DNA of 64,000 nucleotides from NCBI RefSeq assembly GCF_900110865.1, contig NZ_FOFD01000007.1, forward strand, positions 186,001 to 250,000, in the 5' to 3' direction. This document shows, one piece after another, positions 1-64,000 of this stretch; positions within the stretch are counted from its first letter, which is position 1, and each line of letters begins with the position of its first letter. The DNA is from Natrinema salaciae (GTDB taxonomy: Archaea > Halobacteriota > Halobacteria > Halobacteriales > Natrialbaceae). The notes under the pieces are model-generated. The model did not search any database and had not been told where the DNA came from. It saw nothing but the letters and a program-made list of their open reading frames with translations. A program made the translations under genes and the position numbers.

Positions 1-715
1 TGATCCAGTCGGCGTCGTCGCTGGCCAGGAACAGCATCGCGTTGGCGATGTCCTCGGGTTCCCCGAGGCGTTTGAGCGGGTAGTGACGAGCCATCTCCTC
101 TTTGGTCGCTTCCCACTCCGCTTCGGTCTGCCCTTTCCGGGGCATCGGCGTGTCGGTCACGCCCGGGCAGACCGCGTTCGCCCGAACCCCGGCCGGCCCG
201 ACCTCCGCCGCGACGGTGCGGGTGAAGTTGACGACCGCACCCTTCGACAGCGAGTAGGCCCCGAGTTGCGGCGCGCCGATGACGCCGGCCAGCGACGCGG
301 TGTTGACGATCGCGCCGCTTCCCTGTTCCTTGAAGTGGGGAATCACGGCGTGGCAGCCGTTCCAGACCCCCTTGACGTTCACGTCGATGATCCGATCGCG
401 TTCGCCCTCGTCGATATCCTCGATCCGCGCACGCTGGTGGCTGACCCCCGCGTTGTTCACCATGATGTCGAGGCCGAACGTCGAGACGGCCTCGTCGACG
501 GCCGCGTGGACTGCGTCGGCGTCGCGGACGTCCAGTTCGACGGCAGTCCCCGCTCGCCCCGCGTCCTCGACGCGGTCGATCGTCTCCTCGGCCCCCTCCA
601 GATCGACGTCGGCCGCGACGATCGTCGCACCCTCGCCGGCGAACAGTTCGGCCGCTTCCCGGCCGAGGCCGGAGCCCGCTCCCGTGATAAACGCGGTCTT
701 GTCTTCGAGTCGCAT
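1..715 (-). CDS. SDR family NAD(P)-dependent oxidoreductase (3' end cut by window edge)
   Basis: Short-chain dehydrogenase/reductase, a cytosolic NAD(P)-dependent oxidoreductase of unknown substrate. Reading from the ATG at 715 (protein begins MRLEDKTAFITGAGSGLG), the Rossmann motif TGAGSGLG lies at residues 10-17. It is followed by the NNAG motif and the catalytic Ser and Tyr-x3-Lys region (AYSLSKGA). The protein then continues to the PG-containing C-terminal part and runs off the window after about 238 residues, close to the usual family length of about 250. The apparent long frames on the plus strand here are shadows. The family is certain; the substrate is not. Confidence 0.9.
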   Translation of the reverse strand, partial: MRLEDKTAFITGAGSGLGREAAELFAGEGATIVAADVDLEGAEETIDRVEDAGRAGTAVELDVRDADAVHAAVDEAVSTFGLDIMVNNAGVSHQRARIEDIDEGERDRIIDVNVKGVWNGCHAVIPHFKEQGSGAIVNTASLAGVIGAPQLGAYSLSKGAVVNFTRTVAAEVGPAGVRANAVCPGVTDTPMPRKGQTEAEWEATKEEMARHYPLKRLGEPEDIANAMLFLASDDADWI

Positions 716-818
716 ACCCACACATTGTCGAGCGGGAGTATAAACGCTGGTCACGGACGGGCGGATTGCCTCGAGCCGCTCGGACGCGAAACGGAGAAGC
801 GACCGCCGGTGGCGATCC

Positions 819-1832
819 TTACTCGGCGAACTGCCGCTCGAGCAGCGTCGTCACCAGGTACGCGGCCAGCCGCGCCGTGTCGTCGGTCGGATCGTACGGC
901 GGCGCGACCTCCATCAGGTCGGCCGCGCCGACAGCGGGGTGTTCGCCGAGGGTTTCGACGACGGCGAGCGCCTGCGAGGCCGAGAGCCCGCCGGGCTCCG
1001 GGGTACCGGTGCCGGGAGCGACCGAGGGGTCGACCGAGTCGATGTCGAAGGTGACGTAGACGGCGTCGGTCTCGGCGGCGGCGTGCTCGATCGCGTCGCG
1101 GACGACCGGTCGAACCCCGCGCTCCTCGACGTCGCGGATGGTGGACAGTCCGAGGCCGGTCTCCTCGGCGAACTCGAAGAACTCGGGGGACTCGTAGCCG
1201 CGGATCCCCACCTGCGCGACGTGCTCGAAGTCCGTGTGAGGCGATTCCGCGATGTGGTGGGTCGGCGATCCGTGGAAGTCGGTTCCGAAGACCGGGCTCT
1301 CGGCCGCGGTGTCGGTGTGAGCGTCGATCTGGACCAGTCCGACGGTATCGTGCTCGGAGCCCTCCGCGAAGCCCCGGAACGCGGGGAACGTACAGTAGTG
1401 ATCGCCGCCGATGAAGAGCGGCATGACGCCCTGTGCGGCCACGGTCGCGACGTGGGCCGTGATCGACTCGGCGGTCGTCTCGAGGTCCATCGGGAAGACC
1501 GGAACGTCGCCGCAGTCGACGACCTCGAGCGAGCCGAAGTCGACCTGTTTGCCCGTTCGCATGTTCGTCAGTCCGCCCTTGTAGCCCGAGAGGTAGGCGA
1601 GCCAGCCGCTGGCGCGGCGGACGGCCCGCGGGCCGTACCGCGCGCCCGGGCGATTGCTCACGGCCCCGTCGTAGGGCGCGCCGAGGACCGCGACGTCGGC
1701 CCCCGCGACGTCCTCGATCTCGCCGGGGTCGCTCTTGAGGAACGTATCGAAACCGGCGTAGGCGAGTTCGACCTCGCTGCCGGGCGTCGACTCGCGGAAC
1801 GCCGCCGCGCGGCTCCGGTCGTTCGCCGTCAT
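819..1832 (-). CDS. speB: Agmatinase / ureohydrolase family protein
   Basis: Mn-dependent ureohydrolase, most likely agmatinase (agmatine to putrescine plus urea). The 337-residue protein carries the full set of metal-binding motifs: GGDHY, DAHTD, and FDIDSVDP followed by PGTGTPEPGG. The ATG at 1832 overlaps the stop of the upstream aminotransferase gene (ATGA at 1829-1832), so the two are translationally coupled. This start gives the normal family length, whereas the longer frame reaching 2153 lies inside the neighbour. Other ureohydrolases such as guanidinobutyrase share these motifs and cannot be excluded. Pairing with a class III aminotransferase suggests catabolism of a guanidino compound or polyamine as a nitrogen source. 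Confidence 0.85.
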   Translation of the reverse strand: MTANDRSRAAAFRESTPGSEVELAYAGFDTFLKSDPGEIEDVAGADVAVLGAPYDGAVSNRPGARYGPRAVRRASGWLAYLSGYKGGLTNMRTGKQVDFGSLEVVDCGDVPVFPMDLETTAESITAHVATVAAQGVMPLFIGGDHYCTFPAFRGFAEGSEHDTVGLVQIDAHTDTAAESPVFGTDFHGSPTHHIAESPHTDFEHVAQVGIRGYESPEFFEFAEETGLGLSTIRDVEERGVRPVVRDAIEHAAAETDAVYVTFDIDSVDPSVAPGTGTPEPGGLSASQALAVVETLGEHPAVGAADLMEVAPPYDPTDDTARLAAYLVTTLLERQFAE

Positions 1833-3169
1833 CGGTCGTCCTCCAGTTCGGCGTCGATCGACTCCCGGATACCGGCGACGCCCCGCTCGAGCTGCTCGCG
1901 GTCGATCGAGAGCGGCGGCTGGACCCGCAGGACGTTCTTGTAGTAGCCGCCGACGCCCGCAACGATACCCCGCTCGCGGAGGCGCTTCCCGACGTGTTTC
2001 GCGAACTCGGCGTCCGGTTCGGGCGCGACGCCCGCCGGGCCGGTCCCGGCGTCGGGGTCGACGAACTCGAGGCCCCGCATCAGCCCGAGTCCGCGCGCGT
2101 CGCCGACGACGTCGTACTCGTCCTCGAGCGTGGCGAGTTCGTCGCCGAGCCACGCCCCCTGTTCGCGGGCGTTCGCGAGGACCGCCTCCTCGAGGCGGTC
2201 GATCGTGGCCAGCGCGGCGGCGCAGGCGACGGGGTTGCCGCCGAACGTCGAGAGGTGATCGCCCGATTCGAACGCGTTCGCGATCTCGGCCGGCGCGGTG
2301 AACGCGCCCAGCGGCAGGCCGTTCGCGATCCCCTTGGCCTGCGTGAGGATGTCCGGAACGGCGTCGTAGTGGTCGCTCGCGAAGAGCTTCCCGGTGCGGC
2401 CGTAGCCGGACTGGACCTCGTCGACGATCAGGAGCGCGCCGTGCTCGCGGGCGATCTCCTTGAGCCGACGCAGGTAGCCCGTCGGCGGAACGATGATCCC
2501 GCCCTCGCCCATCACGGGTTCGACGACGATCGCCGCCAGATCGTCCGCAGTGTGGGTGCCGATCACGCGCTCGAGGTCGGCCCCGGTTCGCTCGACGAAG
2601 GTCTCGTCGTCGGCCTCCCGGGAGGGGGAGCGGTAGCGGTACGGCGCGGGCGTGTGCGCGACGTCGTTGATCGTCGGGGCCATGTCGGCCTTGTACGCGT
2701 TGTTGCCGGTGAGCGCGAGCGAGCCGAGGGTGCGGCCGTGAAAGCCCATCTCGAGGGCGACGACCTCCTTCGAGCCGGTGTACTTCCGGGCGAGCTTGAT
2801 CGCGCCCTCGACGGCCTCGGTTCCGGAGTTACAGAAGAACGACTTCTGCAGGTCGCCGGGGGTGATCTCGGCGAGCCGTTCGGCGAGTTCGGCGGCCGGT
2901 TCGTGGGGATGAACGTACGTGCACCCGTGGACGAACTCGTCGAGTTGGGCCTTCGCGGCCTCGACGACGGCGTCGTCACCGTGGCCCACGTTCGTCACGG
3001 CGATCCCCGAAAAGAGATCGAGGTACTCGTTGCCCTCGAAGTCCTCGAGCGTACAGCCCGAGGCGCGCTCGACGGGAACGTGTAGATCCTTCCAGATGGG
3101 CATCAGGTACTCGTCGTACTGGCCCGTGAGCTGTTCGTTGGTCGCGATCGCGTCTGTCTGGCGTGCCAT
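1829..3169 (-). CDS. Class III PLP-dependent aminotransferase
   Basis: Fold-type I, class III aminotransferase of 446 residues, of the acetylornithine/4-aminobutyrate transaminase group. Visible features are the phosphate-binding region CNSGTEAVEGAIK, the FHGRTLGS motif, the cofactor-contacting DEVQSGYGRTG, and the PLP-binding lysine in TQAKGIANGLP. It is first in an operon with the ureohydrolase gene, overlapping by 4 bp. A GABA-type or diamine aminotransferase acting on products of agmatine breakdown would fit, but the substrate is inferred. An 18-bp palindrome lies 11-28 bp upstream of the ATG, and a TATA-like box is near 3225-3232 on the minus strand, so the palindrome sits about where RNA polymerase starts. 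Confidence 0.88.
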   Translation of the reverse strand: MARQTDAIATNEQLTGQYDEYLMPIWKDLHVPVERASGCTLEDFEGNEYLDLFSGIAVTNVGHGDDAVVEAAKAQLDEFVHGCTYVHPHEPAAELAERLAEITPGDLQKSFFCNSGTEAVEGAIKLARKYTGSKEVVALEMGFHGRTLGSLALTGNNAYKADMAPTINDVAHTPAPYRYRSPSREADDETFVERTGADLERVIGTHTADDLAAIVVEPVMGEGGIIVPPTGYLRRLKEIAREHGALLIVDEVQSGYGRTGKLFASDHYDAVPDILTQAKGIANGLPLGAFTAPAEIANAFESGDHLSTFGGNPVACAAALATIDRLEEAVLANAREQGAWLGDELATLEDEYDVVGDARGLGLMRGLEFVDPDAGTGPAGVAPEPDAEFAKHVGKRLRERGIVAGVGGYYKNVLRVQPPLSIDREQLERGVAGIRESIDAELEDDR

Positions 3170-3179
3170 GGTGAAGTGT

Positions 3180-3197
3180 GTGGCATGAGTATGCCAC
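3180..3197. promoter_or_regulatory. 18-bp palindrome, candidate operator of the aminotransferase-ureohydrolase operon
   Basis: A perfect 7-bp inverted repeat, GTGGCAT and ATGCCAC separated by GAGT, lies between the predicted TATA box (3225-3232) and the start codon (3169) of the aminotransferase gene. This position suits a repressor blocking initiation or elongation. The binding protein is unknown. Confidence 0.5.
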
Positions 3198-3323
3198 CCT
3201 TGTACGACGGTACGAGGTGCGGACCAAAAGCTTTGAGGTCTCGAATTCCGCGAATCAGATCACAACTGGCTCCCATCTCGAGTTCGCCGATCGCGTCTAC
3301 TGGGCGGACGAGGCGGTAATATC

Positions 3324-3339
3324 TGGAAATTCTATTCCA
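3324..3339. promoter_or_regulatory. NrpR-type operator (TGGAA-N6-TTCCA)
   Basis: The sequence TGGAA, six bases, TTCCA contains the GGAA-N6-TTCC operator consensus known for the nitrogen repressor NrpR of Methanococcus maripaludis. It lies in the 240-bp intergenic region between the aminotransferase operon and the NrpR-like gene, 71 bp before the start of the latter and about 40 bp before its predicted TATA box (near 3378-3386). Autoregulation and/or control of the divergent operon is inferred. Confidence 0.55.
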
Positions 3340-3409
3340 CCACAGAGGGATGCGGTTGCACCGGCCGGTCGACAGGAATTTTTATCCGGGGCGGGAAACC
3401 CCCGAACGA

Positions 3410-4378
3410 ATGGTCCCGAACGACGACCGGCGTACCTACGACCTGCTGCGTCTGATCGGCGACAACGAGCCGATCGGAAGCATCCGACTCGTCGAGCAGA
3501 TGCAGCGTCGCGGCTACTCCATCAAGGGCCGGACGATTCGACTCGTGCTCTCCGACCTCGACGAGGCCGGACTGACGGAGAAGGTCGCCGGAAAGGGCCG
3601 CCGACTGACCGACCGGGGTCGGGACGAGCTCGAGCGCGGCGACGTCGGCGGCCGGCTCGAGAGCGTCCGCGAGCGGATCGCGACGCTGACGAGCCGCGTG
3701 ACGTACGACCCGACCGACGACGTCGGCGAACTGGTCGCCGGCACGGCCGTGGTTCCCGAGGCCGAGCTCGAACCGGCGTTCGACGCCCTCGAGCGGCTGC
3801 ACGACTCGAGCCTCGGCCCGCTTCTGGTGTCGGTGACCGACGACGGGACGCGGGACGGCATCGAACTCGCCTTTCCCTCGAGTATCTCGGTGGACGGCGT
3901 CTTGCTCTCTCACGGCATCGACTCGCGACTGATCACGGCGGGGCTGGTCGAGTACGACGGCGAGGTCCGACGGTACATCGACGCGATCAGCGGTGAGAAC
4001 GCGACGATGGACGTAACCAGTCTGCTCGTCGAGGCGGGACGGACCGACGTCGAACGGTACCTCGAAGGTGGAACCGGCGTATTCATCGTCGACAATCGGG
4101 AGTTCCCCGTCACGCGTTTCGAGGAGGGGCGAGACCTCGCGACCGCGACGTGCGACGCGATCGGCGGCGCGGTCGATCTGCGGCGACCCCGCGAGTCGGG
4201 GCCGTTTCCGGCGGGCAATCCGAGCTGGGACTTCGCCTCGCTCACGTATCTCGGAGCCAGCGAAACGGCGATCTCCCTGCTGTACGAACGCGGGCTGGCG
4301 ACCGACTGGGAATCGCTCGGCGGGATACGACCGCGCAGCGCGTTCGAACCCGCGCCGACCGCCCGTCGGCGACCGTAA
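3410..4378 (+). CDS. nrpR: NrpR-like transcriptional regulator (winged helix + NrpR/DUF128 domain)
   Basis: Predicted nitrogen-responsive repressor of 322 residues. Residues 1-70 form a winged helix (RTYDLLRLIGDNEPIGSIRL, then a recognition helix and a wing with GKGRRLTDRG). The rest matches the NrpR domain: SVDGVLLSHGI, AGLVEYDGEVRRYIDAI, a segment corresponding to the methanogen motif with NFREIP (here IVDNREFP), and a C-terminal half. In methanogens NrpR represses nitrogen genes and 2-oxoglutarate releases it from DNA. The ATG at 3410 is chosen because a TATA-like box lies about 26 bp upstream; the frame extends 20 codons further but has no better start. It is divergent from the aminotransferase operon, with an NrpR-type operator between them. 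The domain architecture appears shorter than two-domain NrpR. Confidence 0.82.
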   Translation: MVPNDDRRTYDLLRLIGDNEPIGSIRLVEQMQRRGYSIKGRTIRLVLSDLDEAGLTEKVAGKGRRLTDRGRDELERGDVGGRLESVRERIATLTSRVTYDPTDDVGELVAGTAVVPEAELEPAFDALERLHDSSLGPLLVSVTDDGTRDGIELAFPSSISVDGVLLSHGIDSRLITAGLVEYDGEVRRYIDAISGENATMDVTSLLVEAGRTDVERYLEGGTGVFIVDNREFPVTRFEEGRDLATATCDAIGGAVDLRRPRESGPFPAGNPSWDFASLTYLGASETAISLLYERGLATDWESLGGIRPRSAFEPAPTARRRP

Positions 4379-4419
4379 CCGCGTCGCCCGACGCGGCAGC
4401 ACCCGCCGTCGGCGACGGC

Positions 4420-4752
4420 TCGAAACGAGCGTCGGCGCTCCGATGCGAGCAAGATCCGTACAGACTGACGAAGACGACGGCGACGTGGGCGCGTTTGCCG
4501 AACCGTTCGGTGACGTACTCGCTGGAGTGCAGTCCCTGCGGGAAGCGGCGGGCATCCGGAGTGCGACGGGGATGCCGAGGATGTCCCCCGCCCACATCCA
4601 CGTCGCCGCGACCGACGCGGTCGGCAGACCGACCTGCGCGCGACCGCCCAGAGGCCGAACGGTACGCACCCGATTCCCGGACTACTCGTCGCCGTCACCT
4701 CGAGGCCGAACCGATCCGGCGATCCCGTCCCCACGGTGGCATGTGTGTTCAT
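4420..4752 (-). pseudogene. Frameshifted remnant of an unidentified gene
   Basis: Three successive minus-strand segments in different frames have the C/G-rich third positions typical of coding DNA here. The first, from the ATG at 4752, includes FGLEVTATSSPGIGCVPFGL. The second, about 4655-4548, includes AATWMWAGDILGIPVALRMP. The third, about 4548-4430, includes FPQGLHSSEYVTERFGKRAH and VAVVFVSLYGS. Joined, they would read as one protein interrupted by two frameshifts. I do not recognise the family. The plus strand between the NrpR-like gene and the cyclase gene shows no better reading. Sequencing errors could also produce this picture. Confidence 0.4.
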
Positions 4753-4841
4753 CTCTCGCCCGACACATCGGGCCCGCCTCGGAGGGATTGTGGTAGAGAA
4801 TATCGCACACTGTTATGCGTGTCGATCACCGGATACCGCGT

Positions 4842-5483
4842 ATGGCCGTCGATCTGACCCACCCGATCGAAACCGGCATGCAGACCTATCCCGACGATCC
4901 CGCCGTCGCCGTCCGGCGACACGCGAGCCACGAGGACCACGGTGTCCGCGTCGACGCCCTCGAGTGTGGGAGCCACACCGGTACGCACGTCGATGCACCC
5001 GCCCATACGGAGCCGGACGGGAAGACGCTCGAGTCGTATCCGGTCGAGCGATTCGTTTTCGACGCGGTCCGGGTCGATTGCCGCGATTTCGTGGCCCGCG
5101 AGCCGATTCCAGCGGCCCGAATTCCGGACGCGGACGTCGACCTCGTGGCCTGCTGGACCGGCTGGGACGACCACTGGGGGACCGAGACGTATCTCGAGCA
5201 TCCGTACCTCTCGCCGGCGGCGGCCGACGCCTGCGCCGACCGGGGATTCGACGTCGCCGTGGACGCGCTCAATCCCGATCCGACCCCGACCGAGAACGCC
5301 GCCGCGGACGAACCCGAGGGGTTCCAGGTCCACCACGCGCTGCTCGGCAACGACCTGCTGATCCTCGAGAACCTGACGAACCTCGGAGCGGTCGGGGATC
5401 GGTTCGAACTCCGGGCGTACCCGCTGGCGCTGGCGAGCGACGGCGCGCCGGTGCGGGCCGTCGGCGTCGAACACGTGGAATAA
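4842..5483 (+). CDS. Cyclase family protein (kynurenine formamidase-like metal hydrolase)
   Basis: A 213-residue member of the cyclase/KynB-like hydrolase family, which are metal-dependent amide or lactone hydrolases. It has the family signature SHTGTHVDAPAH (H-x-G-T-H-x-D-x-P-x-H), which supplies the metal ligands, and starts with the usual DLTHPIETGMQTYPDDP segment. The ATG at 4842 places that segment at the very N terminus, as in homologues; an in-frame ATG at 4815 would add nine residues. The gene stands alone. The physiological substrate is unknown, because haloarchaeal members occur without a complete tryptophan-degradation pathway. Confidence 0.85.
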   Translation: MAVDLTHPIETGMQTYPDDPAVAVRRHASHEDHGVRVDALECGSHTGTHVDAPAHTEPDGKTLESYPVERFVFDAVRVDCRDFVAREPIPAARIPDADVDLVACWTGWDDHWGTETYLEHPYLSPAAADACADRGFDVAVDALNPDPTPTENAAADEPEGFQVHHALLGNDLLILENLTNLGAVGDRFELRAYPLALASDGAPVRAVGVEHVE

Positions 5484-5617
5484 CGCTTCCACCCGTTCGC
5501 GCCGTTCGCGGCGTCGGAGCGGCGACGGATCGACTGTCGACGTCGACGAGAGACGCCGGGACGCGTCGACGCGGAACGGCCGCTCGCTGCTCGCGTCAGG
5601 CCGGTCGAAACCCGCGG

Positions 5618-6043
5618 CTACGCGTCGCGGAGCAGCTGTCGAACGGCGGTGGCCGCGTCTTCGAACGCGTTGACGTCCATGCTGTCGATCGTCAGGAGGA
5701 CCCCCGCATCGCCCTGTAGCACCCTGACGACGAACCCATCCTCGTGGAACCGGACGGTGAACTCGTACGGGCCGATTTCCGACCCGTCTTCCCGGTCAGT
5801 GATCGCCGTTCGAACCGGACGCTCCGCAAACCCGACCCGCTCGAGTTCGACGAGCTGCGTCTTCGCCGGCCGAGCCTCTTCCATCGAGTCGTAGAGGCCC
5901 TGACGGAGGTACAGGATCTCGAGCGCCGACGGCGTGAAATACACGACGCTCCGGAGGGTGTCGCCGAGGCTGGTGCGTGCGGCGCTGACGATCCCGGTCG
6001 CCAGATCGTCGCCAATTTCCGTACTGAATGTGTCGGTGCTCAT
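5618..6043 (-). CDS. DUF7522-like haloarchaeal protein
   Basis: A 141-residue acidic cytosolic protein. The segments LRSVVYFTPSALEILYLRQ, YEFTVRFHEDGFVVRVL, GVLLTIDSMD and FEDAATAVRQLL agree with my memory of the DUF7522 family, small haloarchaeal proteins of unknown function. The ATG at 6043 is used because the 456-bp upstream extension of the frame lies in the cofH gene region. No operon partner is apparent, and no function can be assigned. Confidence 0.7.
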   Translation of the reverse strand: MSTDTFSTEIGDDLATGIVSAARTSLGDTLRSVVYFTPSALEILYLRQGLYDSMEEARPAKTQLVELERVGFAERPVRTAITDREDGSEIGPYEFTVRFHEDGFVVRVLQGDAGVLLTIDSMDVNAFEDAATAVRQLLRDA

Positions 6044-6180
6044 CGGAGTCTCTAGACGCGGTGCGATATCAAGCGTGTCGGTCGTCGCAGCCGTTCCGCG
6101 ATACCGCCCGCCGGCCATCTCGAGAGCGGCCCGGGTACGCGAGCGGACGATGACGAGAACGCCGAGGGGGGACGAGCCGC

Positions 6181-7560
6181 TCAGTCGTCGGCGGGAACGG
6201 CCCGCGCGTCCCGCTCCTCTCGAGTCAGCAGCGGCGTTCCGTCGGCGTTCGGCCCGAGCCGCGGACCGAACGGCGGTTCGTCGGGGTCGATGACGCGCCG
6301 GGTCTCGTAATCGGTCGACCGTTCGACGGGGACCCGACCGATCGAGGAGATCATTTCGACGTAGTCCTCGAACGACCGGAACTCGCCGTAGCCCCCGCCC
6401 GCCCGCTTGGTGATCTCTTCGGAGAGGATCGTCCCCATGTAGTCGTCGGCCCCACACGAGAGCATCTTCAGTCCCTGCTCGTCGCCGTACTTGACCCACG
6501 AGGACTGGATGTGCTCGACGTTGTCGAGGAACAGTCGCGAGACGGCGATCAGCAGTTCGTCCTCGTCGATGCTCGGGCCGCCGCTCACCACGTCGTGTTC
6601 GAACAGCGGCGTGTTCTGGTGGACGAACGAGAGCGGCACGAACTCCGTAATCGTCCCCGTCCGATCCTGCAGGTCGCGGACCCGTTTCAGGTGCATCGCG
6701 CGGTGGGCCTCGTTCTCGACGTGGCCGTACATGATCGTCGCCGTCATCCCGAGCCCGACGTTCGCGGCCGCCTCCATCGCCTCGAGCCAGCCCTCCGTAC
6801 TGATCTTGCCGGGACAGATCACCTCGCGGACCTCCTCGACGAGAATTTCCGCTGCGGTCCCGGGGACCGTATCGAGTCCCGCGTCTTTCAGCCGGCGGTA
6901 AACTTCCTCGTAGGACCAGTCGGTACCCCGCCGAGCGTGGTAGGCCTCTTCGGGCGTCATCGAGTGGACGTGGACCCCGTCGACGCTCATCGCCGACAGC
7001 TGAGCCGCGTAGGTGCCGGGATCGGTCTCGTAGACCGCAGGTGGCTTGTAGTTGACCGCCTTCGGGTTCGGGTGGTCGTCGAGGATCTCCCGGTGTTCCT
7101 CGTCGAGCGCGAACGCGGGGTGGAGACCCGAGACCGACGTGACCTCGTAGATCCCTCGTTCGACGGCGTCGGCGACGATTTCGCGCGATTCAGCGGGCGT
7201 CTTCGTAAAGCCGGCCGTCTCGCTCTCCGCGTCGCTCTCGAAGGTGTGGGCGGCGTCTTTGAAGTTACAGAAGAGACAGCCCACGTTGCAGGCGGTCGTG
7301 ACGTTGTTGTTCAGGTTCGCGACGAAGGTGACCTCCTCGCCGACCATCTCGGCGCGACGGCGGTCGGCCGCCTCGAGGACGCGCTCCTTGCGCCGGCGGT
7401 CGATCCCCTCGCTCTCGGTTCCCGTCGTGAGTAACTCGATCGCGTCGTCGACCGCGAGCCGGTCGCCGTCGCGCGCCTTTGCCAGTGCGTTCTCGAATGA
7501 CTGGTCGGTCTCGGGAACGTGGTCGAACGTGAGGTCGGCCTCGGTCACCGGTCGCTCCAT
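6181..7560 (-). CDS. cofH: 7,8-didemethyl-8-hydroxy-5-deazariboflavin synthase subunit CofH
   Basis: Radical SAM enzyme of coenzyme F420 biosynthesis. CofH transfers the hydroxybenzyl group of tyrosine to 5-amino-6-ribitylaminouracil, and CofG then closes the ring to give FO. The 459-residue protein has the CX3CX2C cluster motif at Cys91, Cys95 and Cys98 (ACNVGCLFCNF), a glycine-rich barrel, and the family segments ICPGKISTEGW and IMYGHVENEAHR. The start is the ATG at 7560, giving the MERPVTEADL N terminus; a TATA-like box lies near 7587-7593. The frame extends far upstream but overlaps purC and other genes there. cofG is not in the window. An 18-bp palindrome lies just upstream of the promoter. 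Confidence 0.93.
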   Translation of the reverse strand: MERPVTEADLTFDHVPETDQSFENALAKARDGDRLAVDDAIELLTTGTESEGIDRRRKERVLEAADRRRAEMVGEEVTFVANLNNNVTTACNVGCLFCNFKDAAHTFESDAESETAGFTKTPAESREIVADAVERGIYEVTSVSGLHPAFALDEEHREILDDHPNPKAVNYKPPAVYETDPGTYAAQLSAMSVDGVHVHSMTPEEAYHARRGTDWSYEEVYRRLKDAGLDTVPGTAAEILVEEVREVICPGKISTEGWLEAMEAAANVGLGMTATIMYGHVENEAHRAMHLKRVRDLQDRTGTITEFVPLSFVHQNTPLFEHDVVSGGPSIDEDELLIAVSRLFLDNVEHIQSSWVKYGDEQGLKMLSCGADDYMGTILSEEITKRAGGGYGEFRSFEDYVEMISSIGRVPVERSTDYETRRVIDPDEPPFGPRLGPNADGTPLLTREERDARAVPADD

Positions 7561-7609
7561 CGGCGTAACGATACCAGTACAGCGAGAAAAGCATGGTGGA
7601 TTGAGAGCC

Positions 7610-7627
7610 CCGGTGCGCCCGCACCGG
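7610..7627. promoter_or_regulatory. 18-bp perfect palindrome upstream of the cofH promoter
   Basis: CCGGTGCG and CGCACCGG separated by two bases form a perfect 8-bp inverted repeat. It lies about 20 bp upstream of the predicted cofH TATA box (7587-7593), a position suited to an activator or repressor. No regulator is known. Confidence 0.4.
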
Positions 7628-7629
7628 AG

Positions 7630-7863
7630 CGCACGGACGCCGGACGCCGGACGCTGGAAGCGTGCGTCGCCCTCGCGGCGTTCGTGACGGGCCGGTGAGA
7701 GTCGACGCTTCGCGAACTCGTCGACGTCGGGTCGCTCGAGGCCTCGCTCCGTCGGGACGCGGACGGGACCCTCGAGTCCGTCGAAACCGGCCGAGAGCGG
7801 GCGGGTATCGATCCGAACGCGGGGGGACCGCTCACCGACCTCGGGCCGGTTACCCGATATTGA
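7630..7863 (+). pseudogene. Coding-like remnant interrupted by an in-frame stop
   Basis: In one plus-strand frame the sequence reads RRTLEACVALAAFVTGR, a TGA at 7696-7698, then STLRELVDVGSLEASLRRDA and further acidic residues ending RY before a TGA at 7861. Third codon positions are rich in G and C on both sides of the internal stop, as in real genes nearby. No start codon for the first part is obvious. I do not recognise the family. The stretch from cofH to purC (7561-7897) holds only this, a palindrome and promoters. Confidence 0.3.
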
Positions 7864-7897
7864 AACCTTCTTAGGGTCCGGCCACGGCAACTGGAGT

Positions 7898-7939
7898 ATG
7901 AACTGCGGCGGCGGACACGTCCCGAGGTGTCTCGAATGA
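7898..7939 (+). CDS. 13-residue upstream ORF overlapping the purC start
   Basis: A TATA-like segment near 7868-7876 is about 26 bp upstream of an ATG at 7898, so the purC transcript would begin at this ATG. The ORF encodes [13 protein letters not shown] and its stop overlaps the purC ATG (ATGA at 7936-7939), which would couple translation of purC to it. Whether it is translated is unknown; it could be a leader peptide. Confidence 0.35.
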
Positions 7940-8955
7940 CGAGCGTCAAGGAGTTCCGCATCGAGGAGCCGGCGACCGACGAGGAGTTCGGCCGCGGCGC
8001 GTTCGTCTTCACCGACGATTACTCGGTGTTCGACTGGGGGAAGATGCCCGACCAGATCCCCCAGAAGGGCGCGAGCCTCTGTACGATGGGCGCGTTCAAC
8101 TTCGAACTGCTCGAGGCCGAGGGCGTCCCCACCCACTACCGCGGCGTGGTCGAAAACGGCGACGTCGTCTCGCTCGAGGACGCCTCCCACCCGCCCTGGG
8201 AGATGGCCATCGACCTCACGCAGGTACCCGACCTGCCCCACGAGGGCCGGGAGTACGACTACGACAGCTATCACGACGCGGCCGGCGAGAACTACCTGAT
8301 CCCCCTCGAAATCGTCTTCCGCAACCGGGTCCCCGTCGGCTCGAGCCTGCGGGATCGAACCGAGCCCGCCGATCACGGCCTCGAGTTCGATAGCTGGCCG
8401 GACGAGGCCGTCGACCTGGCGGAGCCGATCGTCGAGTTCACCACGAAGTACGAGGAGAGCGACCGCCAGCTCGAGCGCGACGAGGCCGACGCCATCGCCG
8501 GCGAGGCGTCGATCGACGACCTCGAGTCGACCGCCCGCGAGGTCAACCGGATCGTCACCGAACAGGCCGAGTCGGCCGGACTGGTCCACGAGGACGGCAA
8601 GATCGAGTGTTGCTACTACCGAGGCGAGATTCGCGTCGCCGACGTCGTCGGCACCTTCGACGAGAACCGCTTCAGCTACGAGGGGGTCCAGCTTTCGAAG
8701 GAGGTCCTCCGCCAGTACCACAAGCGGACCCAGCCCGACTGGGTTCGGGCCGTCGACGCCGCCAAGACCGAGGCGAAGCGAGCGGGCGTCGCCGACTGGA
8801 AGTCGCTCTGCGACGCGGAGCCCGCCCCCCTCGACGAGGCCGTCGTCGAGACCGCACGGGACCTGTACTGTGCCGGTGCCAACGCCTACACCGGTCGGGA
8901 GTTCTTCGACGCCCCGCCGCTCTCGAGCGCGATCGGTGCGGTCCAGCGGCTGTAA
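7936..8955 (+). CDS. purC: Phosphoribosylaminoimidazole-succinocarboxamide (SAICAR) synthase
   Basis: ATP-dependent ligase of purine biosynthesis that joins carboxyaminoimidazole ribonucleotide (CAIR) and aspartate to make SAICAR. The 339-residue protein has the N-terminal [17 protein letters not shown] segment, corresponding to the family FTDRIS/FD motif, then [21 protein letters not shown] (the conserved E-x-V-x-R-N) and DGKIECCYY. It ends in a C-terminal helix region that is longer than in bacterial PurC but usual in haloarchaea. The ATG at 7936 is preferred to the GTG at 7927. A 13-codon ORF ends on this start. Other purine genes (purU, purS, purQ) lie within 10 kb. Confidence 0.92.
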
Positions 8956-9096
8956 GGTCACGACGGGCCCGCGACAGCGGCCGCGATCCGATCGAATCCG
9001 GTGACGCCCCGCTACGCTACCTGGTATCGAGCCGCATCCGCGATCGCACAAAGTAACCCTCATATGGAGGGGGTCGCCACATTCGGACGACCGCAA

Positions 9097-9303
9097 ATGA
9101 GCCTCGCCACCAGTGGAGCCGCAGCGGGTATCGTCCTGTTCAACCTCACCACCGGGATCACGGCCGTCGCGGGCGTCATGCTGACGGTGTTCGTGCTCGT
9201 GATGCTCGCGTTCGCCGTCGCCCCGCTGTTCTCGTCGACGTGGATCGGCCAGCAGGACGTGGCGTCGACTGCCGGGTCCCGCGCCGAGCCGAGCGACGAC
9301 TAA
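9097..9303 (+). CDS. Small single-pass membrane protein
   Basis: A 68-residue protein with one hydrophobic segment of about 45 residues (GIVLFNLTTGITAVAGVMLT through VMLAFAVAPLF), long enough for two short passes, and a polar C-terminal tail. The family is not recognised. The ATG at 9097 keeps a natural N terminus (MSLATSGAAAG); an in-frame ATG at 9064 would add 11 residues. It lies between purC and the MoaD-like gene with no clear functional link. Confidence 0.6.
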   Translation: MSLATSGAAAGIVLFNLTTGITAVAGVMLTVFVLVMLAFAVAPLFSSTWIGQQDVASTAGSRAEPSDD

Positions 9304-9384
9304 CCCACGACCCCTTCTCCGCTCGCCGTTCACCCCTGCCGGAGCGCCGGCCAGATACTTGTGCGGACGAGCCGAGTATCGACC

Positions 9385-9705
9385 ATGGAGACCGAGGTCA
9401 CGGTGTACGGCCCCTTGCGGAGCGCGACTGGGGCGAAAACGATGACGCTCGAGTGGTCGGGCGGGACCGTCGCCGACGCGATCGCGGCCGTTGTCGACGC
9501 CTACCCCCGAGCGGAGCCCCACCTGTACGACGGCGACGACGTTCGGCCGAGCGTCAGAGCATCGCTCGACGGCGGCCGCGCCGGACTCGCGGATCGGGTT
9601 CCGGATGGAGCGTCGCTGTCGATTGTTCCTGCGGTGCAGGGCGGAGCCGAGGAGGGGACAGGGGAGACGGACGATCGGGGTCCGGGTGCGAGGGCGAGTG
9701 GTTAG
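9385..9705 (+). CDS. MoaD/ThiS-like beta-grasp protein with an unusual C-terminal tail
   Basis: A ubiquitin-like beta-grasp protein of 106 residues, of the MoaD/SAMP group (sulfur carrier for molybdopterin or protein modifier). It begins METEVTVYGPLRSATG, the usual first strand, and reaches the typical end SIVPAVQGG with the diglycine at residues 86-87. It then continues for 19 more residues rich in Gly, Glu and Asp. Activation by E1-like UbaA needs a terminal diglycine, so the tail would have to be removed, or the protein is not activated. The ATG at 9385 is used; a GTG at 9361 is an alternative. Confidence 0.72.
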   Translation: METEVTVYGPLRSATGAKTMTLEWSGGTVADAIAAVVDAYPRAEPHLYDGDDVRPSVRASLDGGRAGLADRVPDGASLSIVPAVQGGAEEGTGETDDRGPGARASG

Positions 9706-9743
9706 GAAAACAACTATTGTTCCGGCGACCGGCTACGTGGGAT

Positions 9744-10544
9744 ATGCCCTCCGGAGTACACCGAACGCATCACCTCGAGTGCGACGGCTTCGCCGAGGAG
9801 TGCCGATCCCTCCTCGAGTCGGTCCTCCCGGACGCGACGACTGCAGTAGTCTGGCTTCAGGAAGACGAACTGGAGATGGAGCCGGACGGCGACGACTGCC
9901 GGCGGACGTGGACCGCCGTTCGCGATCGGTTCGAGCGGTTCCCCGGCGCGGATCGAAACGGCACCACCGCGTGGCGCGTTCCGACGACGACCGCCCCGGG
10001 ACGGGACGCGCTGTTCGAGCTGGTCGCACTCACGGACGGGATCGCCGGCTCGCACTTCGTGTTTCGGTTCGAGCTCCGCGACGGTGACACGCCGGTCCTC
10101 GACGCGATCCCGCATCACGCGGACGCGGGGGTGGACGCGACGCTGCTCGGCGACGAGATCCGATCGGGCGAAATCGTCGGACTGTCGGAACACGACGCGT
10201 GTCTGGTTCCGACCGAGACACGGTTCGAATGGGTCGCCGAGGATCGGCGGTGGGCGATCCGGGGCGGCTCACTGTGCGTCGAGACGCTCGACGGACGGAC
10301 GGAGAGTTGCTACGGATTGACGAACGTCGAGGGGGCGAGGATCGGCGACGACGGGACGGTGCTGGCGCTCGCCTGGGACCCGGGTGAGTTGCCGGACGAC
10401 GCCGTGGGGACGCTGCTCTCGTGGATCGCGGACAAGCTGTACAATCCGCCGCCGGCGGTGTCCTGCGAGACACTCGAGCGTGCGAGGGCGGTCGAAGCGT
10501 ATCTGCAGGAGTTGCTCGCGGCCTACGACGGGCGTGAGATCTAG
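9744..10544 (+). CDS. Conserved haloarchaeal protein of unknown function
   Basis: An acidic, apparently cytosolic protein of 266 residues with no membrane segment, signal peptide or recognised motif. Notable segments are TTAVVWLQEDELEMEP, FVFRFELRDGDTPVLDAIPH and a C-terminal helical part (ERARAVEAYLQELLAAYDG). The ATG at 9744 begins MPSGVHRTHHLECDG. Third positions are strongly G/C, so the gene is likely real. Its neighbours suggest nothing specific. Confidence 0.65.
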   Translation: MPSGVHRTHHLECDGFAEECRSLLESVLPDATTAVVWLQEDELEMEPDGDDCRRTWTAVRDRFERFPGADRNGTTAWRVPTTTAPGRDALFELVALTDGIAGSHFVFRFELRDGDTPVLDAIPHHADAGVDATLLGDEIRSGEIVGLSEHDACLVPTETRFEWVAEDRRWAIRGGSLCVETLDGRTESCYGLTNVEGARIGDDGTVLALAWDPGELPDDAVGTLLSWIADKLYNPPPAVSCETLERARAVEAYLQELLAAYDGREI

Positions 10545-10603
10545 ACGAACGGCGAACACATCGGACTGGCCGACGGGCGCGCGGCGGAACGACCGATCCG
10601 CAC

Positions 10604-11911
10604 TTACAGATCGTACTGCTCGCGCACCAGGTGGTCGATGCCACGTTCCTCGAGCACGGCCATCGGCGCGAGCACGTCGAGCTGGACGACGCCGGGGAGC
10701 CGACCGATCTGGACGCCGCCGGTGAACGTACACCGAGAGCGGACCTCGCCCTCGCTCATGTCGAGCAGTTTCGTGGCGCGGTCGAACGCGTTCTGCGTCG
10801 CGTCGTTGACCGTCGCGCCGGAGCCGATGACCTGGATCGGTCCCATCTCCGTTTCGACGTCGACGCCGTGTTCCGCGCCGAGGGCGCGCCCCGCCTCGCG
10901 CTCCTCGTCGCTGTAGGGGCTGCTGATGAAAGGCAGGTCCGCTTCGTTCGGCAGGAGGACCGGCCCGTCGAGCTCGAGCCCCTCGATGACCTCGACGTCC
11001 ATCCGGACGGTGCCGCTCACGTCGGTCGTGTGCAGGGAGAGTTCGCCGTCGCCCTGGTTGGCGTGCAGGTCGCCGACGTAGACGCCGGCCCCGTCGACCT
11101 TGACCGGGCAGATGAGCGTCGCGCCCGGCCGGACCTGCGGGACGTCCATGTGGCCGTCGGTTCGGGCCTCGAGGTCGGCCTCACTCTCGACGCCGTAGTC
11201 GTGTTCGGCCCCAATGAGGTACTGGCCGAAGTCGCCGGCGTTGTGCGAGTCGGGCATCGTGACCGGCGGTGTCGTCCCGACGTTTCCGATGAACGGACGC
11301 AGCCGCCCCAGCGTGCCGGGCATCTCGCCGGGTTCGTACAGCAGGATGGGGTGCTGGCGCGAGTGGTCGGGGATGTCCATCACCTCGTCGGCGTCTTCGG
11401 CGAGTTCGTGCGCACCGTCCTCGTCGAGCGTGATCCCGACCGTGTGATCGTCGTCGAAGGCGACGGTGTAGCCGTACTCGAAGCCGAAAGAGGAGGCGTT
11501 CGCGCCGCACTCGGCGCACGTGATCGATTCCGGACCCGTGCCCTCGACGACCGTCTCCGGCCACTCGGTGCCACACTCCGGACAGCGGTGATCGACGAAC
11601 GGGTCGTCACCGAAAGCCCCCTCGCGTTCGGCCATCGACCCCGTGCTCGTCGCCATGCTCGTCACGTCGACGTCCCGGATGTGGAGCGCGACGGCGTCGC
11701 CGACCGAGGCCCCCTCGACGCGGATCGGCCGGGTCACCTCGTGGCCGCCGCGGAACTCGGGCGTGATCATCGGACCCCAACAGCCCGGCGGCGTGTACGT
11801 CTCGATCGTCCCGCCGTCAGCGACGGTCCCCGCCCACTCCTGATCGGGGCCGACGAGTCCGAGCGTGTACTGGTCGACGGACAACTCCTGTTCGATTTCT
11901 TGTTGTGCCAT
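10604..11911 (-). CDS. Acetamidase/formamidase family protein
   Basis: Hydrolase of the FmdA/AmdA family (short-chain amides to ammonia and carboxylate), 435 residues. Family features are the PPGCWGPMITPEFRGGHEV start region, GDLHANQGDGE, the DAHNAGDFG-like segment (PDSHNAGDFGQ), and the C-terminal DVLAPMAVLEERG. A zinc-ribbon-like insert with two CxxC pairs (RCPECG and CAECGA) lies near residues 110-140. The ATG at 11911 has a TATA-like box about 26-30 bp upstream (near 11938-11943), supporting a leaderless start. It may supply ammonia, consistent with the nitrogen-related genes at the start of the window. Confidence 0.87.
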   Translation of the reverse strand: MAQQEIEQELSVDQYTLGLVGPDQEWAGTVADGGTIETYTPPGCWGPMITPEFRGGHEVTRPIRVEGASVGDAVALHIRDVDVTSMATSTGSMAEREGAFGDDPFVDHRCPECGTEWPETVVEGTGPESITCAECGANASSFGFEYGYTVAFDDDHTVGITLDEDGAHELAEDADEVMDIPDHSRQHPILLYEPGEMPGTLGRLRPFIGNVGTTPPVTMPDSHNAGDFGQYLIGAEHDYGVESEADLEARTDGHMDVPQVRPGATLICPVKVDGAGVYVGDLHANQGDGELSLHTTDVSGTVRMDVEVIEGLELDGPVLLPNEADLPFISSPYSDEEREAGRALGAEHGVDVETEMGPIQVIGSGATVNDATQNAFDRATKLLDMSEGEVRSRCTFTGGVQIGRLPGVVQLDVLAPMAVLEERGIDHLVREQYDL

Positions 11912-12127
11912 AACATACCAATGTACGACGGTGCCGGCGATAAGGTTGCTGTTCGCGGGACCGGCGGGGGCAGGCTCCGGACCCGAACCGATCTCGGAGC
12001 CACGTCGGCGCTCCGGCCGTCGTTCGCTTCGGGTTCGGAGCGAAGACCGAACGAATCCGTTCGCCATCCGTGGCCGAATACGCCGCAATGGATTCGTTCA
12101 AGTGGGTCTCGTCCCACCTGTCAACCG

Positions 12128-12298
12128 ATGACTGATTCGACGGACGAGGACTCACCGGAATGTCGAACGTGCGGCGACCCCGTTGGACCGGCTTCCGAAC
12201 AGCGCGTCGTGACGACAGTCGAAGACGGGGCGGCCGTCTACCGCTATTTCTGTACCGACGACTGCCGCGAGCAGTGGGAGTCGTCGAACTCCGCCTGA
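12128..12298 (+). CDS. Small zinc-ribbon protein (DUF7576-like)
   Basis: A 56-residue protein with two cysteine pairs, CRTCG and, after about 25 residues, FCTDDC, followed by REQW. This spacing and the RYFC...C...W ending agree with my memory of the DUF7576 family of haloarchaeal zinc-finger microproteins. The ATG at 12128 follows a TATA-like element near 12095-12102. It is expressed alone, divergent from the acetamidase gene. Confidence 0.75.
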   Translation: MTDSTDEDSPECRTCGDPVGPASEQRVVTTVEDGAAVYRYFCTDDCREQWESSNSA

Positions 12299-12439
12299 GC
12301 CGGACACCGGTTGCTCGTACGGCATCGGCCGGAGGATCGTGCGACGGCGTCGTTCCGCGCTGGTTCTCGGGACGGACGACGGGTGTCAGCCGCGCTAGCC
12401 ATCCGAACAGTCAACCGTCTGCGACGCGCACCGCTGGAT

Positions 12440-13084
12440 ATGACGCCCGACGGGACCCACACCGTGACCGAGATCCCCGTCGACGAGGTGACGCTCGAGG
12501 GCGAACTCGTCGTGCCGCCGGAATCGACCGGGCTCGTCGTCTTCGCCCACGGGAGCGGGAGCAGTCGGCACAGTCCGCGAAACAACTTCGTCGCCGAGCG
12601 GCTCCGCGAGCGCGGGCTCGCCACGCTCCTGTTCGATTTACTGACCGAGGTCGAGGATCGGCATCGGGAGAACCGGTTCGACATCCCGCGCTTGACCGAC
12701 CGCCTCGTCGCGACGACCGAGTGGGTCCGCGAGCGGCCGGAGACGAGCACGCACTCGATCGGCTACTTCGGCTCCAGTACGGGTGCCGCGGCAGCCCTCC
12801 GCGGTGCGGCCCGGCCGGAAACGGCGATCGACGCGGTGGTCTCGCGCGGCGGCCGGGTCGACATGGCGGCCGATATCGTCGACGACGTGACCGCGCCGAC
12901 GCTGCTCGTCGTCGGCGGCGAGGACGAGTCGGTCCGGAAACTGAACCGAGAGATCTACGAGGCGCTCGCCGTCGAGCGGGACCTCCGAATCGTCGAGGGC
13001 GCGGGCCACCTCTTCGACGGACCGGGCGAACTCGAGACGGTCGCCGACCACGCCGCGGACTGGTTCACGACGCATCTCGAGTGA
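12440..13084 (+). CDS. Alpha/beta hydrolase (dienelactone hydrolase-like)
   Basis: A 214-residue serine hydrolase of the alpha/beta fold. The oxyanion region is VVFAHGSGSS, the nucleophile elbow is YFGSSTGAAAA (G-x-S-x-G), the acid is in LLVVGGEDESV, and the histidine is in GAGHLFDGPG, giving a complete catalytic triad. Haloarchaeal relatives are sometimes fused to a phosphoribosyltransferase domain, which is absent here. The ATG at 12440 starts the natural N terminus (MTPDGTHTVTEIPV). The substrate is unknown. Confidence 0.85.
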   Translation: MTPDGTHTVTEIPVDEVTLEGELVVPPESTGLVVFAHGSGSSRHSPRNNFVAERLRERGLATLLFDLLTEVEDRHRENRFDIPRLTDRLVATTEWVRERPETSTHSIGYFGSSTGAAAALRGAARPETAIDAVVSRGGRVDMAADIVDDVTAPTLLVVGGEDESVRKLNREIYEALAVERDLRIVEGAGHLFDGPGELETVADHAADWFTTHLE

Positions 13085-13155
13085 CCGGTTCGAGCAGGGT
13101 GGTAGTACCGAAGCGTAACACAGATCTTTACCGCTGGAACGTAACTGCTGGGACG

Positions 13156-13824
13156 ATGGCTACCGAGGCGACGTTCACGATACCGTCCGACCAGTTCCCG
13201 CTCGGGAGCGTGTTCGAACAGTTGCCGGGCGTGACCGTCGAACTCGAGCGGATAATTCCGGCACGGGACGTGGTAGTGCCGTACTTCTGGGTTCGAGGGA
13301 CCGTGGTCGACGACATCGAGAGCGCGTTCACCGATCACCCGGGTGTACGGAATATCAAATTCGTCGATTCCGTCGCGGACGAGTATCTGTTGCGCGTCGA
13401 GTGGGCGCTGGAGCACGACGGCGTGTTGAGCACGCTGACCGAGACGAAGGTTCCGCTCGTCAAAGCGGTCGGCACGAGTCAGCAGTGGACGTTCGACGTT
13501 CGCGGGGACGCTCGAAGCGACATCGCCGCCTTTCAAAATCGCTGCCGAGAGCTGGACATTCCGATCACGCTGACGAAACTCAACGCGCTCACGCCGATCG
13601 GGACGGATACCGGAGCCGCGCTGACCGAACCCCAGCGGGAGGCGCTGGTACTCGCCCACGATCGCGGCTACTTCAATTCGCCGCGTGACGTGACGATGGG
13701 AGAGCTCGGCGACGAGCTCGGGATCACACAGCAGGCGGTGGCGTCTCGGCTCCGACGCGGTATCGATCGCGTGCTCCGGAGTACGCTCCCGGAACTGTCG
13801 GGCTCGAGTCAACAACCCTCTTAA
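13156..13824 (+). CDS. Bat-type HTH transcriptional regulator
   Basis: A 222-residue regulator with the bacterio-opsin-activator type HTH at the C terminus: LTEPQREALVLAHDRGYFN, then a recognition region ending ITQQAVASRLRRGIDRVL. The N-terminal two thirds form an uncharacterised sensor domain of the type seen in Bat homologues (GVTVELERIIPA, PYFWVRGTV). A TATA-like box at about 13124-13131 lies 26-30 bp before the ATG at 13156, so the transcript is probably leaderless. It precedes a membrane histidine kinase gene in the same orientation with a 56-bp gap, but the kinase has its own TATA-like element. Confidence 0.85.
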   Translation: MATEATFTIPSDQFPLGSVFEQLPGVTVELERIIPARDVVVPYFWVRGTVVDDIESAFTDHPGVRNIKFVDSVADEYLLRVEWALEHDGVLSTLTETKVPLVKAVGTSQQWTFDVRGDARSDIAAFQNRCRELDIPITLTKLNALTPIGTDTGAALTEPQREALVLAHDRGYFNSPRDVTMGELGDELGITQQAVASRLRRGIDRVLRSTLPELSGSSQQPS

Positions 13825-13880
13825 AGGAGTTGTATATTAAAAAGCGCCCCTGAACAGGCTCGCCGGTCATGTGAGACGTA

Positions 13881-15134
13881 GTGGTTGGGAACTCCAGTCG
13901 GCTCGGCGAGAGTCTCGAATCGTACGTGCGCAAACTGAGCCGCTGGCACGGCGCTATCCCTGCACTGGGTGTGCTAATTCTTCTCGGTGCAATGGGGAAA
14001 TCGGTCCACACGTTGGGTACCACCGGTATCCTCCTGGAAGCGATACTCGATTTGATCCTGATCGGCGCGCTCGGAGTCGTACTGGTATCCGTCTGGAACT
14101 GGTTACCGAACAGTGACGTTCCGCCGAGATTCTATCCCCGTATCGTAACGCGAGTCTTCGGGGGTATCGCCGTCATGGCGGTCGTTTTCGGCCTGCGTGT
14201 CCTCCATCCCGGCGTTACCGTTCAGTTCACGTTCGGGACGCAGGCGGTCCTGCTAGCGATCGGCACGATCGCAGGGCTGGCGATCGGCGTTTACGAGACC
14301 CAGACGCTCATTCAAGCCGAGCAGCTCGAAGCGCAAAACGACGAGTTGAAAGAGGCCGAAGAGCGCCTCGAGGAGGCGGTCATCGAGCTGGAAGCGTCGA
14401 ACGAGCGGCTCGAACAGTTCGCGTACGCCGCCTCGCACGATTTACAGGAGCCGCTTCGGATGGTGACGAGCTATCTCCAACTCGTCGAAGACCGATACGG
14501 CGACGAACTCGACGAGGACGGGGCGGAGTTCATCGAGTTCGCGGTCGACGGGGCCGACCGGATGAAGGCGATGATCGACGGACTGCTCGACTACTCGCGG
14601 ATCGAAACCCAGGGCGACCCGTTCGAGGCAGTCGACCTGGACGGGGTTCTGGACGACGCGCTCGTGGACCTTCAGTGTAAGATCGAAACGACGGACGCCG
14701 AAATCACGCGAGAGTCGCTCCCCACCGTCGGCGGCGACGAACGGCAGCTGTACCAGCTCTTCCAGAACCTGCTGAGCAACGCGATCGATTACAGTGGCGA
14801 CGACCGCCCCCGAATACACGTGTCGGCAGCACGGGAGGGGGACGAATGGACGGTTTCGGTTCGCGACGAGGGAGTCGGTATCGCTGCCGACGATACGGAC
14901 CGTGTTTTCGACATCTTCCAGCGCCTTCACTCGAGCGAAGAGCAGACCGGTTCGGGGATCGGACTGGCCCTCTGCAGGCGGATCGTCGAGCGCCACGGAG
15001 GAGACATACGAGTCGACTCGGAACCCGGAGTGGGTTCGACGTTCTCCGTTTCGCTTCCGCCCGGTGACGAACCGCCGGAAACTCCGGAGATCGTCACTCG
15101 GCCGGCGGAAGCGAACGGTCGAGCCGAAAACTAA
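13881..15134 (+). CDS. Membrane histidine kinase
   Basis: A sensor kinase of 417 residues. Three or four membrane segments lie in residues 25-140, followed by a coiled coil (about 145-180), the HisKA domain with the phospho-accepting histidine at residue 186 ([11 protein letters not shown]), and a HATPase domain with N box (NLLSNAIDYSG), G1 (DEGVGIA) and G2 ([14 protein letters not shown]). The GTG at 13881 is chosen because the next ATG would remove the first membrane segment. The HisKA and ATPase region is strikingly similar to that of the kinase at 35391-38333. It has no receiver partner next to it and lies behind a Bat-type regulator. Confidence 0.88.
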   Translation: MVGNSSRLGESLESYVRKLSRWHGAIPALGVLILLGAMGKSVHTLGTTGILLEAILDLILIGALGVVLVSVWNWLPNSDVPPRFYPRIVTRVFGGIAVMAVVFGLRVLHPGVTVQFTFGTQAVLLAIGTIAGLAIGVYETQTLIQAEQLEAQNDELKEAEERLEEAVIELEASNERLEQFAYAASHDLQEPLRMVTSYLQLVEDRYGDELDEDGAEFIEFAVDGADRMKAMIDGLLDYSRIETQGDPFEAVDLDGVLDDALVDLQCKIETTDAEITRESLPTVGGDERQLYQLFQNLLSNAIDYSGDDRPRIHVSAAREGDEWTVSVRDEGVGIAADDTDRVFDIFQRLHSSEEQTGSGIGLALCRRIVERHGGDIRVDSEPGVGSTFSVSLPPGDEPPETPEIVTRPAEANGRAEN

Positions 15135-15215
15135 CGCGCCCGAGAGCGACCGATCGGTGACGGTACCGGTCGTCCTGCGGGGGGAGAGAGAGAGAGCCGG
15201 TCGGTCCCAGCGCGG

Positions 15216-16175
15216 CTACTGGTCCTCGGCGACCGCGCTGCCGATCCCGTCGACCGGTCGATCGGGGGTGAATTCCTCGATCTCGCCGGGCAGGCCGAGC
15301 TGGTACTGGGTGCCGTTCTCCCGAACCGAGGTCCGGCCCCGGTGGACCGAGACGTCGCCGTTCAGGTGCAGTTGGACGGCCTCGAGCAGGGCGTCGGCTT
15401 CCAGCGGCTGGCCGCGGCGTTTCATCTCGTCGAGGTCTGCGTCGTCGGGGACGTCGAACGCGCGCTGGGTGATGATCGGGCCCTGGTCGAGGTCGGTCGT
15501 GACGTAGTGGGCGGTGACGCCCGCGACACGGACCCCCTCCTCGACGGCCTGCCGGTAGGCCTCCGCGCCGGGGAACGCCGGCAGCAGGGACGGATGGACG
15601 TTGATGATACGGTCCTCGTAGCGGAAGACGACGTTCGGGCTGAGGATCCGCATGTACCGCGCGAGGACGATGAGGTCGACGTCGTACTCGGCGAGCAGAT
15701 CGAGGAGTTCGTCCTCGTTTTGCTGGCCGCCCTCGTCGCCGATGTCGTGGAAGGGCACGTCGTAGTGCTCCGCGAGGGGTTGCAGGTCGTCGTGGTTGCC
15801 GATGACGACGCCGATGTCCGCACCGAGGTCGTCGTTCGCCCAGGCTTCGAACAGGGCCTCGAGGCAGTGGCTCTCCTTCGTGACGAGGACGGCGATCTGC
15901 TGAGTCTCGCGGTCGGCGGGGAACCGGACCTGGACGTCCAGTCCGAGGTCGTCGCCGAGGTCGTCGAGGTCCTCGCGAAGCGTCTCCTCCGTACAGACCA
16001 TCTCGGAGGTGTCCACGGCGAGGTACATCCGGAAGACGCCGTCGCGAACCGCCTGATCCAGGTCCTCGATGTTGATTCCGCGCTCGAACAGGAGGCTGGT
16101 CACGTTCGCGACCAGTCCGGTGTCGTCGTCTCCGATCACCGTGATCTCCGTTACGTCGGTCGTCACCGCTGCCAC
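15216..16175 (-). CDS. purU: Formyltetrahydrofolate deformylase
   Basis: Hydrolyses 10-formyltetrahydrofolate to formate and tetrahydrofolate, linked to one-carbon and purine metabolism. The 319-residue protein has an N-terminal ACT domain (TEITVIGDDDTGLVANVTSL) and a C-terminal formyltransferase fold with the catalytic Asn-His-Asp elements: GVVIGNHDDL, INVHPSLLPAFPG (His-Pro-Ser-Leu-Leu-Pro) and VTTDLDQGPII. The start is a GTG, either at 16175 or at 16166. A TATA-like box near 16226-16234 implies a short leader. It is longer than bacterial PurU by a C-terminal extension of about 30 residues. Confidence 0.92.
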   Translation of the reverse strand: MAAVTTDVTEITVIGDDDTGLVANVTSLLFERGINIEDLDQAVRDGVFRMYLAVDTSEMVCTEETLREDLDDLGDDLGLDVQVRFPADRETQQIAVLVTKESHCLEALFEAWANDDLGADIGVVIGNHDDLQPLAEHYDVPFHDIGDEGGQQNEDELLDLLAEYDVDLIVLARYMRILSPNVVFRYEDRIINVHPSLLPAFPGAEAYRQAVEEGVRVAGVTAHYVTTDLDQGPIITQRAFDVPDDADLDEMKRRGQPLEADALLEAVQLHLNGDVSVHRGRTSVRENGTQYQLGLPGEIEEFTPDRPVDGIGSAVAEDQ

Positions 16176-16549
16176 CTCCGCTCGAGCGAATGTCGATCCA
16201 TCACGACGGAGTGCAGTTTACCGGCGGCTAAAAGTCCTGCTTTCCGAGGAGGTGCGTGCGAATCAGTCGCACAGAATTTGTTATTATACATTACGGCTGA
16301 AAAATTACGCCAGGGAGAAATGAAACTGACGATCAGTTCGACCGCGACCGATCGACAGTCCCGATCGTCGCCGATCGCCTCGGTCGAACGTATGACGACC
16401 GCTCGCCGCCGACCACCCGCCCGTCCCGGAAACGCGTTTATTTTGTCCTACAACCCGATGTAATATGTCTGACAGGGTTTTATACACGGGACTGTCGTAC
16501 GGCTGTTCAGTCACGCACAGTGACAGTCGCCAGCCGACAGGTGAATACG
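16176..16549. other. Intergenic stretch with several TATA-like elements
   Basis: No convincing gene is present. AT-rich promoter-like elements occur at about 16279-16288, 16435-16443 and 16477-16486. The last could serve the HalOD1 gene, and another near 16226-16234 fits purU on the minus strand. A 47-codon ORF from 16320 has weak coding character. Confidence 0.5.
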
Positions 16550-16864
16550 ATGACGGTAACTTCCGACGACAACGGCCGATCACGAATCGATCGCGAACGA
16601 AAGACGGCGTTCGTCTCACACGACTGGGCAGACACCGACTCGCTGACGTCTACCATCGTCTCGACGGTCGCAGCGCTCTCCGGGAGCGATCCGACCGAGG
16701 TCGAGCGGCTGTACGACCGAATCGATCCCGAGAGCCTCGAGACGCTGTTCGCGCCGACGAGCGGACCCGCGACCCGGAACACCGGACAGGTGTCGTTCCG
16801 GCTGGACGCGTACACGATCACCGTCCACGCGACGGGGGACATCGTCGTCGTGCGAGCGGCGTGA
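16550..16864 (+). CDS. HalOD1 output domain protein
   Basis: A 104-residue protein consisting of a HalOD1 domain, a haloarchaeal output domain of unknown mechanism. The core reads SLTSTIVSTVAALSGSDPTE, then VERLYDRIDPESLETLF, then a two-strand end (VSFRLDAYTITVHATGDIVV). The ATG at 16550 gives a short acidic lead; a GTG at 16520 would extend it by ten residues. A paralogue lies at 25455-25775. Confidence 0.8.
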   Translation: MTVTSDDNGRSRIDRERKTAFVSHDWADTDSLTSTIVSTVAALSGSDPTEVERLYDRIDPESLETLFAPTSGPATRNTGQVSFRLDAYTITVHATGDIVVVRAA

Positions 16865-17051
16865 TCGGTCGCCGAGCGACTGCCGGCTCGCGAACGGCGG
16901 CGAGGACCGCACGGAGCGAGGGTCGCGGTACGGCCGGCCGACGGCGGGGCGAGCATCGGTCGCGATCCCGTCGCCGACAGCAGTATCCACGAACGTGCAT
17001 TACGGAGCCAAGGCGAAAGCGTTTTTGAGCACGGTTACGGGGTATCAGGTG

Positions 17052-17303
17052 ATGACCGCGTACACCGCGACGGTGACGGTTCGACTCAAACGGGGCGTGC
17101 TGGACCCCGAGGCCGAGACCACGAAGCAAGCCCTCGAGCGGCTGGGCTTCGAACTCGAGGATCTGCGGTCGGCCGACCGCTTCGAGGTCGACCTCGAGGC
17201 CGACTCCGCGGACGGCGCGCGCGAGCGCGCCGACGAGATGGCCGAACGGCTGCTGGCGAATCCGACCATCCACGATTACGACGTGGAGGTCGACGAGCGG
17301 TAG
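17052..17303 (+). CDS. purS: Phosphoribosylformylglycinamidine synthase subunit PurS
   Basis: Small structural subunit (83 residues) of the three-part FGAM synthase PurLSQ, where it helps bridge the glutaminase PurQ and the synthase PurL. It has the expected pattern: the strand TATVTVRLKRGVLDPEAETT, the helix KQALERLGF, the acidic strand FEVDLEAD, and the end LLANPTIHDYDVEV. It is immediately followed, with no gap, by purQ. The longer frame starting at 16995 is not needed, since homologues begin at the ATG at 17052. purL is not in the window. Confidence 0.92.
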   Translation: MTAYTATVTVRLKRGVLDPEAETTKQALERLGFELEDLRSADRFEVDLEADSADGARERADEMAERLLANPTIHDYDVEVDER

Positions 17304-17984
17304 ATGACGGTCGCAATACTCCGATTCGGCGGTTCGAACTGCGACCGCGACGCCGAACGCGCCCTCGCGCACCTCGATATCGACGCCGAGATCGTCTGGC
17401 ACGAGGACGGCCTCCCCGCAGACGCGACCGGCGTCGTCCTTCCCGGCGGGTTCTCCTACGGCGACTACCTCCGCGCGGGAGCGATGGCGGCCCGCTCGCC
17501 GATCATGGCCGAGGTCCGCGAGGCTGCGGCCGAGGGCGTTCCCGTCCTCGGTATCTGTAATGGCGCCCAGATCGGCTGCGAGTCGGGGCTGACCGAGGGC
17601 GCGTTCACGACCAACGAGAGCGCGCGCTTCCAGTGCGAACACGTCTTCCTGCGCGTCGAGCGCGCGGACACACCTTGGACCGCCGCCTACGACGAGGGCG
17701 ACGTCATCGAAGTCCCGATCGCCCACGGCGAGGGCCGCTACGAGATCGACGACGAGCGACTCGACGACCTCGAGGACGATGACCGGATCCTCTTCCGGTA
17801 CTGTGACGAGGACGGCGAGACCGGCCCCGACGTCAACCCGAACGGCTCGAAACACAACGTCGCGGGCGTGCTCGGCGACCGCGAGACCGTCGCGGTGTTG
17901 ATGCCTCACCCGGAGCGTGCGACCCTGCCCGACGTGGGGCCAACCGACGGACAGGGAGTCCTCCGTGGGTTCGAGTCAGCATAA
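17304..17984 (+). CDS. purQ: Phosphoribosylformylglycinamidine synthase subunit PurQ (glutaminase)
   Basis: Class I glutamine amidotransferase subunit of FGAM synthase, 226 residues. The nucleophile is Cys85 in VLGICNGAQIG; the His-Glu pair is in the C-terminal MPHPERATLPD. The N terminus MTVAILRFGGSNCDRD and LPGGFSYGDYLRAGA are diagnostic of PurQ. It starts on the base after the purS stop, so the two form an operon. A small palindrome followed by T residues lies 19 bp after the stop. Confidence 0.95.
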   Translation: MTVAILRFGGSNCDRDAERALAHLDIDAEIVWHEDGLPADATGVVLPGGFSYGDYLRAGAMAARSPIMAEVREAAAEGVPVLGICNGAQIGCESGLTEGAFTTNESARFQCEHVFLRVERADTPWTAAYDEGDVIEVPIAHGEGRYEIDDERLDDLEDDDRILFRYCDEDGETGPDVNPNGSKHNVAGVLGDRETVAVLMPHPERATLPDVGPTDGQGVLRGFESA

Positions 17985-18002
17985 CACATCGCACAGGCTC
18001 GG

Positions 18003-18015
18003 AAACGGCCGTTTT
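18003..18015 (+). terminator. Possible transcription terminator after purQ
   Basis: The 12-bp palindrome AAACGGCCGTTT followed by a further T lies 19 bp downstream of the purQ stop. Archaeal termination depends mainly on T runs, so this is only a weak candidate. Confidence 0.25.
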
Positions 18016-18113
18016 CGGGCCCTGTGCGAGCCGCGATCGCCACGACTCAGTTCGTGAGTCGAATCGAAGAGTAATAGTACCGGGGTTCGTTGGACTCGAC
18101 CGGAATACAGGGG

Positions 18114-21100
18114 ATGGGCACGAACATCGGACCGAACACCACTGTCGTCGCCGTCGGTTCTGACACCGGGGGCGTCGTCGAACGCGCCCTCGAGGAGCGT
18201 GGCGTCACGACCGAGTCGGTTCGGACGATCGATGCGTGTCTCGAGCGGCTTTCGAACGCCGATTGCGTCGTGGTCGGGAGTCCCAGTCCGGACGGCGATC
18301 CCGTCGACTGTTGCAGACGGATTCGGAGCCACCGATCCGACGTCCCGGTCGTCGTTTTCCCCGACGACGGCAGCGAAGCACTCGCAGGCGCGGTCGTCGC
18401 GGCGGGAGCCGACGGGTACGTTCCCCGTTCGCAAGGCGTCGAGACGCTTACGGAACGGCTGCGAGCGTTGCTCGCCGAGCGACGGACTGACGGCTGCGCC
18501 GGAGACGCGCGTCCCGACGCCACCGACTCTCGTGCAGCGGCGTCGACGGACGATCACTCGGACCGGCTCGAGTTACTCGTCGAACAGTCGCCGCTCGCGA
18601 TCGTCGAGTGGTCCCTCGAGTTCGAGGTGCAAAGCTGGAATCCGGCGGCGACCGAGCTGTTCGGCTACACCGCCGACGAGGTCATCGGGGAGTCGATTGT
18701 CGAGTTGCTCGTTCTGGACGAAGACCGGCAAGCGGTACGGGAGTACCGGAACGATCTCGTCGACGGTGAGACCGACGGCGAGCCGTTTCGGCGGGTGCAT
18801 CGTACCGTCCGCGAGGACGGCACAACGGTCACCTGCGAGTGGTTCAACGCGCCGCTGATCGAGGACGGGGAGGTCGTCAGCGTCCTCTCGTTCGGACAGG
18901 ACGTCACGGCAGACGTCAAACGGGCAAACGCGCTCGAGGCGCTGCAGGAGACGAGCCAGGCGTTACTGCGAGCCGAGTCGACCGACGAAATTGCCGACAT
19001 CGTGATGGCGGCGACCGAGGACGTGATCGACCAGCCGCTGGCCGGGATTCGATTCTACGACGAGCGGACGGAGACGCTCGAACTCGCGGGGGTCACGTCG
19101 ACGCTCAGCGAACACGCCGATACCGTCGCGTCGGTCGGGTCCGGGGAGTCCGTCTTTTGGGACGCCTACGCCGCGCAGGAACGGACGATCGTCGAGACCG
19201 TCGAGACGGAGCGGATTCCGTACGATATCGCGGCCGAAGTCGGGCCGACGATCTTCCAACCGCTCGGTCGTCACGGGCTGTTGACGGTTGCGTCGTCGGG
19301 CGAGACGGCTCTCGACGACGCCGAGATCAACCTCATTCACGTCCTCGCCGCGACCGCGGAAGCGGCGCTCGATCGGGCGGCACGCGAGCGCGAACTCGAG
19401 CGGACGCGGACCGTCGTCGAGACGGTCGGCGACTGCGTCTACCAGCTCGACCGAGAGGGTCGGTTCGTCACCGTCAACGAGACGATGATGGCCGAAACCG
19501 GCTACGACCGCGGCGACCTCCTCGGCGAACACGTCTCGCGGATTCTCACGCCAGAGAGCGTCGAACGCGGCGCCCGTCACATTCGGTCCCTCACGGCCGA
19601 CAACGAGCAGCGGGTCGCGACCTACGAGATCACGTTGATCGGTGCCGACGGGACGCGAACGCCGGCCGAGGTCAGCATGTCGTTGTTGCACTCCGACGGC
19701 GAACTCGTGGGGACGGTCGGCATCGCTCGCGACATCAGCGACCGCAAGCGCATGGAGCGGAAACTGGTCAGCCGGAAGGGGAAAATCGAGGGGCTTCACG
19801 ACGTCGCCTCCCGTCTCGATAGCTGCGAGAGCCACGAGGAAATATACGAAGAGACCGTCGAAGCGGCCGAAGACGTGCTCAATTTCGACATCTGTTGCGT
19901 CGATAGGGCCCGCGGGAAGGAGCTCGTCACGCAGGCCATTTCGTCCAGCCTCGAAGCGGACCCCGACGGGACGCTGGGAATCGACGAGAGTATCGCCGGA
20001 AAGACCTACCGGACGGGCCGGTCGTATCGAACCGGCGACGTCACCACAGACGACGACGCGTCGCCGGCCGTCGACGGCATCAGATCCGTGCTGAGCGTGC
20101 CGATCGGCGACCGAGGCGTGTTTCAGGCCGTCTCGACGGAGCCCGACGCGTTTACGATCGCCGACGAAGAACTGGCGGAGCTGTTGCTGTCCCACGTTAC
20201 CGACGCGCTGGATCGGATCGACTTCGAAAAACGGCTGCGGACCGAACGCGACCGGTTCGCGGCGCTGTTCGAAAACGTTCCCGACGCCGTCGTCAGCGTC
20301 ACGCAACTCGCGGACGGCCCGATCGTCGAGGCGATCAATCCAGCGTTCGAACGGATATTCGGATACGACGAAGCGGAGCTCGTCGGAACGCCGGTCGACG
20401 AGACCATCGTGCCACCCAACAGGACGGCCAATGCGGAGACGCTCAATCGACAGGGGAGCCGCGGCGAAATCGGGACGGCCGAGGTCAAACGGCGGACCGC
20501 GGACGGGTTACGCGATTTCAGGCTCCGCGTCGTTCCGATAGAGACGGACGGCTCGTCGGATCGGGCCTTCGCCCTCTATACCGACATCACCGCCCAGAAA
20601 CAGCGACAGAAACGGCTCGAGATCCTCAATCGGGTCCTGCGTCACGACCTGCGCAACGGCATGAACATCATCAACGGCTGTGCCGAGATACTCGCGGACG
20701 CCGTCGACGGCTCGGATCGCCAGTACGTCGAGACTATCCGGAATCGGGCGAGCGAACTCACCGGGCTCGCGGAGAAGACGCGGTCCGTCGAACGGGTGCT
20801 CGACCGCGACGAAATCCCGGCCGGCCCGATCGATCTCACCACGGCCGTCGAGCAGGCAGTGACCCGCCTCGAGAGCACCCACGACGTGGACGTCGACTGC
20901 TCGCTCCCGGACCGAGCCTTCGCTCGCGCCGACGAGTACCTGCAGGCGGCGCTCTTCCAGGTGCTCGAGAACGCCGTCGAACACAACGACCGATCGCGAC
21001 CCGCCATCGACGTGACGCTGCGCGATCGGCCGGACGACGACGTGCTGACGGTGACGGTGGCCGACGACGGCCCCGGCATTCCCGAGGAGGAGCGCGAACT

Positions 21101-21305
21101 CCTCGAGGGGGATCAGGAGATTACGCAACTCCGCCACGCCAGCGGGCTCGGGCTCTGGCTGGTCAACTGGGTCGTCACGCAGGCGGGCGGGACGCTCTCG
21201 TTCGTGGACAACGAGCCCCGCGGGACCGTCGTCAGACTCGACATCCCCCGTGCCGACATGGAGTCGGTTCGGTCGACGTCGGACGGGACCGCCGCCGGCG
21301 ACTAG
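18114..21305 (+). CDS. Multidomain PAS/GAF histidine kinase with a pseudo-receiver
   Basis: A soluble hybrid sensor kinase of 1063 residues. In order: an N-terminal receiver-like domain (about 5-125), a PAS domain (about 150-265), a GAF domain (265-420), a PAS domain (430-550), a GAF domain (565-705), a PAS domain (710-830), HisKA with His844 (VLRHDLRNGMNIING), and a HATPase with ADDGPGIP and GLGLWLVNWVV. The receiver lacks the phospho-accepting Asp (VVVGSPSPDG where V-x-D is expected) and the conserved Lys (GYVPRSQG). The ATG at 18114 is chosen over a TTG at 18090. No membrane segment is seen, so sensing is cytosolic. No cognate regulator adjoins it. Confidence 0.88.
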   Translation: MGTNIGPNTTVVAVGSDTGGVVERALEERGVTTESVRTIDACLERLSNADCVVVGSPSPDGDPVDCCRRIRSHRSDVPVVVFPDDGSEALAGAVVAAGADGYVPRSQGVETLTERLRALLAERRTDGCAGDARPDATDSRAAASTDDHSDRLELLVEQSPLAIVEWSLEFEVQSWNPAATELFGYTADEVIGESIVELLVLDEDRQAVREYRNDLVDGETDGEPFRRVHRTVREDGTTVTCEWFNAPLIEDGEVVSVLSFGQDVTADVKRANALEALQETSQALLRAESTDEIADIVMAATEDVIDQPLAGIRFYDERTETLELAGVTSTLSEHADTVASVGSGESVFWDAYAAQERTIVETVETERIPYDIAAEVGPTIFQPLGRHGLLTVASSGETALDDAEINLIHVLAATAEAALDRAARERELERTRTVVETVGDCVYQLDREGRFVTVNETMMAETGYDRGDLLGEHVSRILTPESVERGARHIRSLTADNEQRVATYEITLIGADGTRTPAEVSMSLLHSDGELVGTVGIARDISDRKRMERKLVSRKGKIEGLHDVASRLDSCESHEEIYEETVEAAEDVLNFDICCVDRARGKELVTQAISSSLEADPDGTLGIDESIAGKTYRTGRSYRTGDVTTDDDASPAVDGIRSVLSVPIGDRGVFQAVSTEPDAFTIADEELAELLLSHVTDALDRIDFEKRLRTERDRFAALFENVPDAVVSVTQLADGPIVEAINPAFERIFGYDEAELVGTPVDETIVPPNRTANAETLNRQGSRGEIGTAEVKRRTADGLRDFRLRVVPIETDGSSDRAFALYTDITAQKQRQKRLEILNRVLRHDLRNGMNIINGCAEILADAVDGSDRQYVETIRNRASELTGLAEKTRSVERVLDRDEIPAGPIDLTTAVEQAVTRLESTHDVDVDCSLPDRAFARADEYLQAALFQVLENAVEHNDRSRPAIDVTLRDRPDDDVLTVTVADDGPGIPEEERELLEGDQEITQLRHASGLGLWLVNWVVTQAGGTLSFVDNEPRGTVVRLDIPRADMESVRSTSDGTAAGD

Positions 21306-21311
21306 GCGCGT

Positions 21312-21476
21312 CTAGCGACCCCATTCGTAGAACCACCAGCTACCGCCGAGCAGCATGAGTCCCGCGCCCAGCGCGGAGGTCGCGGGCTCGGGAAAGACGA
21401 ACAGCAGGAACCCGACGACGATCAACAGCGTCGGTTCGAGCTCGTTCCAGTAGTCCGAGAACGACGGGAGTACCAT
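21312..21476 (-). CDS. Small two-helix membrane protein
   Basis: A 54-residue hydrophobic protein, MVLPSFSDYWNELEP followed by two membrane segments (TLLIVVGFLLFVFPEPA and ALGAGLMLLGGSWWFYEW). It is too short for family recognition. The ATG at 21476 has a weak TATA-like element about 26 bp upstream. It lies tail-to-tail with the sensor kinase gene (6 bp apart) and downstream of the RaSEA gene. Confidence 0.55.
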   Translation of the reverse strand: MVLPSFSDYWNELEPTLLIVVGFLLFVFPEPATSALGAGLMLLGGSWWFYEWGR

Positions 21477-21538
21477 GTAGGAACTGTCGTTCGACAACAC
21501 CGTAAGTACCCCGAAGTCCCGCCGCGCGGCGCACGGCG

Positions 21539-22636
21539 CTATCGAGTCAGCGGCTGGTTGAAGCTTCGTTCGCGCTCGACGACGGTCTCCCAGGTCAGTT
21601 CGCACTCGCAGGAGACCTGCTCGAAGACCGACGGGTCCTGCCGAAGGTCGAAGTCCTTGATCGCTTTCTGGACGTTGTCGTCGCACTCCTGGCAGTTGTG
21701 CGGGCCTCGATCCGAGCCGTGACCGACCGGGTCCGAGACGACGATGGCGTCGACGTCGGCCGTCTCCTCGAGGATGTGGGCGACCGACCAGAGCCACGGC
21801 GGCCGGTAGCCGTCCTCGAAGTAGAGGTCGTCGACCATCGTGTAGCGCTGGACGTTACAGGGGTTCATCGAGACGGTGTGACAGCCCGCGACGGCGGCAC
21901 AGCGCTCGATCGACGAGATCATGTCGTCGACGGCCTCCGATTCCGTGAGGAACGGCGGTTTCAGCAGGAGGTAGGCCTTGATCCCGGCCGCGGCGTCGCT
22001 CGCGGCGTCGTCCGCAGCGGCAGCTTCAGCACAGGCGTCTTCGAAGTCCGCGAAGTCGAAGTACTTGTTCACGCAGTCGTGGCGCACGCGGTCGGTCGCC
22101 GTCTCGAGCCCGATCGCGACGTCCGTGTCGATGCCGTGGCGGGTGAAGTCGGCGATCTTCTCGCGGTCGACGAAGTCCGGCAGCGACTCGACGACGAAGC
22201 GCTCGCGGTCGGCGAAGGTGTCGGCGATCGCCCGACGCGTTTCGGCGCCGACCTCGCGCTCGTCGAGGAACGAGCCGGAGGTGTAGATCTTGATGAGGTC
22301 GGCGGGCTCGTCCGCGTTGTCGGCCTCGTGGGCGAGACAGACGTCGATCTGGTCCATCAGGGCGTCGTGGGAGACGGAGCCGCCGTCGACGCTCTCCGCG
22401 ACGTAGCCGCACATCGTACAGCCGCCGGCGCGGGCCCACCGGCAGCCGCCGGTGTTCAGGATGATCGTCAGGCTCGATTTGACGCCGTCGGGGGTGTTGT
22501 CCTCGTCGAGCCAGACGCGGGTGGGTTCGTGCGGATCGTAGCTGGCCTCCTTGCGCGAGCGAATCTCCCGCATCGCCTGATTGTGGGCGTCCATGCCCTT
22601 GCCCTGCTCGTACACGTCGGGCGTGGGTTTACTCAT
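21539..22636 (-). CDS. Archaeosine biosynthesis radical SAM protein RaSEA
   Basis: Radical SAM enzyme of 365 residues that, with ArcS, converts lysine-modified preQ0 at tRNA position 15 to archaeosine. The cluster motif is CX7CX2C at Cys65, Cys73 and Cys76 (GGCRWARAGGCTMCGY), a spacing typical of this family. A second cysteine group (HNCQECDDN and SCECELTWE) at the C terminus may bind an additional metal. The IGLETATD motif is also present. The ATG at 22636 gives MSKPTPDVYEQGKGMDAHNQ. The partners TgtA and ArcS are encoded at 23898 and 29140 on the opposite strand, so this window holds the whole dedicated tRNA-level pathway. Confidence 0.85.
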   Translation of the reverse strand: MSKPTPDVYEQGKGMDAHNQAMREIRSRKEASYDPHEPTRVWLDEDNTPDGVKSSLTIILNTGGCRWARAGGCTMCGYVAESVDGGSVSHDALMDQIDVCLAHEADNADEPADLIKIYTSGSFLDEREVGAETRRAIADTFADRERFVVESLPDFVDREKIADFTRHGIDTDVAIGLETATDRVRHDCVNKYFDFADFEDACAEAAAADDAASDAAAGIKAYLLLKPPFLTESEAVDDMISSIERCAAVAGCHTVSMNPCNVQRYTMVDDLYFEDGYRPPWLWSVAHILEETADVDAIVVSDPVGHGSDRGPHNCQECDDNVQKAIKDFDLRQDPSVFEQVSCECELTWETVVERERSFNQPLTR

Positions 22637-22812
22637 TACCGCTCGGTAGCCTCCCGATCGGTAAAGGCCCGTCGCCCTCGCCCGGACAGTTCCGTAGGGA
22701 CACGTCTCATCGGCAACGAGAGACGTCAGATAAATATGTTGTGTCGATAATCACCTATTGAAGTACTGTTTAGAAATAGGTACTATTATTATTCGTGAAC
22801 TATTGGTTTTGG

Positions 22813-23781
22813 ATGATGTCGGAAGACAATCGTGACGGTAATATTGCTCGAGAACAGCTGACGACTCGACGCGGTGCGCTCGCGACGTTCGGGACGGCCG
22901 CAGGTGTGCTACTCGGTACGAGTGGGACAGCTAGCGCAGCGAGCAGTGACGTGACGATTGCGGTCGATCCGACCCAACCAGTGGTCGGTGAAGCAGTATC
23001 GTTTATCTGTACGAGGGCATTCGCAGAGTACGAGTGGGTCATCGTCGGTCCGACCGGCTTCGAACAGTACACCGGTCAGACTGCCTCTACTACGTTCGAA
23101 GAAGCCGGGGAGTACACGGCACACCTCACGATTAAACGGTCCGATGGAGAATCGACGTACGTGAGCAAAAGCGGTCAGGTGCTGGACTCACGTGACACGA
23201 CTCCGACCGCAGAGATCGACTTCTCGCCGCAGGACCCGGTGTACAATCCGATCGAGTTCGACGCGAGCGGATCCACGACCCCAACGGGCGAAATCGAGAG
23301 CTACGACTGGTACTGGCGGAACATCGACGCAAATCCCGACTGGGATGTCTTCGACGGGGAGCCGTCCCTTTCCGGCGAGACGGTCGAGGAGAGCTTCTCC
23401 GAACAAACTACCTTCAAAGTCGGGCTCGAGGTCACCAACACGGCCGGTAACACCGACCGAGACACGGTAGAGTTTACCCCACAAAAGAACCCCGACGCAC
23501 CGACACCAGTAATCAACATCTATCCGGACGAAATCACCCCGAAGAACCCGGTGACACTGGACGCAAGCGAGTCGACGACGCCCGTCGGCAGCATCGAGAG
23601 CTACGACTGGTTTATCAACAAATATGACGACAGCGGGGGCAAGACCGAGGAACTCCAGCGGTCCGGGGAAGTTGTCGAAGAACACTGGGAGACCGACGTC
23701 TTACACACTGTCACGCTTCGCGTCGAGAACAGTGAAGGCGTGAGCTACCAAGCAAACGATAGCTTCCGTCCGGAAGAATAG
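22813..23781 (+). CDS. Secreted PKD-domain protein with Tat signal
   Basis: An exported surface protein of 322 residues. The N terminus has a twin-arginine motif (TTRRGALATFGTAAG) followed by a hydrophobic stretch and an Ala-x-Ala site (TASAASS). Three beta-sandwich repeats of PKD type follow, with the recurring motif FDASGSTTPTGEIESYDWYW at about residues 145-165 and DASESTTPVGSIESYDWFI at about 250-270. No C-terminal anchor is seen. A TATA-like box at about 22783-22791 supports the ATG at 22813 (an ATG follows directly at 22816). Third positions look less G/C-biased than in neighbours, which could mean acquisition. It splits the archaeosine genes RaSEA and tgtA. Confidence 0.75.
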   Translation: MMSEDNRDGNIAREQLTTRRGALATFGTAAGVLLGTSGTASAASSDVTIAVDPTQPVVGEAVSFICTRAFAEYEWVIVGPTGFEQYTGQTASTTFEEAGEYTAHLTIKRSDGESTYVSKSGQVLDSRDTTPTAEIDFSPQDPVYNPIEFDASGSTTPTGEIESYDWYWRNIDANPDWDVFDGEPSLSGETVEESFSEQTTFKVGLEVTNTAGNTDRDTVEFTPQKNPDAPTPVINIYPDEITPKNPVTLDASESTTPVGSIESYDWFINKYDDSGGKTEELQRSGEVVEEHWETDVLHTVTLRVENSEGVSYQANDSFRPEE

Positions 23782-23897
23782 TCGCTGTGGGTTTGCTCGA
23801 CTGAGAGCGGCACTCCCGGTAGTGTCACGAATACACATCCGATTTTCTGCGGTCGAAAACCGTCACGACTTACGTCCGACGGTCCAACTGCGGGTCA

Positions 23898-25373
23898 ATG
23901 CGCGAGTCCTTCGAAGTCCGGGACACCGACGCCGGCGGCCGCATCGGCGAACTCACCGTTCCCCGTGCGGAGACCACCGTCGAAACCCCGGCGCTGCTAC
24001 CGGTCATCAATCCGAATTTGGACACGATCAGCCCGCGCCGACTCGACGCGGAGTTCGGCGCGGAGATCCTCATCACGAACTCCTACATCATCCACGGCGA
24101 CGACGATCTTCGGGAACGAGCCCTCGAGGAGGGGCTGCACGACCTGCTCGAGTTCCCGGGCGCGATCATGACCGACTCCGGCTCCTTCCAGCTCTCGGAG
24201 TACGGCGAGATCGACGTCACGACCGAAGAGATCCTCGCCTTCCAGCGCGAGATCGGCTCCGACATCGCCACGCCCGTCGACATCCCGACCCCGCCGGACG
24301 TCTCCCGCGAGCGCGCCGAAGCCGACCTCGAGACCACGCAGGAGCGACTGCAGGTCGCCGAAACCGCCGAGACGGGCGAGATGCTCGTCAGCGCGCCGGT
24401 GCAGGGGTCGACGTATCCGGAGCTGCGCGAGCGGGCCGGCCGCCACGCCGAGGGGACCGACCTCGACGTCTTCCCGGTCGGCGCGGTCGTGCCGCTGATG
24501 AACGAGTATCGGTACGACGACATGGTCGACGTCGTCGCCGCCGCCAAACGCGGACTCGGTGCCGACGCGCCGGTCCACCTCTTCGGGGCCGGCCACCCCA
24601 TGATGTTCGCGCTCGCCGTCGCGATGGGCTGTGACCTGTTCGATTCGGCCGCCTACGCGCTGTACGCCCGCGACGATCGCTACCTGACCGTGCGGGGCAC
24701 CCGGGCGCTCGACGACCTCGACTACCTCCCCTGTTCCTGTGCCGTCTGTACCGACTACTCGCCGGACGAACTCCGCGCCCTCCCGGACCGCGAGCGAGAA
24801 TCCGAACTCGCCGCGCACAACCTCCACGTTACCTTCGCCGAGATCCGCCGGATCAAGCAGGCGATCCGCGCCGGCAACCTGCTGGAACTCGTCGAACAGC
24901 GCGCCCGCGCCCACCCGACGATGCTCGACGGGTACCGCACGCTGCTCGATCACGCCGCGCAACTCGAGCGCTCTGACCCCGTCTCGAAGGGGTCGTTCTT
25001 CTACACCTCCCACGAGAGCGCCCGCCGACCCGAAGTCGTTCGCCACCACCAGCGCCTCGAGCGGCTCTCGGTTCCCGACTCGCTGCTGCTCACGGAAGGC
25101 AGCGCCCCACGGAGCGACGAGTTCGACGACGCCTGGCGGGTCGAACCGCCCTTCGGCCCCTTCCCGCGGGCGCTCTCGAAGACCTATCCGCTCACCGCGG
25201 AGGTGCCCGAGCGGACCGACCAGGCGGCACTCGCGGCCGCGGCCGACGGCGTCGCTCGCCTCGTCGAGGTGAATCCGGACAGTACGTTCACGGTCGCCCA
25301 CCGTGGCTGGCCCGCGGCCGTCCTCGAGCGCGTTCCGGACGGCGTGTCGCTCGTCGATCTCACCGCCGAGTGA
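23898..25373 (+). CDS. tgtA: tRNA-guanine(15) transglycosylase
   Basis: Exchanges guanine-15 in tRNA for preQ0, the first tRNA-level step of archaeosine synthesis. The 491-residue protein has the catalytic nucleophile Asp93 in MTDSGSFQL, a second Asp region in PVDIPTPPD, and the substrate loop [11 protein letters not shown]. The zinc site is CSCAVC plus downstream His. The C-terminal part is about 150 residues, but I see no clear PUA ending; in archaea that contact may be provided by ArcS. The ATG at 23898 begins [19 protein letters not shown]. Confidence 0.93.
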
Positions 25374-25454
25374 ACGCGAGCCGTCGCTGGTCGGTCGCAG
25401 GCTGAACGGCGAAAATCCGCGCGTCGACGTCAGCGGGTTGCGGTGACGGGCCGG

Positions 25455-25775
25455 TCAGGCTTCGGTTAGGAACCCGTTTTCCGATCTGGCGACCGAGTCG
25501 ACGACCGGCGACCCGTCGACGGTGATCGACACCTCGTCGCCACAGTCGACGACGACCGCGTGACCGTCGTAGGTGAACTCGAGGCGGCCGCGACGGGGCC
25601 CACCCGTTCGCGTGGGGGCGAAGAGTGCATCCAGCGCGTCGGGATCGACCCACTCGTAGAGGGGCGGCAGTTCGGTCGGATCCAACTCGCGGTGTGTCGC
25701 AACCGCGTTGACGACGGTTACGCTCACCGACTCCGAGACTCCGTCGCTGGATGATCCGCTGACTGAATTACTCAC
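25455..25775 (-). CDS. HalOD1 output domain protein
   Basis: A 106-residue HalOD1 domain protein with the core SVSVTVVNAVATHRELDPTE, LPPLYEWVDPDALDALF and the strand pair RLEFTYDGHAVVVDCGDEVS. The GTG at 25775 is chosen because a TATA-like TTTTAT at 25799-25804 lies 26 bp upstream; a leaderless transcript would start there. The frame is open to 25823, but no promoter fits that start. It is a paralogue of the protein at 16550-16864. Confidence 0.75.
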   Translation of the reverse strand: MSNSVSGSSSDGVSESVSVTVVNAVATHRELDPTELPPLYEWVDPDALDALFAPTRTGGPRRGRLEFTYDGHAVVVDCGDEVSITVDGSPVVDSVARSENGFLTEA

Positions 25776-25948
25776 GATGTACCCCAGCGGACGAGCAGAT
25801 AAAAGGGTGCCGGCGACACCCACGGTACCGAAATCGTGCGCCAGTACATTTAGCTATCCGAAATCCTCGGCCTCGAGAGTTCGGATACCGCTCCGCGGGG
25901 GCGGGTTCGGATCGGGAGCCGAATCGCGACGAGCACTCGACGACCGAC

Positions 25949-26422
25949 TCAGTCGCCGGCGGTATCGGCCCCGAAGTGATCGAACGGCTGGCGGTGCTCT
26001 GCCTTGAGCAGCTCCTGTTCGCCGACGTCGATCCCCTGCCGTTGCAGCCGGCTCACCGCCGCCGTGATCTCGTCGGTGTCGCCGGCGACGAGGTCGATTC
26101 GGAGATTCCGACGGCCGGTCATCACTTCCCGCACTGCGACGACGCCGTCGATCGCCAGCGCCGTCTCCGCCAGCTCCTCGCGTTCGTGGATCGGGACCGT
26201 ACACTGGACGATCACGTGCATCGACTTGTCGGTTCGCTCGTAATCGATGACCGGGACGTAACCGTTGATGATCCCCGCGTCCTCGAGACGGCCGATTCGA
26301 TTCCGGACCGTGTTTGGGGTCACGTCGACTTCGTCGGCGATGTCCGTCGCCGTGTTGTGGCGCGCGTCCTGCTGGAGCAGGTGCAAAATCCCCCTGTCGA
26401 CCGAATCGAGCTCGAGCCCCAT
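25949..26422 (-). CDS. Lrp/AsnC family transcriptional regulator
   Basis: A 157-residue regulator: an N-terminal HTH (residues 1-55, LDSVDRGILHLLQQDARHN to TPNTVRNRIGRLEDAGII) and a C-terminal RAM ligand-binding domain (VIVQCTVPIHEREELAE, GVVAVREVMTGRRNLRID). Such proteins sense amino acids or other small molecules and bind DNA as oligomers. The ATG at 26422 is used; an in-frame ATG at 26449 would add nine residues. It is divergent from the TRAM protein gene. The target is not evident. Confidence 0.88.
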   Translation of the reverse strand: MGLELDSVDRGILHLLQQDARHNTATDIADEVDVTPNTVRNRIGRLEDAGIINGYVPVIDYERTDKSMHVIVQCTVPIHEREELAETALAIDGVVAVREVMTGRRNLRIDLVAGDTDEITAAVSRLQRQGIDVGEQELLKAEHRQPFDHFGADTAGD

Positions 26423-26544
26423 GGCGACCCGTTGGACGCCCATCGGCAAGCGCTTGCTGGTTCGGGATCGACGGGCGACGGCGGCGCGGGTCCGCGTCCG
26501 CCGAGACCGGAACAGCGAAGGCCCGGGCGATGCCCGGTTGCGGT

Positions 26545-26901
26545 ATGTTCGGGCCAGCAGTACTCGGCGGCGGCGCGCTCGTCGTCCTCGTCATCGGATC
26601 GTGGCTGTTCAGGCGGGTCCGCGGTGGGTCGGCGGCCGAACGGCAGTCCCGGAACCGCCACAGGGAGGCCCAGGAGCGGGAGCCGCCGGTCGACATCGGC
26701 GACGTCGAGACTATCGCGATCCGCGAATTCACCGATCACCACTCCGGCGAACGGCGGGCGGTCGGCAAGGTCGAGGGGTTCGTCGTCTTCGTCGAAGACG
26801 TCCCCGATCGGTGCGAGACGACCGACGTGATTCGGGTGAAGATCCTCTCGTTCAACCGCGGGGAGACGTCCGCGACGGCGACGTTCCTCGAGCACGCCTA
26901 G
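26545..26901 (+). CDS. Membrane-anchored TRAM domain protein
   Basis: A 118-residue protein with one N-terminal membrane helix (MFGPAVLGGGALVVLVIG) and a basic linker. The C-terminal TRAM-like beta-barrel reads AVGKVEGFVVFVEDVPDR, DVIRVKILSFNRGE, ATFLE. TRAM domains bind RNA and occur as small proteins in haloarchaea, usually without an anchor. An ATG at 26530 is an alternative start. The membrane tether suggests RNA binding at the membrane, but that is inference. Confidence 0.75.
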   Translation: MFGPAVLGGGALVVLVIGSWLFRRVRGGSAAERQSRNRHREAQEREPPVDIGDVETIAIREFTDHHSGERRAVGKVEGFVVFVEDVPDRCETTDVIRVKILSFNRGETSATATFLEHA

Positions 26902-26975
26902 ACGGGACGGAACCGACGCGGAAAAAAGACGGTCGCGGCGACTGCCGAAATCGACCAGCGGTCGTTCGACAGCCG

Positions 26976-28961
26976 TTACGCTCGCCGTCGGATGGCGACC
27001 GTCGCCAGCAGCCCGGCGATCGCAGCGATTCCGACGCCGGCTCCGAAGCCGGGAACGCTGTCGGATTCGTCCTCGTCCGTGTCGGCGGTGGTCTCGAGAC
27101 CGAGGTAGCGCTGGATGCTCGCCGTGTCGACCTCGGGGAACTCCTCGTCCCACTCGCCGGCCTGGTGAACCGTCGTCTCGCCGTCGACGACGCCGAGGTG
27201 CTCGATGTCGGATTTCGTCGCCGACGACGCGTCGACGTCGCCCATGGAGTCGACGTAAACGTACGTCGACGCGTCGTCGGTGTCGGTCGCGATACCGCCG
27301 ATTGCGACGGTGTCGCTAATGCTGTCCGTGACCGCGCTCATGTTCTCGAACTTCGCCCCGCCTTCGACGCGAACCGTATCGTCGGTAATGCTGGCGTCGA
27401 CGCGGGCGACTTCGAGTTCCGATTCGGCGACCGTCGAGACGAACTGGTTCGCTTCAGCGGTCCCCGACCCGGCCGTCGGACTGCTTCGCGTGGACTGCGC
27501 CATCGCTTCGACGGCCTGAGTCGCGAGGTCCTCGGCCTCGAAGTCGAACTGGCCGTCGACCGCGAGCTCGTCACCGTCAGTTTCGGCCGTCACGCTGAAC
27601 GTGACGTCGTTGGGGGTCTCGATATCGTTCGCCTCGAGTTCGTCGATGTACGCCGCCCAGTTCTCGGTGTCGCTCGTGAGTTCGGCGTCGAGCTCGAGCG
27701 TCCCGGACGACGTCTGCTCGATCGACCCGTCCCAGTTGAGTTCCCAGGTGAGGTCGGCCGCCTGCTGTGCCTCGATGGTCGTCCGAGCCGTCTCGATGTC
27801 CGCCTGTCCGAACCCGCCGTCCGCGGCGGACGATTCGGCCAGATCGAGCATCGCGAGAGTGAGTTCGTCGTAGTTCGCGATCGCGAACTCCCACTCGACG
27901 GTCATCGAGCCGTCGCTCTCGCGCATCGTGAATTCGAGGGTCTCGATCTCGAGGTCCGTGACGCTGGTCGCGATCGACTCGGCTTCCGACCGACTCAGAT
28001 CCATCGACTGATCGGTCGCGAGTTCGTCGGCGAGTCGCCGCTCGACACTGTCGTCGATCCCGGAGTACTCGACGGTGAACGCGATGTCGAGCCGGTGTTG
28101 GCCGGTGGCTCGCTCCTCGAAGTCGTACCGCGTGATCCGTACCTCGCTCGTTCCGCCGAGTTCGGTCGAGAGGTTCCCGTACTGGCGCTGGAGGGTTCGT
28201 TTCGCCTGGTCTCGAGTCTCCCAGTCGCCGGCCTGCCAGTCGAAGAGGGTTCGTTCGCGGGCCACGTCGACGACGTAGCCGTCCGCCGTGTCCTGCAGCG
28301 AGACGTTCATCGACGTCCCCTCGCCGGAGAAACTCGTCGACGATTCGACGGAGACGGTGCCGGCCGTCTCGAGCCTGTCCGGCGTGGCGGTCACGTAACC
28401 GTCCGTGCTGACCGACCCGGTGGAGACGGCGTCACTCTCGAACGTTCCGGTGGCGGTCGCCTCGAACTGGTTCGTCTCGTCGGTGACTTCGCCGTTGATG
28501 TCGACGGAGAGGTCGTCGACGCCCTCCGGTCGTTGCGCGACGAGAGAGCCGTCGCCGGAGAGTCCGCTCTGGTCGAGGACTGCGGAGAAGTTCGCCGACT
28601 CGACGTCCTCGCTCCCGCCCTCGAGGTCGTCGGCGACGAGCATGTGGATCAGTCCTTCGTTGGCGTCCATGCTCAGGTCGAACCGGTCGACGTCGGACTC
28701 GTCGCCGTTGTCGTAGCGGAGGACGGCACCGCCGTCCTCGCGGAGGTAGACCTCGTCGGCCGCGCCGAGTTCCGACTCGGCTTGCGCGACCGTCTCGTAC
28801 GATTCGACGGACGGCCCCGCCGCGTCGGCGGTCGTCGTCATTCCGCCGTAGACGGCCGGCAGGCCGATCGACGCGATCCCGACCGCTGCAACGATCACAA
28901 CGGCGAGAAGCGTTTTCGTTCGATCTCTCGATTCCTCGTTCGACGATGGTTCCCCACCCAT
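26976..28961 (-). CDS. PGF-CTERM surface protein
   Basis: A large exported protein of 661 residues. It has an N-terminal hydrophobic segment (TKTLLAVVIVAAVGIASIGL), a very acidic Ser/Thr-rich extracellular part, and a C terminus made of a PGF motif (SVPGFGAGVG), a membrane helix and a basic end (VAIRRRA). This is the archaeosortase-processed PGF-CTERM sorting signal that leads to lipid anchoring. The middle is beta-rich with no recognised domain. A TATA-like CTTTAT element near 28988-28995 supports the ATG at 28961. The ligand or role is unknown. Confidence 0.82.
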   Translation of the reverse strand: MGGEPSSNEESRDRTKTLLAVVIVAAVGIASIGLPAVYGGMTTTADAAGPSVESYETVAQAESELGAADEVYLREDGGAVLRYDNGDESDVDRFDLSMDANEGLIHMLVADDLEGGSEDVESANFSAVLDQSGLSGDGSLVAQRPEGVDDLSVDINGEVTDETNQFEATATGTFESDAVSTGSVSTDGYVTATPDRLETAGTVSVESSTSFSGEGTSMNVSLQDTADGYVVDVARERTLFDWQAGDWETRDQAKRTLQRQYGNLSTELGGTSEVRITRYDFEERATGQHRLDIAFTVEYSGIDDSVERRLADELATDQSMDLSRSEAESIATSVTDLEIETLEFTMRESDGSMTVEWEFAIANYDELTLAMLDLAESSAADGGFGQADIETARTTIEAQQAADLTWELNWDGSIEQTSSGTLELDAELTSDTENWAAYIDELEANDIETPNDVTFSVTAETDGDELAVDGQFDFEAEDLATQAVEAMAQSTRSSPTAGSGTAEANQFVSTVAESELEVARVDASITDDTVRVEGGAKFENMSAVTDSISDTVAIGGIATDTDDASTYVYVDSMGDVDASSATKSDIEHLGVVDGETTVHQAGEWDEEFPEVDTASIQRYLGLETTADTDEDESDSVPGFGAGVGIAAIAGLLATVAIRRRA

Positions 28962-29139
28962 ATCTTGAGTCTTCGACTAGAGCGGCATAAAGGTTAGTTT
29001 TCCATAATGTGGTAGACTGAATCCGTCGTGAGCGCGGACTGAATACGGACGGCGACGATCACGACGAACGACGGCTCTCGGCGAGGCCTCGATCGCCCGC
29101 TATCGACAACCTCTTTCGCTCGCCCCGGTCATATCCAGT

Positions 29140-30891
29140 ATGACCGACTATTTCGAAGTACACGAGCGCGACGGGGCCGCGCGCGTGGGCGAACTCCGCC
29201 TCTCGTCGCCGCGTTCGACGCCCGCACTCGTCGACGACGTCCTCGAGGACGCGGGCTCGCTCTGGAGCGGCGAGCGCGAACTCCCCGAGGGGGACGACTC
29301 TCGGCTCACCGTGCTCCCGCACCGGGCGTTCCCCGGCGGCACCGCCGACGAAGTCCAGGAATCGTTCGCCGTCGACTACCCCGACGTCGACTACCCCAGC
29401 GTGGCCGTCGTCTCGAGCGAAAGCGCTTCGGCCCATGAGACGGACGCGTACGCGGTTTCGAACGTCCAGTCCGTGATGGGCCACGGGGCGGCGCTCGTGG
29501 ACGCCGTCGTCTCCGTCCGCGACGCGATCCCGGCCGACACCGCCCTGCTGTTCTCGGGGGTCGCCACGCCCCGGAACGTCGCACTCCTTGCCTACGCCGG
29601 CGTCGACCTGTTCGACGAGACCGCCGCCGTCGTCAAGGGCACCGACGGCCGCTATCTGACGACCGACGAGGCGTACTTCCTCGAGGACCTCGACGAACTC
29701 CCCTGCTCGTGTCCGGCCTGCCAGAAGCCGCGCGAGGAGTTCACTCGCGAGGACTGCGCCGAGCACAACGGCAACGCCCTCGCGTCCGAACTGGCGATCG
29801 TCCGCCGGCGGATTCGAGACGGCCGGCTGCGGGACTACGTCGAAGGCCAGGCTCGCCACGACCAGTGGCTCACGGCGGCGATGCGCGAACTCGACGCCCA
29901 GTGGGGGTATCTCGAGGAGCGGACGCCGATCCTCCGCGACGCGCGGATCGACGCCGCGACCGCGGATACCCTCCGTCGGGTGGAGATCCAGCGCTTCGCC
30001 GACCGGGTGACGACGCGGTACCGCAACCGCTTCCAGAACCCGCTCGTGCTAGTGCCCTGTTCGGCTGCCAAGCCCTACAGCGAGTCCCAGAGCCACCGCC
30101 AGTTCCACGACGCCATCCAGTGGCGCGCCCACCTCGTCTCCATGACCAGCCCCATCGGCGTCGTCCCGCAGGAACTCGAGACGACATACCCCGCCCAGCA
30201 CTACGACACCGTGGTGACGGGGCGCTGGTCGGAAGACGAGAAGCGGTTCGTCAGCGAGGTGCTACAGCGCTACCTCGAGCGCAACGACTACCCGTCCGTC
30301 ATCGCGCACGTCCCCGACGAGGGCTACCGCGACATCGTCGAGCGCGTCGAGGAGCGGCTCGAACTCGATATCACCTACACCGTCGCACAACACCCGACCG
30401 ACGACGAGTCGCTCGCGAACCTCTCCGAGGCGCTGTCGGGCGAGCTGAAGTACTCCAAGCGCGAGCGCGAACACAACACCGTCCGCGCGATCGCGGACTA
30501 CCTGCTCGGCGACGAGGCCGGCGACGACCTCTTCGCGGACATCCGGACGACCAGCCGGTACCCGAAAATTCAGGTTCGCGATCCCGACGACACCCAGCTC
30601 GCGACGATGGTCCCGCAGTACGGGACGCTCTCGTTCACGCTCGCCGGCGCGCGTCGCTGGGTCGAGAGCGACGCGCCGGAAAAGCGGGTCGAGATCGACG
30701 GCTTCGTCCCCCACGGCAGCGTGCTCGCGCCCGGCGTCGTCGACGCCGACGAGGACATCCGCGTCGGCGACGAGGTGATCGTCGAGGGACCGCAGGCCTT
30801 CGCCGTCGGCCGCGCCGAGATGTTCGGCCGCGAGATGGCCGAGAGCACGCGCGGCGTCGCCTGCGAGATCCGCCACGTCGAGGAGAAGTAA
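29140..30891 (+). CDS. arcS: Archaeosine synthase ArcS (TGT-like, PUA domain)
   Basis: Acts after TgtA: ArcS attaches lysine to preQ0 in tRNA, and RaSEA then cleaves the adduct to give archaeosine. The 583-residue protein has a TGT-like N-terminal half with a zinc motif (CSCPACQK then H). The ArcS signature PCSAAKPYSESQSH lies near residue 305, and a C-terminal PUA domain at about 505-583 (RRWVESDAPEKRVEIDGFV, GDEVIVEGPQAFAVGRAEM). The TGT catalytic Asp loop is not conserved, as expected for ArcS. It starts at the ATG at 29140, 178 bp from the divergent PGF-CTERM gene. Confidence 0.92.
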   Translation: MTDYFEVHERDGAARVGELRLSSPRSTPALVDDVLEDAGSLWSGERELPEGDDSRLTVLPHRAFPGGTADEVQESFAVDYPDVDYPSVAVVSSESASAHETDAYAVSNVQSVMGHGAALVDAVVSVRDAIPADTALLFSGVATPRNVALLAYAGVDLFDETAAVVKGTDGRYLTTDEAYFLEDLDELPCSCPACQKPREEFTREDCAEHNGNALASELAIVRRRIRDGRLRDYVEGQARHDQWLTAAMRELDAQWGYLEERTPILRDARIDAATADTLRRVEIQRFADRVTTRYRNRFQNPLVLVPCSAAKPYSESQSHRQFHDAIQWRAHLVSMTSPIGVVPQELETTYPAQHYDTVVTGRWSEDEKRFVSEVLQRYLERNDYPSVIAHVPDEGYRDIVERVEERLELDITYTVAQHPTDDESLANLSEALSGELKYSKREREHNTVRAIADYLLGDEAGDDLFADIRTTSRYPKIQVRDPDDTQLATMVPQYGTLSFTLAGARRWVESDAPEKRVEIDGFVPHGSVLAPGVVDADEDIRVGDEVIVEGPQAFAVGRAEMFGREMAESTRGVACEIRHVEEK

Positions 30892-30907
30892 CCAGTACGG
30901 ACGGCGG

Positions 30908-31048
30908 CTACCGCTCGTCCACCCCGCACCGACCGTCGGACCGATCGAAGACGAATTCCCGACAGGACGGACACCGATCGCCGTTCACGAATCCGTTGAC
31001 GGACCGGCCACACTCCGGACACTGCCAGAGTCTCGCATGCTGCCTCAC
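30908..31048 (-). CDS. Small zinc-ribbon protein
   Basis: A 46-residue protein with two CxxC pairs (WQCPECGRSV and RCPSCREF), a rubredoxin-like zinc ribbon, preceded by a short basic helix. The GTG at 31048 gives MRQHARLWQCPECG. The frame is open further upstream, but that part is Arg-rich and overlaps another small zinc-finger gene region. It is convergent with arcS, ending 16 bp after it. Such microproteins are common in haloarchaea; the role is unknown. Confidence 0.55.
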   Translation of the reverse strand: MRQHARLWQCPECGRSVNGFVNGDRCPSCREFVFDRSDGRCGVDER

Positions 31049-31181
31049 TGTCTCCCGGTAATTCCGACGAGACGGAAAGCTGTTTTCCCGGGTCTCATCG
31101 CGTGCAACCGGCCGCCCAAAACCGCGTTGGAGACGGCCGACTCGAGCCTCGAGAACGGGTATCCGCGAATCGACGCCTCGC

Positions 31182-31298
31182 TCACCGACCGGGACAGGCC
31201 TTGAGCAGGTGTTCGCGATAGACCGCTTCGGGGACCCGCTCGCCGCAGAGTTCGCAATCGCGGTGGTCGCCATCGCCGCCATCGCCGTCGTCGGTCAC
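31182..31298 (-). CDS. 38-residue zinc-finger microprotein
   Basis: The frame from the GTG at 31298 encodes an acidic lead (VTDDGDGGDGDHRD) and a finger with CELCGERV followed, after ten residues, by EHLLKACPGR. The arrangement C-x2-C...H-x4-C could bind one zinc ion. A TATA-like GTTATT centred about 27 bp upstream of the GTG supports a leaderless transcript. No recognised family; the codon pattern is good. Confidence 0.45.
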   Translation of the reverse strand: MTDDGDGGDGDHRDCELCGERVPEAVYREHLLKACPGR

Positions 31299-31511
31299 GA
31301 TCCGACGTTCGCACTCCGCCCGAATAACGGCCGCGCTTCGGTGGTCGCCGTCCTGCGGTTCGTCCGCCGTCTCCCCGCGCTGTCTCCCCGCTCGAGTCCG
31401 CCGCGACCGTCCGTTCGTCCGGGTTTCGGACCGGTCCGTTTCCGCGAGTTACTGTCAAACCATCTACGTGTATTATATACTGAGACGACGTACGTAGTAT
31501 CGGTGAGTTCA

Positions 31512-32117
31512 ATGAGCACTACTTCCACATCCACAGACGGTGTACACGACGAGGAATACTCCCTCGAGAACGAATGGCGCACCCTCGCGCTCGCGGGCGG
31601 GGTCGTCGGCCTACTCGGGCTACTCGCGATGACGATTCCGTTCGCGACGGGGCTCTCGATTTCGATCGCGCTCGGGATTCTGCTCGTCGCGGGCGGAATC
31701 GTCCACGGCGTTCACGCGTTCGCCGCGGGCGGCTGGCGCGGGACGGCCTGGCAACTGGCCCTCGCGATCGTCTCGGTGATCGCCGGCGTCGCCGTGATCG
31801 CAGCACCGACGATCGCGCTCGTCACCCTGACGCTGGCGCTCGTCGCCTACCTGGTCGTCGACGGGCTCGTCGAACTGGGGACGGCCGTCCGGATGGCCGG
31901 CACGCCCGGTCGGCTCTCGGTCGGCGTCAGCGGTGCGATCTCGCTCGTCCTGGCCGGGCTGCTCTGGATCGGCTTCCCGGCCAGCGCGGTCTGGGCGATC
32001 GGCCTGCTCGTCGGCGTGAGCCTCCTCATGACCGGCCTCTCGATGGTGGCCGTCGCGATGGCCGCCCGCCCGATCGACGACGTCGCGCCGCCCGCGACCG
32101 AACCTCGCGGCGCGTGA
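31512..32117 (+). CDS. HdeD/DUF308-like membrane protein
   Basis: A 201-residue integral membrane protein with six hydrophobic helices after a short acidic N-terminal tail (MSTTSTSTDGVHDEEYSLEN). The pattern of short helices with small loops (LALAGGVVGLLGLLAMTIPF, GILLVAGGIVHGVHAF) matches HdeD-type proteins, associated with acid stress in bacteria but of unknown function here. A TATA-like ATTATATAC element at about 31470-31480 gives a short leader before the ATG at 31512. Confidence 0.8.
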   Translation: MSTTSTSTDGVHDEEYSLENEWRTLALAGGVVGLLGLLAMTIPFATGLSISIALGILLVAGGIVHGVHAFAAGGWRGTAWQLALAIVSVIAGVAVIAAPTIALVTLTLALVAYLVVDGLVELGTAVRMAGTPGRLSVGVSGAISLVLAGLLWIGFPASAVWAIGLLVGVSLLMTGLSMVAVAMAARPIDDVAPPATEPRGA

Positions 32118-32211
32118 GCACTTTTTTGCCTCGGCGTTCGACCCGTTTTCGCACCGCTCTCGAGCGGCGCGGAACGAACGGTTATTCAGCGCGTATCTCC
32201 AACCGCCCGGT

Positions 32212-33231
32212 GTGAATCTCTCGATCGTCGATCTCGCGCCGGTTCCGGCGGGCGGTACCGCGACCGATGCCTACGAGAATACGCTCGAGCTCGCGCAACG
32301 CGCAGAGGAACTCGGCTACTCGCGGTTCTGGGTGGCCGAACACCACGGGATGGCCGACTCGATCGCGAGCACGACCCCGGAGACGCTGCTCCCCTATCTC
32401 GCGGCCGAGACCGACCGGATCAGGATCGGCTCCGGAACGATCCTGCTCAACCACTACCGGCCGTTCAAGGTGGCCGAGACGTTCAGTTCGCTCGACGCGC
32501 TAGCCCCGGGCCGCGTCGACCTCGGACTCGGTCGGGCGACCGGAATTCCGGCCGCCGACCGCGCGCTGGGGACCGACCGGACGAAACGGAACCCCGACGA
32601 GGACCACGCCGAGAAGATCGAGGCGACCGTGACCCACCTCGCCGACGGCTTTCCGGACGACCATCCCTACGCCGAACTGCAGCTCCCCCGGTCGGGGAGC
32701 GACGGTCCCGAGGTGTGGGTCCTCGGTTCGAGCCCATCGAGCGCCGAAATCGCCGGCCGACTCGGCCTCCGGTACTGTTTCGCCGGATTCATCAGACCGA
32801 CTCTCGCCGAACGCGCGTTCGAGACGTACCGGGACGAGTTCGAACCCTCGCCGCTCGGCGCGGGGCCGGACGAGCCGACGGGGATGCTCGCGACGAACGT
32901 CGCCTGCGGTGACACCGATCGGGAAGCGGCCAGGCTCCGGGCGAGCGCCGAAGCCTCCTACCAGCGAATGCGACGCGGCGTCGTCGGCTCGCTACCGCCC
33001 GTCGACGAGGCGATCGACGAACTCGGCGGCGTGCCGGAGCCGACGCCGAACCCGCTCCCCGACGGCGAGTGGCCGCGCGCAATTTCCGGCAGCCCGGAAA
33101 CGGTGGCCGCTCTGCTCGAGGAGCTGACCGATCGGGTCGGCGTCGACGACGTCGTCGTCCAGAACCTCATCGCGGACCACGACGACGTGATGCGGTCTCA
33201 CGAACTGCTCGCGGACGGCGTCGGTCTCTGA
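32212..33231 (+). CDS. LLM class flavin-dependent oxidoreductase (MsnO8-like)
   Basis: Luciferase-like TIM-barrel oxidoreductase of 339 residues using FMN or F420. The N terminus LSIVDLAPVPAGGTA, the segment FWVAEHHGMADSIASTTPE and GRVDLGLGRATG agree with the MsnO8 subgroup. The GTG at 32212 is the start: a TTATTC box at about 32182-32188 lies 26 bp upstream, indicating a leaderless mRNA. cofH in the window makes F420, but MsnO8-type members are usually thought to use FMN, so the cofactor is unsettled. Confidence 0.88.
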   Translation: MNLSIVDLAPVPAGGTATDAYENTLELAQRAEELGYSRFWVAEHHGMADSIASTTPETLLPYLAAETDRIRIGSGTILLNHYRPFKVAETFSSLDALAPGRVDLGLGRATGIPAADRALGTDRTKRNPDEDHAEKIEATVTHLADGFPDDHPYAELQLPRSGSDGPEVWVLGSSPSSAEIAGRLGLRYCFAGFIRPTLAERAFETYRDEFEPSPLGAGPDEPTGMLATNVACGDTDREAARLRASAEASYQRMRRGVVGSLPPVDEAIDELGGVPEPTPNPLPDGEWPRAISGSPETVAALLEELTDRVGVDDVVVQNLIADHDDVMRSHELLADGVGL

Positions 33232-33245
33232 AAACGGCGACCGCG

Positions 33246-34937
33246 CTACTCGCCGAATACCGAGTTGAAAAACTTCCGCTCGGCCGTCCGGAGGTGCTGA
33301 TTGAAGGTCGCGGGCGCGATACCGAGGCGTTCGGCGATCTCCTCGCCGGTGCTCCCGCGGGGCCAGTCGAAGTAGCCCGCGAAGTAGGCCGTCTCGAGAG
33401 CGGCCCGCTGCTTGTCGGTGAGTTCGTCCTCGAGCACTGACGTCGACCCGGAGTCGCTGCGGTCGCTGCGTTCGGTGGTCCGCTGGGCGAGGTAGGTGAC
33501 GTCGTCGCGCTGGGAGCGGATGAGTTCGATTATCCGGCGGGTGTCCCGGCCCCGCGGGAGTTCGACGACGAACCGGAACTCCCCGTCGGTGATCGTCGCC
33601 GACGCGACGCGGCCGCCGTGCGTGGCGATCGTCTCGAACAGCGAGACGGCCGCCGGCGCGACGAGTTCGAACTCGAGTTCGTCGCGTCTGACCGAGAGGA
33701 ACCGAACGTCGTCGATTCCGCCGGTTTCGTCGATGGCGTCGCTGAACGCCTCCTGTGAGACCCCGTGTGCCGAGCCGTAGGCCAGCAGCGATTCGTCGCC
33801 GCTGACCAGTTGCTCGAACTCGATCGTACACGACTCGCTGGCCGAGAGTTCGACCAGCTCCTCGGCCATCGACTCGACGCGGAACTCGAGTTCGACGACG
33901 GCGTCGCTGACCAGCGCGTCCTTGCGTTCGATCGCCGTGATCGCGTGGGCGATGACGTCGCCGATCCGGGCGAGGACGCTGGTCTCCGGGCCGTCGAACG
34001 CTCGCGGTGACGACGAGTAGATGTTCAAGACGCCGTAGACGAGATCCTCGTGCACGATCGGGATCGCCGCCGACGACCGATACCCGCGGGCGCGTGCCGC
34101 CTCTTGCCACGGCTCGAAGTCGGAGTTCCCCCGAACGTCGCTTACCACCTGCACTCGCCCGGCCCGGATCGCCGTTCCCGCCGGACCCCGGCCGCTCTCG
34201 TCGTCTTCGTCGGCGCTGATATCGATCTCGTCGAGATAGCCGTCCTCGACACCGGCCGCCGCTTTCGGGACGACGCGGTCGCTGCCCGGATTGACGCCAC
34301 CGATCCACGCGAACCGGTAGGCGTCGGACTCGGCGAGCCGGTCGCAGACCTGCTGTTCGAGCTCCGCCCGCGTCTCGGTCGTGATCACCGCGTGGGTGAT
34401 GTCGTGACCGATCCGATTGAGCCGGTTGAGCGCCTCGAGTTGCTCGCGTTGCTGCCGGCGCTCTCGCTCCTGTCTGGCCCGCTCGATCGCGTGATGGATC
34501 GTCCGCACCAGCAGCTCGCTGGTCACCTCGTCTTTGACGAGGAAGTCCTGGGCACCGCGCTGGATCGCCTGAACGCCGACCTGCTGGTCGCGGACGCCGG
34601 TCAGGACGACGATCGGCGTCTCTCCCGCCTCGGCGTAGACCGTCTCGAGGGTCGTCAGCCCCTCGCTGTCGGGAAGGTTCAGGTCGAGCAGGACGATGTC
34701 GGTGCCGTCCGATTCGATCGCCTCGAGTCCGTCCTCGAGTCGCGTTTCGCGCGATATCTCCGGTGTCTGGCCGGTCGCCTCGCCGGGACTCACTCGCTGG
34801 GCGAGCTCCTCGGTGTCCCGGAGCATCTCCTGAATCAGACGGGCGTCGCCGGGGTTGTCCTCGATGAGGAGTATCCGGAGCTCGTCGGCCGTCTCCGCGC
34901 TCTGCTCGCTCTCCGTTTGCGTGTCCGTCTCGCTCAT
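33246..34937 (-). CDS. Receiver-GAF-Bat HTH response regulator
   Basis: A 563-residue DNA-binding response regulator. The receiver (residues about 20-150) keeps Asp85 in VLLDLNLP and the Lys in FLVKDE. It is followed by a coiled linker, a GAF domain (about 175-320) with [18 protein letters not shown], a Bat-type sensor region, and the C-terminal HTH ([19 protein letters not shown] to [17 protein letters not shown]). It is last in an operon: its ATG overlaps the stop of the small receiver gene by 4 bp. It is the probable output of the kinase encoded at the head of the operon. Confidence 0.9.
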
Positions 34938-35398
34938 GAGTTATCGACCTCGGGCGGGAGCCGCACGACGGAGAACCAGAACTTCTCGAAGGCCCGGACC
35001 GTCTCGATGAACTCGTCCGGATCGACCGGCTTCGTCAGGTAGGCGTTGGCGTGGAGCTCGTAGGACTTGACGATGTCTTCCTCCGCCCGCGAACTCGTCA
35101 GCACGATCACGGGAATGGAGCGCAGCGACGAGTCGTCTTTGAGCTCGGCGAGAACCTCCTCACCGTCCTTGCCGGGCAGGTTGAGATCCAGCAGAATGAG
35201 GTCCGGCCGCGGGGCGTCGGCGTACTCGCCGCGCTGGGAGAGGAAGTCCAGCGCTTCGGTGCCGTCGGTGACGACGTACAGGTCGTTCTCGATTCGGCCC
35301 TGTTTGAACGCCTCTTTCGTCAGGCGGACGTCGCCGGGGTTGTCCTCGACCAGGAGGATCTGTGCCGGCTCGCCGCGGAAGCTCTCTGATTCACTCAT
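34934..35398 (-). CDS. Single-domain response regulator
   Basis: A 154-residue stand-alone receiver of the Rcp1-like type: acidic pocket VEDNPGD, phospho-acceptor Asp71 (LLDLNLPG), Thr in VLTSS and Lys123 in [10 protein letters not shown]. It has no output domain, so it likely shuttles phosphate between the upstream kinase and the downstream receiver-HTH protein. Its ATG at 35398 lies inside the end of the kinase gene (8-bp overlap), and its stop overlaps the next start by 4 bp. Confidence 0.92.
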
Positions 35399-38333
35399 CG
35401 GTCGGTGTTTCCGCGGCCGCATCGGTCGCGGCGTCGGTCTCGTGACTCGTCGCTGGCTCCGTCTCCGCGTCCGACACCGCCGGTAGCGTGACCGTGAACG
35501 TCGATCCCTCGCCGGGTTCGGAGTCGACGGCGATCTCGCCGTCGTGGCGCTCGACGATGCGTCGACAGAGCGCGAGCCCGATCCCGGTGCCGGCGTACTC
35601 CTCGTGACTGTGGAGTCGGTCGAACACCCGGAAGATGCGATCCGCGTCGTCCGGCTCGATCCCGATCCCCCGATCGCGAACTGAAACCGTCCATGTTGGC
35701 CCATCGTTCTCGGCGAATACGGATATACGTGGGGTTCCGTCACCTGAATAGGTAATCGCGTTGTCGACCAGGTTCTGGAACAGCTGCCGGAGCTGTCCGG
35801 GATCGGCGTGGACACGAGGCAGCGGGCCGACGTCGATCTCGGCGTCGGTCTCGTCGATCCGCACCTCGAGGTCGGCCAGCACGTCGTCCAGGACGGCCTC
35901 GCAGTCGACGGCGCGGAACGGATCGCCCTGCGTGTCGACGCGGGAGTAGTCGAGCAGCCCGTCGATCATCTCCTGCATCCGGTCGGCCCCGTCGACCGCG
36001 AACTCGATGAACTCCGCCCCGTCCTCGTCGAGGGCATCGGCGTACCGGCGCTCGACGAGCGTGAGATAGCTCGAAACCATCCGTAACGGCTCCTGCAGGT
36101 CGTGGGAGGCCGCGTAGGCGAACTGTTCCAACCGACGGTTGGACTCCTCGAGATCGTCGACCAGCCCCTCGAGCTGGCGCTGGTACTCCCGCTGATCGGT
36201 CACGTCCCGGCCGATTCCGGTCACGACGGGATCGCCGGCGGGGTTCTCGAGCGTCGACGCGACGAACTCGTAGGGGATCCCCGTCCCGTCTTTCGTCTGG
36301 ACCGTCGCTTCGACGCGCGTGCTCCCCGTCTCGAACGCCTCCGCGACCGCGGTCGCGATCCTGTTCGCGTCCGCCCCCTCGAAGAACTCGAGGGCGTGCA
36401 TCGACTCCATCTCGGCGTCGGTGTAGCCCGTCACGTCGGCGAGGGTCTCGTTCCATCGGTTGAGATCCCCCGTGTCGTCGAGCACGTAGAACACGTCGTC
36501 GACCGTGTCGAGCACGTCGTCGGTGTACTGCTTGAACCGCTCGAGGCGGGCCTCCCGCTCGCGCAGCTGGCGCTGTTTCCGCTTCGCCTCGGTGACGTCC
36601 TGGACCATGAGCATCCCGGCGAACACGTCGCCCCGGTCGTCTTCGACCGGGACCGCGTGCGCGTTCCACTCGCGGTCGTGCATGCTGAACTCGAACGAGC
36701 GGTGCTCGCCGGCGAGCGCGGCGTCGAAGTTCGTCTCGAACGTCTCGCGGGTCTCCCCGTCGTACCGTTCCCGTACCGTCTGCCCGACGAACTCCGAGAC
36801 GGAGAGATCGATCTCCGCCAGGATCTCCCCGCCGGCGAGCGTGTACGCCATGTCCGCGTCGAACAGCGCGACGATTCCGTTCGGGAAGTGCTCGACGAGC
36901 GTCCGGTATCGCCGCTCGCTCTCCTCGAGATCGCGCTGCCGGGCCTGTCGCTCGAGTTCGTAGCTGATCCACTGGGCCGCGAGTTCGACGAACGAGCGCT
37001 CCGCCGGCGTAAACGGTTCCGAACGGGGCGACGCGTCCTCGAAACAGAGGGTGCCGTACGGTTCGCCGTCGACGGTCACACGTCCACCGAGGTACGCGTC
37101 CAGCTCCCACTCCGCGTAGGCGTCCTCGTCGATGCCGTGCGCGAGCGGCGAGTCGGTGAACGCGAGCAGGTCGTCGGTCGCGACGGTCCGCTTACAGTAG
37201 GCGGTCGACAGCGACGCGACCGTTCCCGGCCGGAGCTCATCGTTCGGTCCGCTCGCGTGTGTCACCTCGAAGCGATCGGCGTCCTCGTCGATCCGGGCCA
37301 GAAAGCCGCCCTCGAGCCGGAGTCGGTCCCGCCCGAGCGCGAGCAGGTCGTCGATCTTCTCGTCGAACGTCCGCTCGCTGTCGGCGGTGATCGCGTAGAG
37401 GCGCTGCAAGGTGCGATTGGTCGCCGCCAGTTCCCGCTCGGTTCCCGTTCGATTCGTTCCGTCCCGGAAGATGACCGACAGCCCCGTCTCCGAGGGGGAG
37501 GCGTGGACGTCGTACCACGCCTCGAGTGGCGGGACGGACGCGTCGAAGCTCGTCGGCTCCTGCGTGACCATCGCCCGCCGGCACTCCGTCTCGAACGTCG
37601 AGCCGACCGCGGCCGGAAACGCCTCCCAGAGGGGCTCGCCGACCAGCCCCTCGTCGTCGGGATCGAGCAGCGCCCGCGCCCGCTCGTTGACGTACGTCAC
37701 GGTCCACTCCGCATCCAGTCCCAGGAAGCCGTCCGCAACCCGGTCGAACGACGGCTCGACGATGCCGTCCGTGACCGCGCCGGCCGCCGGACCGCGCTGC
37801 CCTGCCCGATGGTTCTCGACCGCCGCTGCGAGGAGGTCCGCGACGCTCGCGACGAAATCGAGCTCGCGGTCGGTGACCTCTCGGTCCGTCCCGCGGACGT
37901 CGAGCGTCCCCCACGGCTCGGTCGGCGCGTCGATCGCGGCGGCGATTCCCCCGGCCCCGCCGCCGTCGGCGAGCGAACCGCGGTCGGCGGAATCGGGTGC
38001 TCGGTCGGCGCGCCCGAGGTCCGTCACGATCGGGTCCGCGGACTCGAGGACGGCGTCGACCCACGAATCGGCGTCGGTCGGCACGGTGACCGACCCGACG
38101 GCGTCGTCGCGCCACCCGGCGTCCGCACGCAACACCGCTGCGTCGCCGTCGGGCCGGAGTTCGAAGACCGAACAGGCGTCGGCCTCGAGCACGTCCCGGA
38201 CGGTCGCGGCCGCGTCGGTCAACAGCCGGTCGAGGTCGCTCGACTCGAGGGCCAGCTGGCCGAGATCCGCGACGGCCTCCTGATATCGAACGCGGGAACG
38301 GAGAGAGTCTGACGAAGAGTCGGCGGCAGCCAT
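35391..38333 (-). CDS. GAF/PAS sensor histidine kinase
   Basis: A soluble kinase of 980 residues, first in a three-gene phosphorelay operon. Domains in order: GAF (about 15-180), PAS (195-305), GAF (320-480), PAS (485-600), PAS (605-725), HisKA with His744 ([13 protein letters not shown]) and HATPase ([22 protein letters not shown]) to about 955. The ATG at 38333 ([13 protein letters not shown]) is supported by a TATA-like element near 38362-38368. The kinase core is closely similar to that of the membrane kinase at 13881-15134. No membrane segment is present. Confidence 0.9.
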
Positions 38334-38444
38334 AGTACCGTCTAAAAGATCGGCGATCGGTGTAAAGCTAGCGTTCAACCGTCTGTCACGACACACTGTC
38401 AGCGCAGCGTACCGGTTGCGAGACGGGAGCCGCGCCGGCGGCCG

Positions 38445-40646
38445 TCAGTCGGTGAACGTCGACAGCCGAACCGTCCGTCCGTCGCGCAGCGACCGCCGAA
38501 TCCGTGCGCGATCCCAGCCCAGCGGCGACACGACGCTCTCGCAGGCGCGGACGAGCAGCGTCGCGTAGTAGTCGGCGTCGTACCCGCGTGGCTCCTCGAG
38601 CAGGAGTCGGACGCGCTCGGGGCCGCGGGCGTCGTCGTCGACGACGACGTACTCCACCGACTGTCCGGGATGGCGGTCGATCCCTCGGCGCTCGTATCGC
38701 CGGAGCGCCGCCGTCGTGTGCGTCCGCTGGTAGTACGCTCCGAGGGGCTTCGAGACGCGTTTCGTGATCGCGAGGGCGGTCGGCTCGACCGCCCCCGATC
38801 GGAGGTCGGTCAGTCGCCGGCCGAGGACGTCGCAGACGGCCTCGGGATCGCGCTCGCGGTCGAGCGCCTCGACGAACGCGCGCTGGCTGTCCGCGACGAA
38901 CGCCGGCGTCTGCCGCTGGCGCAGTTCGATGCCGCGGAACGTGTACCCGCCGTCGGCGCGCTTGCCGAAGTACTTCGTGAGCGCGCCCGCCGATGCGGTC
39001 GCTCCCGCCGGATTCGTGTCGGCGACAGCGCTGCCGACGGCGTCCCGCAACGGGACGAAACACACCCACTCGTAGCTGCCGTCGTGCTCGAGCGGAACGC
39101 CGACGGCCTCGGAAACCTCACCGATCACGTCCGCGAGCGGCTCCGGCTCGTCGACCCGCGGCGTCACCCAGAGGCTGTCGACGATCCCGTGGACGATCCG
39201 CCACCCCGCGTCCTCGAGCCGGCGTTTGGCCGTCAGGGCGATCTCGCGAGCGTAGGCGTTGATCGCCTCGTGGCACTCGATTCGGCCGAACGTGGCGTTG
39301 CGATATCCCTGGTACCCGAACGAGGAAACGAGCACCCACTTGATCGCGCCCGACTCGGCACGGAGCCGGGCGGCCGCCGGTTCGGGCGGATCGGCCTCGA
39401 GTCGGCGTTTGATGGCCGCGCGATCGGCGATCAGCGGCTCGAGGACGGCCGGGAGGAACCCGTCGGCGTCGCAAATCTCGTACTCGAGTTCGGGGACGCG
39501 GCGGCTGCCGACGGCGTCCTCGCCCGTTCCGTCGCCCGAGTCGCAGTCGCAGCCGACCGTCTCCGGACTCACGTTTCGTTCGCAGATGAGCCGCGGATAC
39601 AGCGAGGCGAAATCGATCTCGTGGACGTCCGCGTGGAAGCCGACCACGGGCGCGAACGTGAACCCGCCGCGGTCGGCCGCGTGCAGCGTCTCGACGTCGG
39701 TGAACCGCTCGGGCTCCCACTTGTTCCACGGGGCGAGCACGCCCCGTTCCCGACGTGCGAGCCGAACCTGTCGCGACGTCAGTAGCGTCCCGATGCTCCC
39801 CCACGCGGCCTCCTGCAACGGGCGGCCGGTCCGCTCGACCATGTAGCGAATCCCCGCCAGCCCCGACTGGTGCCAGAGGAAGCTGTTCGACGCGTCGACG
39901 ATCGCCCGCCCCGGCACCCGATACCGCGCCGGCGAGTGGCCCACTCGCCCGTCACTCGCGTAGGTGTTCTCGCTCGCCAACTGCGTCCACCCCGGCCGCC
40001 GACCGAGGTGCCAGTCTGCCAGTCCCAGCGCCGCGGCCCGTCGCTCGAGCAGCGGGACGAGGGCGGCGTGGCTCACCGCGAGGACATCCGGGTCCCGCCG
40101 CTCGAGTCGCCGCCGGAGCGTCCGAAGCGTTCGCGCCGCATCACCGTCGACGGACTCGCCCGCGATCGAAAGCGCCGCGACGTCGCCGTCGGCCAGCGCG
40201 GCCTCGTCGAGTTCGAGCCGGAGCGTCCGGAGTTCGCGGGCCGGCGTGGGATCGATCCCGCGGTCGAGGCAGTACCGAAAGCCCGGCGCGAGATCCGCGT
40301 CGAACAGCCGGAACGTTCCGGGGGCGTGGCTCTCGCGCTCGTGGACGCCCCGAACGTCGCGGGCCAGCGACCGACACTCGCCGACGCGCTCGAGGTCGAC
40401 GCGCAGCACGCGGGACCGCTCGCCGGCGTGGGCCTCGTGGAGGCTGGTCGCCCACCGCTCGAGCCGCGTCGCCGTGACTTTGGGGTCCGTCTCGAGGCGC
40501 TCGCGCAGGTCCGCCAGCGCGTCGTCCGGGCCGGCGACGAACAGCGACGGCGCGTAGTCCGCGACGGTCGTCGGCTCGGCGCTCTCGTCGGTCAGCGACC
40601 ACTCTCGGACGAGCCCGTCCTCGAATTCGAACGCGTACGGACTCAT
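38445..40646 (-). CDS. Degenerate B-family DNA polymerase (PolB2-like)
   Basis: A 733-residue B-family polymerase homologue. Motif A is EIDFASLYPRLI with Asp345. Motif B is altered (AIKWVLVSSFGYQG from Lys436). Motif C reads HGIVDS at 486-491 instead of Y-G-D-T-D-S, so the first Asp is replaced by Ile and only Asp490 remains. The exonuclease region has lost its acidic motifs; for example the N-x3-FD motif corresponds to SHAALVP near 192-198. Family members may retain weak or translesion synthesis, because the second motif C Asp is the key metal ligand. Its ATG overlaps the upstream small gene by 4 bp, in an operon with a degenerate RecA-like protein. Confidence 0.85.
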   Translation of the reverse strand: MSPYAFEFEDGLVREWSLTDESAEPTTVADYAPSLFVAGPDDALADLRERLETDPKVTATRLERWATSLHEAHAGERSRVLRVDLERVGECRSLARDVRGVHERESHAPGTFRLFDADLAPGFRYCLDRGIDPTPARELRTLRLELDEAALADGDVAALSIAGESVDGDAARTLRTLRRRLERRDPDVLAVSHAALVPLLERRAAALGLADWHLGRRPGWTQLASENTYASDGRVGHSPARYRVPGRAIVDASNSFLWHQSGLAGIRYMVERTGRPLQEAAWGSIGTLLTSRQVRLARRERGVLAPWNKWEPERFTDVETLHAADRGGFTFAPVVGFHADVHEIDFASLYPRLICERNVSPETVGCDCDSGDGTGEDAVGSRRVPELEYEICDADGFLPAVLEPLIADRAAIKRRLEADPPEPAAARLRAESGAIKWVLVSSFGYQGYRNATFGRIECHEAINAYAREIALTAKRRLEDAGWRIVHGIVDSLWVTPRVDEPEPLADVIGEVSEAVGVPLEHDGSYEWVCFVPLRDAVGSAVADTNPAGATASAGALTKYFGKRADGGYTFRGIELRQRQTPAFVADSQRAFVEALDRERDPEAVCDVLGRRLTDLRSGAVEPTALAITKRVSKPLGAYYQRTHTTAALRRYERRGIDRHPGQSVEYVVVDDDARGPERVRLLLEEPRGYDADYYATLLVRACESVVSPLGWDRARIRRSLRDGRTVRLSTFTD

Positions 40647-40987
40647 CGCGCGTGATCCTCCTCGCCGCCCGCACTCCCGTGGTCGCCACCGTCGGACGGG
40701 CGGGGACGGCCGTCACTCACGGCGGTCACGTCGTCGATCTCGCGGGCCGCGCGCTCCTCGCGCAGCCGCCGCAGTTCGACCTCGTGAGCGAGCAACAGCG
40801 ACAGCAGGAGGGCTCGTTCGGGGTCCGGCTGATTGGCGTACCCCGCCGCGTCGGCGAACGACCGCGCCCGGTCGAACAGCCGGTCGAAGTCGTCCTGGTG
40901 CGCCCGGCGGAGCGCCCGTCGCATCGGCTCCCACTCGGACTCGAGCCGCCGGAGGGCGTCGCGGTAGGTCGGGTTCGTTCGCCCCAT
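40643..40987 (-). CDS. Small helical protein of the PolB/RecA-like operon
   Basis: A 114-residue charged, mostly helical protein (RRLESEWEPMRRALRRAHQD, then FDRLFDRARSFADAAGYAN and LLLSLLLAHEVELRRLREE) with a disordered acidic tail. No recognised domain. The ATG at 40987 touches the RecA-like gene's stop (TGATG), and its own stop overlaps the polymerase start. Strict coupling to both neighbours suggests a bridging or loading subunit, which is an inference. Confidence 0.75.
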   Translation of the reverse strand: MGRTNPTYRDALRRLESEWEPMRRALRRAHQDDFDRLFDRARSFADAAGYANQPDPERALLLSLLLAHEVELRRLREERAAREIDDVTAVSDGRPRPSDGGDHGSAGGEEDHAR

Positions 40988-41664
40988 CAGCCCTGCACCT
41001 CGAGGAGACCCCGATCGTGGGCGGCGACGACGGGATCGACCGCGTCGACTGCCCCGCAGATGTCGACCCAGTAGGGAATCGTCGTCTGCCAGTCGGTCCC
41101 GTGCCAGTATCCCGCGGTCGCGTCCCCGTCGCCTGCACGCTCGAGCCGAAGCCCTTCGCGCGTGCGAACGCACTCGAGGACGGTGTCGGCGTAGTCGGCG
41201 GCCGGTCCCGAATCGGCCGCGGTATCGCCGTCGCCGGTCGTCGTGAGCAGAACCGGACAGCCCAGAACCCGCCCCAGTTCGGCGAGGACCTCGAGACTCG
41301 CGATCAGCAGCGTCTCGCGCTCCCAGCACGCGAGGTCGTCGTCCCGGTAGAGGGACGCGACGTTCGGCGCGACGAGCAGGGTCGTCGCCGGCTCCGCCCG
41401 CCGGGCGACGTCGCGCACCAGCGAATGGTGCTGGTACGCGGTGAACGCCCGCGCGATCCGCAGGCGCTCGAGGGTTCGCCGGCTCCCCGCGCACTCGTAC
41501 AGGGCGTGGGTCGACGCCGCCGCCCGCGCGTCGATCCAGTAGGCCGCCCCGCCGGCGTCCGCTCCGGCCGTCAGGTGCTCACAGACCAGCCGGTGGACGA
41601 TCTCCGATCGCGGCGACGGCACGTTCAGCAGCGTGGTTCCGGGCTCGAGTTCGAACTGATGCAT
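40987..41664 (-). CDS. RecA-superfamily-like protein without Walker motifs
   Basis: A 225-residue protein that I read as a degenerate RecA/RadA-type ATPase domain. The P-loop position reads PGTTLLNVPSPRSE without Lys, and the Walker B-like strand reads TTLLVAPN without the Asp. RecA-like landmarks remain: RLRIARAFTAYQHH, resembling the NVRVARAFNTDHQ region, and LGCPVLLTTTGDG. A TATA-like CTTATGG at about 41688-41694 supports a leaderless start at the ATG at 41664. It heads the operon with the small helical protein and the polymerase, reminiscent of bacterial ImuA with translesion polymerases. The RecA assignment is moderately certain. Confidence 0.65.
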   Translation of the reverse strand: MHQFELEPGTTLLNVPSPRSEIVHRLVCEHLTAGADAGGAAYWIDARAAASTHALYECAGSRRTLERLRIARAFTAYQHHSLVRDVARRAEPATTLLVAPNVASLYRDDDLACWERETLLIASLEVLAELGRVLGCPVLLTTTGDGDTAADSGPAADYADTVLECVRTREGLRLERAGDGDATAGYWHGTDWQTTIPYWVDICGAVDAVDPVVAAHDRGLLEVQG

Positions 41665-41811
41665 AGGCGATCTCTCGAGCGATCGAGCCATAAGCGACGG
41701 AACCCGGTTTCCGACAGTTCCGAAACAGGCTCGACTGCCCGTACCGGTCGCGACGGCGGTTCTCGAGCGCCGATTCGGTTTCCGACGGGGATTCCGAAAC
41801 GAGCGCGGCCG

Positions 41812-42672
41812 TCACTCCGTGGCTCGGATTCGGATCGCGATCCCGTCCGGGTCCGCGACCTCGATGCCGCCGTCGACGTCGCCGACTGCCGCCTCGCTCC
41901 CGCGCAGTCGCTCCCGGACGGTCTCCACCGCCGCCGGCTCCGGAACGACCAGTTCGAACCACGCCAGTCCCAGCCCGTCCGCCGGCGTCGACCGCTCGTT
42001 CCAGACGTTCGCCCCGACGTGGTGGTGGTAGTCGCCCGCCGCGAAGAAGAGCGCACCCGGCGCGTACGACATCGTCACGTCGAGTCCCAGCGTCTCCGCG
42101 TAGAACTCCCGGGTCGCCTCGAGCGAGGATACCTCGAGGTGGACGTGGCCGACGGTCGTCCCGTCGGGGACCAGTTGCGGACCCGTCGGCGTCGGATCGG
42201 CCGCCGCGGTCGCGAGATCGGCGAGGGCCAGCGGCCCGCCGGTCGCTCGAACGGATCCGTCGTCGGTCCGCGGCCACGCACCCCGTGGTCGGTCGCGATA
42301 GATTTCGACGCCGTTCCCCTCGGGGTCCGTACAGTAGAGCGCCTCGCTGATCCCGTGATCGGAGGCCCCGTCGAGCGTCCACCCGTCGCGAACCCGCTCG
42401 AGCGCGGCCCCGAGCGCCCCGCGCGACGGAACCCTGAACGCGGTGTGGTAGAGTCCCGTTTCCCGCTCCCCACGCGGGTCGGCGTCCGAGTCCTCGAGCG
42501 CCACGAGTAACGGGGTTTCGCCGGCCCCGAGCGTCGCGCTCGCCCCGTCGCGGTCCAGTACGCGGAGACCGACGACGTCGCGATAGAAGGCGATCGTCGC
42601 CGCGGAATCGGCGACGCGAAGCGCGGTCCGACCGGGGCGAGTGTCGTCCGGGAGCGCCGGCGCTCGGCTCAT
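41812..42672 (-). CDS. VOC family protein (catechol 2,3-dioxygenase CatE-like)
   Basis: A 286-residue protein of two tandem vicinal-oxygen-chelate domains. The first is RTALRVADSAATIAFYRDVV with GLYHTAFRVP, and YCTDPEGNGVEIY at its end. The second is VGHVHLEVSSLEATREFYAE with GDYHHHVGANVW. The metal ligands His and Glu are present (HVHLEV, HHHVG, and E in the final strand). CatE-like extradiol dioxygenases or hydrolases have this layout; the actual substrate is unknown. Confidence 0.85.
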   Translation of the reverse strand: MSRAPALPDDTRPGRTALRVADSAATIAFYRDVVGLRVLDRDGASATLGAGETPLLVALEDSDADPRGERETGLYHTAFRVPSRGALGAALERVRDGWTLDGASDHGISEALYCTDPEGNGVEIYRDRPRGAWPRTDDGSVRATGGPLALADLATAAADPTPTGPQLVPDGTTVGHVHLEVSSLEATREFYAETLGLDVTMSYAPGALFFAAGDYHHHVGANVWNERSTPADGLGLAWFELVVPEPAAVETVRERLRGSEAAVGDVDGGIEVADPDGIAIRIRATE

Positions 42673-42771
42673 ACGTCCCGTATGGGGGCGAGCCGGGTAA
42701 GTGGCTCTTTCGGCCGGCGCGGGACGTGACCGACGGCGGTCCGTGGTCGGAGGTCGGAGACCGCAGACCGC

Positions 42772-43800
42772 TTAGCGGTCGTCGCCGGCCTCGTCGTCGC
42801 CGTCGACGAGCCGATAGGTCCGACCCCGACGCTCGCCGACGGCCTCGATCAGGTCGTAGTGGACCATCTTCGTCAGGTAGTTGCGCAGCGTGCGGTTCGT
42901 CTTCGGCTCCTCGACCCGGCGCTCGTACTCCGCGTAGAGGTCCCCCGGCTCGATCTCGCCGGCGTCGGCGATCACGTCGTACAGCACCCGCTGGTGTTCG
43001 ATCAGCCCCTCGACGGTCTTCCGACGGATCGCCGTCCGCGCGTCCGGAATCGCCGCCTCGAGCGCGCTGTCGGTGATCGCACCCAGCCCCTCTCGCTCCG
43101 CGCGGCGGGCGGCCGACCGGAGGATGCCGATGCCCACGCGGGCGTCCCCCGACGCGGCGTCGGCGATCGTCCGCAGCTGCGAGTCGGTCACGACGCCCGG
43201 CTCGAGGGCCTTCGACGCGCGCTCGGCGAGGATCGCCGCGAGCTCGTCGGTGCCGTAGCGGTCGAACCGGACGCGGGTGCCGGCGTGGAGCCGCGAGCGT
43301 ACCCGGTCGTCGAAGCTGGCGAACAGCTCCTCCTCGCGATTGGCGATCAACACCGGCGAGACGTGTGACAGCCGGTGGAGGTCGTACAGCGCGGCCGTCT
43401 CCTCCAGCTGGTCGACCTCGTCCAGAATGACGACGATCGGCCCCCCGTCAGCCCGGGAGAGCCGCTCGAACAGCTCGTCTTTCGGCGTCGACCGGTGGAC
43501 GTCGACCGTCCGATCGACCGCCTCGAGAACGCTGTAGAGCACGCGAAACCGCGTGTACTCCTGCCAGCAGTTCACGTACGCGACGCGAACCGTCGGCTCC
43601 TGTTCGCGCAGCTGGCCGAGCGTGTACCGGGCGATGCAGGTCTTCCCGACCCCGGTCGGCCCGAACAGGAAGGCCGGGTCCGGCCGCCCCTCGTACAGCA
43701 GCGGCTCGAGGCTCTCCGAGAGGAGGTTCACCTCGTCGTGGCGGTGGACCACCTCGCCGGGGACGAAATCCTCGCGCAGGACGCGGCCGTCGACGATCAC
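42772..43800 (-). CDS. Orc1/Cdc6 family replication initiation protein
   Basis: An AAA+ ATPase of 342 residues. Walker A is GPTGVGKT (47-54), Walker B is VVILDEVDQL, sensor 1 is VLIANREE, sensor 2 lies in the GDARVGIGILR region, and a C-terminal winged helix (about 270-335) follows. Cdc6/Orc1 proteins bind origin repeats and load MCM. Haloarchaea carry many paralogues, some outside active origins. The GTG at 43800 is chosen because a TTTATTA box at about 43825-43832 lies 26 bp upstream; longer readings of the frame have no promoter support. I found no origin recognition boxes in the flanking DNA. Confidence 0.9.
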   Translation of the reverse strand: MIVDGRVLREDFVPGEVVHRHDEVNLLSESLEPLLYEGRPDPAFLFGPTGVGKTCIARYTLGQLREQEPTVRVAYVNCWQEYTRFRVLYSVLEAVDRTVDVHRSTPKDELFERLSRADGGPIVVILDEVDQLEETAALYDLHRLSHVSPVLIANREEELFASFDDRVRSRLHAGTRVRFDRYGTDELAAILAERASKALEPGVVTDSQLRTIADAASGDARVGIGILRSAARRAEREGLGAITDSALEAAIPDARTAIRRKTVEGLIEHQRVLYDVIADAGEIEPGDLYAEYERRVEEPKTNRTLRNYLTKMVHYDLIEAVGERRGRTYRLVDGDDEAGDDR

Positions 43801-44986
43801 ACCGGACCGGTTCGTCCTCGACGCTAATAAACGACGCCGGGCCGGTTCCGAAACTTCCGAAACGCGACCGGACTCGAGTTCGAACGCGAACCCGACGATA
43901 CCAGCGACGGCTCGTCGCCGACGATTTAGTATCGCTGTATTTGGTTTATTGTGCCGTTCAGGCGGTTTCAGTCGGGCCACAGACGACGAGACGAACGGCA
44001 CGTTCTCGGAGCGAACGCCACGGCAACCCGCCCGAACGGAATCGAAGCACCGGCGACCGTCGTGGACCGGGACGCCGACACGTCGGTTGGACGACGAATT
44101 TCGGGCGTCGCTCCCGACCCCTCGAGCGGTCGGTCACCGCCACGGTCGGCCGCACACTGACTCGAGCCCGGCCGGCCGCGAGGGCAGCCCGTCGGTCCTC
44201 GAATTGCCAGTCGTGGCCGTCGGCCGACCTGTCGATCGTCGTCGACCCAGTACAGAGTCGACGCGTCACGCCCGGACGACCGGCTCGGAGTCTGCTGCCG
44301 GCGAGGTGGACCCGCGATGGCTTCCTCCGGGTGCGTCGCTCCAGGAATCGACCGATCCGGTACGGCGAGCTCGTCGTTCACCGGTGATTCCATCGCGATC
44401 ATCTCGAGGGGGCAAGTACCGGCCATCACCCCGGGTTCGCGGGAGGGAATCCACCGTTCGCCGACCCGTGTGCGCCTCCTCGAGCGACCGAACTGCCGAC
44501 CGCGGGTACGGACCCGATGGGAGATACCGAGAAATCGTAGACGAGAGCGGACGAACGGGGAATGCCAGCGTTGCGAGGGTCGCCGTCGCGGGTAGCCGTT
44601 ACTCCCGGCCCATCGTGTCACGGTTCGGACGACGGCCAGCGAGGCCGGCCGAGTGGTGCTCGTCGTGAGACCGAACGCGCTCGTGATTCCGCGGATGGGT
44701 GACGCCGGGAATCGACGGCTTCCGTCCCGACCGGTTCGAGTCGTCGGTCGATCGTCGAACCGACTCAATGAACCACATACCGATATACCAATCCCGTTTC
44801 GGTGCGCCGCTCCCGTCCGACGGGAGCGGGCCGCGGCGCTAAGCGGATATTGGCCCGACGGACCGGGTGTCACCGCTGCTCGAAACGGTTCGGGGCTGCA
44901 GCTAATCGGTCGCTTCGCTGCGGCCGGCGACGGCCGGTGGGCGATACGGGTCGCATACTAATGGCGGCAGTCGGTGGGCTGTGCGT
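43801..44986. other. 1.2-kb stretch without a convincing gene
   Basis: All long frames here are Arg- and Ser-rich and lack the G/C third-position bias of real genes. An AT-rich patch with TATA-like elements lies at 43923-43952, a promoter-like ATACTA at 44955-44961 serves the GNAT gene, and a 23-bp hairpin sits at 44807-44829. No G-rich origin boxes were seen. It may hold an unrecognised RNA or decayed genes. Confidence 0.5.
44807..44829. repeat. 23-bp perfect inverted repeat
   Basis: CCGCTCCCGTC and GACGGGAGCGG are separated by one base, an 11-bp perfect inverted repeat about 160 bp upstream of the GNAT gene in otherwise gene-free DNA. It could be an operator or the stem of a transcribed structure. 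Confidence 0.5.
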
Positions 44987-45847
44987 ATGCGCATGTATCC
45001 GCGGGGGTCGTTCGAAGACGATCTGCAGCGGCGCGTCTACGAGTACGTCGAGCGTAACGGTGCCGTCACGCCGGCCGAACTGGCGCAGGCGATCGAGATC
45101 GACGGCGGCCGGGCCCACTCCAAACCCGCCCGGTCGGGGACCTACACCGAAACCGTCCCGCCCGCTCCGGACGAGCTCCGGTCGTGTATCGAGGCGCTGC
45201 AAGCCGACGGCTACCTGACCGAGGTCGACGGCAAGCTCCGGGTCGCGCTCTCGGCGACGACCACCGACCTCGAGTGCGAGGACGGCGTCGTCACCATCCG
45301 GCCGGCACGCGAGGAAGACCGACCGGGCGTCGTCGAGACGATGCGCCGGGTCGCCGACGGCGGAACCTACGTCGTCGCCGAGAACGTCGCGACGCAACTC
45401 GAGCGCGAGTCGGCACTGGTCCGGGCCAACGAGGAGCGCTCGCGGATCTTCTTCGTCGCGGTCCGCGACGACGAGGCGGCGACCGAGGCTGCCGACGAGC
45501 GCGAGTCGACCGAACCCAGCGGTGATTCGAGGGGAACGGGCGACGTCGTCGGCTGGCTCCACATCGACGCACCGACGCTCCCGTCGCTTCGCCACACTGC
45601 CGAACTGACCGTCGGCGTCGATCCCGACGTTCGACGACAGGGCGTCGGCTCGTCGTTGCTCGAGTACGGCCTCGAGTGGGCCGCCGACGCGGGGTATCGG
45701 AAGCTGTACCAGAACGTGCCGGCGACAAACGAGGCCGCGATCGAGTTCCTCGAGGCGAACGGCTGGCAGCGCGAGGGCGAACACGAGGAGCAGTACTGTC
45801 TCGACGGCGAGTTCGTCGACGAGATCATGCTGGCGACGTGGCCCTGA
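44987..45847 (+). CDS. GNAT N-acetyltransferase with N-terminal winged-helix-like region
   Basis: A 286-residue protein. Residues 1-90 resemble a winged helix (RRVYEYVERNGAVTPAELAQ, PDELRSCIEALQADGYLTEV). Residues 100-286 are a GNAT domain with the acetyl-CoA motif ELTVGVDPDVRRQGVGSSLL (R-x2-G-x-G) and the C-terminal NEAAIEFLEANGWQ. The ATG at 44987 lies 26 bp after a TATA-like element at 44955-44961; an ATG at 44993 and a GTG at 44981 are alternatives. The substrate, a protein or small-molecule amine, is unknown. Confidence 0.87.
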   Translation: MRMYPRGSFEDDLQRRVYEYVERNGAVTPAELAQAIEIDGGRAHSKPARSGTYTETVPPAPDELRSCIEALQADGYLTEVDGKLRVALSATTTDLECEDGVVTIRPAREEDRPGVVETMRRVADGGTYVVAENVATQLERESALVRANEERSRIFFVAVRDDEAATEAADERESTEPSGDSRGTGDVVGWLHIDAPTLPSLRHTAELTVGVDPDVRRQGVGSSLLEYGLEWAADAGYRKLYQNVPATNEAAIEFLEANGWQREGEHEEQYCLDGEFVDEIMLATWP

Positions 45848-45933
45848 TCAGCGAACGGGCGTCGAAGACCCGCCGCAGTCCGGCCGAGCGAATCGGGAAC
45901 ATTTTCTTGCCAGTCGATCGCATATCGAGTCGC

Positions 45934-46320
45934 ATGGAGGAACTCTCACTCGGCGTTCCGGAACCGATCCTCGAGCGACTGCCCGACGGCGACGAGAACG
46001 TGGCCGCGGACATGCAGAAGGCGGTCGCGGGCTGGGAGAGCCAGCTCAATCGGGTCCTCGAGGAGTCCGACGACGAGCGCGAGGCCGCCGGCCGCGTGCT
46101 CGAGGCGATCGACCGATTCGAGGAACGGTACCGGACGTACGACGAGTTAGTGCCGGAGCTGCGGGCGTGGGGCCAGTCCCCGATCTACGCGATCGCGTGG
46201 CGGACGCTGTACGCTGACGTGATCGCCCAACTCCACGACCACGACGAACTGGGCGAGCACCTCGATCGGGAGCGAAACGCACGGCTCGTCGAGGACGGAA
46301 TTCGGCTGAGCGACCTGTAG
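45934..46320 (+). CDS. Conserved haloarchaeal protein of unknown function
   Basis: A 128-residue acidic helical protein (MEELSLGVPEPILERLPDGD, then a helix with SQLNRVLEESDDEREAAGRV and a C-terminal helix YADVIAQLHDHDELGEHL). No recognised domain, signal or membrane segment. A TATA-like ATTTTC element at about 45901-45906 supports the ATG at 45934. The first part of its open frame overlaps the end of the GNAT gene and is not coding. Confidence 0.65.
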   Translation: MEELSLGVPEPILERLPDGDENVAADMQKAVAGWESQLNRVLEESDDEREAAGRVLEAIDRFEERYRTYDELVPELRAWGQSPIYAIAWRTLYADVIAQLHDHDELGEHLDRERNARLVEDGIRLSDL

Positions 46321-46490
46321 CGGTTCCGTACGGGCGTATCGATCCGCACCGGACGGACCACGTTTCCGATCGGCACCCACTCGATCGGGCAGCCCTGCCG
46401 TGGTCACCGTCCCGCGGGAGCGACGGACGTGCCGTCGGGTTTCGCGACGGAACCCACAACGGTTTTGCGTTCGTCCTCGATAGGCACACC

Positions 46491-46967
46491 GTGGCGACGA
46501 CTGACGACCGCGACGAGCCACCCGAACTCGACCTGACGACGCGCGTGCGCCGTCGCGTACTTCCGACCGTCCATCGGATCAAGGAACCCCTCGGCGGCTT
46601 CGCACAGTGCATCCAACACCCCGACGAGTACGTCGGCACCGTCCAGCGGGACCGCCGCGCGTTCCGGGCGGATCTCGAGGCGATGGCCTTTGCGCCGGAG
46701 CCGATCGCCGCCCTGAAAGTCCACGAGGACGGCCGACGGTCCGCCGGGAGCTGGGTCCGCCGGCGGTCACCGCTCGCGAGCTGGCAGCTCCACGTCGCCC
46801 TGTTCGACGGCGGGACCGACGCCGTCGAGGTGTTCGCCCACCGTGAGTACTCGTGGCTTCGGCACCCGTACAGACACTACACCGGCGAGGGGTGGGATAC
46901 GACCGGCGGCGTCGAGCGGATGCGATCGCTGCTGTCGGCCCACGGCGTGCCGTTTCGGACGGAGTGA
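46491..46967 (+). CDS. Conserved haloarchaeal protein of unknown function
   Basis: A 158-residue protein. The segments HRIKEPLGGFAQCIQHPDEY, GSWVRRRSPLASWQLHVALF and SWLRHPYRHYTGEGWDTTGG suggest a compact fold with conserved aromatic residues; no family is recognised. The GTG at 46491 has a TATA-like GGTTTTGCG element at about 46458-46466. Codon bias is strong, so the gene is likely real. Confidence 0.65.
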   Translation: MATTDDRDEPPELDLTTRVRRRVLPTVHRIKEPLGGFAQCIQHPDEYVGTVQRDRRAFRADLEAMAFAPEPIAALKVHEDGRRSAGSWVRRRSPLASWQLHVALFDGGTDAVEVFAHREYSWLRHPYRHYTGEGWDTTGGVERMRSLLSAHGVPFRTE

Positions 46968-47031
46968 CCGCCCTGCGCCGACCGCGTCGCCGGCAAAACC
47001 GATTTGATCGATGCCGACGGATGATCGATCG

Positions 47032-48141
47032 ATGGTCACCACGGAGACCGTCGCCGCGTTTACCGATCTCTACCTGCCGACGGTCAACGGCGTCACCTAT
47101 ACGGTCTCCCTCTGGCGCGACCGCTGGTCACGTCACCGCGGATCGATGCCCGTCGTCTTTCCCGAAACCGACGGCTACGAACCCGGAGACGGGGAGTACG
47201 CCCTGCCGAGCGTCGACGCGCCGCTGTTCCCGCAGTATAGACTCGCCCTGCCGACGATCCCCGACGGACTCGAGGTGCCGGACGTCGTCCACGCACACAC
47301 GCCCTTCACCGTCGGCGTCGCGGGCCTGCGTTTCGCCCGGAAACACGGCGTTCCCGCCGTCGCGTCGTACCACACGCTCCTCGACGACCGGGCGGAACAC
47401 TGGGTCCCGGAGCCGCTCGTCGACGGCGTCGAACACGCCTGTCGTGCCTACGAACGGTCGTTCTTCGATCGGGTCGACCGCGTCGTCGCGCCAACGTCGT
47501 TCGCCCGACGACACCTCACGGAGCACGTCGGCGCGGACGTCGACGTGACCGTCGTGTCGAACGGTATCGACACCGAGTTCTTTCGCCCGATCGACTCGAC
47601 GGCCTTTCGCGACCGTTACGATCTGCCCGACGGCCCGCTGCTCGGCTACACGGGCAGACACGGCCCCGAGAAGAACCTCGCGGAAGCGATCGACGCCGTC
47701 GCTGGAACCGACTGGACGCTCGTTCTGGCCGGTGATGGCCCCGACCGCGAGGCGCTCGAGGAGCGCGCCACGGCGACGGACGCCGACGTTCGCTTCCTGG
47801 GGTTTCTCGACCGCCCGGACCTCCCGGCGTTTTACTCGGCGCTCGACGCCTTCGTCTTCCCGAGCCCGGTCGAGACCCAGGGACTGGTCGCGCTCGAGGC
47901 CACGGCCTGCGGGACGCCCGTGGTCGCCGTCGACGCGGGCGCACTCACCGACAGCGTGATCGAGGGAGAGACCGGCTACCGGTACGCTCTCGGCGACCTC
48001 GACTCGTTTCGCCGGGCGATTCGTCGCACGCTCGCCGAAGCCGATCGGCTCTCGGATCTCTGTCGCAGACGTCGGGCGATGCTCTCGGTCGAACACTCGC
48101 TCGAGCAACTGGCGGGCGTGTACGACGCGCTCGGTCCGTGA
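47032..48141 (+). CDS. Glycosyltransferase family 4 protein
   Basis: A GT-B fold glycosyltransferase of 369 residues, transferring sugar from a nucleotide sugar to a lipid or glycan. The N-terminal domain has TDLYLPTVNGVTYTVSLW and VVHAHTPFTVGV. The C-terminal donor domain has LLGYTGRHGPEKNLAEAIDA and the family signature EX7E region FPSPVETQGLVALEATACGT. It resembles enzymes of sulfoquinovosyl or mannosyl lipid synthesis. An in-frame ATG at 47011 is an alternative start. No other glycosylation genes are nearby. Confidence 0.88.
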   Translation: MVTTETVAAFTDLYLPTVNGVTYTVSLWRDRWSRHRGSMPVVFPETDGYEPGDGEYALPSVDAPLFPQYRLALPTIPDGLEVPDVVHAHTPFTVGVAGLRFARKHGVPAVASYHTLLDDRAEHWVPEPLVDGVEHACRAYERSFFDRVDRVVAPTSFARRHLTEHVGADVDVTVVSNGIDTEFFRPIDSTAFRDRYDLPDGPLLGYTGRHGPEKNLAEAIDAVAGTDWTLVLAGDGPDREALEERATATDADVRFLGFLDRPDLPAFYSALDAFVFPSPVETQGLVALEATACGTPVVAVDAGALTDSVIEGETGYRYALGDLDSFRRAIRRTLAEADRLSDLCRRRRAMLSVEHSLEQLAGVYDALGP

Positions 48142-48236
48142 CGAGACGCCAGGTCGAGCCACCGATGCGATCCACACGACTGTGCGGCGCACGTTCCAGC
48201 CCAAGCGTTCAAATTCCGGGACTGGGTAGAGACGGT

Positions 48237-48587
48237 ATGGAGTTCGCTGTCTCCCGTGCAGGAACGACGCTCGTCACCCTTCACGGCGGATCCGACACGA
48301 CCGCCTGCGACGAGGCAACGACGATGCTTGCCGAGACTCTCGAGTCCCCCGCGGCCGACGGGGCGATCACCGACTGGGACATCACGGACGCGGACATCTA
48401 CGAGCACCCGACTGCACCCTTCGATCCGTATACGATCGCGCTCGAGTTCGCGGTGACGGTGACCGTCGAGGCCGAGAGCGCCGACGAGGCGGCCGAAATC
48501 GGCGCGGCCGCGATCGACGACGCGCTCGACGCCGCCGGCGTCGAGTCCGTCTCGTACACGTCCTCGCCTGCGGCGTCGGCGGCCTGA
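48237..48587 (+). CDS. Small alpha/beta haloarchaeal protein of unknown function
   Basis: A 116-residue acidic protein. A C-terminal half with an alternating strand-helix pattern (YTIALEFAVTVTVEAESADE, then EAAEIGAAAIDDALDAAGVE) suggests a ferredoxin-like fold. No motif is recognised. The ATG at 48237 begins MEFAVSRAGTTLVTLHGG. It is followed by the SAMP gene 93 bp downstream. Confidence 0.65.
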   Translation: MEFAVSRAGTTLVTLHGGSDTTACDEATTMLAETLESPAADGAITDWDITDADIYEHPTAPFDPYTIALEFAVTVTVEAESADEAAEIGAAAIDDALDAAGVESVSYTSSPAASAA

Positions 48588-48680
48588 GACGATACGCTCA
48601 CGCCGGTCGGCCGCCGCTCGGCCCGCAATAGCGGGCGGCCTATCGGCCGGACTTATGTCGCCCGAAGCCGATTGGACGGT

Positions 48681-48959
48681 ATGGAAATCGATCTCCGGTT
48701 CTTCGCCACGTACCGGGAAGCCGTCGGGGAGAAAGAGCGAACGCGCACGGTCGACGACGACGCGACCGTCGGCGACGTTCTCACCGCCCTCGAGGCCGAG
48801 TACGACGAACTCGACGGACGGTTGCTCGAGGACGGGACGATCCGACCGCAGCTGAGCGTCCTGAAAAACGGCCGTAACGTGGTGCACATGGCGGGTGTCG
48901 ACACGTCCCTCGAGGCGGGCGACGTGGTATCGGTCTTCCCGCCGGTCGCCGGCGGATAA
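48681..48959 (+). CDS. Ubiquitin-like small archaeal modifier protein (SAMP/MoaD family)
   Basis: A 92-residue beta-grasp protein ending in the diglycine VFPPVAGG required for adenylation by the E1-like UbaA. The N terminus MEIDLRFFATYREAVGEK, the middle LEAEYDELDGRLLEDG and the lysine-bearing LKNGRNVVH closely follow my memory of SAMP3 of Haloferax volcanii. SAMPs act as protein modifiers and as sulfur carriers for molybdopterin and tRNA thiolation. The ATG at 48681 is preceded by only a TTG in the same frame. The tungsten enzyme at 54408-56333 needs such a sulfur carrier for its cofactor. Confidence 0.88.
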   Translation: MEIDLRFFATYREAVGEKERTRTVDDDATVGDVLTALEAEYDELDGRLLEDGTIRPQLSVLKNGRNVVHMAGVDTSLEAGDVVSVFPPVAGG

Positions 48960-49035
48960 CGGTGTGTCGACGGCCAGTCGAACGGTGCGGGGACACCCAC
49001 TATCTTTTTTACCGACAGGATCGCAAGCAGTCTCT

Positions 49036-49245
49036 ATGCTCGATGATCTCCTTCTCGTTCCGTTCGAACTCGGGGTCGACTGGCTCATCGATCGGAACGA
49101 CGATCGAACGCCGGTACAGCGGATCTGTCTGTTCGTCGGCGTCGTATTCGTGCTGCTCGGAATCGCCCTCGCGGCCGTCAGCGGCCTGTGGTACGGCCTC
49201 GCAGTGGGGATCGTCGGGCTGGCGCTGCTTCTCTACGGAGCGTGA
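49036..49245 (+). CDS. Small membrane protein
   Basis: A 69-residue protein with a short amphipathic N-terminal part (MLDDLLLVPFELGVDWLID), a basic-acidic loop and two C-terminal membrane helices (ICLFVGVVFVLLGIALAAVS, YGLAVGIVGLALLLYGA). A T-rich element at about 49003-49012 acts as TATA box for the ATG at 49036. The family is not recognised. Confidence 0.65.
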   Translation: MLDDLLLVPFELGVDWLIDRNDDRTPVQRICLFVGVVFVLLGIALAAVSGLWYGLAVGIVGLALLLYGA

Positions 49246-49335
49246 TCGGCCCCCGCAGACGCGAGCGAGTCAGTCGAGCCCGCGGCTGCGGCAGACTTCG
49301 AGAACGCTTTACGCGTCGTTCGACTCGAGACGAAC

Positions 49336-50130
49336 GTGACCGAAATCGACGGGGGTGACGCCGATCGGAGCCCCACCGGGAACACCGACCGGACGGCGGA
49401 CGGGCCGGCCGACGAGACGCCGATCCCCGACGCCGACGGACGCGCGCCGATCACGTTCGGTTGGGACGGGGTCCGCGCCGGCTTCCTCACCTGCGTTCCC
49501 GTGGCGCTCGGCGTCGGCGGGTACGGGATCGCCTTCGGGATGCTCGCTCGTCGGGCCGGGCTGAGCGTCGCCGAGGCGGCGCTGATGAGCGCGACCGTCA
49601 TCGCCGGTGCCGCTCAGATCGTCGCCGTCGAGCTCTGGGCGGAGCCGCTCCCCGTCGCGACGATCGTCCTCACGACGCTGGCGATCAACCTGCGCTACTC
49701 GCTGATGGGCGCGGCGTTGGGACCGTGGCTCGAGCGACTCTCGCCGATCCGGAGTTACGGGAGCCTCCTGCTCATGGCCGACGAGAACTGGGCGTTGACG
49801 ATGCGCGAGCTCAAGTCCGGGAGCCGTCGCGGTGCGTTCCTCCTCGGCACCGGGATCGCGATCTGGGTCTTCTGGGTCGCGTCGACGGTCGTCGGGGCGG
49901 CCGCCGGCGGTTCGATCGGCGACCCGGCTCAGTACGGCATCGACTTCGTCCTCGCGGCGGTCTTCGTCGCGCTCGCTGCCGAACTCTGGGAGGGACGCTC
50001 GACACTCGTGCCGTGGCTCGTCGCGCTCGCGACCGCCGTCGCCGCCGCGGAACTCGTTCCGGGCCAGTGGTACATCCTGCTGGGCGGGTCCGCGGCCGCC
50101 GCGGTGGAGGTGATCCGCCATGGTCGGTGA
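49336..50130 (+). CDS. azlC: AzlC family branched-chain amino acid permease subunit
   Basis: The large membrane subunit of an AzlCD-type exporter, known from bacteria for branched-chain amino acid efflux. The 264-residue protein has a disordered acidic N terminus of about 45 residues and then the family core (FLTCVPVALGVGGYGIAFGM, SATVIAGAAQIVAVEL, NLRYSLMGAALGPWLE). The GTG at 49336 is the start, with a CTTTAC box about 27 bp upstream. It overlaps the azlD gene by 11 bp. Confidence 0.9.
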   Translation: MTEIDGGDADRSPTGNTDRTADGPADETPIPDADGRAPITFGWDGVRAGFLTCVPVALGVGGYGIAFGMLARRAGLSVAEAALMSATVIAGAAQIVAVELWAEPLPVATIVLTTLAINLRYSLMGAALGPWLERLSPIRSYGSLLLMADENWALTMRELKSGSRRGAFLLGTGIAIWVFWVASTVVGAAAGGSIGDPAQYGIDFVLAAVFVALAAELWEGRSTLVPWLVALATAVAAAELVPGQWYILLGGSAAAAVEVIRHGR

Positions 50131-50440
50131 GGGAGCGCTGGCGCTCGACCCGCTCGTGGTCGGCGTCATCCTCGCGATGACGCTCGTGACCGCCCTCACG
50201 AAAATCGGCGGCCTCTGGCTCCTGCGCCGGATCGAGGTGAGCGAGCGACTCGAGGCCGGACTGTCCGTCCTGCCGGGCGCGATCGTGATCGCCATCCTCG
50301 GGCCCGAACTGGCGGCCGGCGGGCCGGCGGAGTGGGGCGCGGCCGGCGTCGTCCTGCTGATCATGTGGCGAACGGAAAGCATTCTGCTCTCGCTGTGTGG
50401 CGGAGTGGGAACCGTCGTCCTGTTTCGGGCACACCTGTAG
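50120..50440 (+). CDS. azlD: AzlD domain protein
   Basis: The small hydrophobic partner of AzlC, 106 residues with four membrane helices (VVGVILAMTLVTALTKIGG, LSVLPGAIVIAILGPELAAG and a C-terminal pair). The sequence ALTKIGGLWLLRR resembles the AzlD core. Translation begins within the end of azlC, so the two are coupled. Export of branched-chain amino acids is inferred from the family. Confidence 0.88.
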   Translation: MVGEGALALDPLVVGVILAMTLVTALTKIGGLWLLRRIEVSERLEAGLSVLPGAIVIAILGPELAAGGPAEWGAAGVVLLIMWRTESILLSLCGGVGTVVLFRAHL

Positions 50441-50500
50441 CTTCGCTTCCGCGGTTACCGGCGAACGCGAATTTATCCGTCCGGCCGTCGAACCAGCGGT

Positions 50501-50761
50501 ATGGCAACGCGTCTCGAGCGCTCCTTTCGCGGCATCTCCGAACGGCTCGTGATCCGCTATCTGACGAATCTGGGCGGCGAACAGGTCGACGAGGAGACCG
50601 TCGAGGGCGACGACTGGACGGCCACGCTCTCCTCGGAGACGGTCGGGATCGGCCCCTCGCTGACACTGACCGAGGTGACGATCGTCTTCGAGGGCGAGGC
50701 AGAGACCCTCGACCCGCTCGTCGAGCAGTTCGCACAGAAGGCGATGCGCGCGGGTGGGTGA
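50501..50761 (+). CDS. MoaD-related C-terminal domain-like (DUF1952) small protein
   Basis: An 86-residue protein, RSFRGISERLVIRYLTNLGG then VGIGPSLTLTEVTIVFEGEA, ending QKAMRAGG. The FRGI...YL..LGG start and the KAMRAGG end recall the DUF1952 domain found at the C terminus of MoaD-related proteins of Thermus, where it accompanies molybdopterin sulfur carriers. Here it stands alone and ends in Gly-Gly. The gene is followed immediately by the next ORF (stop TGA at 50759, ATG at 50762). Function unknown; the family match is from memory. Confidence 0.6.
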   Translation: MATRLERSFRGISERLVIRYLTNLGGEQVDEETVEGDDWTATLSSETVGIGPSLTLTEVTIVFEGEAETLDPLVEQFAQKAMRAGG

Positions 50762-51172
50762 ATGGCGGGCGAACCGATCGAGGGGCAGGTGCTGGTGCTC
50801 ACGGCCGCCAAGGCGAGCGTTCCGGGAACCCGGCTCCCCGATCTGATCGAGCGCGCACAGGCGATCCTGGGGCCGGCCCTCGAGCGGTACCGCCGGGAGT
50901 ACGAGCGCCTCTACGCCGACGACGACCTCGAGGTGTTCCTCGTCGACTGGGGTCACTGGGAGGAACTCGGCGAGCGACTCGGCGTGACCGACCGCGAACT
51001 GTCGGCGATCCGCCGCGCGCACGAGGAGCAACTGGTGCGGATCGGCCGACGAACGGACCGCGAAGCCGAGTTCGAGACGGCGCTCGAGATCCGAGAACCG
51101 GTCGTCGTCGGGACGGACGGGGCCGAAGCCGCCGGTGACGACGAGGGCGATCTCGGGCCGGCGGACCGGTAG
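50762..51172 (+). CDS. Conserved haloarchaeal protein, operon partner of the MoaD-related protein
   Basis: A 136-residue acidic protein with a helical middle (QAILGPALERYRREYERLYA) and the segment EVFLVDWGHWEELGERLGVT followed by another helix. The last 30 residues are disordered. No known domain. It begins on the base after the stop of the preceding gene, so both are co-expressed. Confidence 0.65.
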   Translation: MAGEPIEGQVLVLTAAKASVPGTRLPDLIERAQAILGPALERYRREYERLYADDDLEVFLVDWGHWEELGERLGVTDRELSAIRRAHEEQLVRIGRRTDREAEFETALEIREPVVVGTDGAEAAGDDEGDLGPADR

Positions 51173-51268
51173 CGACCGACGATCCGTCTCGCGGTCGCAT
51201 CGCCGTCCCTCTCGCGGTGGATGGCAACTATAAAGATCGTCTTTCACCTTTGGCAAACCACTGAGACG

Positions 51269-51721
51269 ATGGCAATCGACCAGGAGACCGAGATGACCGA
51301 CGCGGAGATCGACGACTTCCTCAGTCGTCACGAGACGGGGGTGCTGTCGCTCGCGCGCTCGGACGAACCCTACGCGATTCCGATCTCGTACGGCTACGAC
51401 GAGGCAGATCAGGCGTTCTACATGCGGATGGTATCGACGCCCGAGAGCGAAAAGCGGCAGTTCCTCGAGTCCGCGCCCGCCGCGCGACTCGTCGTCTACG
51501 ACGAAGCGGACTCGACCTACCAGAGCGTCATCGCCACGGGTGACCTCGAGACCATCGAGCCCGCGGCGCTGACGCCGGAACAGATCGCCCAGTACGGTGA
51601 GGCGAAACGACCGCTGTTCGAGATCTGGGCGGAAGGGAAGGACACGCTGAACATCGAACTCTACCGTCTCACGCCGGCGACGCTCGCCGGCCGGCGAACC
51701 GAGATCGATCGCGAGAAGTAA
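51269..51721 (+). CDS. Pyridoxamine 5'-phosphate oxidase family protein
   Basis: A split-barrel flavin-binding protein of 150 residues (MTDAEIDDFLSRHETGVLSL, EPYAIPISYGYDEADQAFYM, STPESEKRQFLES). Members bind FMN, F420 or haem and reduce small molecules. The ATG at 51269 is chosen over 51221 because a TATA-like CTTTCAC element lies 26 bp upstream. A related gene starts at 63661. Confidence 0.87.
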   Translation: MAIDQETEMTDAEIDDFLSRHETGVLSLARSDEPYAIPISYGYDEADQAFYMRMVSTPESEKRQFLESAPAARLVVYDEADSTYQSVIATGDLETIEPAALTPEQIAQYGEAKRPLFEIWAEGKDTLNIELYRLTPATLAGRRTEIDREK

Positions 51722-51768
51722 GAACGGACGATCGGGCCGACGGCGGACGCGATGGCGAGGGGCCGGAT

Positions 51769-51918
51769 TCAGTTCGTCTGCTGTTCCGCGACAAAATTCG
51801 ACGGCGCGACCGACGCGCCACAGACCGGGCAGCCGTGGGTTAACGTGGCCTCACGCATCGATTCGTTGACCTCGATCTCCTGCCCGCATTCCGGGCACGT
51901 AAACTCGTATCTACTCAT
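51769..51918 (-). CDS. DUF7560-like zinc-ribbon protein
   Basis: A 49-residue protein, MSRYEFTCPECGQEIEVNES, then CPVCGASVAPSNF: two CxxC pairs 19 residues apart forming a zinc ribbon. This matches my memory of the DUF7560 microprotein family of haloarchaea. It lies tail-to-tail with the PPOX-like gene and is below the usual ORF size cut. The function is unknown; nucleic-acid or protein binding is likely. Confidence 0.75.
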   Translation of the reverse strand: MSRYEFTCPECGQEIEVNESMREATLTHGCPVCGASVAPSNFVAEQQTN

Positions 51919-52064
51919 ATCAGGTGGTGAGTCGTGCGAAATTTCGATTGTCTACCGTATAGCTGTACGTCCAGTATATATAGGATTGCGGTTCAGTACC
52001 GTCGGTCTGTAGGACCCGATACGTTCTTGAGGCTCGAGTCATCGCTCTCCCGTTCGGGCGCAAG

Positions 52065-52724
52065 TCAACGATGTTCGAGAATCGCGTCCAGCAGTTTCGT
52101 CTGGGCTGCCGCGAGGTGTTCGGTGAACGTCGACCCGGTGATCTCGAGTTCCGCGGCGACCTCGCCGGCGTTGGCCCGTTTCGGGTGTTCGAAGTAGCCC
52201 ATTCGATGGGCCGTCTCGAGGACCTCCGTCTGGCGATCGGTCAGCGTGCTCCGATCGACGAAGACGAGGTTTCGTTCCTCGTGGTCCTGCTGGGACTGGA
52301 GCAGCCGCTGGACGTCGAGCGTCGCATACCGGTCGCGCAACTCGCCGATGATGGCCTGTAACCCCTCCATATCCGGCGCGTGGAAGGTCAGGTACAGCGA
52401 CGCACCCTGCGTGCGGATGTCGACGACCGGACAGTCGTGCTTCTCGATACACTCGCAGGGGCAGCCACGGCCGAGTTCGCGCTCGAACCGGTAGACCGAA
52501 CTCGAGCCGTACGAGAAGATCGACGACAGCTCCGCGTCGACGTCGAACGCGTCGGGATAGCGCTCGGCCTTGAGCATGAACTCCTCGGTCACGCGCTCGG
52601 GCGCGGACGGGTTGGCGCCCCTCGAGACGGAGTCGACCCGGCCACTCGTCTCGGCCGAGGCCTGCGCGACGACACAGTCGGGCGGGTCGTCGATCTTCAC
52701 CTCCGCGCGGATCCCCGAAGACAT
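52065..52724 (-). CDS. Bat-type HTH regulator with a Cys-rich sensor motif
   Basis: A 219-residue regulator. Residues 80-100 contain a cluster of four cysteines (GRGCPCECIEKHDCPVV, Cys88, 90, 92 and 98) able to bind a metal or an Fe-S cluster or to respond to redox. The C-terminal Bat-type HTH (LTDRQTEVLETAHRMGYFEH, ITGSTFTEHLAAAQTKLL) binds DNA. A TATA-like GTTTAGG at about 52751-52757 lies 26 bp upstream of the ATG at 52724. It is divergent from a second HTH regulator gene, and the two probably share control of the intergenic region. Confidence 0.87.
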   Translation of the reverse strand: MSSGIRAEVKIDDPPDCVVAQASAETSGRVDSVSRGANPSAPERVTEEFMLKAERYPDAFDVDAELSSIFSYGSSSVYRFERELGRGCPCECIEKHDCPVVDIRTQGASLYLTFHAPDMEGLQAIIGELRDRYATLDVQRLLQSQQDHEERNLVFVDRSTLTDRQTEVLETAHRMGYFEHPKRANAGEVAAELEITGSTFTEHLAAAQTKLLDAILEHR

Positions 52725-52968
52725 TACTCACTGCTGGGGTGGCGGGCCTCCTAAACCCTGTGTCTGCGGCTGGGGATCGGACCGTGCGGCGATCACGGCG
52801 GTGCCAGTACTCGAGACGCGGTCCCGCGAGACGGTCGCGACGAGCGCACCGCCCGTTCGCGCCTCGAGGATCGGCTCGCGACCGACATTTTGGGACCCCA
52901 TATAAAGGGCCCTGTATTTATTGGGACTCATTTGGAGGGAGTTGGGTCGGTAGTATGAGGTGTAACAG
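52725..52968. promoter_or_regulatory. Divergent promoter region with repeated TTGGGAC
   Basis: The 244-bp gap between two HTH genes has a minus-strand TATA-like element near 52751-52757 and plus-strand ones at about 52900-52908 and 52913-52921. TTGGGAC occurs at 52890-52896 and again at 52921-52927, with a short palindrome AGGGCCCT between them. Their position around the promoter suggests operator sites. Confidence 0.45.
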
Positions 52969-53355
52969 ATGTCCGCTACGAACTCCGACGCCCGAAAACG
53001 AGGCTGGCAGCGCGACGACCCGATCGACCCGCAGGCCGTGCTCGCCGCGCTGGACGACGACGCCTGTCGAGCCATCCTTGAGGCGACGACCGAGGAGCCC
53101 CTGACCGCGACCGAACTCTCCGAGCGGTGCAACATCCCGATGTCGACGGCCTATCGAAAGGTCGAGATGCTGACCAAGGCGGAGCTAGTCGAGGAACGGG
53201 TCCGGATCAACACCTCCGGCAAACACGCGACCGAGTATCGCAAGAGCTTCGACGACGTGCTCGTCTCCGTCGCCGGCGGCGGGATCGAAATCGAGATGAC
53301 GAAACCGGACGGCGAAATCGACTCGAGCGCCACCTACGCCGTCGCCGACGACTGA
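52969..53355 (+). CDS. Winged-helix transcriptional regulator (ArsR-like)
   Basis: A 128-residue regulator: an ArsR/TrmB-like winged helix in residues 25-95 (AVLAALDDDACRAILEATTE, LTATELSERCNIPMSTAYRK, LTKAELVEERVRI) and a beta-rich C-terminal end. There are no cysteines to bind metal in the HTH beyond a single CN. It is divergent from the Cys-rich Bat-type regulator; this pairing of an ArsR-like and a Bat-type gene is common in haloarchaea. Confidence 0.85.
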   Translation: MSATNSDARKRGWQRDDPIDPQAVLAALDDDACRAILEATTEEPLTATELSERCNIPMSTAYRKVEMLTKAELVEERVRINTSGKHATEYRKSFDDVLVSVAGGGIEIEMTKPDGEIDSSATYAVADD

Positions 53356-53563
53356 GACGGTCGTCCGTAACTGAGTACCGGCGTACCTGCGAAACGGGTC
53401 ACGGGCGCACCGCAACCGACTTGCAACCGACCGTCCGACGGCCCGACGCGAGTTCTCGAGCGGTCCACGCGGACGCCGTCCGTTCCGTCATCGAACGGGA
53501 CGCGACGAGTTCGATTTTCTCGAGCGATACTACTCGATTCCGACCAGCGATGGCTGCCGTCGG

Positions 53564-54154
53564 CTAGGCGAGCTCGAGCAGGAGCATCGCCGGCTGCGTC
53601 TCGGGCGGATTACCGAGATCGAGGACGAAGGCGGCGATCACGGCGGCGAGGACGACGATGGACGCGATGTACAACAGGAGCGGGAACAGCGCGGCCACGA
53701 AGGCCTTCCCGGTCGAAATATCGTGGAACGCGGCCAGCCCCCTGATCTGAAGGTACCAGCCGTATAGTGCGGGAATCCAGCCGATAACCGGGAGCCACCA
53801 CAGGCCGCTCCGGATGAGCGTCGGGAAGGCGTACGCCTCGAGCGTCACGGCCACGCCCCTGCCGCCGAACAGGGAGGCGATGATGTGGACGAGCAGGGCC
53901 TCGATAACCCCGAGCACCCAGGAGACGACGGCGAAAAACAACGCAACGACGACGCCGATCACCGCATCCTCGGGCGACGTGATGTTGAAGACCACCATGA
54001 GCGCCGCCAGCGGCACCATAGTGGCGAGAAACGAGAGGAACATGAAGGCGAGCGGATAGCCCGCTCCGTGTGTCTCGTCGTACTCCGAGAAGAACGTTCC
54101 CGGATCCTTGATCATGTATCCGTTTACCCCCTTCCATTGATTCAGCAGACTCAT
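53564..54154 (-). CDS. Yip1 family membrane protein
   Basis: A 196-residue membrane protein with five hydrophobic helices after a cytosolic N terminus (NQWKGVNGYMIKDPGTFFSE). The pattern of helices (AFMFLSFLATMVPLAALMVV, VGVVVALFFAVVSWVLGVIE) and the GW/WWLP segments fit Yip1-domain proteins, whose prokaryotic role is unknown. The ATG at 54154 follows an AT-rich promoter segment at about 54173-54186. Confidence 0.8.
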   Translation of the reverse strand: MSLLNQWKGVNGYMIKDPGTFFSEYDETHGAGYPLAFMFLSFLATMVPLAALMVVFNITSPEDAVIGVVVALFFAVVSWVLGVIEALLVHIIASLFGGRGVAVTLEAYAFPTLIRSGLWWLPVIGWIPALYGWYLQIRGLAAFHDISTGKAFVAALFPLLLYIASIVVLAAVIAAFVLDLGNPPETQPAMLLLELA

Positions 54155-54407
54155 ACAACCAGACTTGGGTAGGATTACAATAATTTAACGGAATCTGTAA
54201 CATCTTGCTCATCGGGTTGTCGAGGGCTGAGCAGCAGTGATTCGAACACAACGGGTTCGAATTGACAATCACCGATACTTGTGTGGTGAGAGATAGGTAT
54301 CTCGAGCCGGGCGGACGGTCCTCGGTCACGGGGCGCTACGCATCGGCCGTCGGTACCGGTAGCGGCGAAAAAACGGACGGCGGAACCCGAGAGCGGCGAA
54401 ATCGAGG

Positions 54408-56333
54408 TTAGTCGTCGCTCGGCGCTGCTGCACTGCCTTCGCTGCTGACGCCCGTTCCCGGACCGAGATCGATCCCGAGTTCGTCGAGTTTCTCGTCGGG
54501 GACGACGCCGTCGACCCAGCCGCGGTAGTCGTAGTACTCCACTTTCATCTCGTCGAGTTCACAGTACTCGCCCTCGCTGGCACCCTGGCCGCGGATGCCG
54601 TCCTCGAGGAAGCGTTCCGGCAGCGAGTCGTCGCTCCCGTCGAAGCCGTTGAGGTTGTTGTAGTAGCGCTCGAGGTTGTAGACCCGCTCGCCGGCCTCGA
54701 GGAGTTCCTCCTCGCTGACGTCGCGGCCGGTCATTCCGTTGTACTGCAGGACGTACTCCTCGATGCCCTCCGCGAAGGCGTTGAACTTGCAGATGTCGAA
54801 CGAGTCGCTGATGGCGTGGAGGTCCTGGAACTGGGCGGTGAGTTCGCCCTTCCCCTCGTACTCGTAGGGGTCCACCTTCTCGGGGACTCCCAGGATCTCC
54901 GCTGCGGGGGTGTAGCCCCGCAGGTGGCAGGCCCCGCGGTTCGAGGTGGCGTAGCCGATTCCCATCCCCTTCATACAGCGGGGGTCGTAGGCGGCGATCG
55001 TCTGGCCTTTGACCGCCAGCGAGTTCTCGTGGGCGTCCTTCCGGTCGGCGACCCGACGCGGCCCTTCGGCCAGCAGATCGGCGAACTCGTCCTCGCGGCG
55101 GGCGATCCGCTCGATCATGTCGATCATCGTCTCGGTGTCGCCCCACTCGAGTTCGCCGACGCCCTCGAGTTTGCCCTCCTCGGTCATCTCCATGGCCATC
55201 GCCATCATGTTGCCCGCGTCGATAGTGTCGACGCCCATGTCGTTACAGCGGTCGAGCATGAGCGCGATCTTGTCGCGGTCGGTGTGGCCGGAGTTGGGGC
55301 CGAGAGCGTAGGCCGATTCGTACTCGTAGGATTCGGTGCGGACGTTCATCTCCTCGCCCTTGTGCATCGCCGTCACCTCGACTTCCTTCTTGCAGGCGAC
55401 GGGACAGGAGTGACAGGTGGGTTCGTCGACGAGGATGTTCTCGCGGACGTTCTCGCCGGAGACCCGCTCGGCGTCGATGTCGACGCCCTCGGCGTCGCGC
55501 ATGCTTTCCGTCGACGTGTATCGGCCGTTCTTCGTCGGGAGCCCGTCCATCTCCTCGCCGATGTTCATCAGGACGTTCGTCCCGTACATCGAGAGGCCGC
55601 CCTCGTTGGGCGCGGTGACCTCCGACTCCTGGATGGCCTGCATCGCCTGCTGGTGGCCCTCCTTGAACGTCTCCGGGTCGGCCGGTTGGGGCATCCGCGT
55701 GGTGGATTTGACGACGACGGCCTTGAGGTTCTTCGAACCCATCACACAGCCCGTGCCGCCGCGGCCCGAGGCCCGATCGTCCTCGTTCATGATGGAGGCG
55801 TACTTGACCTCGTTTTCGCCGCCGGGGCCGATCCCCATGATGCTCAGGTTCTTTCCGTAGGAGCCCTCGACTTCCTCCTCGATGGCGTCCCGCGTCTCGT
55901 GGAAGCCGTTCCCCCAGAGGTGGGACGCGTCTCGGAGTTCGACCTCGCCGTCCTCCACCAAGGCGTACACCGGTTCGTCGGCCTCGCCCTCGAAGCACAG
56001 GCCGTCGAAGCCGGCCCACTTGAGTCGAGCGCCGGACCAGCCGCCGTGGTGGCTGTCGGTGACGGTACCGGTCAGCGGCGATTTCGTACAGACGGCGATC
56101 CGGCCGCTCATCGTGACCTGCGTGCCCGACAGCGGGCCGTTCATAAACGCCAGCAGATTGTCTGGTCCGAGCGGATCGACGTCCGGCCCCTGTTCGAAAA
56201 CGTACTTTACCCCGAGCCCCCGCGCACCGATATACTTCTTCGCGTCCTCGTCGTCGATCGACTCGTACGCGACCTCCCCGTCCGAGAGATCGATGCGGGC
56301 GACCCTGTCTTGAAATCCGCCGAGTTCAGTCAT
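54408..56333 (-). CDS. aor: Aldehyde ferredoxin oxidoreductase (tungsten enzyme)
   Basis: A 641-residue enzyme of the AOR family: oxidises aldehydes to carboxylates with a tungstopterin and a 4Fe-4S cluster, electrons going to ferredoxin. The N-terminal domain contains the pterin-binding region (ARGLGVKYVFEQGPDVDPLG, FMNGPLSGTQVTMSGR). The cluster motif CHSCPVAC lies near residue 308, with a distal Cys in SDSFDICKFN near 514. The tail after residue 615 is acidic and disordered. It stands alone; ferredoxin and tungstate transporter genes are not adjacent, though SAMP/MoaD-like genes elsewhere in the window could serve cofactor synthesis. Confidence 0.93.
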   Translation of the reverse strand: MTELGGFQDRVARIDLSDGEVAYESIDDEDAKKYIGARGLGVKYVFEQGPDVDPLGPDNLLAFMNGPLSGTQVTMSGRIAVCTKSPLTGTVTDSHHGGWSGARLKWAGFDGLCFEGEADEPVYALVEDGEVELRDASHLWGNGFHETRDAIEEEVEGSYGKNLSIMGIGPGGENEVKYASIMNEDDRASGRGGTGCVMGSKNLKAVVVKSTTRMPQPADPETFKEGHQQAMQAIQESEVTAPNEGGLSMYGTNVLMNIGEEMDGLPTKNGRYTSTESMRDAEGVDIDAERVSGENVRENILVDEPTCHSCPVACKKEVEVTAMHKGEEMNVRTESYEYESAYALGPNSGHTDRDKIALMLDRCNDMGVDTIDAGNMMAMAMEMTEEGKLEGVGELEWGDTETMIDMIERIARREDEFADLLAEGPRRVADRKDAHENSLAVKGQTIAAYDPRCMKGMGIGYATSNRGACHLRGYTPAAEILGVPEKVDPYEYEGKGELTAQFQDLHAISDSFDICKFNAFAEGIEEYVLQYNGMTGRDVSEEELLEAGERVYNLERYYNNLNGFDGSDDSLPERFLEDGIRGQGASEGEYCELDEMKVEYYDYRGWVDGVVPDEKLDELGIDLGPGTGVSSEGSAAAPSDD

Positions 56334-56558
56334 GGTAAACGCTCCGTGTTATCTACGACCTCCATCGTGTTAGGCGTTCCCAGACAGATGTAACCAAAGT
56401 CGGTTACAGCAGATCGAGCAGAACCGCCCGATCGATCGGTCGACAGCGACGATGGTAATTCGGTTCGGAGGGTCGCGCAGTCCGGCACGAGCCGCGGAAA
56501 CGTAACCACCCGCAATCACACTGATCTGTCGATACGTTCGGAGCCGTCCTCCGCGAGG

Positions 56559-56747
56559 CTACAGGAGGAGCGCGACCACCGCGAGGATGATGAAGATCAG
56601 GACGAAGATCCGCGCGATCTCCATCGAGACTCCGGCGACGCCGCGGGCACCGACGGCGGCGGCGACGATCGCGAGGATGAAGAAAATTACCGCCCAGTAC
56701 AGGAATCCGCCGCCGCCCATCTGAAGCGGCGTTGCGAGCGTGAGCAT
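56559..56747 (-). CDS. DUF1328-like small membrane protein
   Basis: A 62-residue protein of two membrane helices with the DUF1328-type sequence (FLYWAVIFFILAIVAAAVGA, GVAGVSMEIARIFVLIFIIL). Small stress-related membrane proteins of bacteria share this. The ATG at 56747 is preferred to the upstream one at 56774, because an ATTTAT box at about 56771-56778 lies 26 bp before it. Confidence 0.8.
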   Translation of the reverse strand: MLTLATPLQMGGGGFLYWAVIFFILAIVAAAVGARGVAGVSMEIARIFVLIFIILAVVALLL

Positions 56748-56857
56748 AGCACCCACTCCCACAACGGCCCACATAAATATCAGCGACCGTCCGCGCCCGT
56801 TCTGGTGGCTAAGCCCGGGCTACAGGTCCCGTCCCGAGACTGTCACCGGAAGGGGAA

Positions 56858-58756
56858 CTAGGCGTCCCCGAAGAACGCTCGACACAGTTTCGCCTCGGCC
56901 GTCCGCAGGTGCTCGTGGAAGGTCGGCCGCGAGACGCCCATCGACTGGGCGAGTTCCTCACCGGTCGTCGGCCGCGGCCACTCGAAGTAACCACCGAGGT
57001 AGGCCCGCTGTAACGCACCGAACTGGCGGTCCGTCAGCGCCTCCTCGAGTCGGGCGGCGAACTCCTGGCGGGTCTCGGCGTCGCGGTCCCGCTGCTGGAA
57101 CGAGACGACGTCGGTCCCGGCGTAGCGGTCTTCGACGGCCTCGACGATCGAGCGGACGTTTGCCGACCGGGGTATCTCGAGGGTCACGCGCGCTCGACCG
57201 TCCTCGGTCTCGACGGCTTCCGTGCGGACACCGCGTTCGGAGAGCCAGGCGACGAGGTCGTCGGACCCGGTGAGTTCGATCAGGCACTCCTCGTCGCGCT
57301 CGACGACGACGCGACAGTCGACGTCGGACAGTTCCTCGGCGGCGGCGAGGAGTTCGTCGGCGTCCGCCCCGGTGACGGTAAACAGCGACGCCGTCTCGTC
57401 GTCGGTTCGGTGGACCGATCGACGATACTCGAGTCGACAGTCGGCCGCCGCGGAGAGGGCGACGGGTGCGAAGACCTGGTCGGTCAGCTCGAGTTCGACG
57501 GCGACGACGGCGTCGGTCGCAAGCATACGACTGGTTTCGCGGGCGTTGACCCCGCTCGCGACCGCGCGTGCGAGCGCGGAGAGGATAACCGTCTCGCGGT
57601 CGTCGACGGTGCGGTCCGTCCGGACCGTCAGCACGCCGTACTCGATGTCGTTGTACGACAGCGGAAACGCGGCGCGGGTCGTCCCGTCGACGGTCTCGAC
57701 GGCGGGGTCGTTCGTCGCGAGCGTTTCGGCGGCGGGATGGTCGTCGTCGATCGCGATGGTATCCCGCTCCGGGTCGACGCCCGCGCTCGAGCGGACGTCG
57801 ATCGTCCCCGTCGCGGGATTCCGTTCGCCGATCCAGGCGCCCTCGTAGGCGTCCTCGTCGGCGACCCGCGAGCAAACTTCGGCCTCGAGCTCCGTGCGGT
57901 CGGTCGAGCCAGCGACGACGGCCGTGACGTCCTGGATCAGTCCCTCGACGCGGTCGAGGATGTACTCGAGTTCCGCGGTCCGCCGCTCGAGTGCGAGTTC
58001 GGCCTCCTTGCGCGCGGTGATGTCGTTCTGGAAGCCGACGTAGTTGGTCACGCGGCCGTTCTCGTCCCGAACCGGGGCGATCGTCACCTCGTTCCAGAAC
58101 TCGGTGCCGTCCTTGCGGTAGTTTTTCAGTTCGACGGTGACCGGTCGGTCGGCGTCGATCGCCGCCGCCATCTCGGCGATCGCGTCCGGGTCCGACTCCT
58201 CGCCCTGCAGGAACCGACAGTTCCGACCGACGACGTCGTCGAATTCGTACCCGGTGATCGCCTCGTACGCCTCGTTGACGTAGACGAGCGGATTGTCCTC
58301 GCGGTCGGGGTCGGAGATCGTGACCCCGACGGGTGCTTCCTCGAGCGCGCGGTCTTTGACCAGCCGGTCGCTCTCATCTGCCGGGGTGCCGTCGGTGTCC
58401 GCGGCCGCGACGTCGGTTCCGCGACCGGCGTCGTCGCCGTCGAACGTAATCGTCGCACCGTCGGCCCCGCGGTGAACGCGGGCACTGCCCGGCTCACCCG
58501 CGACGTCGATCCGCCGGGCGGTGCCGACCGTCGTCTCGTCGATCGCGGCTGCGAGCCGATCCCAGTACGCGTCGAGTGCCGACGCCGGATCGCGCTCACC
58601 GTCGCCGAGTTCGAACGTCTCCCGGGCGGCCGCGTTCGCGTACGTTATCGTTCCGTCCGCGACGGCCACGACCGGATCGACCACGTGCTCGAGCGCACGG
58701 GCCGCCCCTGTCGCGTCGTCGACGGTGCCACCGCGGTCCGCGTCGACATCGGTCAT
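56858..58756 (-). CDS. bat: LOV/PAS-GAF-HTH regulator (Bat-type)
   Basis: A 632-residue transcriptional regulator with the architecture of bacterio-opsin activator Bat. A degenerate PAS lies at about 20-80. Residues 135-260 form a LOV-type PAS domain with the complete flavin signature: Cys180 in GRNCRFLQG, NYRKDGTEFWNEVTIAPV and TNYVGFQNDIT. A GAF domain follows (about 285-425), then a Bat sensor region and a C-terminal HTH (LTDRQFGALQRAYLGGYFEW, VSRPTFHEHLRTAEAKL). LOV domains form a light-induced Cys-flavin adduct, so blue-light sensing is likely. The TATA-like box near 58780-58788 supports the ATG at 58756. No opsin gene is in the window. Confidence 0.88.
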   Translation of the reverse strand: MTDVDADRGGTVDDATGAARALEHVVDPVVAVADGTITYANAAARETFELGDGERDPASALDAYWDRLAAAIDETTVGTARRIDVAGEPGSARVHRGADGATITFDGDDAGRGTDVAAADTDGTPADESDRLVKDRALEEAPVGVTISDPDREDNPLVYVNEAYEAITGYEFDDVVGRNCRFLQGEESDPDAIAEMAAAIDADRPVTVELKNYRKDGTEFWNEVTIAPVRDENGRVTNYVGFQNDITARKEAELALERRTAELEYILDRVEGLIQDVTAVVAGSTDRTELEAEVCSRVADEDAYEGAWIGERNPATGTIDVRSSAGVDPERDTIAIDDDHPAAETLATNDPAVETVDGTTRAAFPLSYNDIEYGVLTVRTDRTVDDRETVILSALARAVASGVNARETSRMLATDAVVAVELELTDQVFAPVALSAAADCRLEYRRSVHRTDDETASLFTVTGADADELLAAAEELSDVDCRVVVERDEECLIELTGSDDLVAWLSERGVRTEAVETEDGRARVTLEIPRSANVRSIVEAVEDRYAGTDVVSFQQRDRDAETRQEFAARLEEALTDRQFGALQRAYLGGYFEWPRPTTGEELAQSMGVSRPTFHEHLRTAEAKLCRAFFGDA

Positions 58757-58863
58757 GAGTTACCCTACGACGGGACGCCTAAGAACCGTTATGATCGGGA
58801 GACGATTCAGCCGGCGGACGAGTGGGCTAGAATGATATACGTTAACACTGCGTATGGACACGT

Positions 58864-59055
58864 ATGCCAGTACACCGATCACCGTTCGAGCGGCTCCGGG
58901 AGAAGTTCGACGAGTCGGAACTGCGCTGTCCGGCGTGTGGCTACGTCGACACCGAGGGCGGCTGGCGCGTCACCACCTCGGGCGGGCGAGTCCGCTACCA
59001 GTTCGTCTGTCCGACCTGCGACGCCGTCGAGACCAGAGAGCTCCGGCTCGACTGA
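58864..59055 (+). CDS. HVO_0649-like zinc-finger protein
   Basis: A 63-residue protein with two CxxC pairs (RCPACGYVD and VCPTCDAV) 29 residues apart and the pattern WRVTTSGGRVRYQFVC between them, as in the HVO_0649 family of haloarchaeal zinc-finger microproteins. A TATA-like ATATACG element at about 58834-58841 lies 26 bp before the ATG, giving a leaderless mRNA. It is divergent from the LOV regulator. Confidence 0.8.
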   Translation: MPVHRSPFERLREKFDESELRCPACGYVDTEGGWRVTTSGGRVRYQFVCPTCDAVETRELRLD

Positions 59056-59498
59056 TTGCTCGCGCGGATTCGGTCGCGGGCGTTCGCGATACCACCGTCA
59101 CGGACGGCACGATCGGCCGACTCGAGCGGACGGCGTTCGGTGCCGGTCGCCGCAAGCGGCGACCGGCGTCCACTCTCACAGCGCCGCCGCCGGTGAGAGT
59201 CCCGTTTCGTCGCGGAAATCAACGATTTTCGACGCCGGTGGCCGGTAACGCCTCGCTGTGGCGGCCGGGTCGGCTATCGATACCGGTTCGACACGGTCGC
59301 ACTGCCGGGACGTACCCAGCGATCGCGACGATCCATCCTGGCGATATCGGCTCGGAGCACGGTCCGAACGCGGCGCAGAACGGCAGTCGTGACTCCGTCG
59401 TAAATGGTCGACGGCACGTTCACAACAGGGGTTTTCTCCGACACAATCTCGTAACAGTCGGCCCGTTTTAGCTCGGCGACGGTCCTACGTCGGCCCGT
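59056..59498. other. Intergenic stretch with two stem-loops
   Basis: No gene is supported. Two adjacent inverted repeats occur: a 12-bp perfect stem at 59142-59167 (GCCGGTCGCCGC, AA, GCGGCGACCGGC) and an 8-bp stem at 59172-59200 (ACTCTCAC and GTGAGAGT, 13-base loop). A TATA-like GTTTTAG at about 59463-59469 belongs to the following gene. Confidence 0.5.
59142..59200. repeat. Tandem inverted repeats (possible structured RNA or terminator)
   Basis: A perfect 12-bp stem with a 2-base loop is followed four bases later by a perfect 8-bp stem with a 13-base loop. They lie about 90 bp after the zinc-finger gene stop. No T run follows, so an ordinary terminator is not clear. Confidence 0.5.
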
Positions 59499-60611
59499 AT
59501 GGTTTCACGACCGCGAACGATCGGTGTCGCGTTCGTCGCGCTGTTGGTCGTGCTGTCGGGGGGTCCCGCCCTCGTCGGCGGAGCGACAACGGACGCGGAC
59601 GCGAACGGCGACGCCGGAGACATGGGCGACACGAGCGCAACGCTGAAGAACGTACAGGTCGGTACACTCGAGCTCGAGAACCTCACGGTTCAGAACGCGA
59701 CGATCGAGGAACTCACCGTCCAGCAACTGGACGTACAGGACAACCAAGAACTCCAAGAACAACTGAACGAGAGCGACGGGAATCAGTCCGTGGGCAATCA
59801 GTCCTCGGACGAGGTGATGATCACGAACGTCGTCTTCGAATCGCTCGCGCTCCAGAACGTCTCGATCGACGACCTCGGCGAGGAAACGAACGAGACGAAC
59901 GCGACCGACGGTCTGGACGCGACCGAGGCAAACGAGACGAACGAGACGAACGCGACCGGTATGGAGAGCGCCGACGGGAACGAGTCGGGTCTGCAAGGAG
60001 TGATCGACGAGGACGCGGACGAGGTGCAGATCCAGAACCTGACTATCGAGTCGATGAACGTCGATCGAATGGCGATCAACGACCTGACCGTCGAGGAGGA
60101 TCGAGGCGGAATCCTCTCGGGCATCTCCGACTTCGTCGGCGGGCTGTTCGGCGGCGGAGACGGCGGGAACCAATCGAACGCCACGAACGCCAGCACCCAG
60201 CAGATCGACGATCTGACCATCGAGGAGTTCAACCTCAGCGAACTCACCTTCGAGTCGATGACCGTCGGGTCCCTCGAGGCCGGAGCCGAGGGTACGGCTG
60301 GCAACGAGACGACCGACAACGAAACGACTGCCAACGAGACGGCCGATAACGAGACGACCGCCGGCAACGTCAGCGAGATGGGCACGGGCGAGACGGTCTC
60401 GTCGGCCTCCGCGGGATCGATGGTCGTCGAGAACAGTTCCGCACAGAGCCTCACTCTCGGCGAAACGGAGGGACTGGAAGAATCGCTGCAACAGCCGTCG
60501 GCGAACGAAACGACGAACGAGACGGGCGGAATGAACGAGACGAACGAAACGAACGAGACGAACCAGACGGGTGTCGCAAACGAAACGAACGAGACGAACG
60601 AAACGGGATAG
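59499..60611 (+). CDS. Secreted protein rich in NET glycosylation sequons
   Basis: A 370-residue exported protein. It has a signal peptide (RPRTIGVAFVALLVVLSGGP, cleavage near residue 28) and then repeats of short strands of the type VQVGTLELENLTVQNATIEE, alternating with acidic stretches. More than twenty N-x-S/T sequons are present, mostly NET or NAT; the C terminus is almost only NETNET units and ends NETNETG without an anchor. The repeated LENLTVQNATIEELTV, FESLALQNVSIDDL and IQNLTIESMNVDRM elements suggest a pentapeptide- or beta-helix-like stack. Secretion and heavy N-glycosylation are inferred. A gene with the same NET motif lies at 63188-63484. Confidence 0.8.
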   Translation: MVSRPRTIGVAFVALLVVLSGGPALVGGATTDADANGDAGDMGDTSATLKNVQVGTLELENLTVQNATIEELTVQQLDVQDNQELQEQLNESDGNQSVGNQSSDEVMITNVVFESLALQNVSIDDLGEETNETNATDGLDATEANETNETNATGMESADGNESGLQGVIDEDADEVQIQNLTIESMNVDRMAINDLTVEEDRGGILSGISDFVGGLFGGGDGGNQSNATNASTQQIDDLTIEEFNLSELTFESMTVGSLEAGAEGTAGNETTDNETTANETADNETTAGNVSEMGTGETVSSASAGSMVVENSSAQSLTLGETEGLEESLQQPSANETTNETGGMNETNETNETNQTGVANETNETNETG

Positions 60612-60677
60612 CGAGGGAGCGATCCGAGCAACACCGCGTGACCGCTCGCGATCGACGATCGGATCGCCGTCGCGACG

Positions 60678-61247
60678 CTATTTTTCTGTCGACCCTCGGC
60701 GATCACCGAACAGCCGGTAGTACGAGATCGCGAGGACCGTCCGGCCGTCGCGGATCTCGCCGTCGGCAACCGCGTCGGTCACCTCCTCGAGCGAGCGTTC
60801 TCGGACCCGAATGCTCTCGTTGTGATCGAGTCGCTGTTCGGCGGTCGGCCGGCAGCCCCGAGCGACGAAGAAGTGCAAGACGGCGTCCGCGATCCCGTTG
60901 GCCGGCTCGACGGTCACCAGCGGTTCGAGGGTCTCGGCCTCGTAGCCGGTTTCCTCGGCGAGTTCCCGGCGTGCCGATACCTCGAGATCGGCGTCCTCGG
61001 GTTCGGTACCGCCGACGGGAAGCCCGCGGCTGATCCGCGAGACGGCCTGTCGCCACTCCTCGATACAGACGACGTCGCCGTCGGGCGTGAACGGCAGGAC
61101 ACAGACGCTCGCGGGTTCCGACAGGTAGTCGAACTCGGTCTCGGCCCCGTCGGGCAGTCGAACGGACTCGTTAACGATGTCGAACCCCGGACAGGAGTAG
61201 GCTACCCGTCGCTCGCGCGTCTCCCAGGCGAGTGGATCGGTCGGCAT
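60678..61247 (-). CDS. NUDIX hydrolase (ADP-ribose pyrophosphatase-like)
   Basis: A 189-residue hydrolase of nucleoside diphosphates linked to another moiety. The Nudix box reads GGTEPEDADLEVSARRELAE followed by ETGY, keeping the RE...EE core; the Gly-rich start is slightly altered. VTVEPANGIADAVLHFFVAR follows, as in ADP-ribose pyrophosphatases. The ATG at 61247 is preferred over 61274 because a GTTTTTG element lies about 26 bp upstream. It is convergent with the NET-rich protein gene. Confidence 0.87.
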   Translation of the reverse strand: MPTDPLAWETRERRVAYSCPGFDIVNESVRLPDGAETEFDYLSEPASVCVLPFTPDGDVVCIEEWRQAVSRISRGLPVGGTEPEDADLEVSARRELAEETGYEAETLEPLVTVEPANGIADAVLHFFVARGCRPTAEQRLDHNESIRVRERSLEEVTDAVADGEIRDGRTVLAISYYRLFGDRRGSTEK

Positions 61248-61444
61248 AGCCGTCGCTACGGCGGTGACTGTCAAAAACGCGGCGTCACGCGTGCGACCTC
61301 GAGTGCGGTCGGTCGGATCGGCCCGGCGTCGTTTGCTCGGACTCGAGCACGGTCATACGCGCCCCGTTCCGGTTCGGTCGTAGTCCGTACCCGCTCTATA
61401 ACAAAGCCACAGAGCGGTGAACGTCGTCACTCAGAGGGTGATCC

Positions 61445-61720
61445 ATGGACCAGCTAACTGGCTTCCAACGCGACCTGTTGTACGTGATCGCAGGGAAAGA
61501 CCGGCCGTCCGGGCAGGAGATTCTCGACGACATCAATAGCTACATCGATCAACCGGTCACGCACGGCCGATTGTATCCGAACCTCGATACGCTCGTCGAG
61601 AAGGAGCTCGTCGAAAAAGGCGAACTCGACCGACGGACGAACTACTACGCGCTGACGCCGAAGGGCCGACGCGCGTTGCAGCGACGCCAGGAGTGGGTCG
61701 ACCAGTACGTCGACGTCTGA
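61445..61720 (+). CDS. PadR family transcriptional regulator
   Basis: A 91-residue winged-helix regulator, LTGFQRDLLYVIAGKDRPSG, then GRLYPNLDTLVEKELVEKGE and NYYALTPKGRRALQRRQEW, the standard PadR HTH without a long C-terminal dimerisation helix. PadR proteins usually repress a neighbouring transporter or detoxification gene, but none is adjacent. A TATA-like CTATAAC at about 61395-61401 gives a leader of some 20 nt. ATG at 61445. Confidence 0.9.
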   Translation: MDQLTGFQRDLLYVIAGKDRPSGQEILDDINSYIDQPVTHGRLYPNLDTLVEKELVEKGELDRRTNYYALTPKGRRALQRRQEWVDQYVDV

Positions 61721-61814
61721 CTCCCGGCCTCTGCTTTGCGACCGCTTTCGACCGTGACCGATAGCGCCCCGCCTCGCATCGGTGACCCGCCGGAGCCGCA
61801 GTCCTCAGGCCCTT

Positions 61815-62072
61815 TCAGCGAGCGTCGTCGAGATCGACGACCGTCTCCAGATCCGCCGTCAGCCAGCTGTTCAGTTTCTCTTCGGTGGTGCCGTCGTGAG
61901 GGACGAGCGTACACCGGTCACTGGCGGACCGGTAGCGGACGACGATGGCATCGAACAGTACCGCACCCGCGGTCTCGCTCTCGTCGGTGTCGGCCGCGTA
62001 CTCGTGAGTAGTTCCCTCGTCGCTCCCGTGGGCAGAGCCGTCCATGGTAGTTCTGGCGACCGCCGTCGCCAC
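61815..62072 (-). CDS. DUF7511-like haloarchaeal protein
   Basis: An 85-residue acidic protein whose C-terminal half (LFDAIVVRYRSASDRCTLVP, then EEKLNSWLTADLETVVDLDD) matches the DUF7511 family as I recall it. The GTG at 62072 is used because a GTTTTGT box at about 62094-62100 lies 26 bp upstream. An ATG at 62045 would give a 76-residue product. No known function; the single gene lies between a PadR regulator and a duplicated-domain protein. Confidence 0.65.
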   Translation of the reverse strand: MATAVARTTMDGSAHGSDEGTTHEYAADTDESETAGAVLFDAIVVRYRSASDRCTLVPHDGTTEEKLNSWLTADLETVVDLDDAR

Positions 62073-62285
62073 CGTATCGTAGGCGCAGACGGTACAAAAC
62101 GGCTACTAATTCCGGTATAGAGCGTTTGGGTCCGCTCGGTATCGCTCCGCATCGCCTCGAGAAGTCGATTCGCGGTCCAACGCACGCTCCGCCGCCACCG
62201 CGTCCGTGTGTACGGACCGCTGGACGGCAGAAGGGACACCGTACTCGGCGTTCGATGCCACGAGGCGCGATCGTGCGGATTCGCT

Positions 62286-63014
62286 CTATCCGTCCTCGAG
62301 GCGAACGCCCTCGAGATCCGCCTCGAGTTCGTCGACGTGCTCGTTGAAGTCGGCGACGAATTTCGGGACGTCCTCGGCCAGCCGGCGAACCTCGGGGGCC
62401 GACGGCGGCCCGTACTGCGAGAGGAGGTAGGTGCCGTCGGAGCCGCCGACGCGGAGGTAGGACGCGACGTCGCCCTCCCACTTCAGCTCCCAGCGGGTGC
62501 CCGAGAGCGTCGCGGCGTAGGTGCCGTACTCGCCGTCGTACCGGTGCAGCTGGCTCGCCATCGCGTTGCCGACGTCGCGGATTCGGTCGACGATCCGGTC
62601 CCGTTCGGCGACCAGCTCCGCCGTCGATTCGACCTCGGGGAACTCGTCGGGGACGTCCGCGAGCAGGCCGTCGAACGAGCGGACGTATTCGTTGTAGGCC
62701 GCCACGAACGCGCCGTAGTCGGCCATCGCCGTCTCGAGGGGCTCGGGTTCGGGCGGCTGCTTGCTCGAGACGACGTAGGTCTCGGACCCGGAGTTCGGGT
62801 CGAATCGCAGGTACTGTACGTCGCCGGCCTCGTACTTGAGCGTCCAGCTTCCGCCGTCGGTGTCGAACGTCTCCTGTCCGTAATCACCGCCCTGCAAGAC
62901 CGCGAGTTCGCGCGCGATCTCGCCGGCGTGCGTCCGGACGCGGGCCGCCAGTTCGTCCCGTCGCTCGGCGATCCCGTCCATCCCCTCGACGTCCGCCTCG
63001 AGTCCGTCAGTCAT
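62286..63014 (-). CDS. Conserved haloarchaeal protein with two internal repeats
   Basis: A 242-residue cytosolic protein made of two similar halves. Each has a helix, then YG-containing strands (GGDYGQETFDTDGGSWTLKY and DGEYGTYAATLSGTRWELKW), a strand ending in YLR (DVQYLRFDPNSG and VASYLRVGGSDG), a YVVSSKQPPEP/YLLSQYGPPSAP loop, and a helix ending FVAAYNEYV or FVADFNEHV. Family not recognised; function unknown. The ATG at 63014 is used, since upstream reading is arginine-rich and repetitive, being the complement of the NET repeats. Confidence 0.7.
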   Translation of the reverse strand: MTDGLEADVEGMDGIAERRDELAARVRTHAGEIARELAVLQGGDYGQETFDTDGGSWTLKYEAGDVQYLRFDPNSGSETYVVSSKQPPEPEPLETAMADYGAFVAAYNEYVRSFDGLLADVPDEFPEVESTAELVAERDRIVDRIRDVGNAMASQLHRYDGEYGTYAATLSGTRWELKWEGDVASYLRVGGSDGTYLLSQYGPPSAPEVRRLAEDVPKFVADFNEHVDELEADLEGVRLEDG

Positions 63015-63187
63015 CACTCGTGGGAAGAGCCGACAGGCAGTAACGGTTGTGGATCGGAGCCCGCGTCGGGGGAAACTGCCTCGGGGGCACGCGGTTCGCG
63101 GGAGCGCCGCTCTCCGTCGTCCCGCGTCTGTGGCTCTACACCAGCGGCTCGTCGGCTCCCGATCGCCTCGAAAACAGTCGACGCGGA

Positions 63188-63484
63188 TTATTCGGATTCG
63201 TTCGTCTCGTTGGTCTCGTTCATCCCGGTCTCGTTGGTCTCGTTCATCCCAGTCTCGTTGGTCTCGTTCATCCCAGTCTCGTTGGTCTCGTTCATCCCGG
63301 TCTCGTTGGTCTCGTTCATCCCGGTCTCGTTGCCCGTTCCTTCCTCCGTTTCGGTTTCGGTTTCGTTGTCTTCGGTTTCGTTCCCGCCGCCCGGTCCGCC
63401 GCAACCGGCGACGAGGGCGGTCGAGGCTGCTGCACCAGTTAGCTTCAGTACTCGTCGGCGAGTCGACGGCTGTTGATCAGTCAT
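63188..63484 (-). CDS. Tat lipoprotein with NETNET sequon repeats
   Basis: A 98-residue exported lipoprotein. The signal has a twin-arginine motif (STRRRVLKLTG) and a lipobox ending in Cys (LVAGCGG). The mature part begins GGPGGGNETEDNET and consists almost wholly of five copies of GMNETNET, ending in NETNESE. It carries about 14 N-glycosylation sequons and would form a lipid-anchored, highly glycosylated, acidic stalk. A TATA-like CTTATGG at about 63508-63514 supports the ATG at 63484. It resembles the tail of the protein at 59499-60611. Confidence 0.8.
   Translation of the reverse strand: MTDQQPSTRRRVLKLTGAAASTALVAGCGGPGGGNETEDNETETETEEGTGNETGMNETNETGMNETNETGMNETNETGMNETNETGMNETNETNESE
63204..63323. 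repeat. Five tandem 24-bp repeats
   Basis: Five units of 24 bp encode the octapeptide GMNETNET on the minus strand. The spacing of CATCCC at 63221, 63245, 63269, 63293 and 63317 is exact. Units differ by single bases (CCCGG or CCCAG), so the array is recent and could vary in copy number. Confidence 0.8.
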
Positions 63485-63660
63485 ACGGAAGTAATCAGTA
63501 GCGACATCCATAAGCCGTCAGCCGTCACTTGCGTGGTCCCTATCGCCTCATATCGAGCGGTCGGCCGCCGACGACCGGTCCGGTCTATCGGTTTCGGCGA
63601 CCGTTCGATCGCAGTAGACGTAGGCAGCACACACAAGAACGTCACCGGTGTACGACTCCC

Positions 63661-64000
63661 GTGGCTTCGATACCCGACGACTTCCACGACCTGTTCGAAA
63701 AGAAAACGTTCGCCCACGTCGCGACGCTGACCAGCGACGGACTCCCGCACGTCACCCCGGTGTGGATCGACTACGACGCGGACGACGACCACCTGCTGGT
63801 CAATACCGAACGCGGCCGGCAAAAAGAACGGAACGTCCAGAACAATCCCGGCGTCGGCGTCAGCATGACCGACCCCGACGACCCCTACCGGTTCGTCTCG
63901 GTAATCGGCGAAGTCGACGAGATCACGACCGACGGCGCTCGAGCGCACATCGACGAACTAGCTCGGCGATACATGGACGTCGACGAGTATCCGAATCCGA
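63661..64000 (+). CDS. PPOX class oxidoreductase, F420-type (3' end cut by window edge)
   Basis: N-terminal part (113 residues) of a split-barrel protein, MASIPDDFHDLFEKKTFAHV, TLTSDGLPHVTPVWIDYDAD, then NTERGRQKERNVQNNPGVGV. The HVTPVWID and K-x-RN patterns fit the PPOX class F420-dependent family, which would connect to cofH in this window. It starts with a GTG at 63661. It runs off the window after YMDVDEYPNP. Confidence 0.85.
   Translation, partial: MASIPDDFHDLFEKKTFAHVATLTSDGLPHVTPVWIDYDADDDHLLVNTERGRQKERNVQNNPGVGVSMTDPDDPYRFVSVIGEVDEITTDGARAHIDELARRYMDVDEYPNP

Follow-up and report, generated by a model that had tools for sequence, protein, structure and literature searches.

Regulator gene and predicted operators in the window

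The window analysed here, a stretch of 64,000 nucleotides of contig NZ_FOFD01000007.1 of Natrinema salaciae, contains a gene for an NrpR-like protein beside intergenic DNA with a palindrome of the methanogen NrpR type, which raises the question of whether a haloarchaeal regulator reads the methanogen operator, and whether it places the divergent aminotransferase-ureohydrolase operon under nitrogen control. The operator of Methanococcus NrpR is GGAAN6TTCC (PMC2723118), and according to a transcriptome study of Haloferax volcanii, haloarchaea have not conserved a master regulator of the NrpR type (PMC6801745). The features concerned are listed below by their positions in the window, the operators being given without strand.

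819-1832, minus strand: agmatinase-type ureohydrolase, second gene of the divergent operon (Pfam Arginase)
1829-3169, minus strand: class-III aminotransferase, first gene of the divergent operon (Pfam Aminotran_3, E 2e-117)
3180-3197: predicted operator O1, GTGGCATGAGTATGCCAC, of the form GTGGCA-N6-TGCCAC, centred 19.5 bp upstream of the aminotransferase ATG
3323-3340: predicted operator O2, CTGGAAATTCTATTCCAC, of the form CTGGAA-N6-TTCCAC, containing TGGAAATTCTATTCCA and centred 78.5 bp upstream of the regulator ATG
3377-3386, plus strand: TATA-like box of the regulator promoter, predicted position, conserved in four Natrinema
3410-4378, plus strand: NrpR-family regulator R1, 322 aa, with a winged helix (residues 18-74) and one NRD domain (residues 85-261)
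4480-4700, minus strand: remnant of a sodium:solute symporter gene, 5' part (gene intact in relatives, Pfam SSF there)
4736-4753: eroded operator GTGGCATGTGTGTTCATC upstream of the cyclase gene, for which relatives have GTGGTAATAGGTTGCCAC (alignment of four Natrinema)
4842-5483, plus strand: putative cyclase or kynurenine-formamidase-like hydrolase (Pfam Cyclase), a recurrent neighbour
5475-5492: predicted operator O3, GTGGAATAACGCTTCCAC, spanning the stop codon of the cyclase gene

The Pfam search confirmed that a winged-helix plus NrpR-domain protein adjoins the site, as a sequence-only reading of this DNA had described. R1 has the NrpR-family architecture of HTH_12 followed by NRD1_2, with residues 18-74 matching the former (E 7e-12, 45.5 bits against a cut-off of 21.4) and residues 85-261 the latter (E 1.9e-22, 80.1 bits against a cut-off of 25). 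Residues 82-204 also match PDB 3nek, the solved NRD of MJ0159 from Methanocaldococcus jannaschii (E 4.9e-6), and alignment with 14 methanogen NrpRI proteins places the recognition helix at about residues 39-52, including G40, R41 and R44. The AlphaFold model of R1 (four sequences; mean pLDDT 50, pTM 0.34) was too poor for a fold search. We assign the start of R1 to the ATG at 3410 and not to the in-frame ATG at 3350, since the orthologues begin there and the conserved TATA-like block lies between the two ATGs; the transcript is probably leaderless.

The palindrome TGGAA-N6-TTCCA that had been pointed out in the intergenic DNA is present at 3324-3339 as TGGAAATTCTATTCCA. This motif occurs twice in the window against 0.01 expected, and the looser GGAA-N6-TTCC four times against 0.81 expected. 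O2, which contains it, lies 143 bp from O1; both fit GGNA-N6-TNCC, and in the intergenic alignment of four Natrinema orthologues the arms of both are invariant while the 6-bp centres vary. O1, which had been missed, is the stronger and better conserved of the two predicted operators. An O1-equivalent site was found in 21 of the 22 loci with this aminotransferase, and a second operator on the regulator side, at 141-146 bp, in nine R1 loci. The GGAA site first noticed is real and conserved, but it is a secondary site on the regulator side, and GGAA is not the main haloarchaeal form, which is GTGGCA-N6-TGCCAC.

In the window the symporter gene is reduced to a remnant and the symporter-cyclase operator is eroded, yet O1 to O3 are intact; this gene and this operator (4480-4753) are both intact in three related Natrinema genomes. 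The half-site of O3 beyond the stop codon is retained in all four Natrinema, and O3 may be a relic or a site serving another transcript. Locus L078, from another family, has an O3-like site directly before a gene for aldehyde ferredoxin oxidoreductase, which there comes after the cyclase gene; in the window no such gene adjoins the cyclase.

Occurrence and paralogues

Searches for NRD proteins gave 27 positive genomes out of 125 in the family and 44 out of 391 in the class, and also one Haladaptatus contig. Neighbours and sites were mapped in 5-19 kb around the NRD genes, giving 65 haloarchaeal loci. A genome carries up to three paralogues (R1, R2 and R3), each with a cluster of its own. The tree resolves R2, R3 and the methanogen proteins as one group each, with R1 as the remainder of the R1+R2 clade. 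R1 genes adjoin the aminotransferase and/or the ureohydrolase, mostly divergently, and a sodium symporter and a cyclase-like hydrolase often lie beyond. R2 genes have a ureohydrolase or a class-I/II aminotransferase on one side and a PotABCD-like transporter and a carbon-nitrogen hydrolase on the other, and the R3 gene lies just downstream of a second class-III aminotransferase gene (AT2) in the same operon.

The genome of the window holds a second amine-catabolism cluster (locus L043, G000:C7:85000-104000) with R2 and R3 and distinct operator types.

G000:C7:94.3-95.4 kb: R2 paralogue
G000:C7:100.4-101.4 kb: R3 paralogue

Pfam matches in G000:C7:91-104 kb comprise a histone-deacetylase-family protein, a class I/II aminotransferase, a CN hydrolase, an ABC permease, ATPase and binding protein, and a class-III aminotransferase; the histone-deacetylase family includes acetylpolyamine amidohydrolases. 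R2 and R3 resemble R1 in their domains, core operator and kinds of neighbours (aminotransferases, ureohydrolase, PotABCD-like transporter). R3 differs from R1 in having Glu40, the operator CCGGAA-N6-TTCCGG and an operon shared with its own aminotransferase; R2 differs in that its GTGGCA-type sites lie in the promoter of the ureohydrolase or aminotransferase gene, and probably in that of the transporter as well. A literature search for work on NrpR-like control of polyamine genes in haloarchaea found nothing.

Conservation of the predicted operators

The results showed that GGNA-N6-TNCC lies in the scanned promoter interval of 45 of the 47 R1/R2 loci and of all 18 R3-operon promoters, the loci being counted with relatives treated as separate observations across several haloarchaeal families, so that the statistics, with related rows, are not independent trials. 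The exceptions are L074, in which GTGGCATACAATTGCCAC lies beyond the scanned interval with its centre at -258, and L096, in which the regulator gene is broken. Counted over intact regulators, the motif is found in the regulator's own or operon promoter in 46 of 46 R1/R2 cases (one of them 258 bp away) and 18 of 18 R3 cases. Comparative footprinting places GGNA-N6-TNCC at the predicted target promoters, in line with membership of the NrpR family.

To avoid bias, all 4-base inverted repeats with spacers of 0-16 were enumerated in 46 R1/R2 upstream regions together with 30 Markov shuffles. GGCA-N6-TGCC came out on top with 25 of the 46 regions, while the best shuffle reached 7. With at most one mismatch allowed, GTGGNA-Nk-TNCCAC was found in 30 of the 46 regions at k=6, and no other k in the range 0-12 gave more than 4.

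In the 4.86-Mb genome of the window, GTGGNA-N6-TNCCAC occurs at only two places, both in the cluster of the window; TGGCA-N6-TGCCA has two sites, both at NrpR-like loci, and CCGGAA-N6-TTCCGG a single one, which is the AT2-R3 promoter. The genome-wide count of GTGGNA-N6-TNCCAC was dropped as proof because regulator-free genomes hold 0-5 scattered matches, about two per genome, similar to regulator-bearing genomes, and weight is therefore placed on the locations of the sites and their conservation across species. Five perfect TGGAA-N6-TTCCA sites lie outside the window, and inspection of the ORFs placed none of them at nitrogen genes. The site TGGAAGGCGACTTCCA at L005 1501-1516 (G000:C1:891456), about 46 bp upstream of an ORF that by eye resembles a secreted surface-layer-type protein, is probably due to chance.

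Recognition code

The operator of Methanosarcina NrpR is CGGTA-N6-TACCG, and two methanogen genomes have this sequence in front of a gene for a methylamine corrinoid protein. The earlier proposal that the methanogen operator code is conserved in haloarchaea held up in the comparison of genomes: the core GGNA-N6-TNCC is conserved at haloarchaeal NrpR-like genes, and a core recognition code therefore appears to be common to the two groups. Conservation of the site upstream of orthologous regulators, which had been suggested as a check, was also observed, with half-sites invariant in four Natrinema and GGNA-N6-TNCC maintained at the scale of the 65 loci.

Beyond the core, the consensus is split into GTGG[C/A/T]A for R1/R2 and CCGGAA for R3. 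Every one of the 46 R3 half-sites has C as its outer base; the 112 R1/R2 half-sites have mostly T (80), less often C (30) and rarely G (2). All 18 R3 proteins carry Glu at residue 40, as do 13 of the 15 methanogen rows (one of these 15 with a doubtful frame), and every R1/R2 protein carries Gly, Asp or Ser there. R41 is found in all rows. R44 is present in every haloarchaeal row and in 14 of the 15 from methanogens, and the GG core is likewise conserved. This pattern is as would be expected if residue 40 reads the outer base, with few independent changes behind it: the association between residue 40 and operator comes essentially from one paralogue divergence.

Probable target genes and proposed mechanism

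The closest solved structures to the aminotransferase are 4-aminobutyrate and putrescine aminotransferases. The ureohydrolase scores 177 bits with TIGR01230 (NCBIfam agmatinase), narrowly above the cut-off of 174.3; its metal-ligand motifs GGDH, DAHTD and DIDSVDP are intact by eye, and it is about equally near to solved structures of agmatinases, guanidinobutyrase, guanidinopropionase and proclavaminate amidinohydrolase. The pathway is probably one of guanidino or polyamine catabolism.

The operators lie close to the start codons of the catabolic genes. In most loci the operator centre precedes the aminotransferase ATG by about 10-22 bp, and for AT2 the distance is about 12-28 bp; in the genome of the window the operator of the ABC binding-protein gene overlaps the likely start codon. 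Judged from the TTTATTA box of the AT2 promoter of this genome, the operator there spans about +7 to +24, and O1, if positioned from the conserved AAAGCTTTTRG block, would lie approximately at the start of the aminotransferase transcript. All three placements, at the aminotransferase, AT2 and ABC binding-protein genes, would be blocking positions. In 14 of 18 loci the cyclase gene has an operator about 65-115 bp upstream. O2 precedes the TATA-like box of the regulator by about 50 bp, a position that would suit activation or looping as well as repression, and the second operator at 141-146 bp suggests autoregulation or cooperation across the intergenic region.

With considerable confidence we therefore take R1 to be a pathway-specific, ligand-released repressor of the NrpR family, the aminotransferase-ureohydrolase operon being its probable target. 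An R1 dimer would read the palindromes GTGG[C/A/T]A-N6-T[G/T/A]CCAC; bound at O1, which covers positions of about +1 to +18 in the aminotransferase transcript, it would block initiation of the operon, and bound at O2, 143 bp away, it would tune its own promoter and/or cooperate with the dimer at O1. When the cell turns to an amine or guanidino substrate, R1 would be released by a small ligand on the NRD domain, the candidates being a pathway metabolite or, as in methanogens, 2-oxoglutarate.

Loci with damaged genes serve as natural tests, and persistence of the sites beside a truncated aminotransferase speaks for this reading. In N. ejinorense (L040, L104) the aminotransferase is cut to about 94 codons, while the ureohydrolase is intact and both operators are retained; the truncated gene lies at L104 5412-5693, and a further one beside an intact ureohydrolase, with operators retained, at L053 7454-7657. 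At L096 3412-4339 the R2 gene is broken, the ureohydrolase gene is truncated and their shared operator is missing, the cluster being otherwise intact.

Alternative explanations

That the palindromes are chance products of GC-rich intergenic DNA might be argued from the few unrelated TGGAA-N6-TTCCA sites of the genome, but arms conserved around a varying spacer and a spacing fixed at 6 speak against it, and the shuffles, spacer controls and footprints rule it out, leaving this explanation practically negligible. The sites could instead be operators of another conserved regulator of amine genes, with the NrpR-like gene a mere neighbour, given that binding of R1 is a prediction and that conserved gene clusters have the sites in their divergent promoters. 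This we consider very improbable, as the sites match the published NrpR operator in core and spacing, occur at every intact regulator locus despite varying neighbours, and have a paralogue-specific consensus that tracks the recognition helix. A different question is the sign of the effect: R1 might activate the operon from O2 and O1, or switch between activation and repression, and both the location of O2 upstream of the TATA-like box and the retention of two operators at 141-146 bp in nine loci would fit. O1 and the AT2 operators, however, coincide with the predicted transcription start or follow it closely, where a bound protein would block, and the known family members are repressors (PMC11957540, PMC9765008), so that activation seems improbable, if less so than a different regulator.

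The strongest competitor, though still an unlikely one, is that R1 is a true nitrogen regulator that senses 2-oxoglutarate and, within a general control of nitrogen, derepresses the operon when nitrogen is limiting. Its domain architecture is that of Methanosarcina NrpRI, the NRD residues G106, S158, D162, G163, G169, D191, D201 and P233 are shared, the operator core is the same, and the enzymes of the operon free nitrogen from amines. Against this, GGNA-N6-TNCC was absent upstream of amtB and both glnA genes of this genome, and these canonical nitrogen genes were rejected as targets; the regulator is patchy (44 of 391 haloarchaeal genomes); at several NRD positions that methanogens conserve, the residue is consistently different (N111 to G/S, C157 to S, P171 to D/N, P202 mostly to V, N228 to D); and up to three paralogues occur in one genome, each at its own cluster. 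Of the earlier idea that the operon is under nitrogen control, the operon as a probable target stands, but general nitrogen control left no sign, because amtB and both glnA lack the operator, the gene is confined to 44 of 391 genomes and the operators cluster at amine-catabolism genes. On present evidence R1 is best read as an NrpR homologue that represses guanidino/polyamine catabolism locally, and not as a global nitrogen regulator.

Significance and comparison with known systems

NrpR-family regulators thus occur in about one in nine haloarchaeal genomes with operators recognisable from the methanogen code, in contrast to the literature view of non-conservation (PMC6801745). The analysis yields a specific, testable amine-catabolism regulon in haloarchaea and a protein-DNA code in which one residue is a candidate for setting specificity, and presents a case of a global regulator turned local. 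Tentatively, and at somewhat less than even chances, we suggest that an ancient nitrogen repressor was split in haloarchaea into paralogous repressors of guanidino/polyamine catabolism that would sense a pathway metabolite instead of 2-oxoglutarate, and that the code kept GG-N-A-N6 while diverging through residue 40 (Glu with outer C; Gly, Asp or Ser with outer T), so that the paralogues avoid cross-talk.

Among known systems, the single-NRD NrpRI of Methanosarcina is like R1 in its winged helix and one NRD, its length of about 325 aa, its invariant R41 and near-invariant R44, and its GGNA-N6-TNCC operator. R1 differs from it in having Gly and not Glu at residue 40, T and not C as the preferred outer base, several altered NRD residues, and local amine-catabolism targets instead of glnA, nif and amt; a partner like NrpRII, a second NRD protein that lacks an HTH, was not seen for haloarchaeal R1. 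The NrpR of Methanococcus maripaludis belongs to a class with a second NRD domain and, in the work of Lie et al. in 2005, reportedly uses two operators at nif. Its operator GGAAN6TTCC (PMC2723118) is the core of O2, and unlike what is proposed for R1 it is a global nitrogen repressor released by 2-oxoglutarate (PMC11957540, PMC9765008).

Follow-up and report, generated by a model that had tools for sequence, protein, structure and literature searches.

We consider it rather probable that the gene at positions 56858 to 58756 of the window, by which we mean the whole stretch of 64,000 nucleotides from Natrinema salaciae analyzed here, encodes a one-component, flavin-binding, LOV-type Bat regulator, most likely serving promoters other than those of Bat proteins linked to bop. 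Bat, Brz and Brb control bop (Tarasov et al. 2008, 2011; PMC2253796, PMC3184054), light induction of bacteriorhodopsin genes has been reported for Halobacterium, and a direct response of Bat to light has been called not definitively established (PMC4682037). Bat of H. salinarum is described as lacking the reactive cysteine (PMC4844311), and a cysteine-less Bat LOV domain of Halorubrum has been studied by Yee et al. (2015; PMC4682037). LOV proteins with a helix-turn-helix (HTH) domain, Bat-like ones included, are already published for haloarchaea: 167 archaeal LOV proteins were compiled by Losi et al. (2014), 30% of the halobacterial ones combined with HTH and one arrangement Bat-like (PMC4844311). 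The gene in the window is one more. In the open-licence literature, we found no report that Bats linked to bop usually carry a cysteine-containing LOV domain (Cys-LOV Bats).

Domains and flavin site of the regulator

The open reading frame lies on the minus strand and comprises the following parts:

56858..58756, minus strand: LOV-type Bat gene, ATG start, 632 amino acids
residues ~29-107: PAS-like N domain, a PAS-like alpha/beta arrangement in the AlphaFold2 model
residues ~135-250: LOV domain with Cys180 (Pfam PAS_9, motif and model)
residues 247-283: long helix of 37 residues (AlphaFold2 model)
residues ~287-412: GAF-like region (AlphaFold2 model)
residues 415-567: BAT domain (Pfam)
residues 574-625: HTH_10 domain (Pfam)
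58217..58222, minus strand: codons of Asn179 and Cys180 (Cys180 at 58217-58219), calculated from the start codon at 58756 and in agreement with the motif match

The first-pass annotation had placed a Bat-type regulator with a LOV signature here, and this is borne out. Pfam detects BAT (3e-43), PAS_9 (residues 142-248, 2e-25) and HTH_10 (2e-19) in the protein, and with BAT and HTH_10 above the Pfam cut-off it belongs to the Bat family. The annotation had also listed a GAF domain and an HTH in a single protein. The HTH is confirmed as HTH_10, whereas Pfam returned no GAF domain for the protein itself; GAF_2 matches 17 of the 22 sequences in alignment A2, and the region before BAT is GAF-like in the structural model. 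This AlphaFold2 model was built from 22 sequences (mean pLDDT 76.6, pTM 0.36) and is read for domain folds only. It places a PAS-like fold on the N-terminal side of the LOV domain, which is thus the second PAS domain, as had been stated. The LOV part has the PAS/LOV fold and superimposes in Foldseek on the crystal structures of MrLOV with a TM score of 0.91 and of YtvA with 0.88. The best match of the protein in the PDB is YtvA of Bacillus subtilis (E 4e-36), its closest solved LOV domain, and the nearest solved structures are LOV photoreceptors, a match far beyond chance. Against the YtvA family as a whole, the protein scores 162 bits versus a cut-off of 250, and its output domain differs from that of YtvA, which is a STAS domain.

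Cys180 indeed lies in GRNCRFLQG, a motif beginning at residue 177, and all flavin-site residues are in place (G177, N179, C180, R181, F182, L183, Q184, N212, N222 and Q243), so that the adduct cysteine within GxNCRFLQ is accompanied by nine other flavin residues, as in canonical LOV domains. These ten residues are invariant across 28 other orthologues (29 other loci, less the unparsed L039), save for one F182I exchange. The corresponding YtvA residues G59, N61, R63, F64, L65, Q66, N94, N104 and Q123 are given as strictly conserved by Yee et al. (PMC4682037). The full flavin-binding pattern that had been claimed therefore stands for all ten key residues but has to be qualified at Tyr164, where most LOV domains have phenylalanine. 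Because of this tyrosine at its fourth position, the LOV pattern of Losi et al. (2014), [NS]-x(2)-[FPGHSA]-x(4)-[GEQR]-x(9,11)-C, does not match the protein; that pattern served as a search aid and not as a definition of LOV (PMC4844311). The protein shares with the haloarchaeal LOV-HTH proteins collected there the general plan (RR/GAF/PAS)+LOV+nPAS+kGAF+HTH, although the search pattern used for them misses it.

Among the 21 loci of the branch to which the gene belongs (see below), position 164 is Tyr in 17 and Phe in 4. Tyr164 precedes the cysteine by 16 residues, the same spacing as for Tyr30 of ALovD-1, a haloarchaeal Cys-LOV domain for which a photocycle has been observed (Valle et al. 2025; PMC12202551). 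ALovD-1 differs in belonging to a histidine kinase and in having Tyr instead of Phe two residues after the cysteine. Its Y48F variant carries the pair Tyr30 and Phe48, which is matched by Tyr164 and Phe182, and forms the product with a quantum yield reduced to 0.13 (PMC12202551). By analogy, a low but real photoactivation yield is predicted for the LOV domain in the window.

BAT-LOV* of Halorubrum resembles the protein in having a flavin-binding LOV fold within a Bat protein, predicted in our case, but has Pro for Cys, Trp at the position of Tyr164 and an N-terminal receiver domain rather than a PAS-like one (PMC4682037). When a cysteine was put into this domain, the adduct was not restored and hydroquinone was formed instead (PMC4682037); the cysteine alone is therefore no proof of a photocycle. 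Trp at the position of Tyr164 occurs in seven of the seven cysteine-less Bat LOV domains with Pro or Ala in our survey (L250-L253, L255, L256 and L259), which suggests that a flavin-quenching Trp and loss of the cysteine go together in these proteins. A scan of the genome for the LOV motif gave four pattern matches versus three for the control; by our own gene models, the gene in the window is the only one carrying a motif of the searched form in frame; the pattern would overlook a LOV domain whose second residue after the cysteine is Leu.

LOV-type Bats in haloarchaea

Eighty genomes, one per genus, were surveyed with a profile of 15 relatives (A1), and strong matches were taken. Altogether 73 places were read, 13 of them from earlier searches; 11 without the LOV signature (L262-L271, L273) were dropped and 62 LOV-type Bats from 57 haloarchaeal genomes and as many genera were kept. 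Genes were predicted with a home-made codon-usage script, which overlooked L259 and L261 (these were read directly), and genes no more than three predicted genes apart count as "next to" each other. A scan with a pattern containing NCR was left out of the cysteine counts. Pfam assignments cover two opsins, brp, AOR, DUF1328 and a small number of further proteins; the labels BR, HR, crtY, crtI, lyeJ, cruF, crtB and Htr are our own provisional ones, based on similarity.

Residue 180 is Cys in 52 of the 62 proteins, Pro in six, His in three and Ala in one. All 21 loci with DUF1328 or AOR as neighbors have Cys, as do all five next to bacterioruberin crt genes. The 24 loci in an opsin or retinal-gene neighborhood comprise 16 with Cys, three with His and five with Pro, and 12 loci with none of these neighbors comprise ten with Cys, one with Pro and one with Ala. 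Where an opsin gene itself lies within three genes (n = 22), 15 proteins have the cysteine and seven do not. At the five crt-linked loci (L231, L234, L236, L237 and L245), the Cys-LOV Bats lie beside crtB and bacterioruberin-type genes, the palindrome described below occurs in a flanking gap with at most two mismatches in 5/5 cases, and these loci are candidates for blue-light control of carotenoids.

The DUF1328-linked proteins come from 21 genera of the Natrialbaceae and form one clade with a support of 100/100. Within Natrinema, the gene is present in 28 of the 29 genomes examined and missing from one (G022); it is therefore dispensable. The tree was calculated with positions 164 and 180 omitted and has 66 rows, that is, the 62 proteins and four more, one per genome of genus g50 (two Cys, two His). 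It requires three transitions between proteins with and without Cys, one for the Pro/Ala group with Trp164 (seven rows), one for the His group (four rows) and one for L261. Gain and loss are indistinguishable from the tree alone; loss of the cysteine is likelier because the closest outside LOV domains examined carry it, and the cysteine-less Bats of the literature look derived.

Recognition helix, palindrome and gene neighborhood

Bat of H. salinarum shares with the protein in the window a PAS/LOV-like domain, a GAF or GAF-like region, a C-terminal HTH and a role, predicted for the latter, as transcription regulator, but it is encoded in the bop cluster and lacks the cysteine, whereas the protein in the window has Cys180 and no opsin gene near it. 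The recognition helix, too, differs from that of opsin-linked Bats. Pro611 and Glu615 are present in 21/21 proteins of the Natrialbaceae branch, while among the other 41 loci Pro611 occurs once and Glu615 four times. This correlation is what a change of DNA target would be expected to look like.

Where a BR gene neighbors a LOV-type Bat, ACTAGTTnGG is found upstream of the BR gene with at most one mismatch in 9/11 loci and with two mismatches in the other two. Its symmetric form, ACCnnACTAGTnnGGT, which we take to be the bop UAS of Halobacterium, was scored at up to two mismatches in the gaps flanking Bat, opsin or crtB. It is present at 14 of the 24 opsin or retinal-linked loci (shuffled expectation 0.88) and absent at this threshold from the other ten; it is further present at all five crt-linked loci (0.08) and at 5/12 of the others (0.34). 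In the flanking gaps of the Natrialbaceae branch, it occurs at 0/21 loci (0.38), and none was found at up to two mismatches within the window. From its position and its presumed identity with the bop UAS, we infer that ACCnnACTAGTnnGGT is the site of Bat and defines its regulon. The whole genome has three one-mismatch sites, none near opsins, compared with one in the control, and the motif is missing from the genome's bacteriorhodopsin promoter. Thus, a bop-type palindrome was found neither at the regulator's own promoter nor at that of BR. Likewise, upstream of 15 Natrialbaceae BR genes ACCnnACTAGTnnGGT is not found in the promoter, and the three one-mismatch matches overlap the start of the coding sequence. 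Instead of the ACTAGT palindrome, these promoters (L274-L287, L057) share two conserved boxes, GGACATACAC and CGTTAGG. A search for a motif common to the regulator, DUF1328, AOR and BR promoters of Natrialbaceae gave nothing convincing. The altered helix and the lack of the palindrome might each go back to a single event on a single branch.

The genetic environment of the regulator is as follows:

54408..56333, minus strand: aldehyde ferredoxin oxidoreductase (AOR; AFOR_C 5e-118, AFOR_N 7e-75), next gene downstream
56390-56407: GTAAC-N8-GTTAC inverted repeat, also at G000:C2:530392-530409
56559..56747, minus strand: DUF1328 small membrane protein (Pfam PF07043, 4e-11), directly downstream of the regulator
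58864..59055, plus strand: small zinc finger protein of the HVO_0649 family (NF041911, 9e-32), divergent, 108 bases from the regulator start

DUF1328 follows the regulator in 21/21 loci of the branch and AOR in 17/21. A classical bop-activator linkage, with opsin, brp or crtY as neighbor, is found at none of the 21. The zinc finger gene accompanies the regulator at all 21 survey loci and at 14/14 extra Natrinema loci, one of them at a distance of 964 bases. We rejected it as a dedicated Brz-like partner: members of its family were found in 225 of 391 genomes of Halobacteria, among them G022 and G079, which have no LOV-type regulator, so that a coupling is unsupported. Neither is it Brz itself (NF041795, 13 bits versus a cut-off of 100). 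A small DmsR-type regulator (DmsR_N and HTH_10; 52065-52724, minus strand) is encoded a few genes from the LOV-type Bat. Asn-Glu-Thr rich repeat proteins (NETNETGM and similar) are encoded at 59499-60611 (plus strand), with no Pfam family found for this first one, and at 63188-63511 (minus strand).

The inverted repeat is located at about -74 of AOR and is exact in 16 of 34 Natrialbaceae AOR upstream sequences. The other two exact copies in the genome lie before a TupA-like gene and beside a CBS-domain-like gene, names that are partly our own reading. The repeat was rejected as the regulator's site; because of the genes near its other copies, a tungsten regulon is likelier, and it is possibly an operator of that regulon.

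The statement that no opsin gene is nearby holds within the window. Three opsin genes are found elsewhere in the genome. Two are neighbors of brp (Pfam BCD) and of a gene presumably related to crtY on contig C4, and the third lies on contig C3 beside a putative transducer gene, the crtY-like gene and the transducer being our own reading of the neighbors. None of the three has a LOV-type Bat beside it. A Bat paralogue (G000:C1:19385-20950, L063) is encoded beside crtB and has a PAS domain without the LOV signature; in other genera, Cys-LOV Bats occur in a comparable gene arrangement. The first-pass annotation had suggested a regulon different from classical bop. For the Natrialbaceae branch, this suggestion gains indirect support from the helix change, the palindrome loss and the fixed neighborhood, whereas the argument from the absence of a nearby opsin is weak as put because the opsins elsewhere in the genome, without a LOV-type Bat of their own, could be controlled in trans.

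Proposed mechanism and alternative readings

The best reading of the sequence would be blue-light sensing through the LOV cysteine combined with one-component control of transcription. From the computed residues, folds, conservation, synteny and motif differences, we infer flavin binding, adduct formation, light control and an altered regulon, which may be connected as follows. The LOV domain would bind FMN or FAD, and blue light would cause an adduct between the flavin and Cys180. Gln243 and the long helix (residues 247-283) would relay the signal to the BAT domain and the GAF-like region, and DNA binding by HTH_10 would be altered as a result of the domain change. In the Natrialbaceae branch, which lies away from the opsin cluster, has the changed recognition helix and has lost the palindrome, a different set of promoters would be addressed.

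The domain might instead serve above all to sense oxygen or, through its flavin, the redox state, with light as a side effect. We hold this to be unlikely, even though Bat of Halobacterium salinarum mediates low-oxygen induction (PMC2253796), a cysteine-less Bat LOV domain changes shape upon chemical reduction (PMC4682037) and the neighboring AOR is a redox enzyme, since pure redox sensing does not need an adduct cysteine and this residue is kept in 52/62 proteins and is invariant in the branch under study. It appears just as doubtful that the regulator is still an activator of opsin or retinal genes, working in trans through a promoter element that has diverged. Such a role would agree with the lack of a LOV-type Bat beside the opsin genes with brp and the crtY-like gene, with the lack of any other in-frame motif of the searched form in the genome and with the conserved boxes that the Natrialbaceae BR promoters have of their own; however, no conservation of these boxes was seen ahead of the regulator, DUF1328 or AOR genes, and four genomes (G025, G029, G030 and G032) contain the regulator and have no opsin match at E 1e-10. 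Somewhat less probable still is a local regulator confined to its neighbors DUF1328 and AOR. The fixed gene order across the genera of the branch argues for it, but the sequences upstream of DUF1328 and AOR are conserved each in its own, different way, and the recurrence of the AOR inverted repeat upstream of the TupA-like gene points to a tungsten regulator instead.

Beyond the single gene, it is possible, and put forward here tentatively, that the usual bop and carotenoid activator is a Cys-LOV blue-light receptor acting via ACCnnACTAGTnnGGT, that the cysteine-less Bats of the Halobacterium and Halorubrum type, which underlie the textbook view, are derived from it, with the His, Pro/Ala and degenerate His losses as the three changes in the tree, and that in the Natrialbaceae branch the photoreceptor retained its light sensor and was rewired to a new regulon via Pro611 and Glu615. 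Because the model Bat of Halobacterium has no LOV cysteine, Cys-LOV Bats beside bacteriorhodopsin genes matter: their occurrence in many genera, together with a matching palindrome, makes the question of light sensing by Bat directly testable outside Halobacterium. The interest is modest for the gene in the window and greater for the class-wide picture. The branch to which this gene belongs seems to have turned, by rewiring, from the family's usual task, the activation of light-driven proton pumps. The Natrialbaceae offer a naturally occurring example of a regulator, predicted to be controlled by light, whose DNA target has changed.
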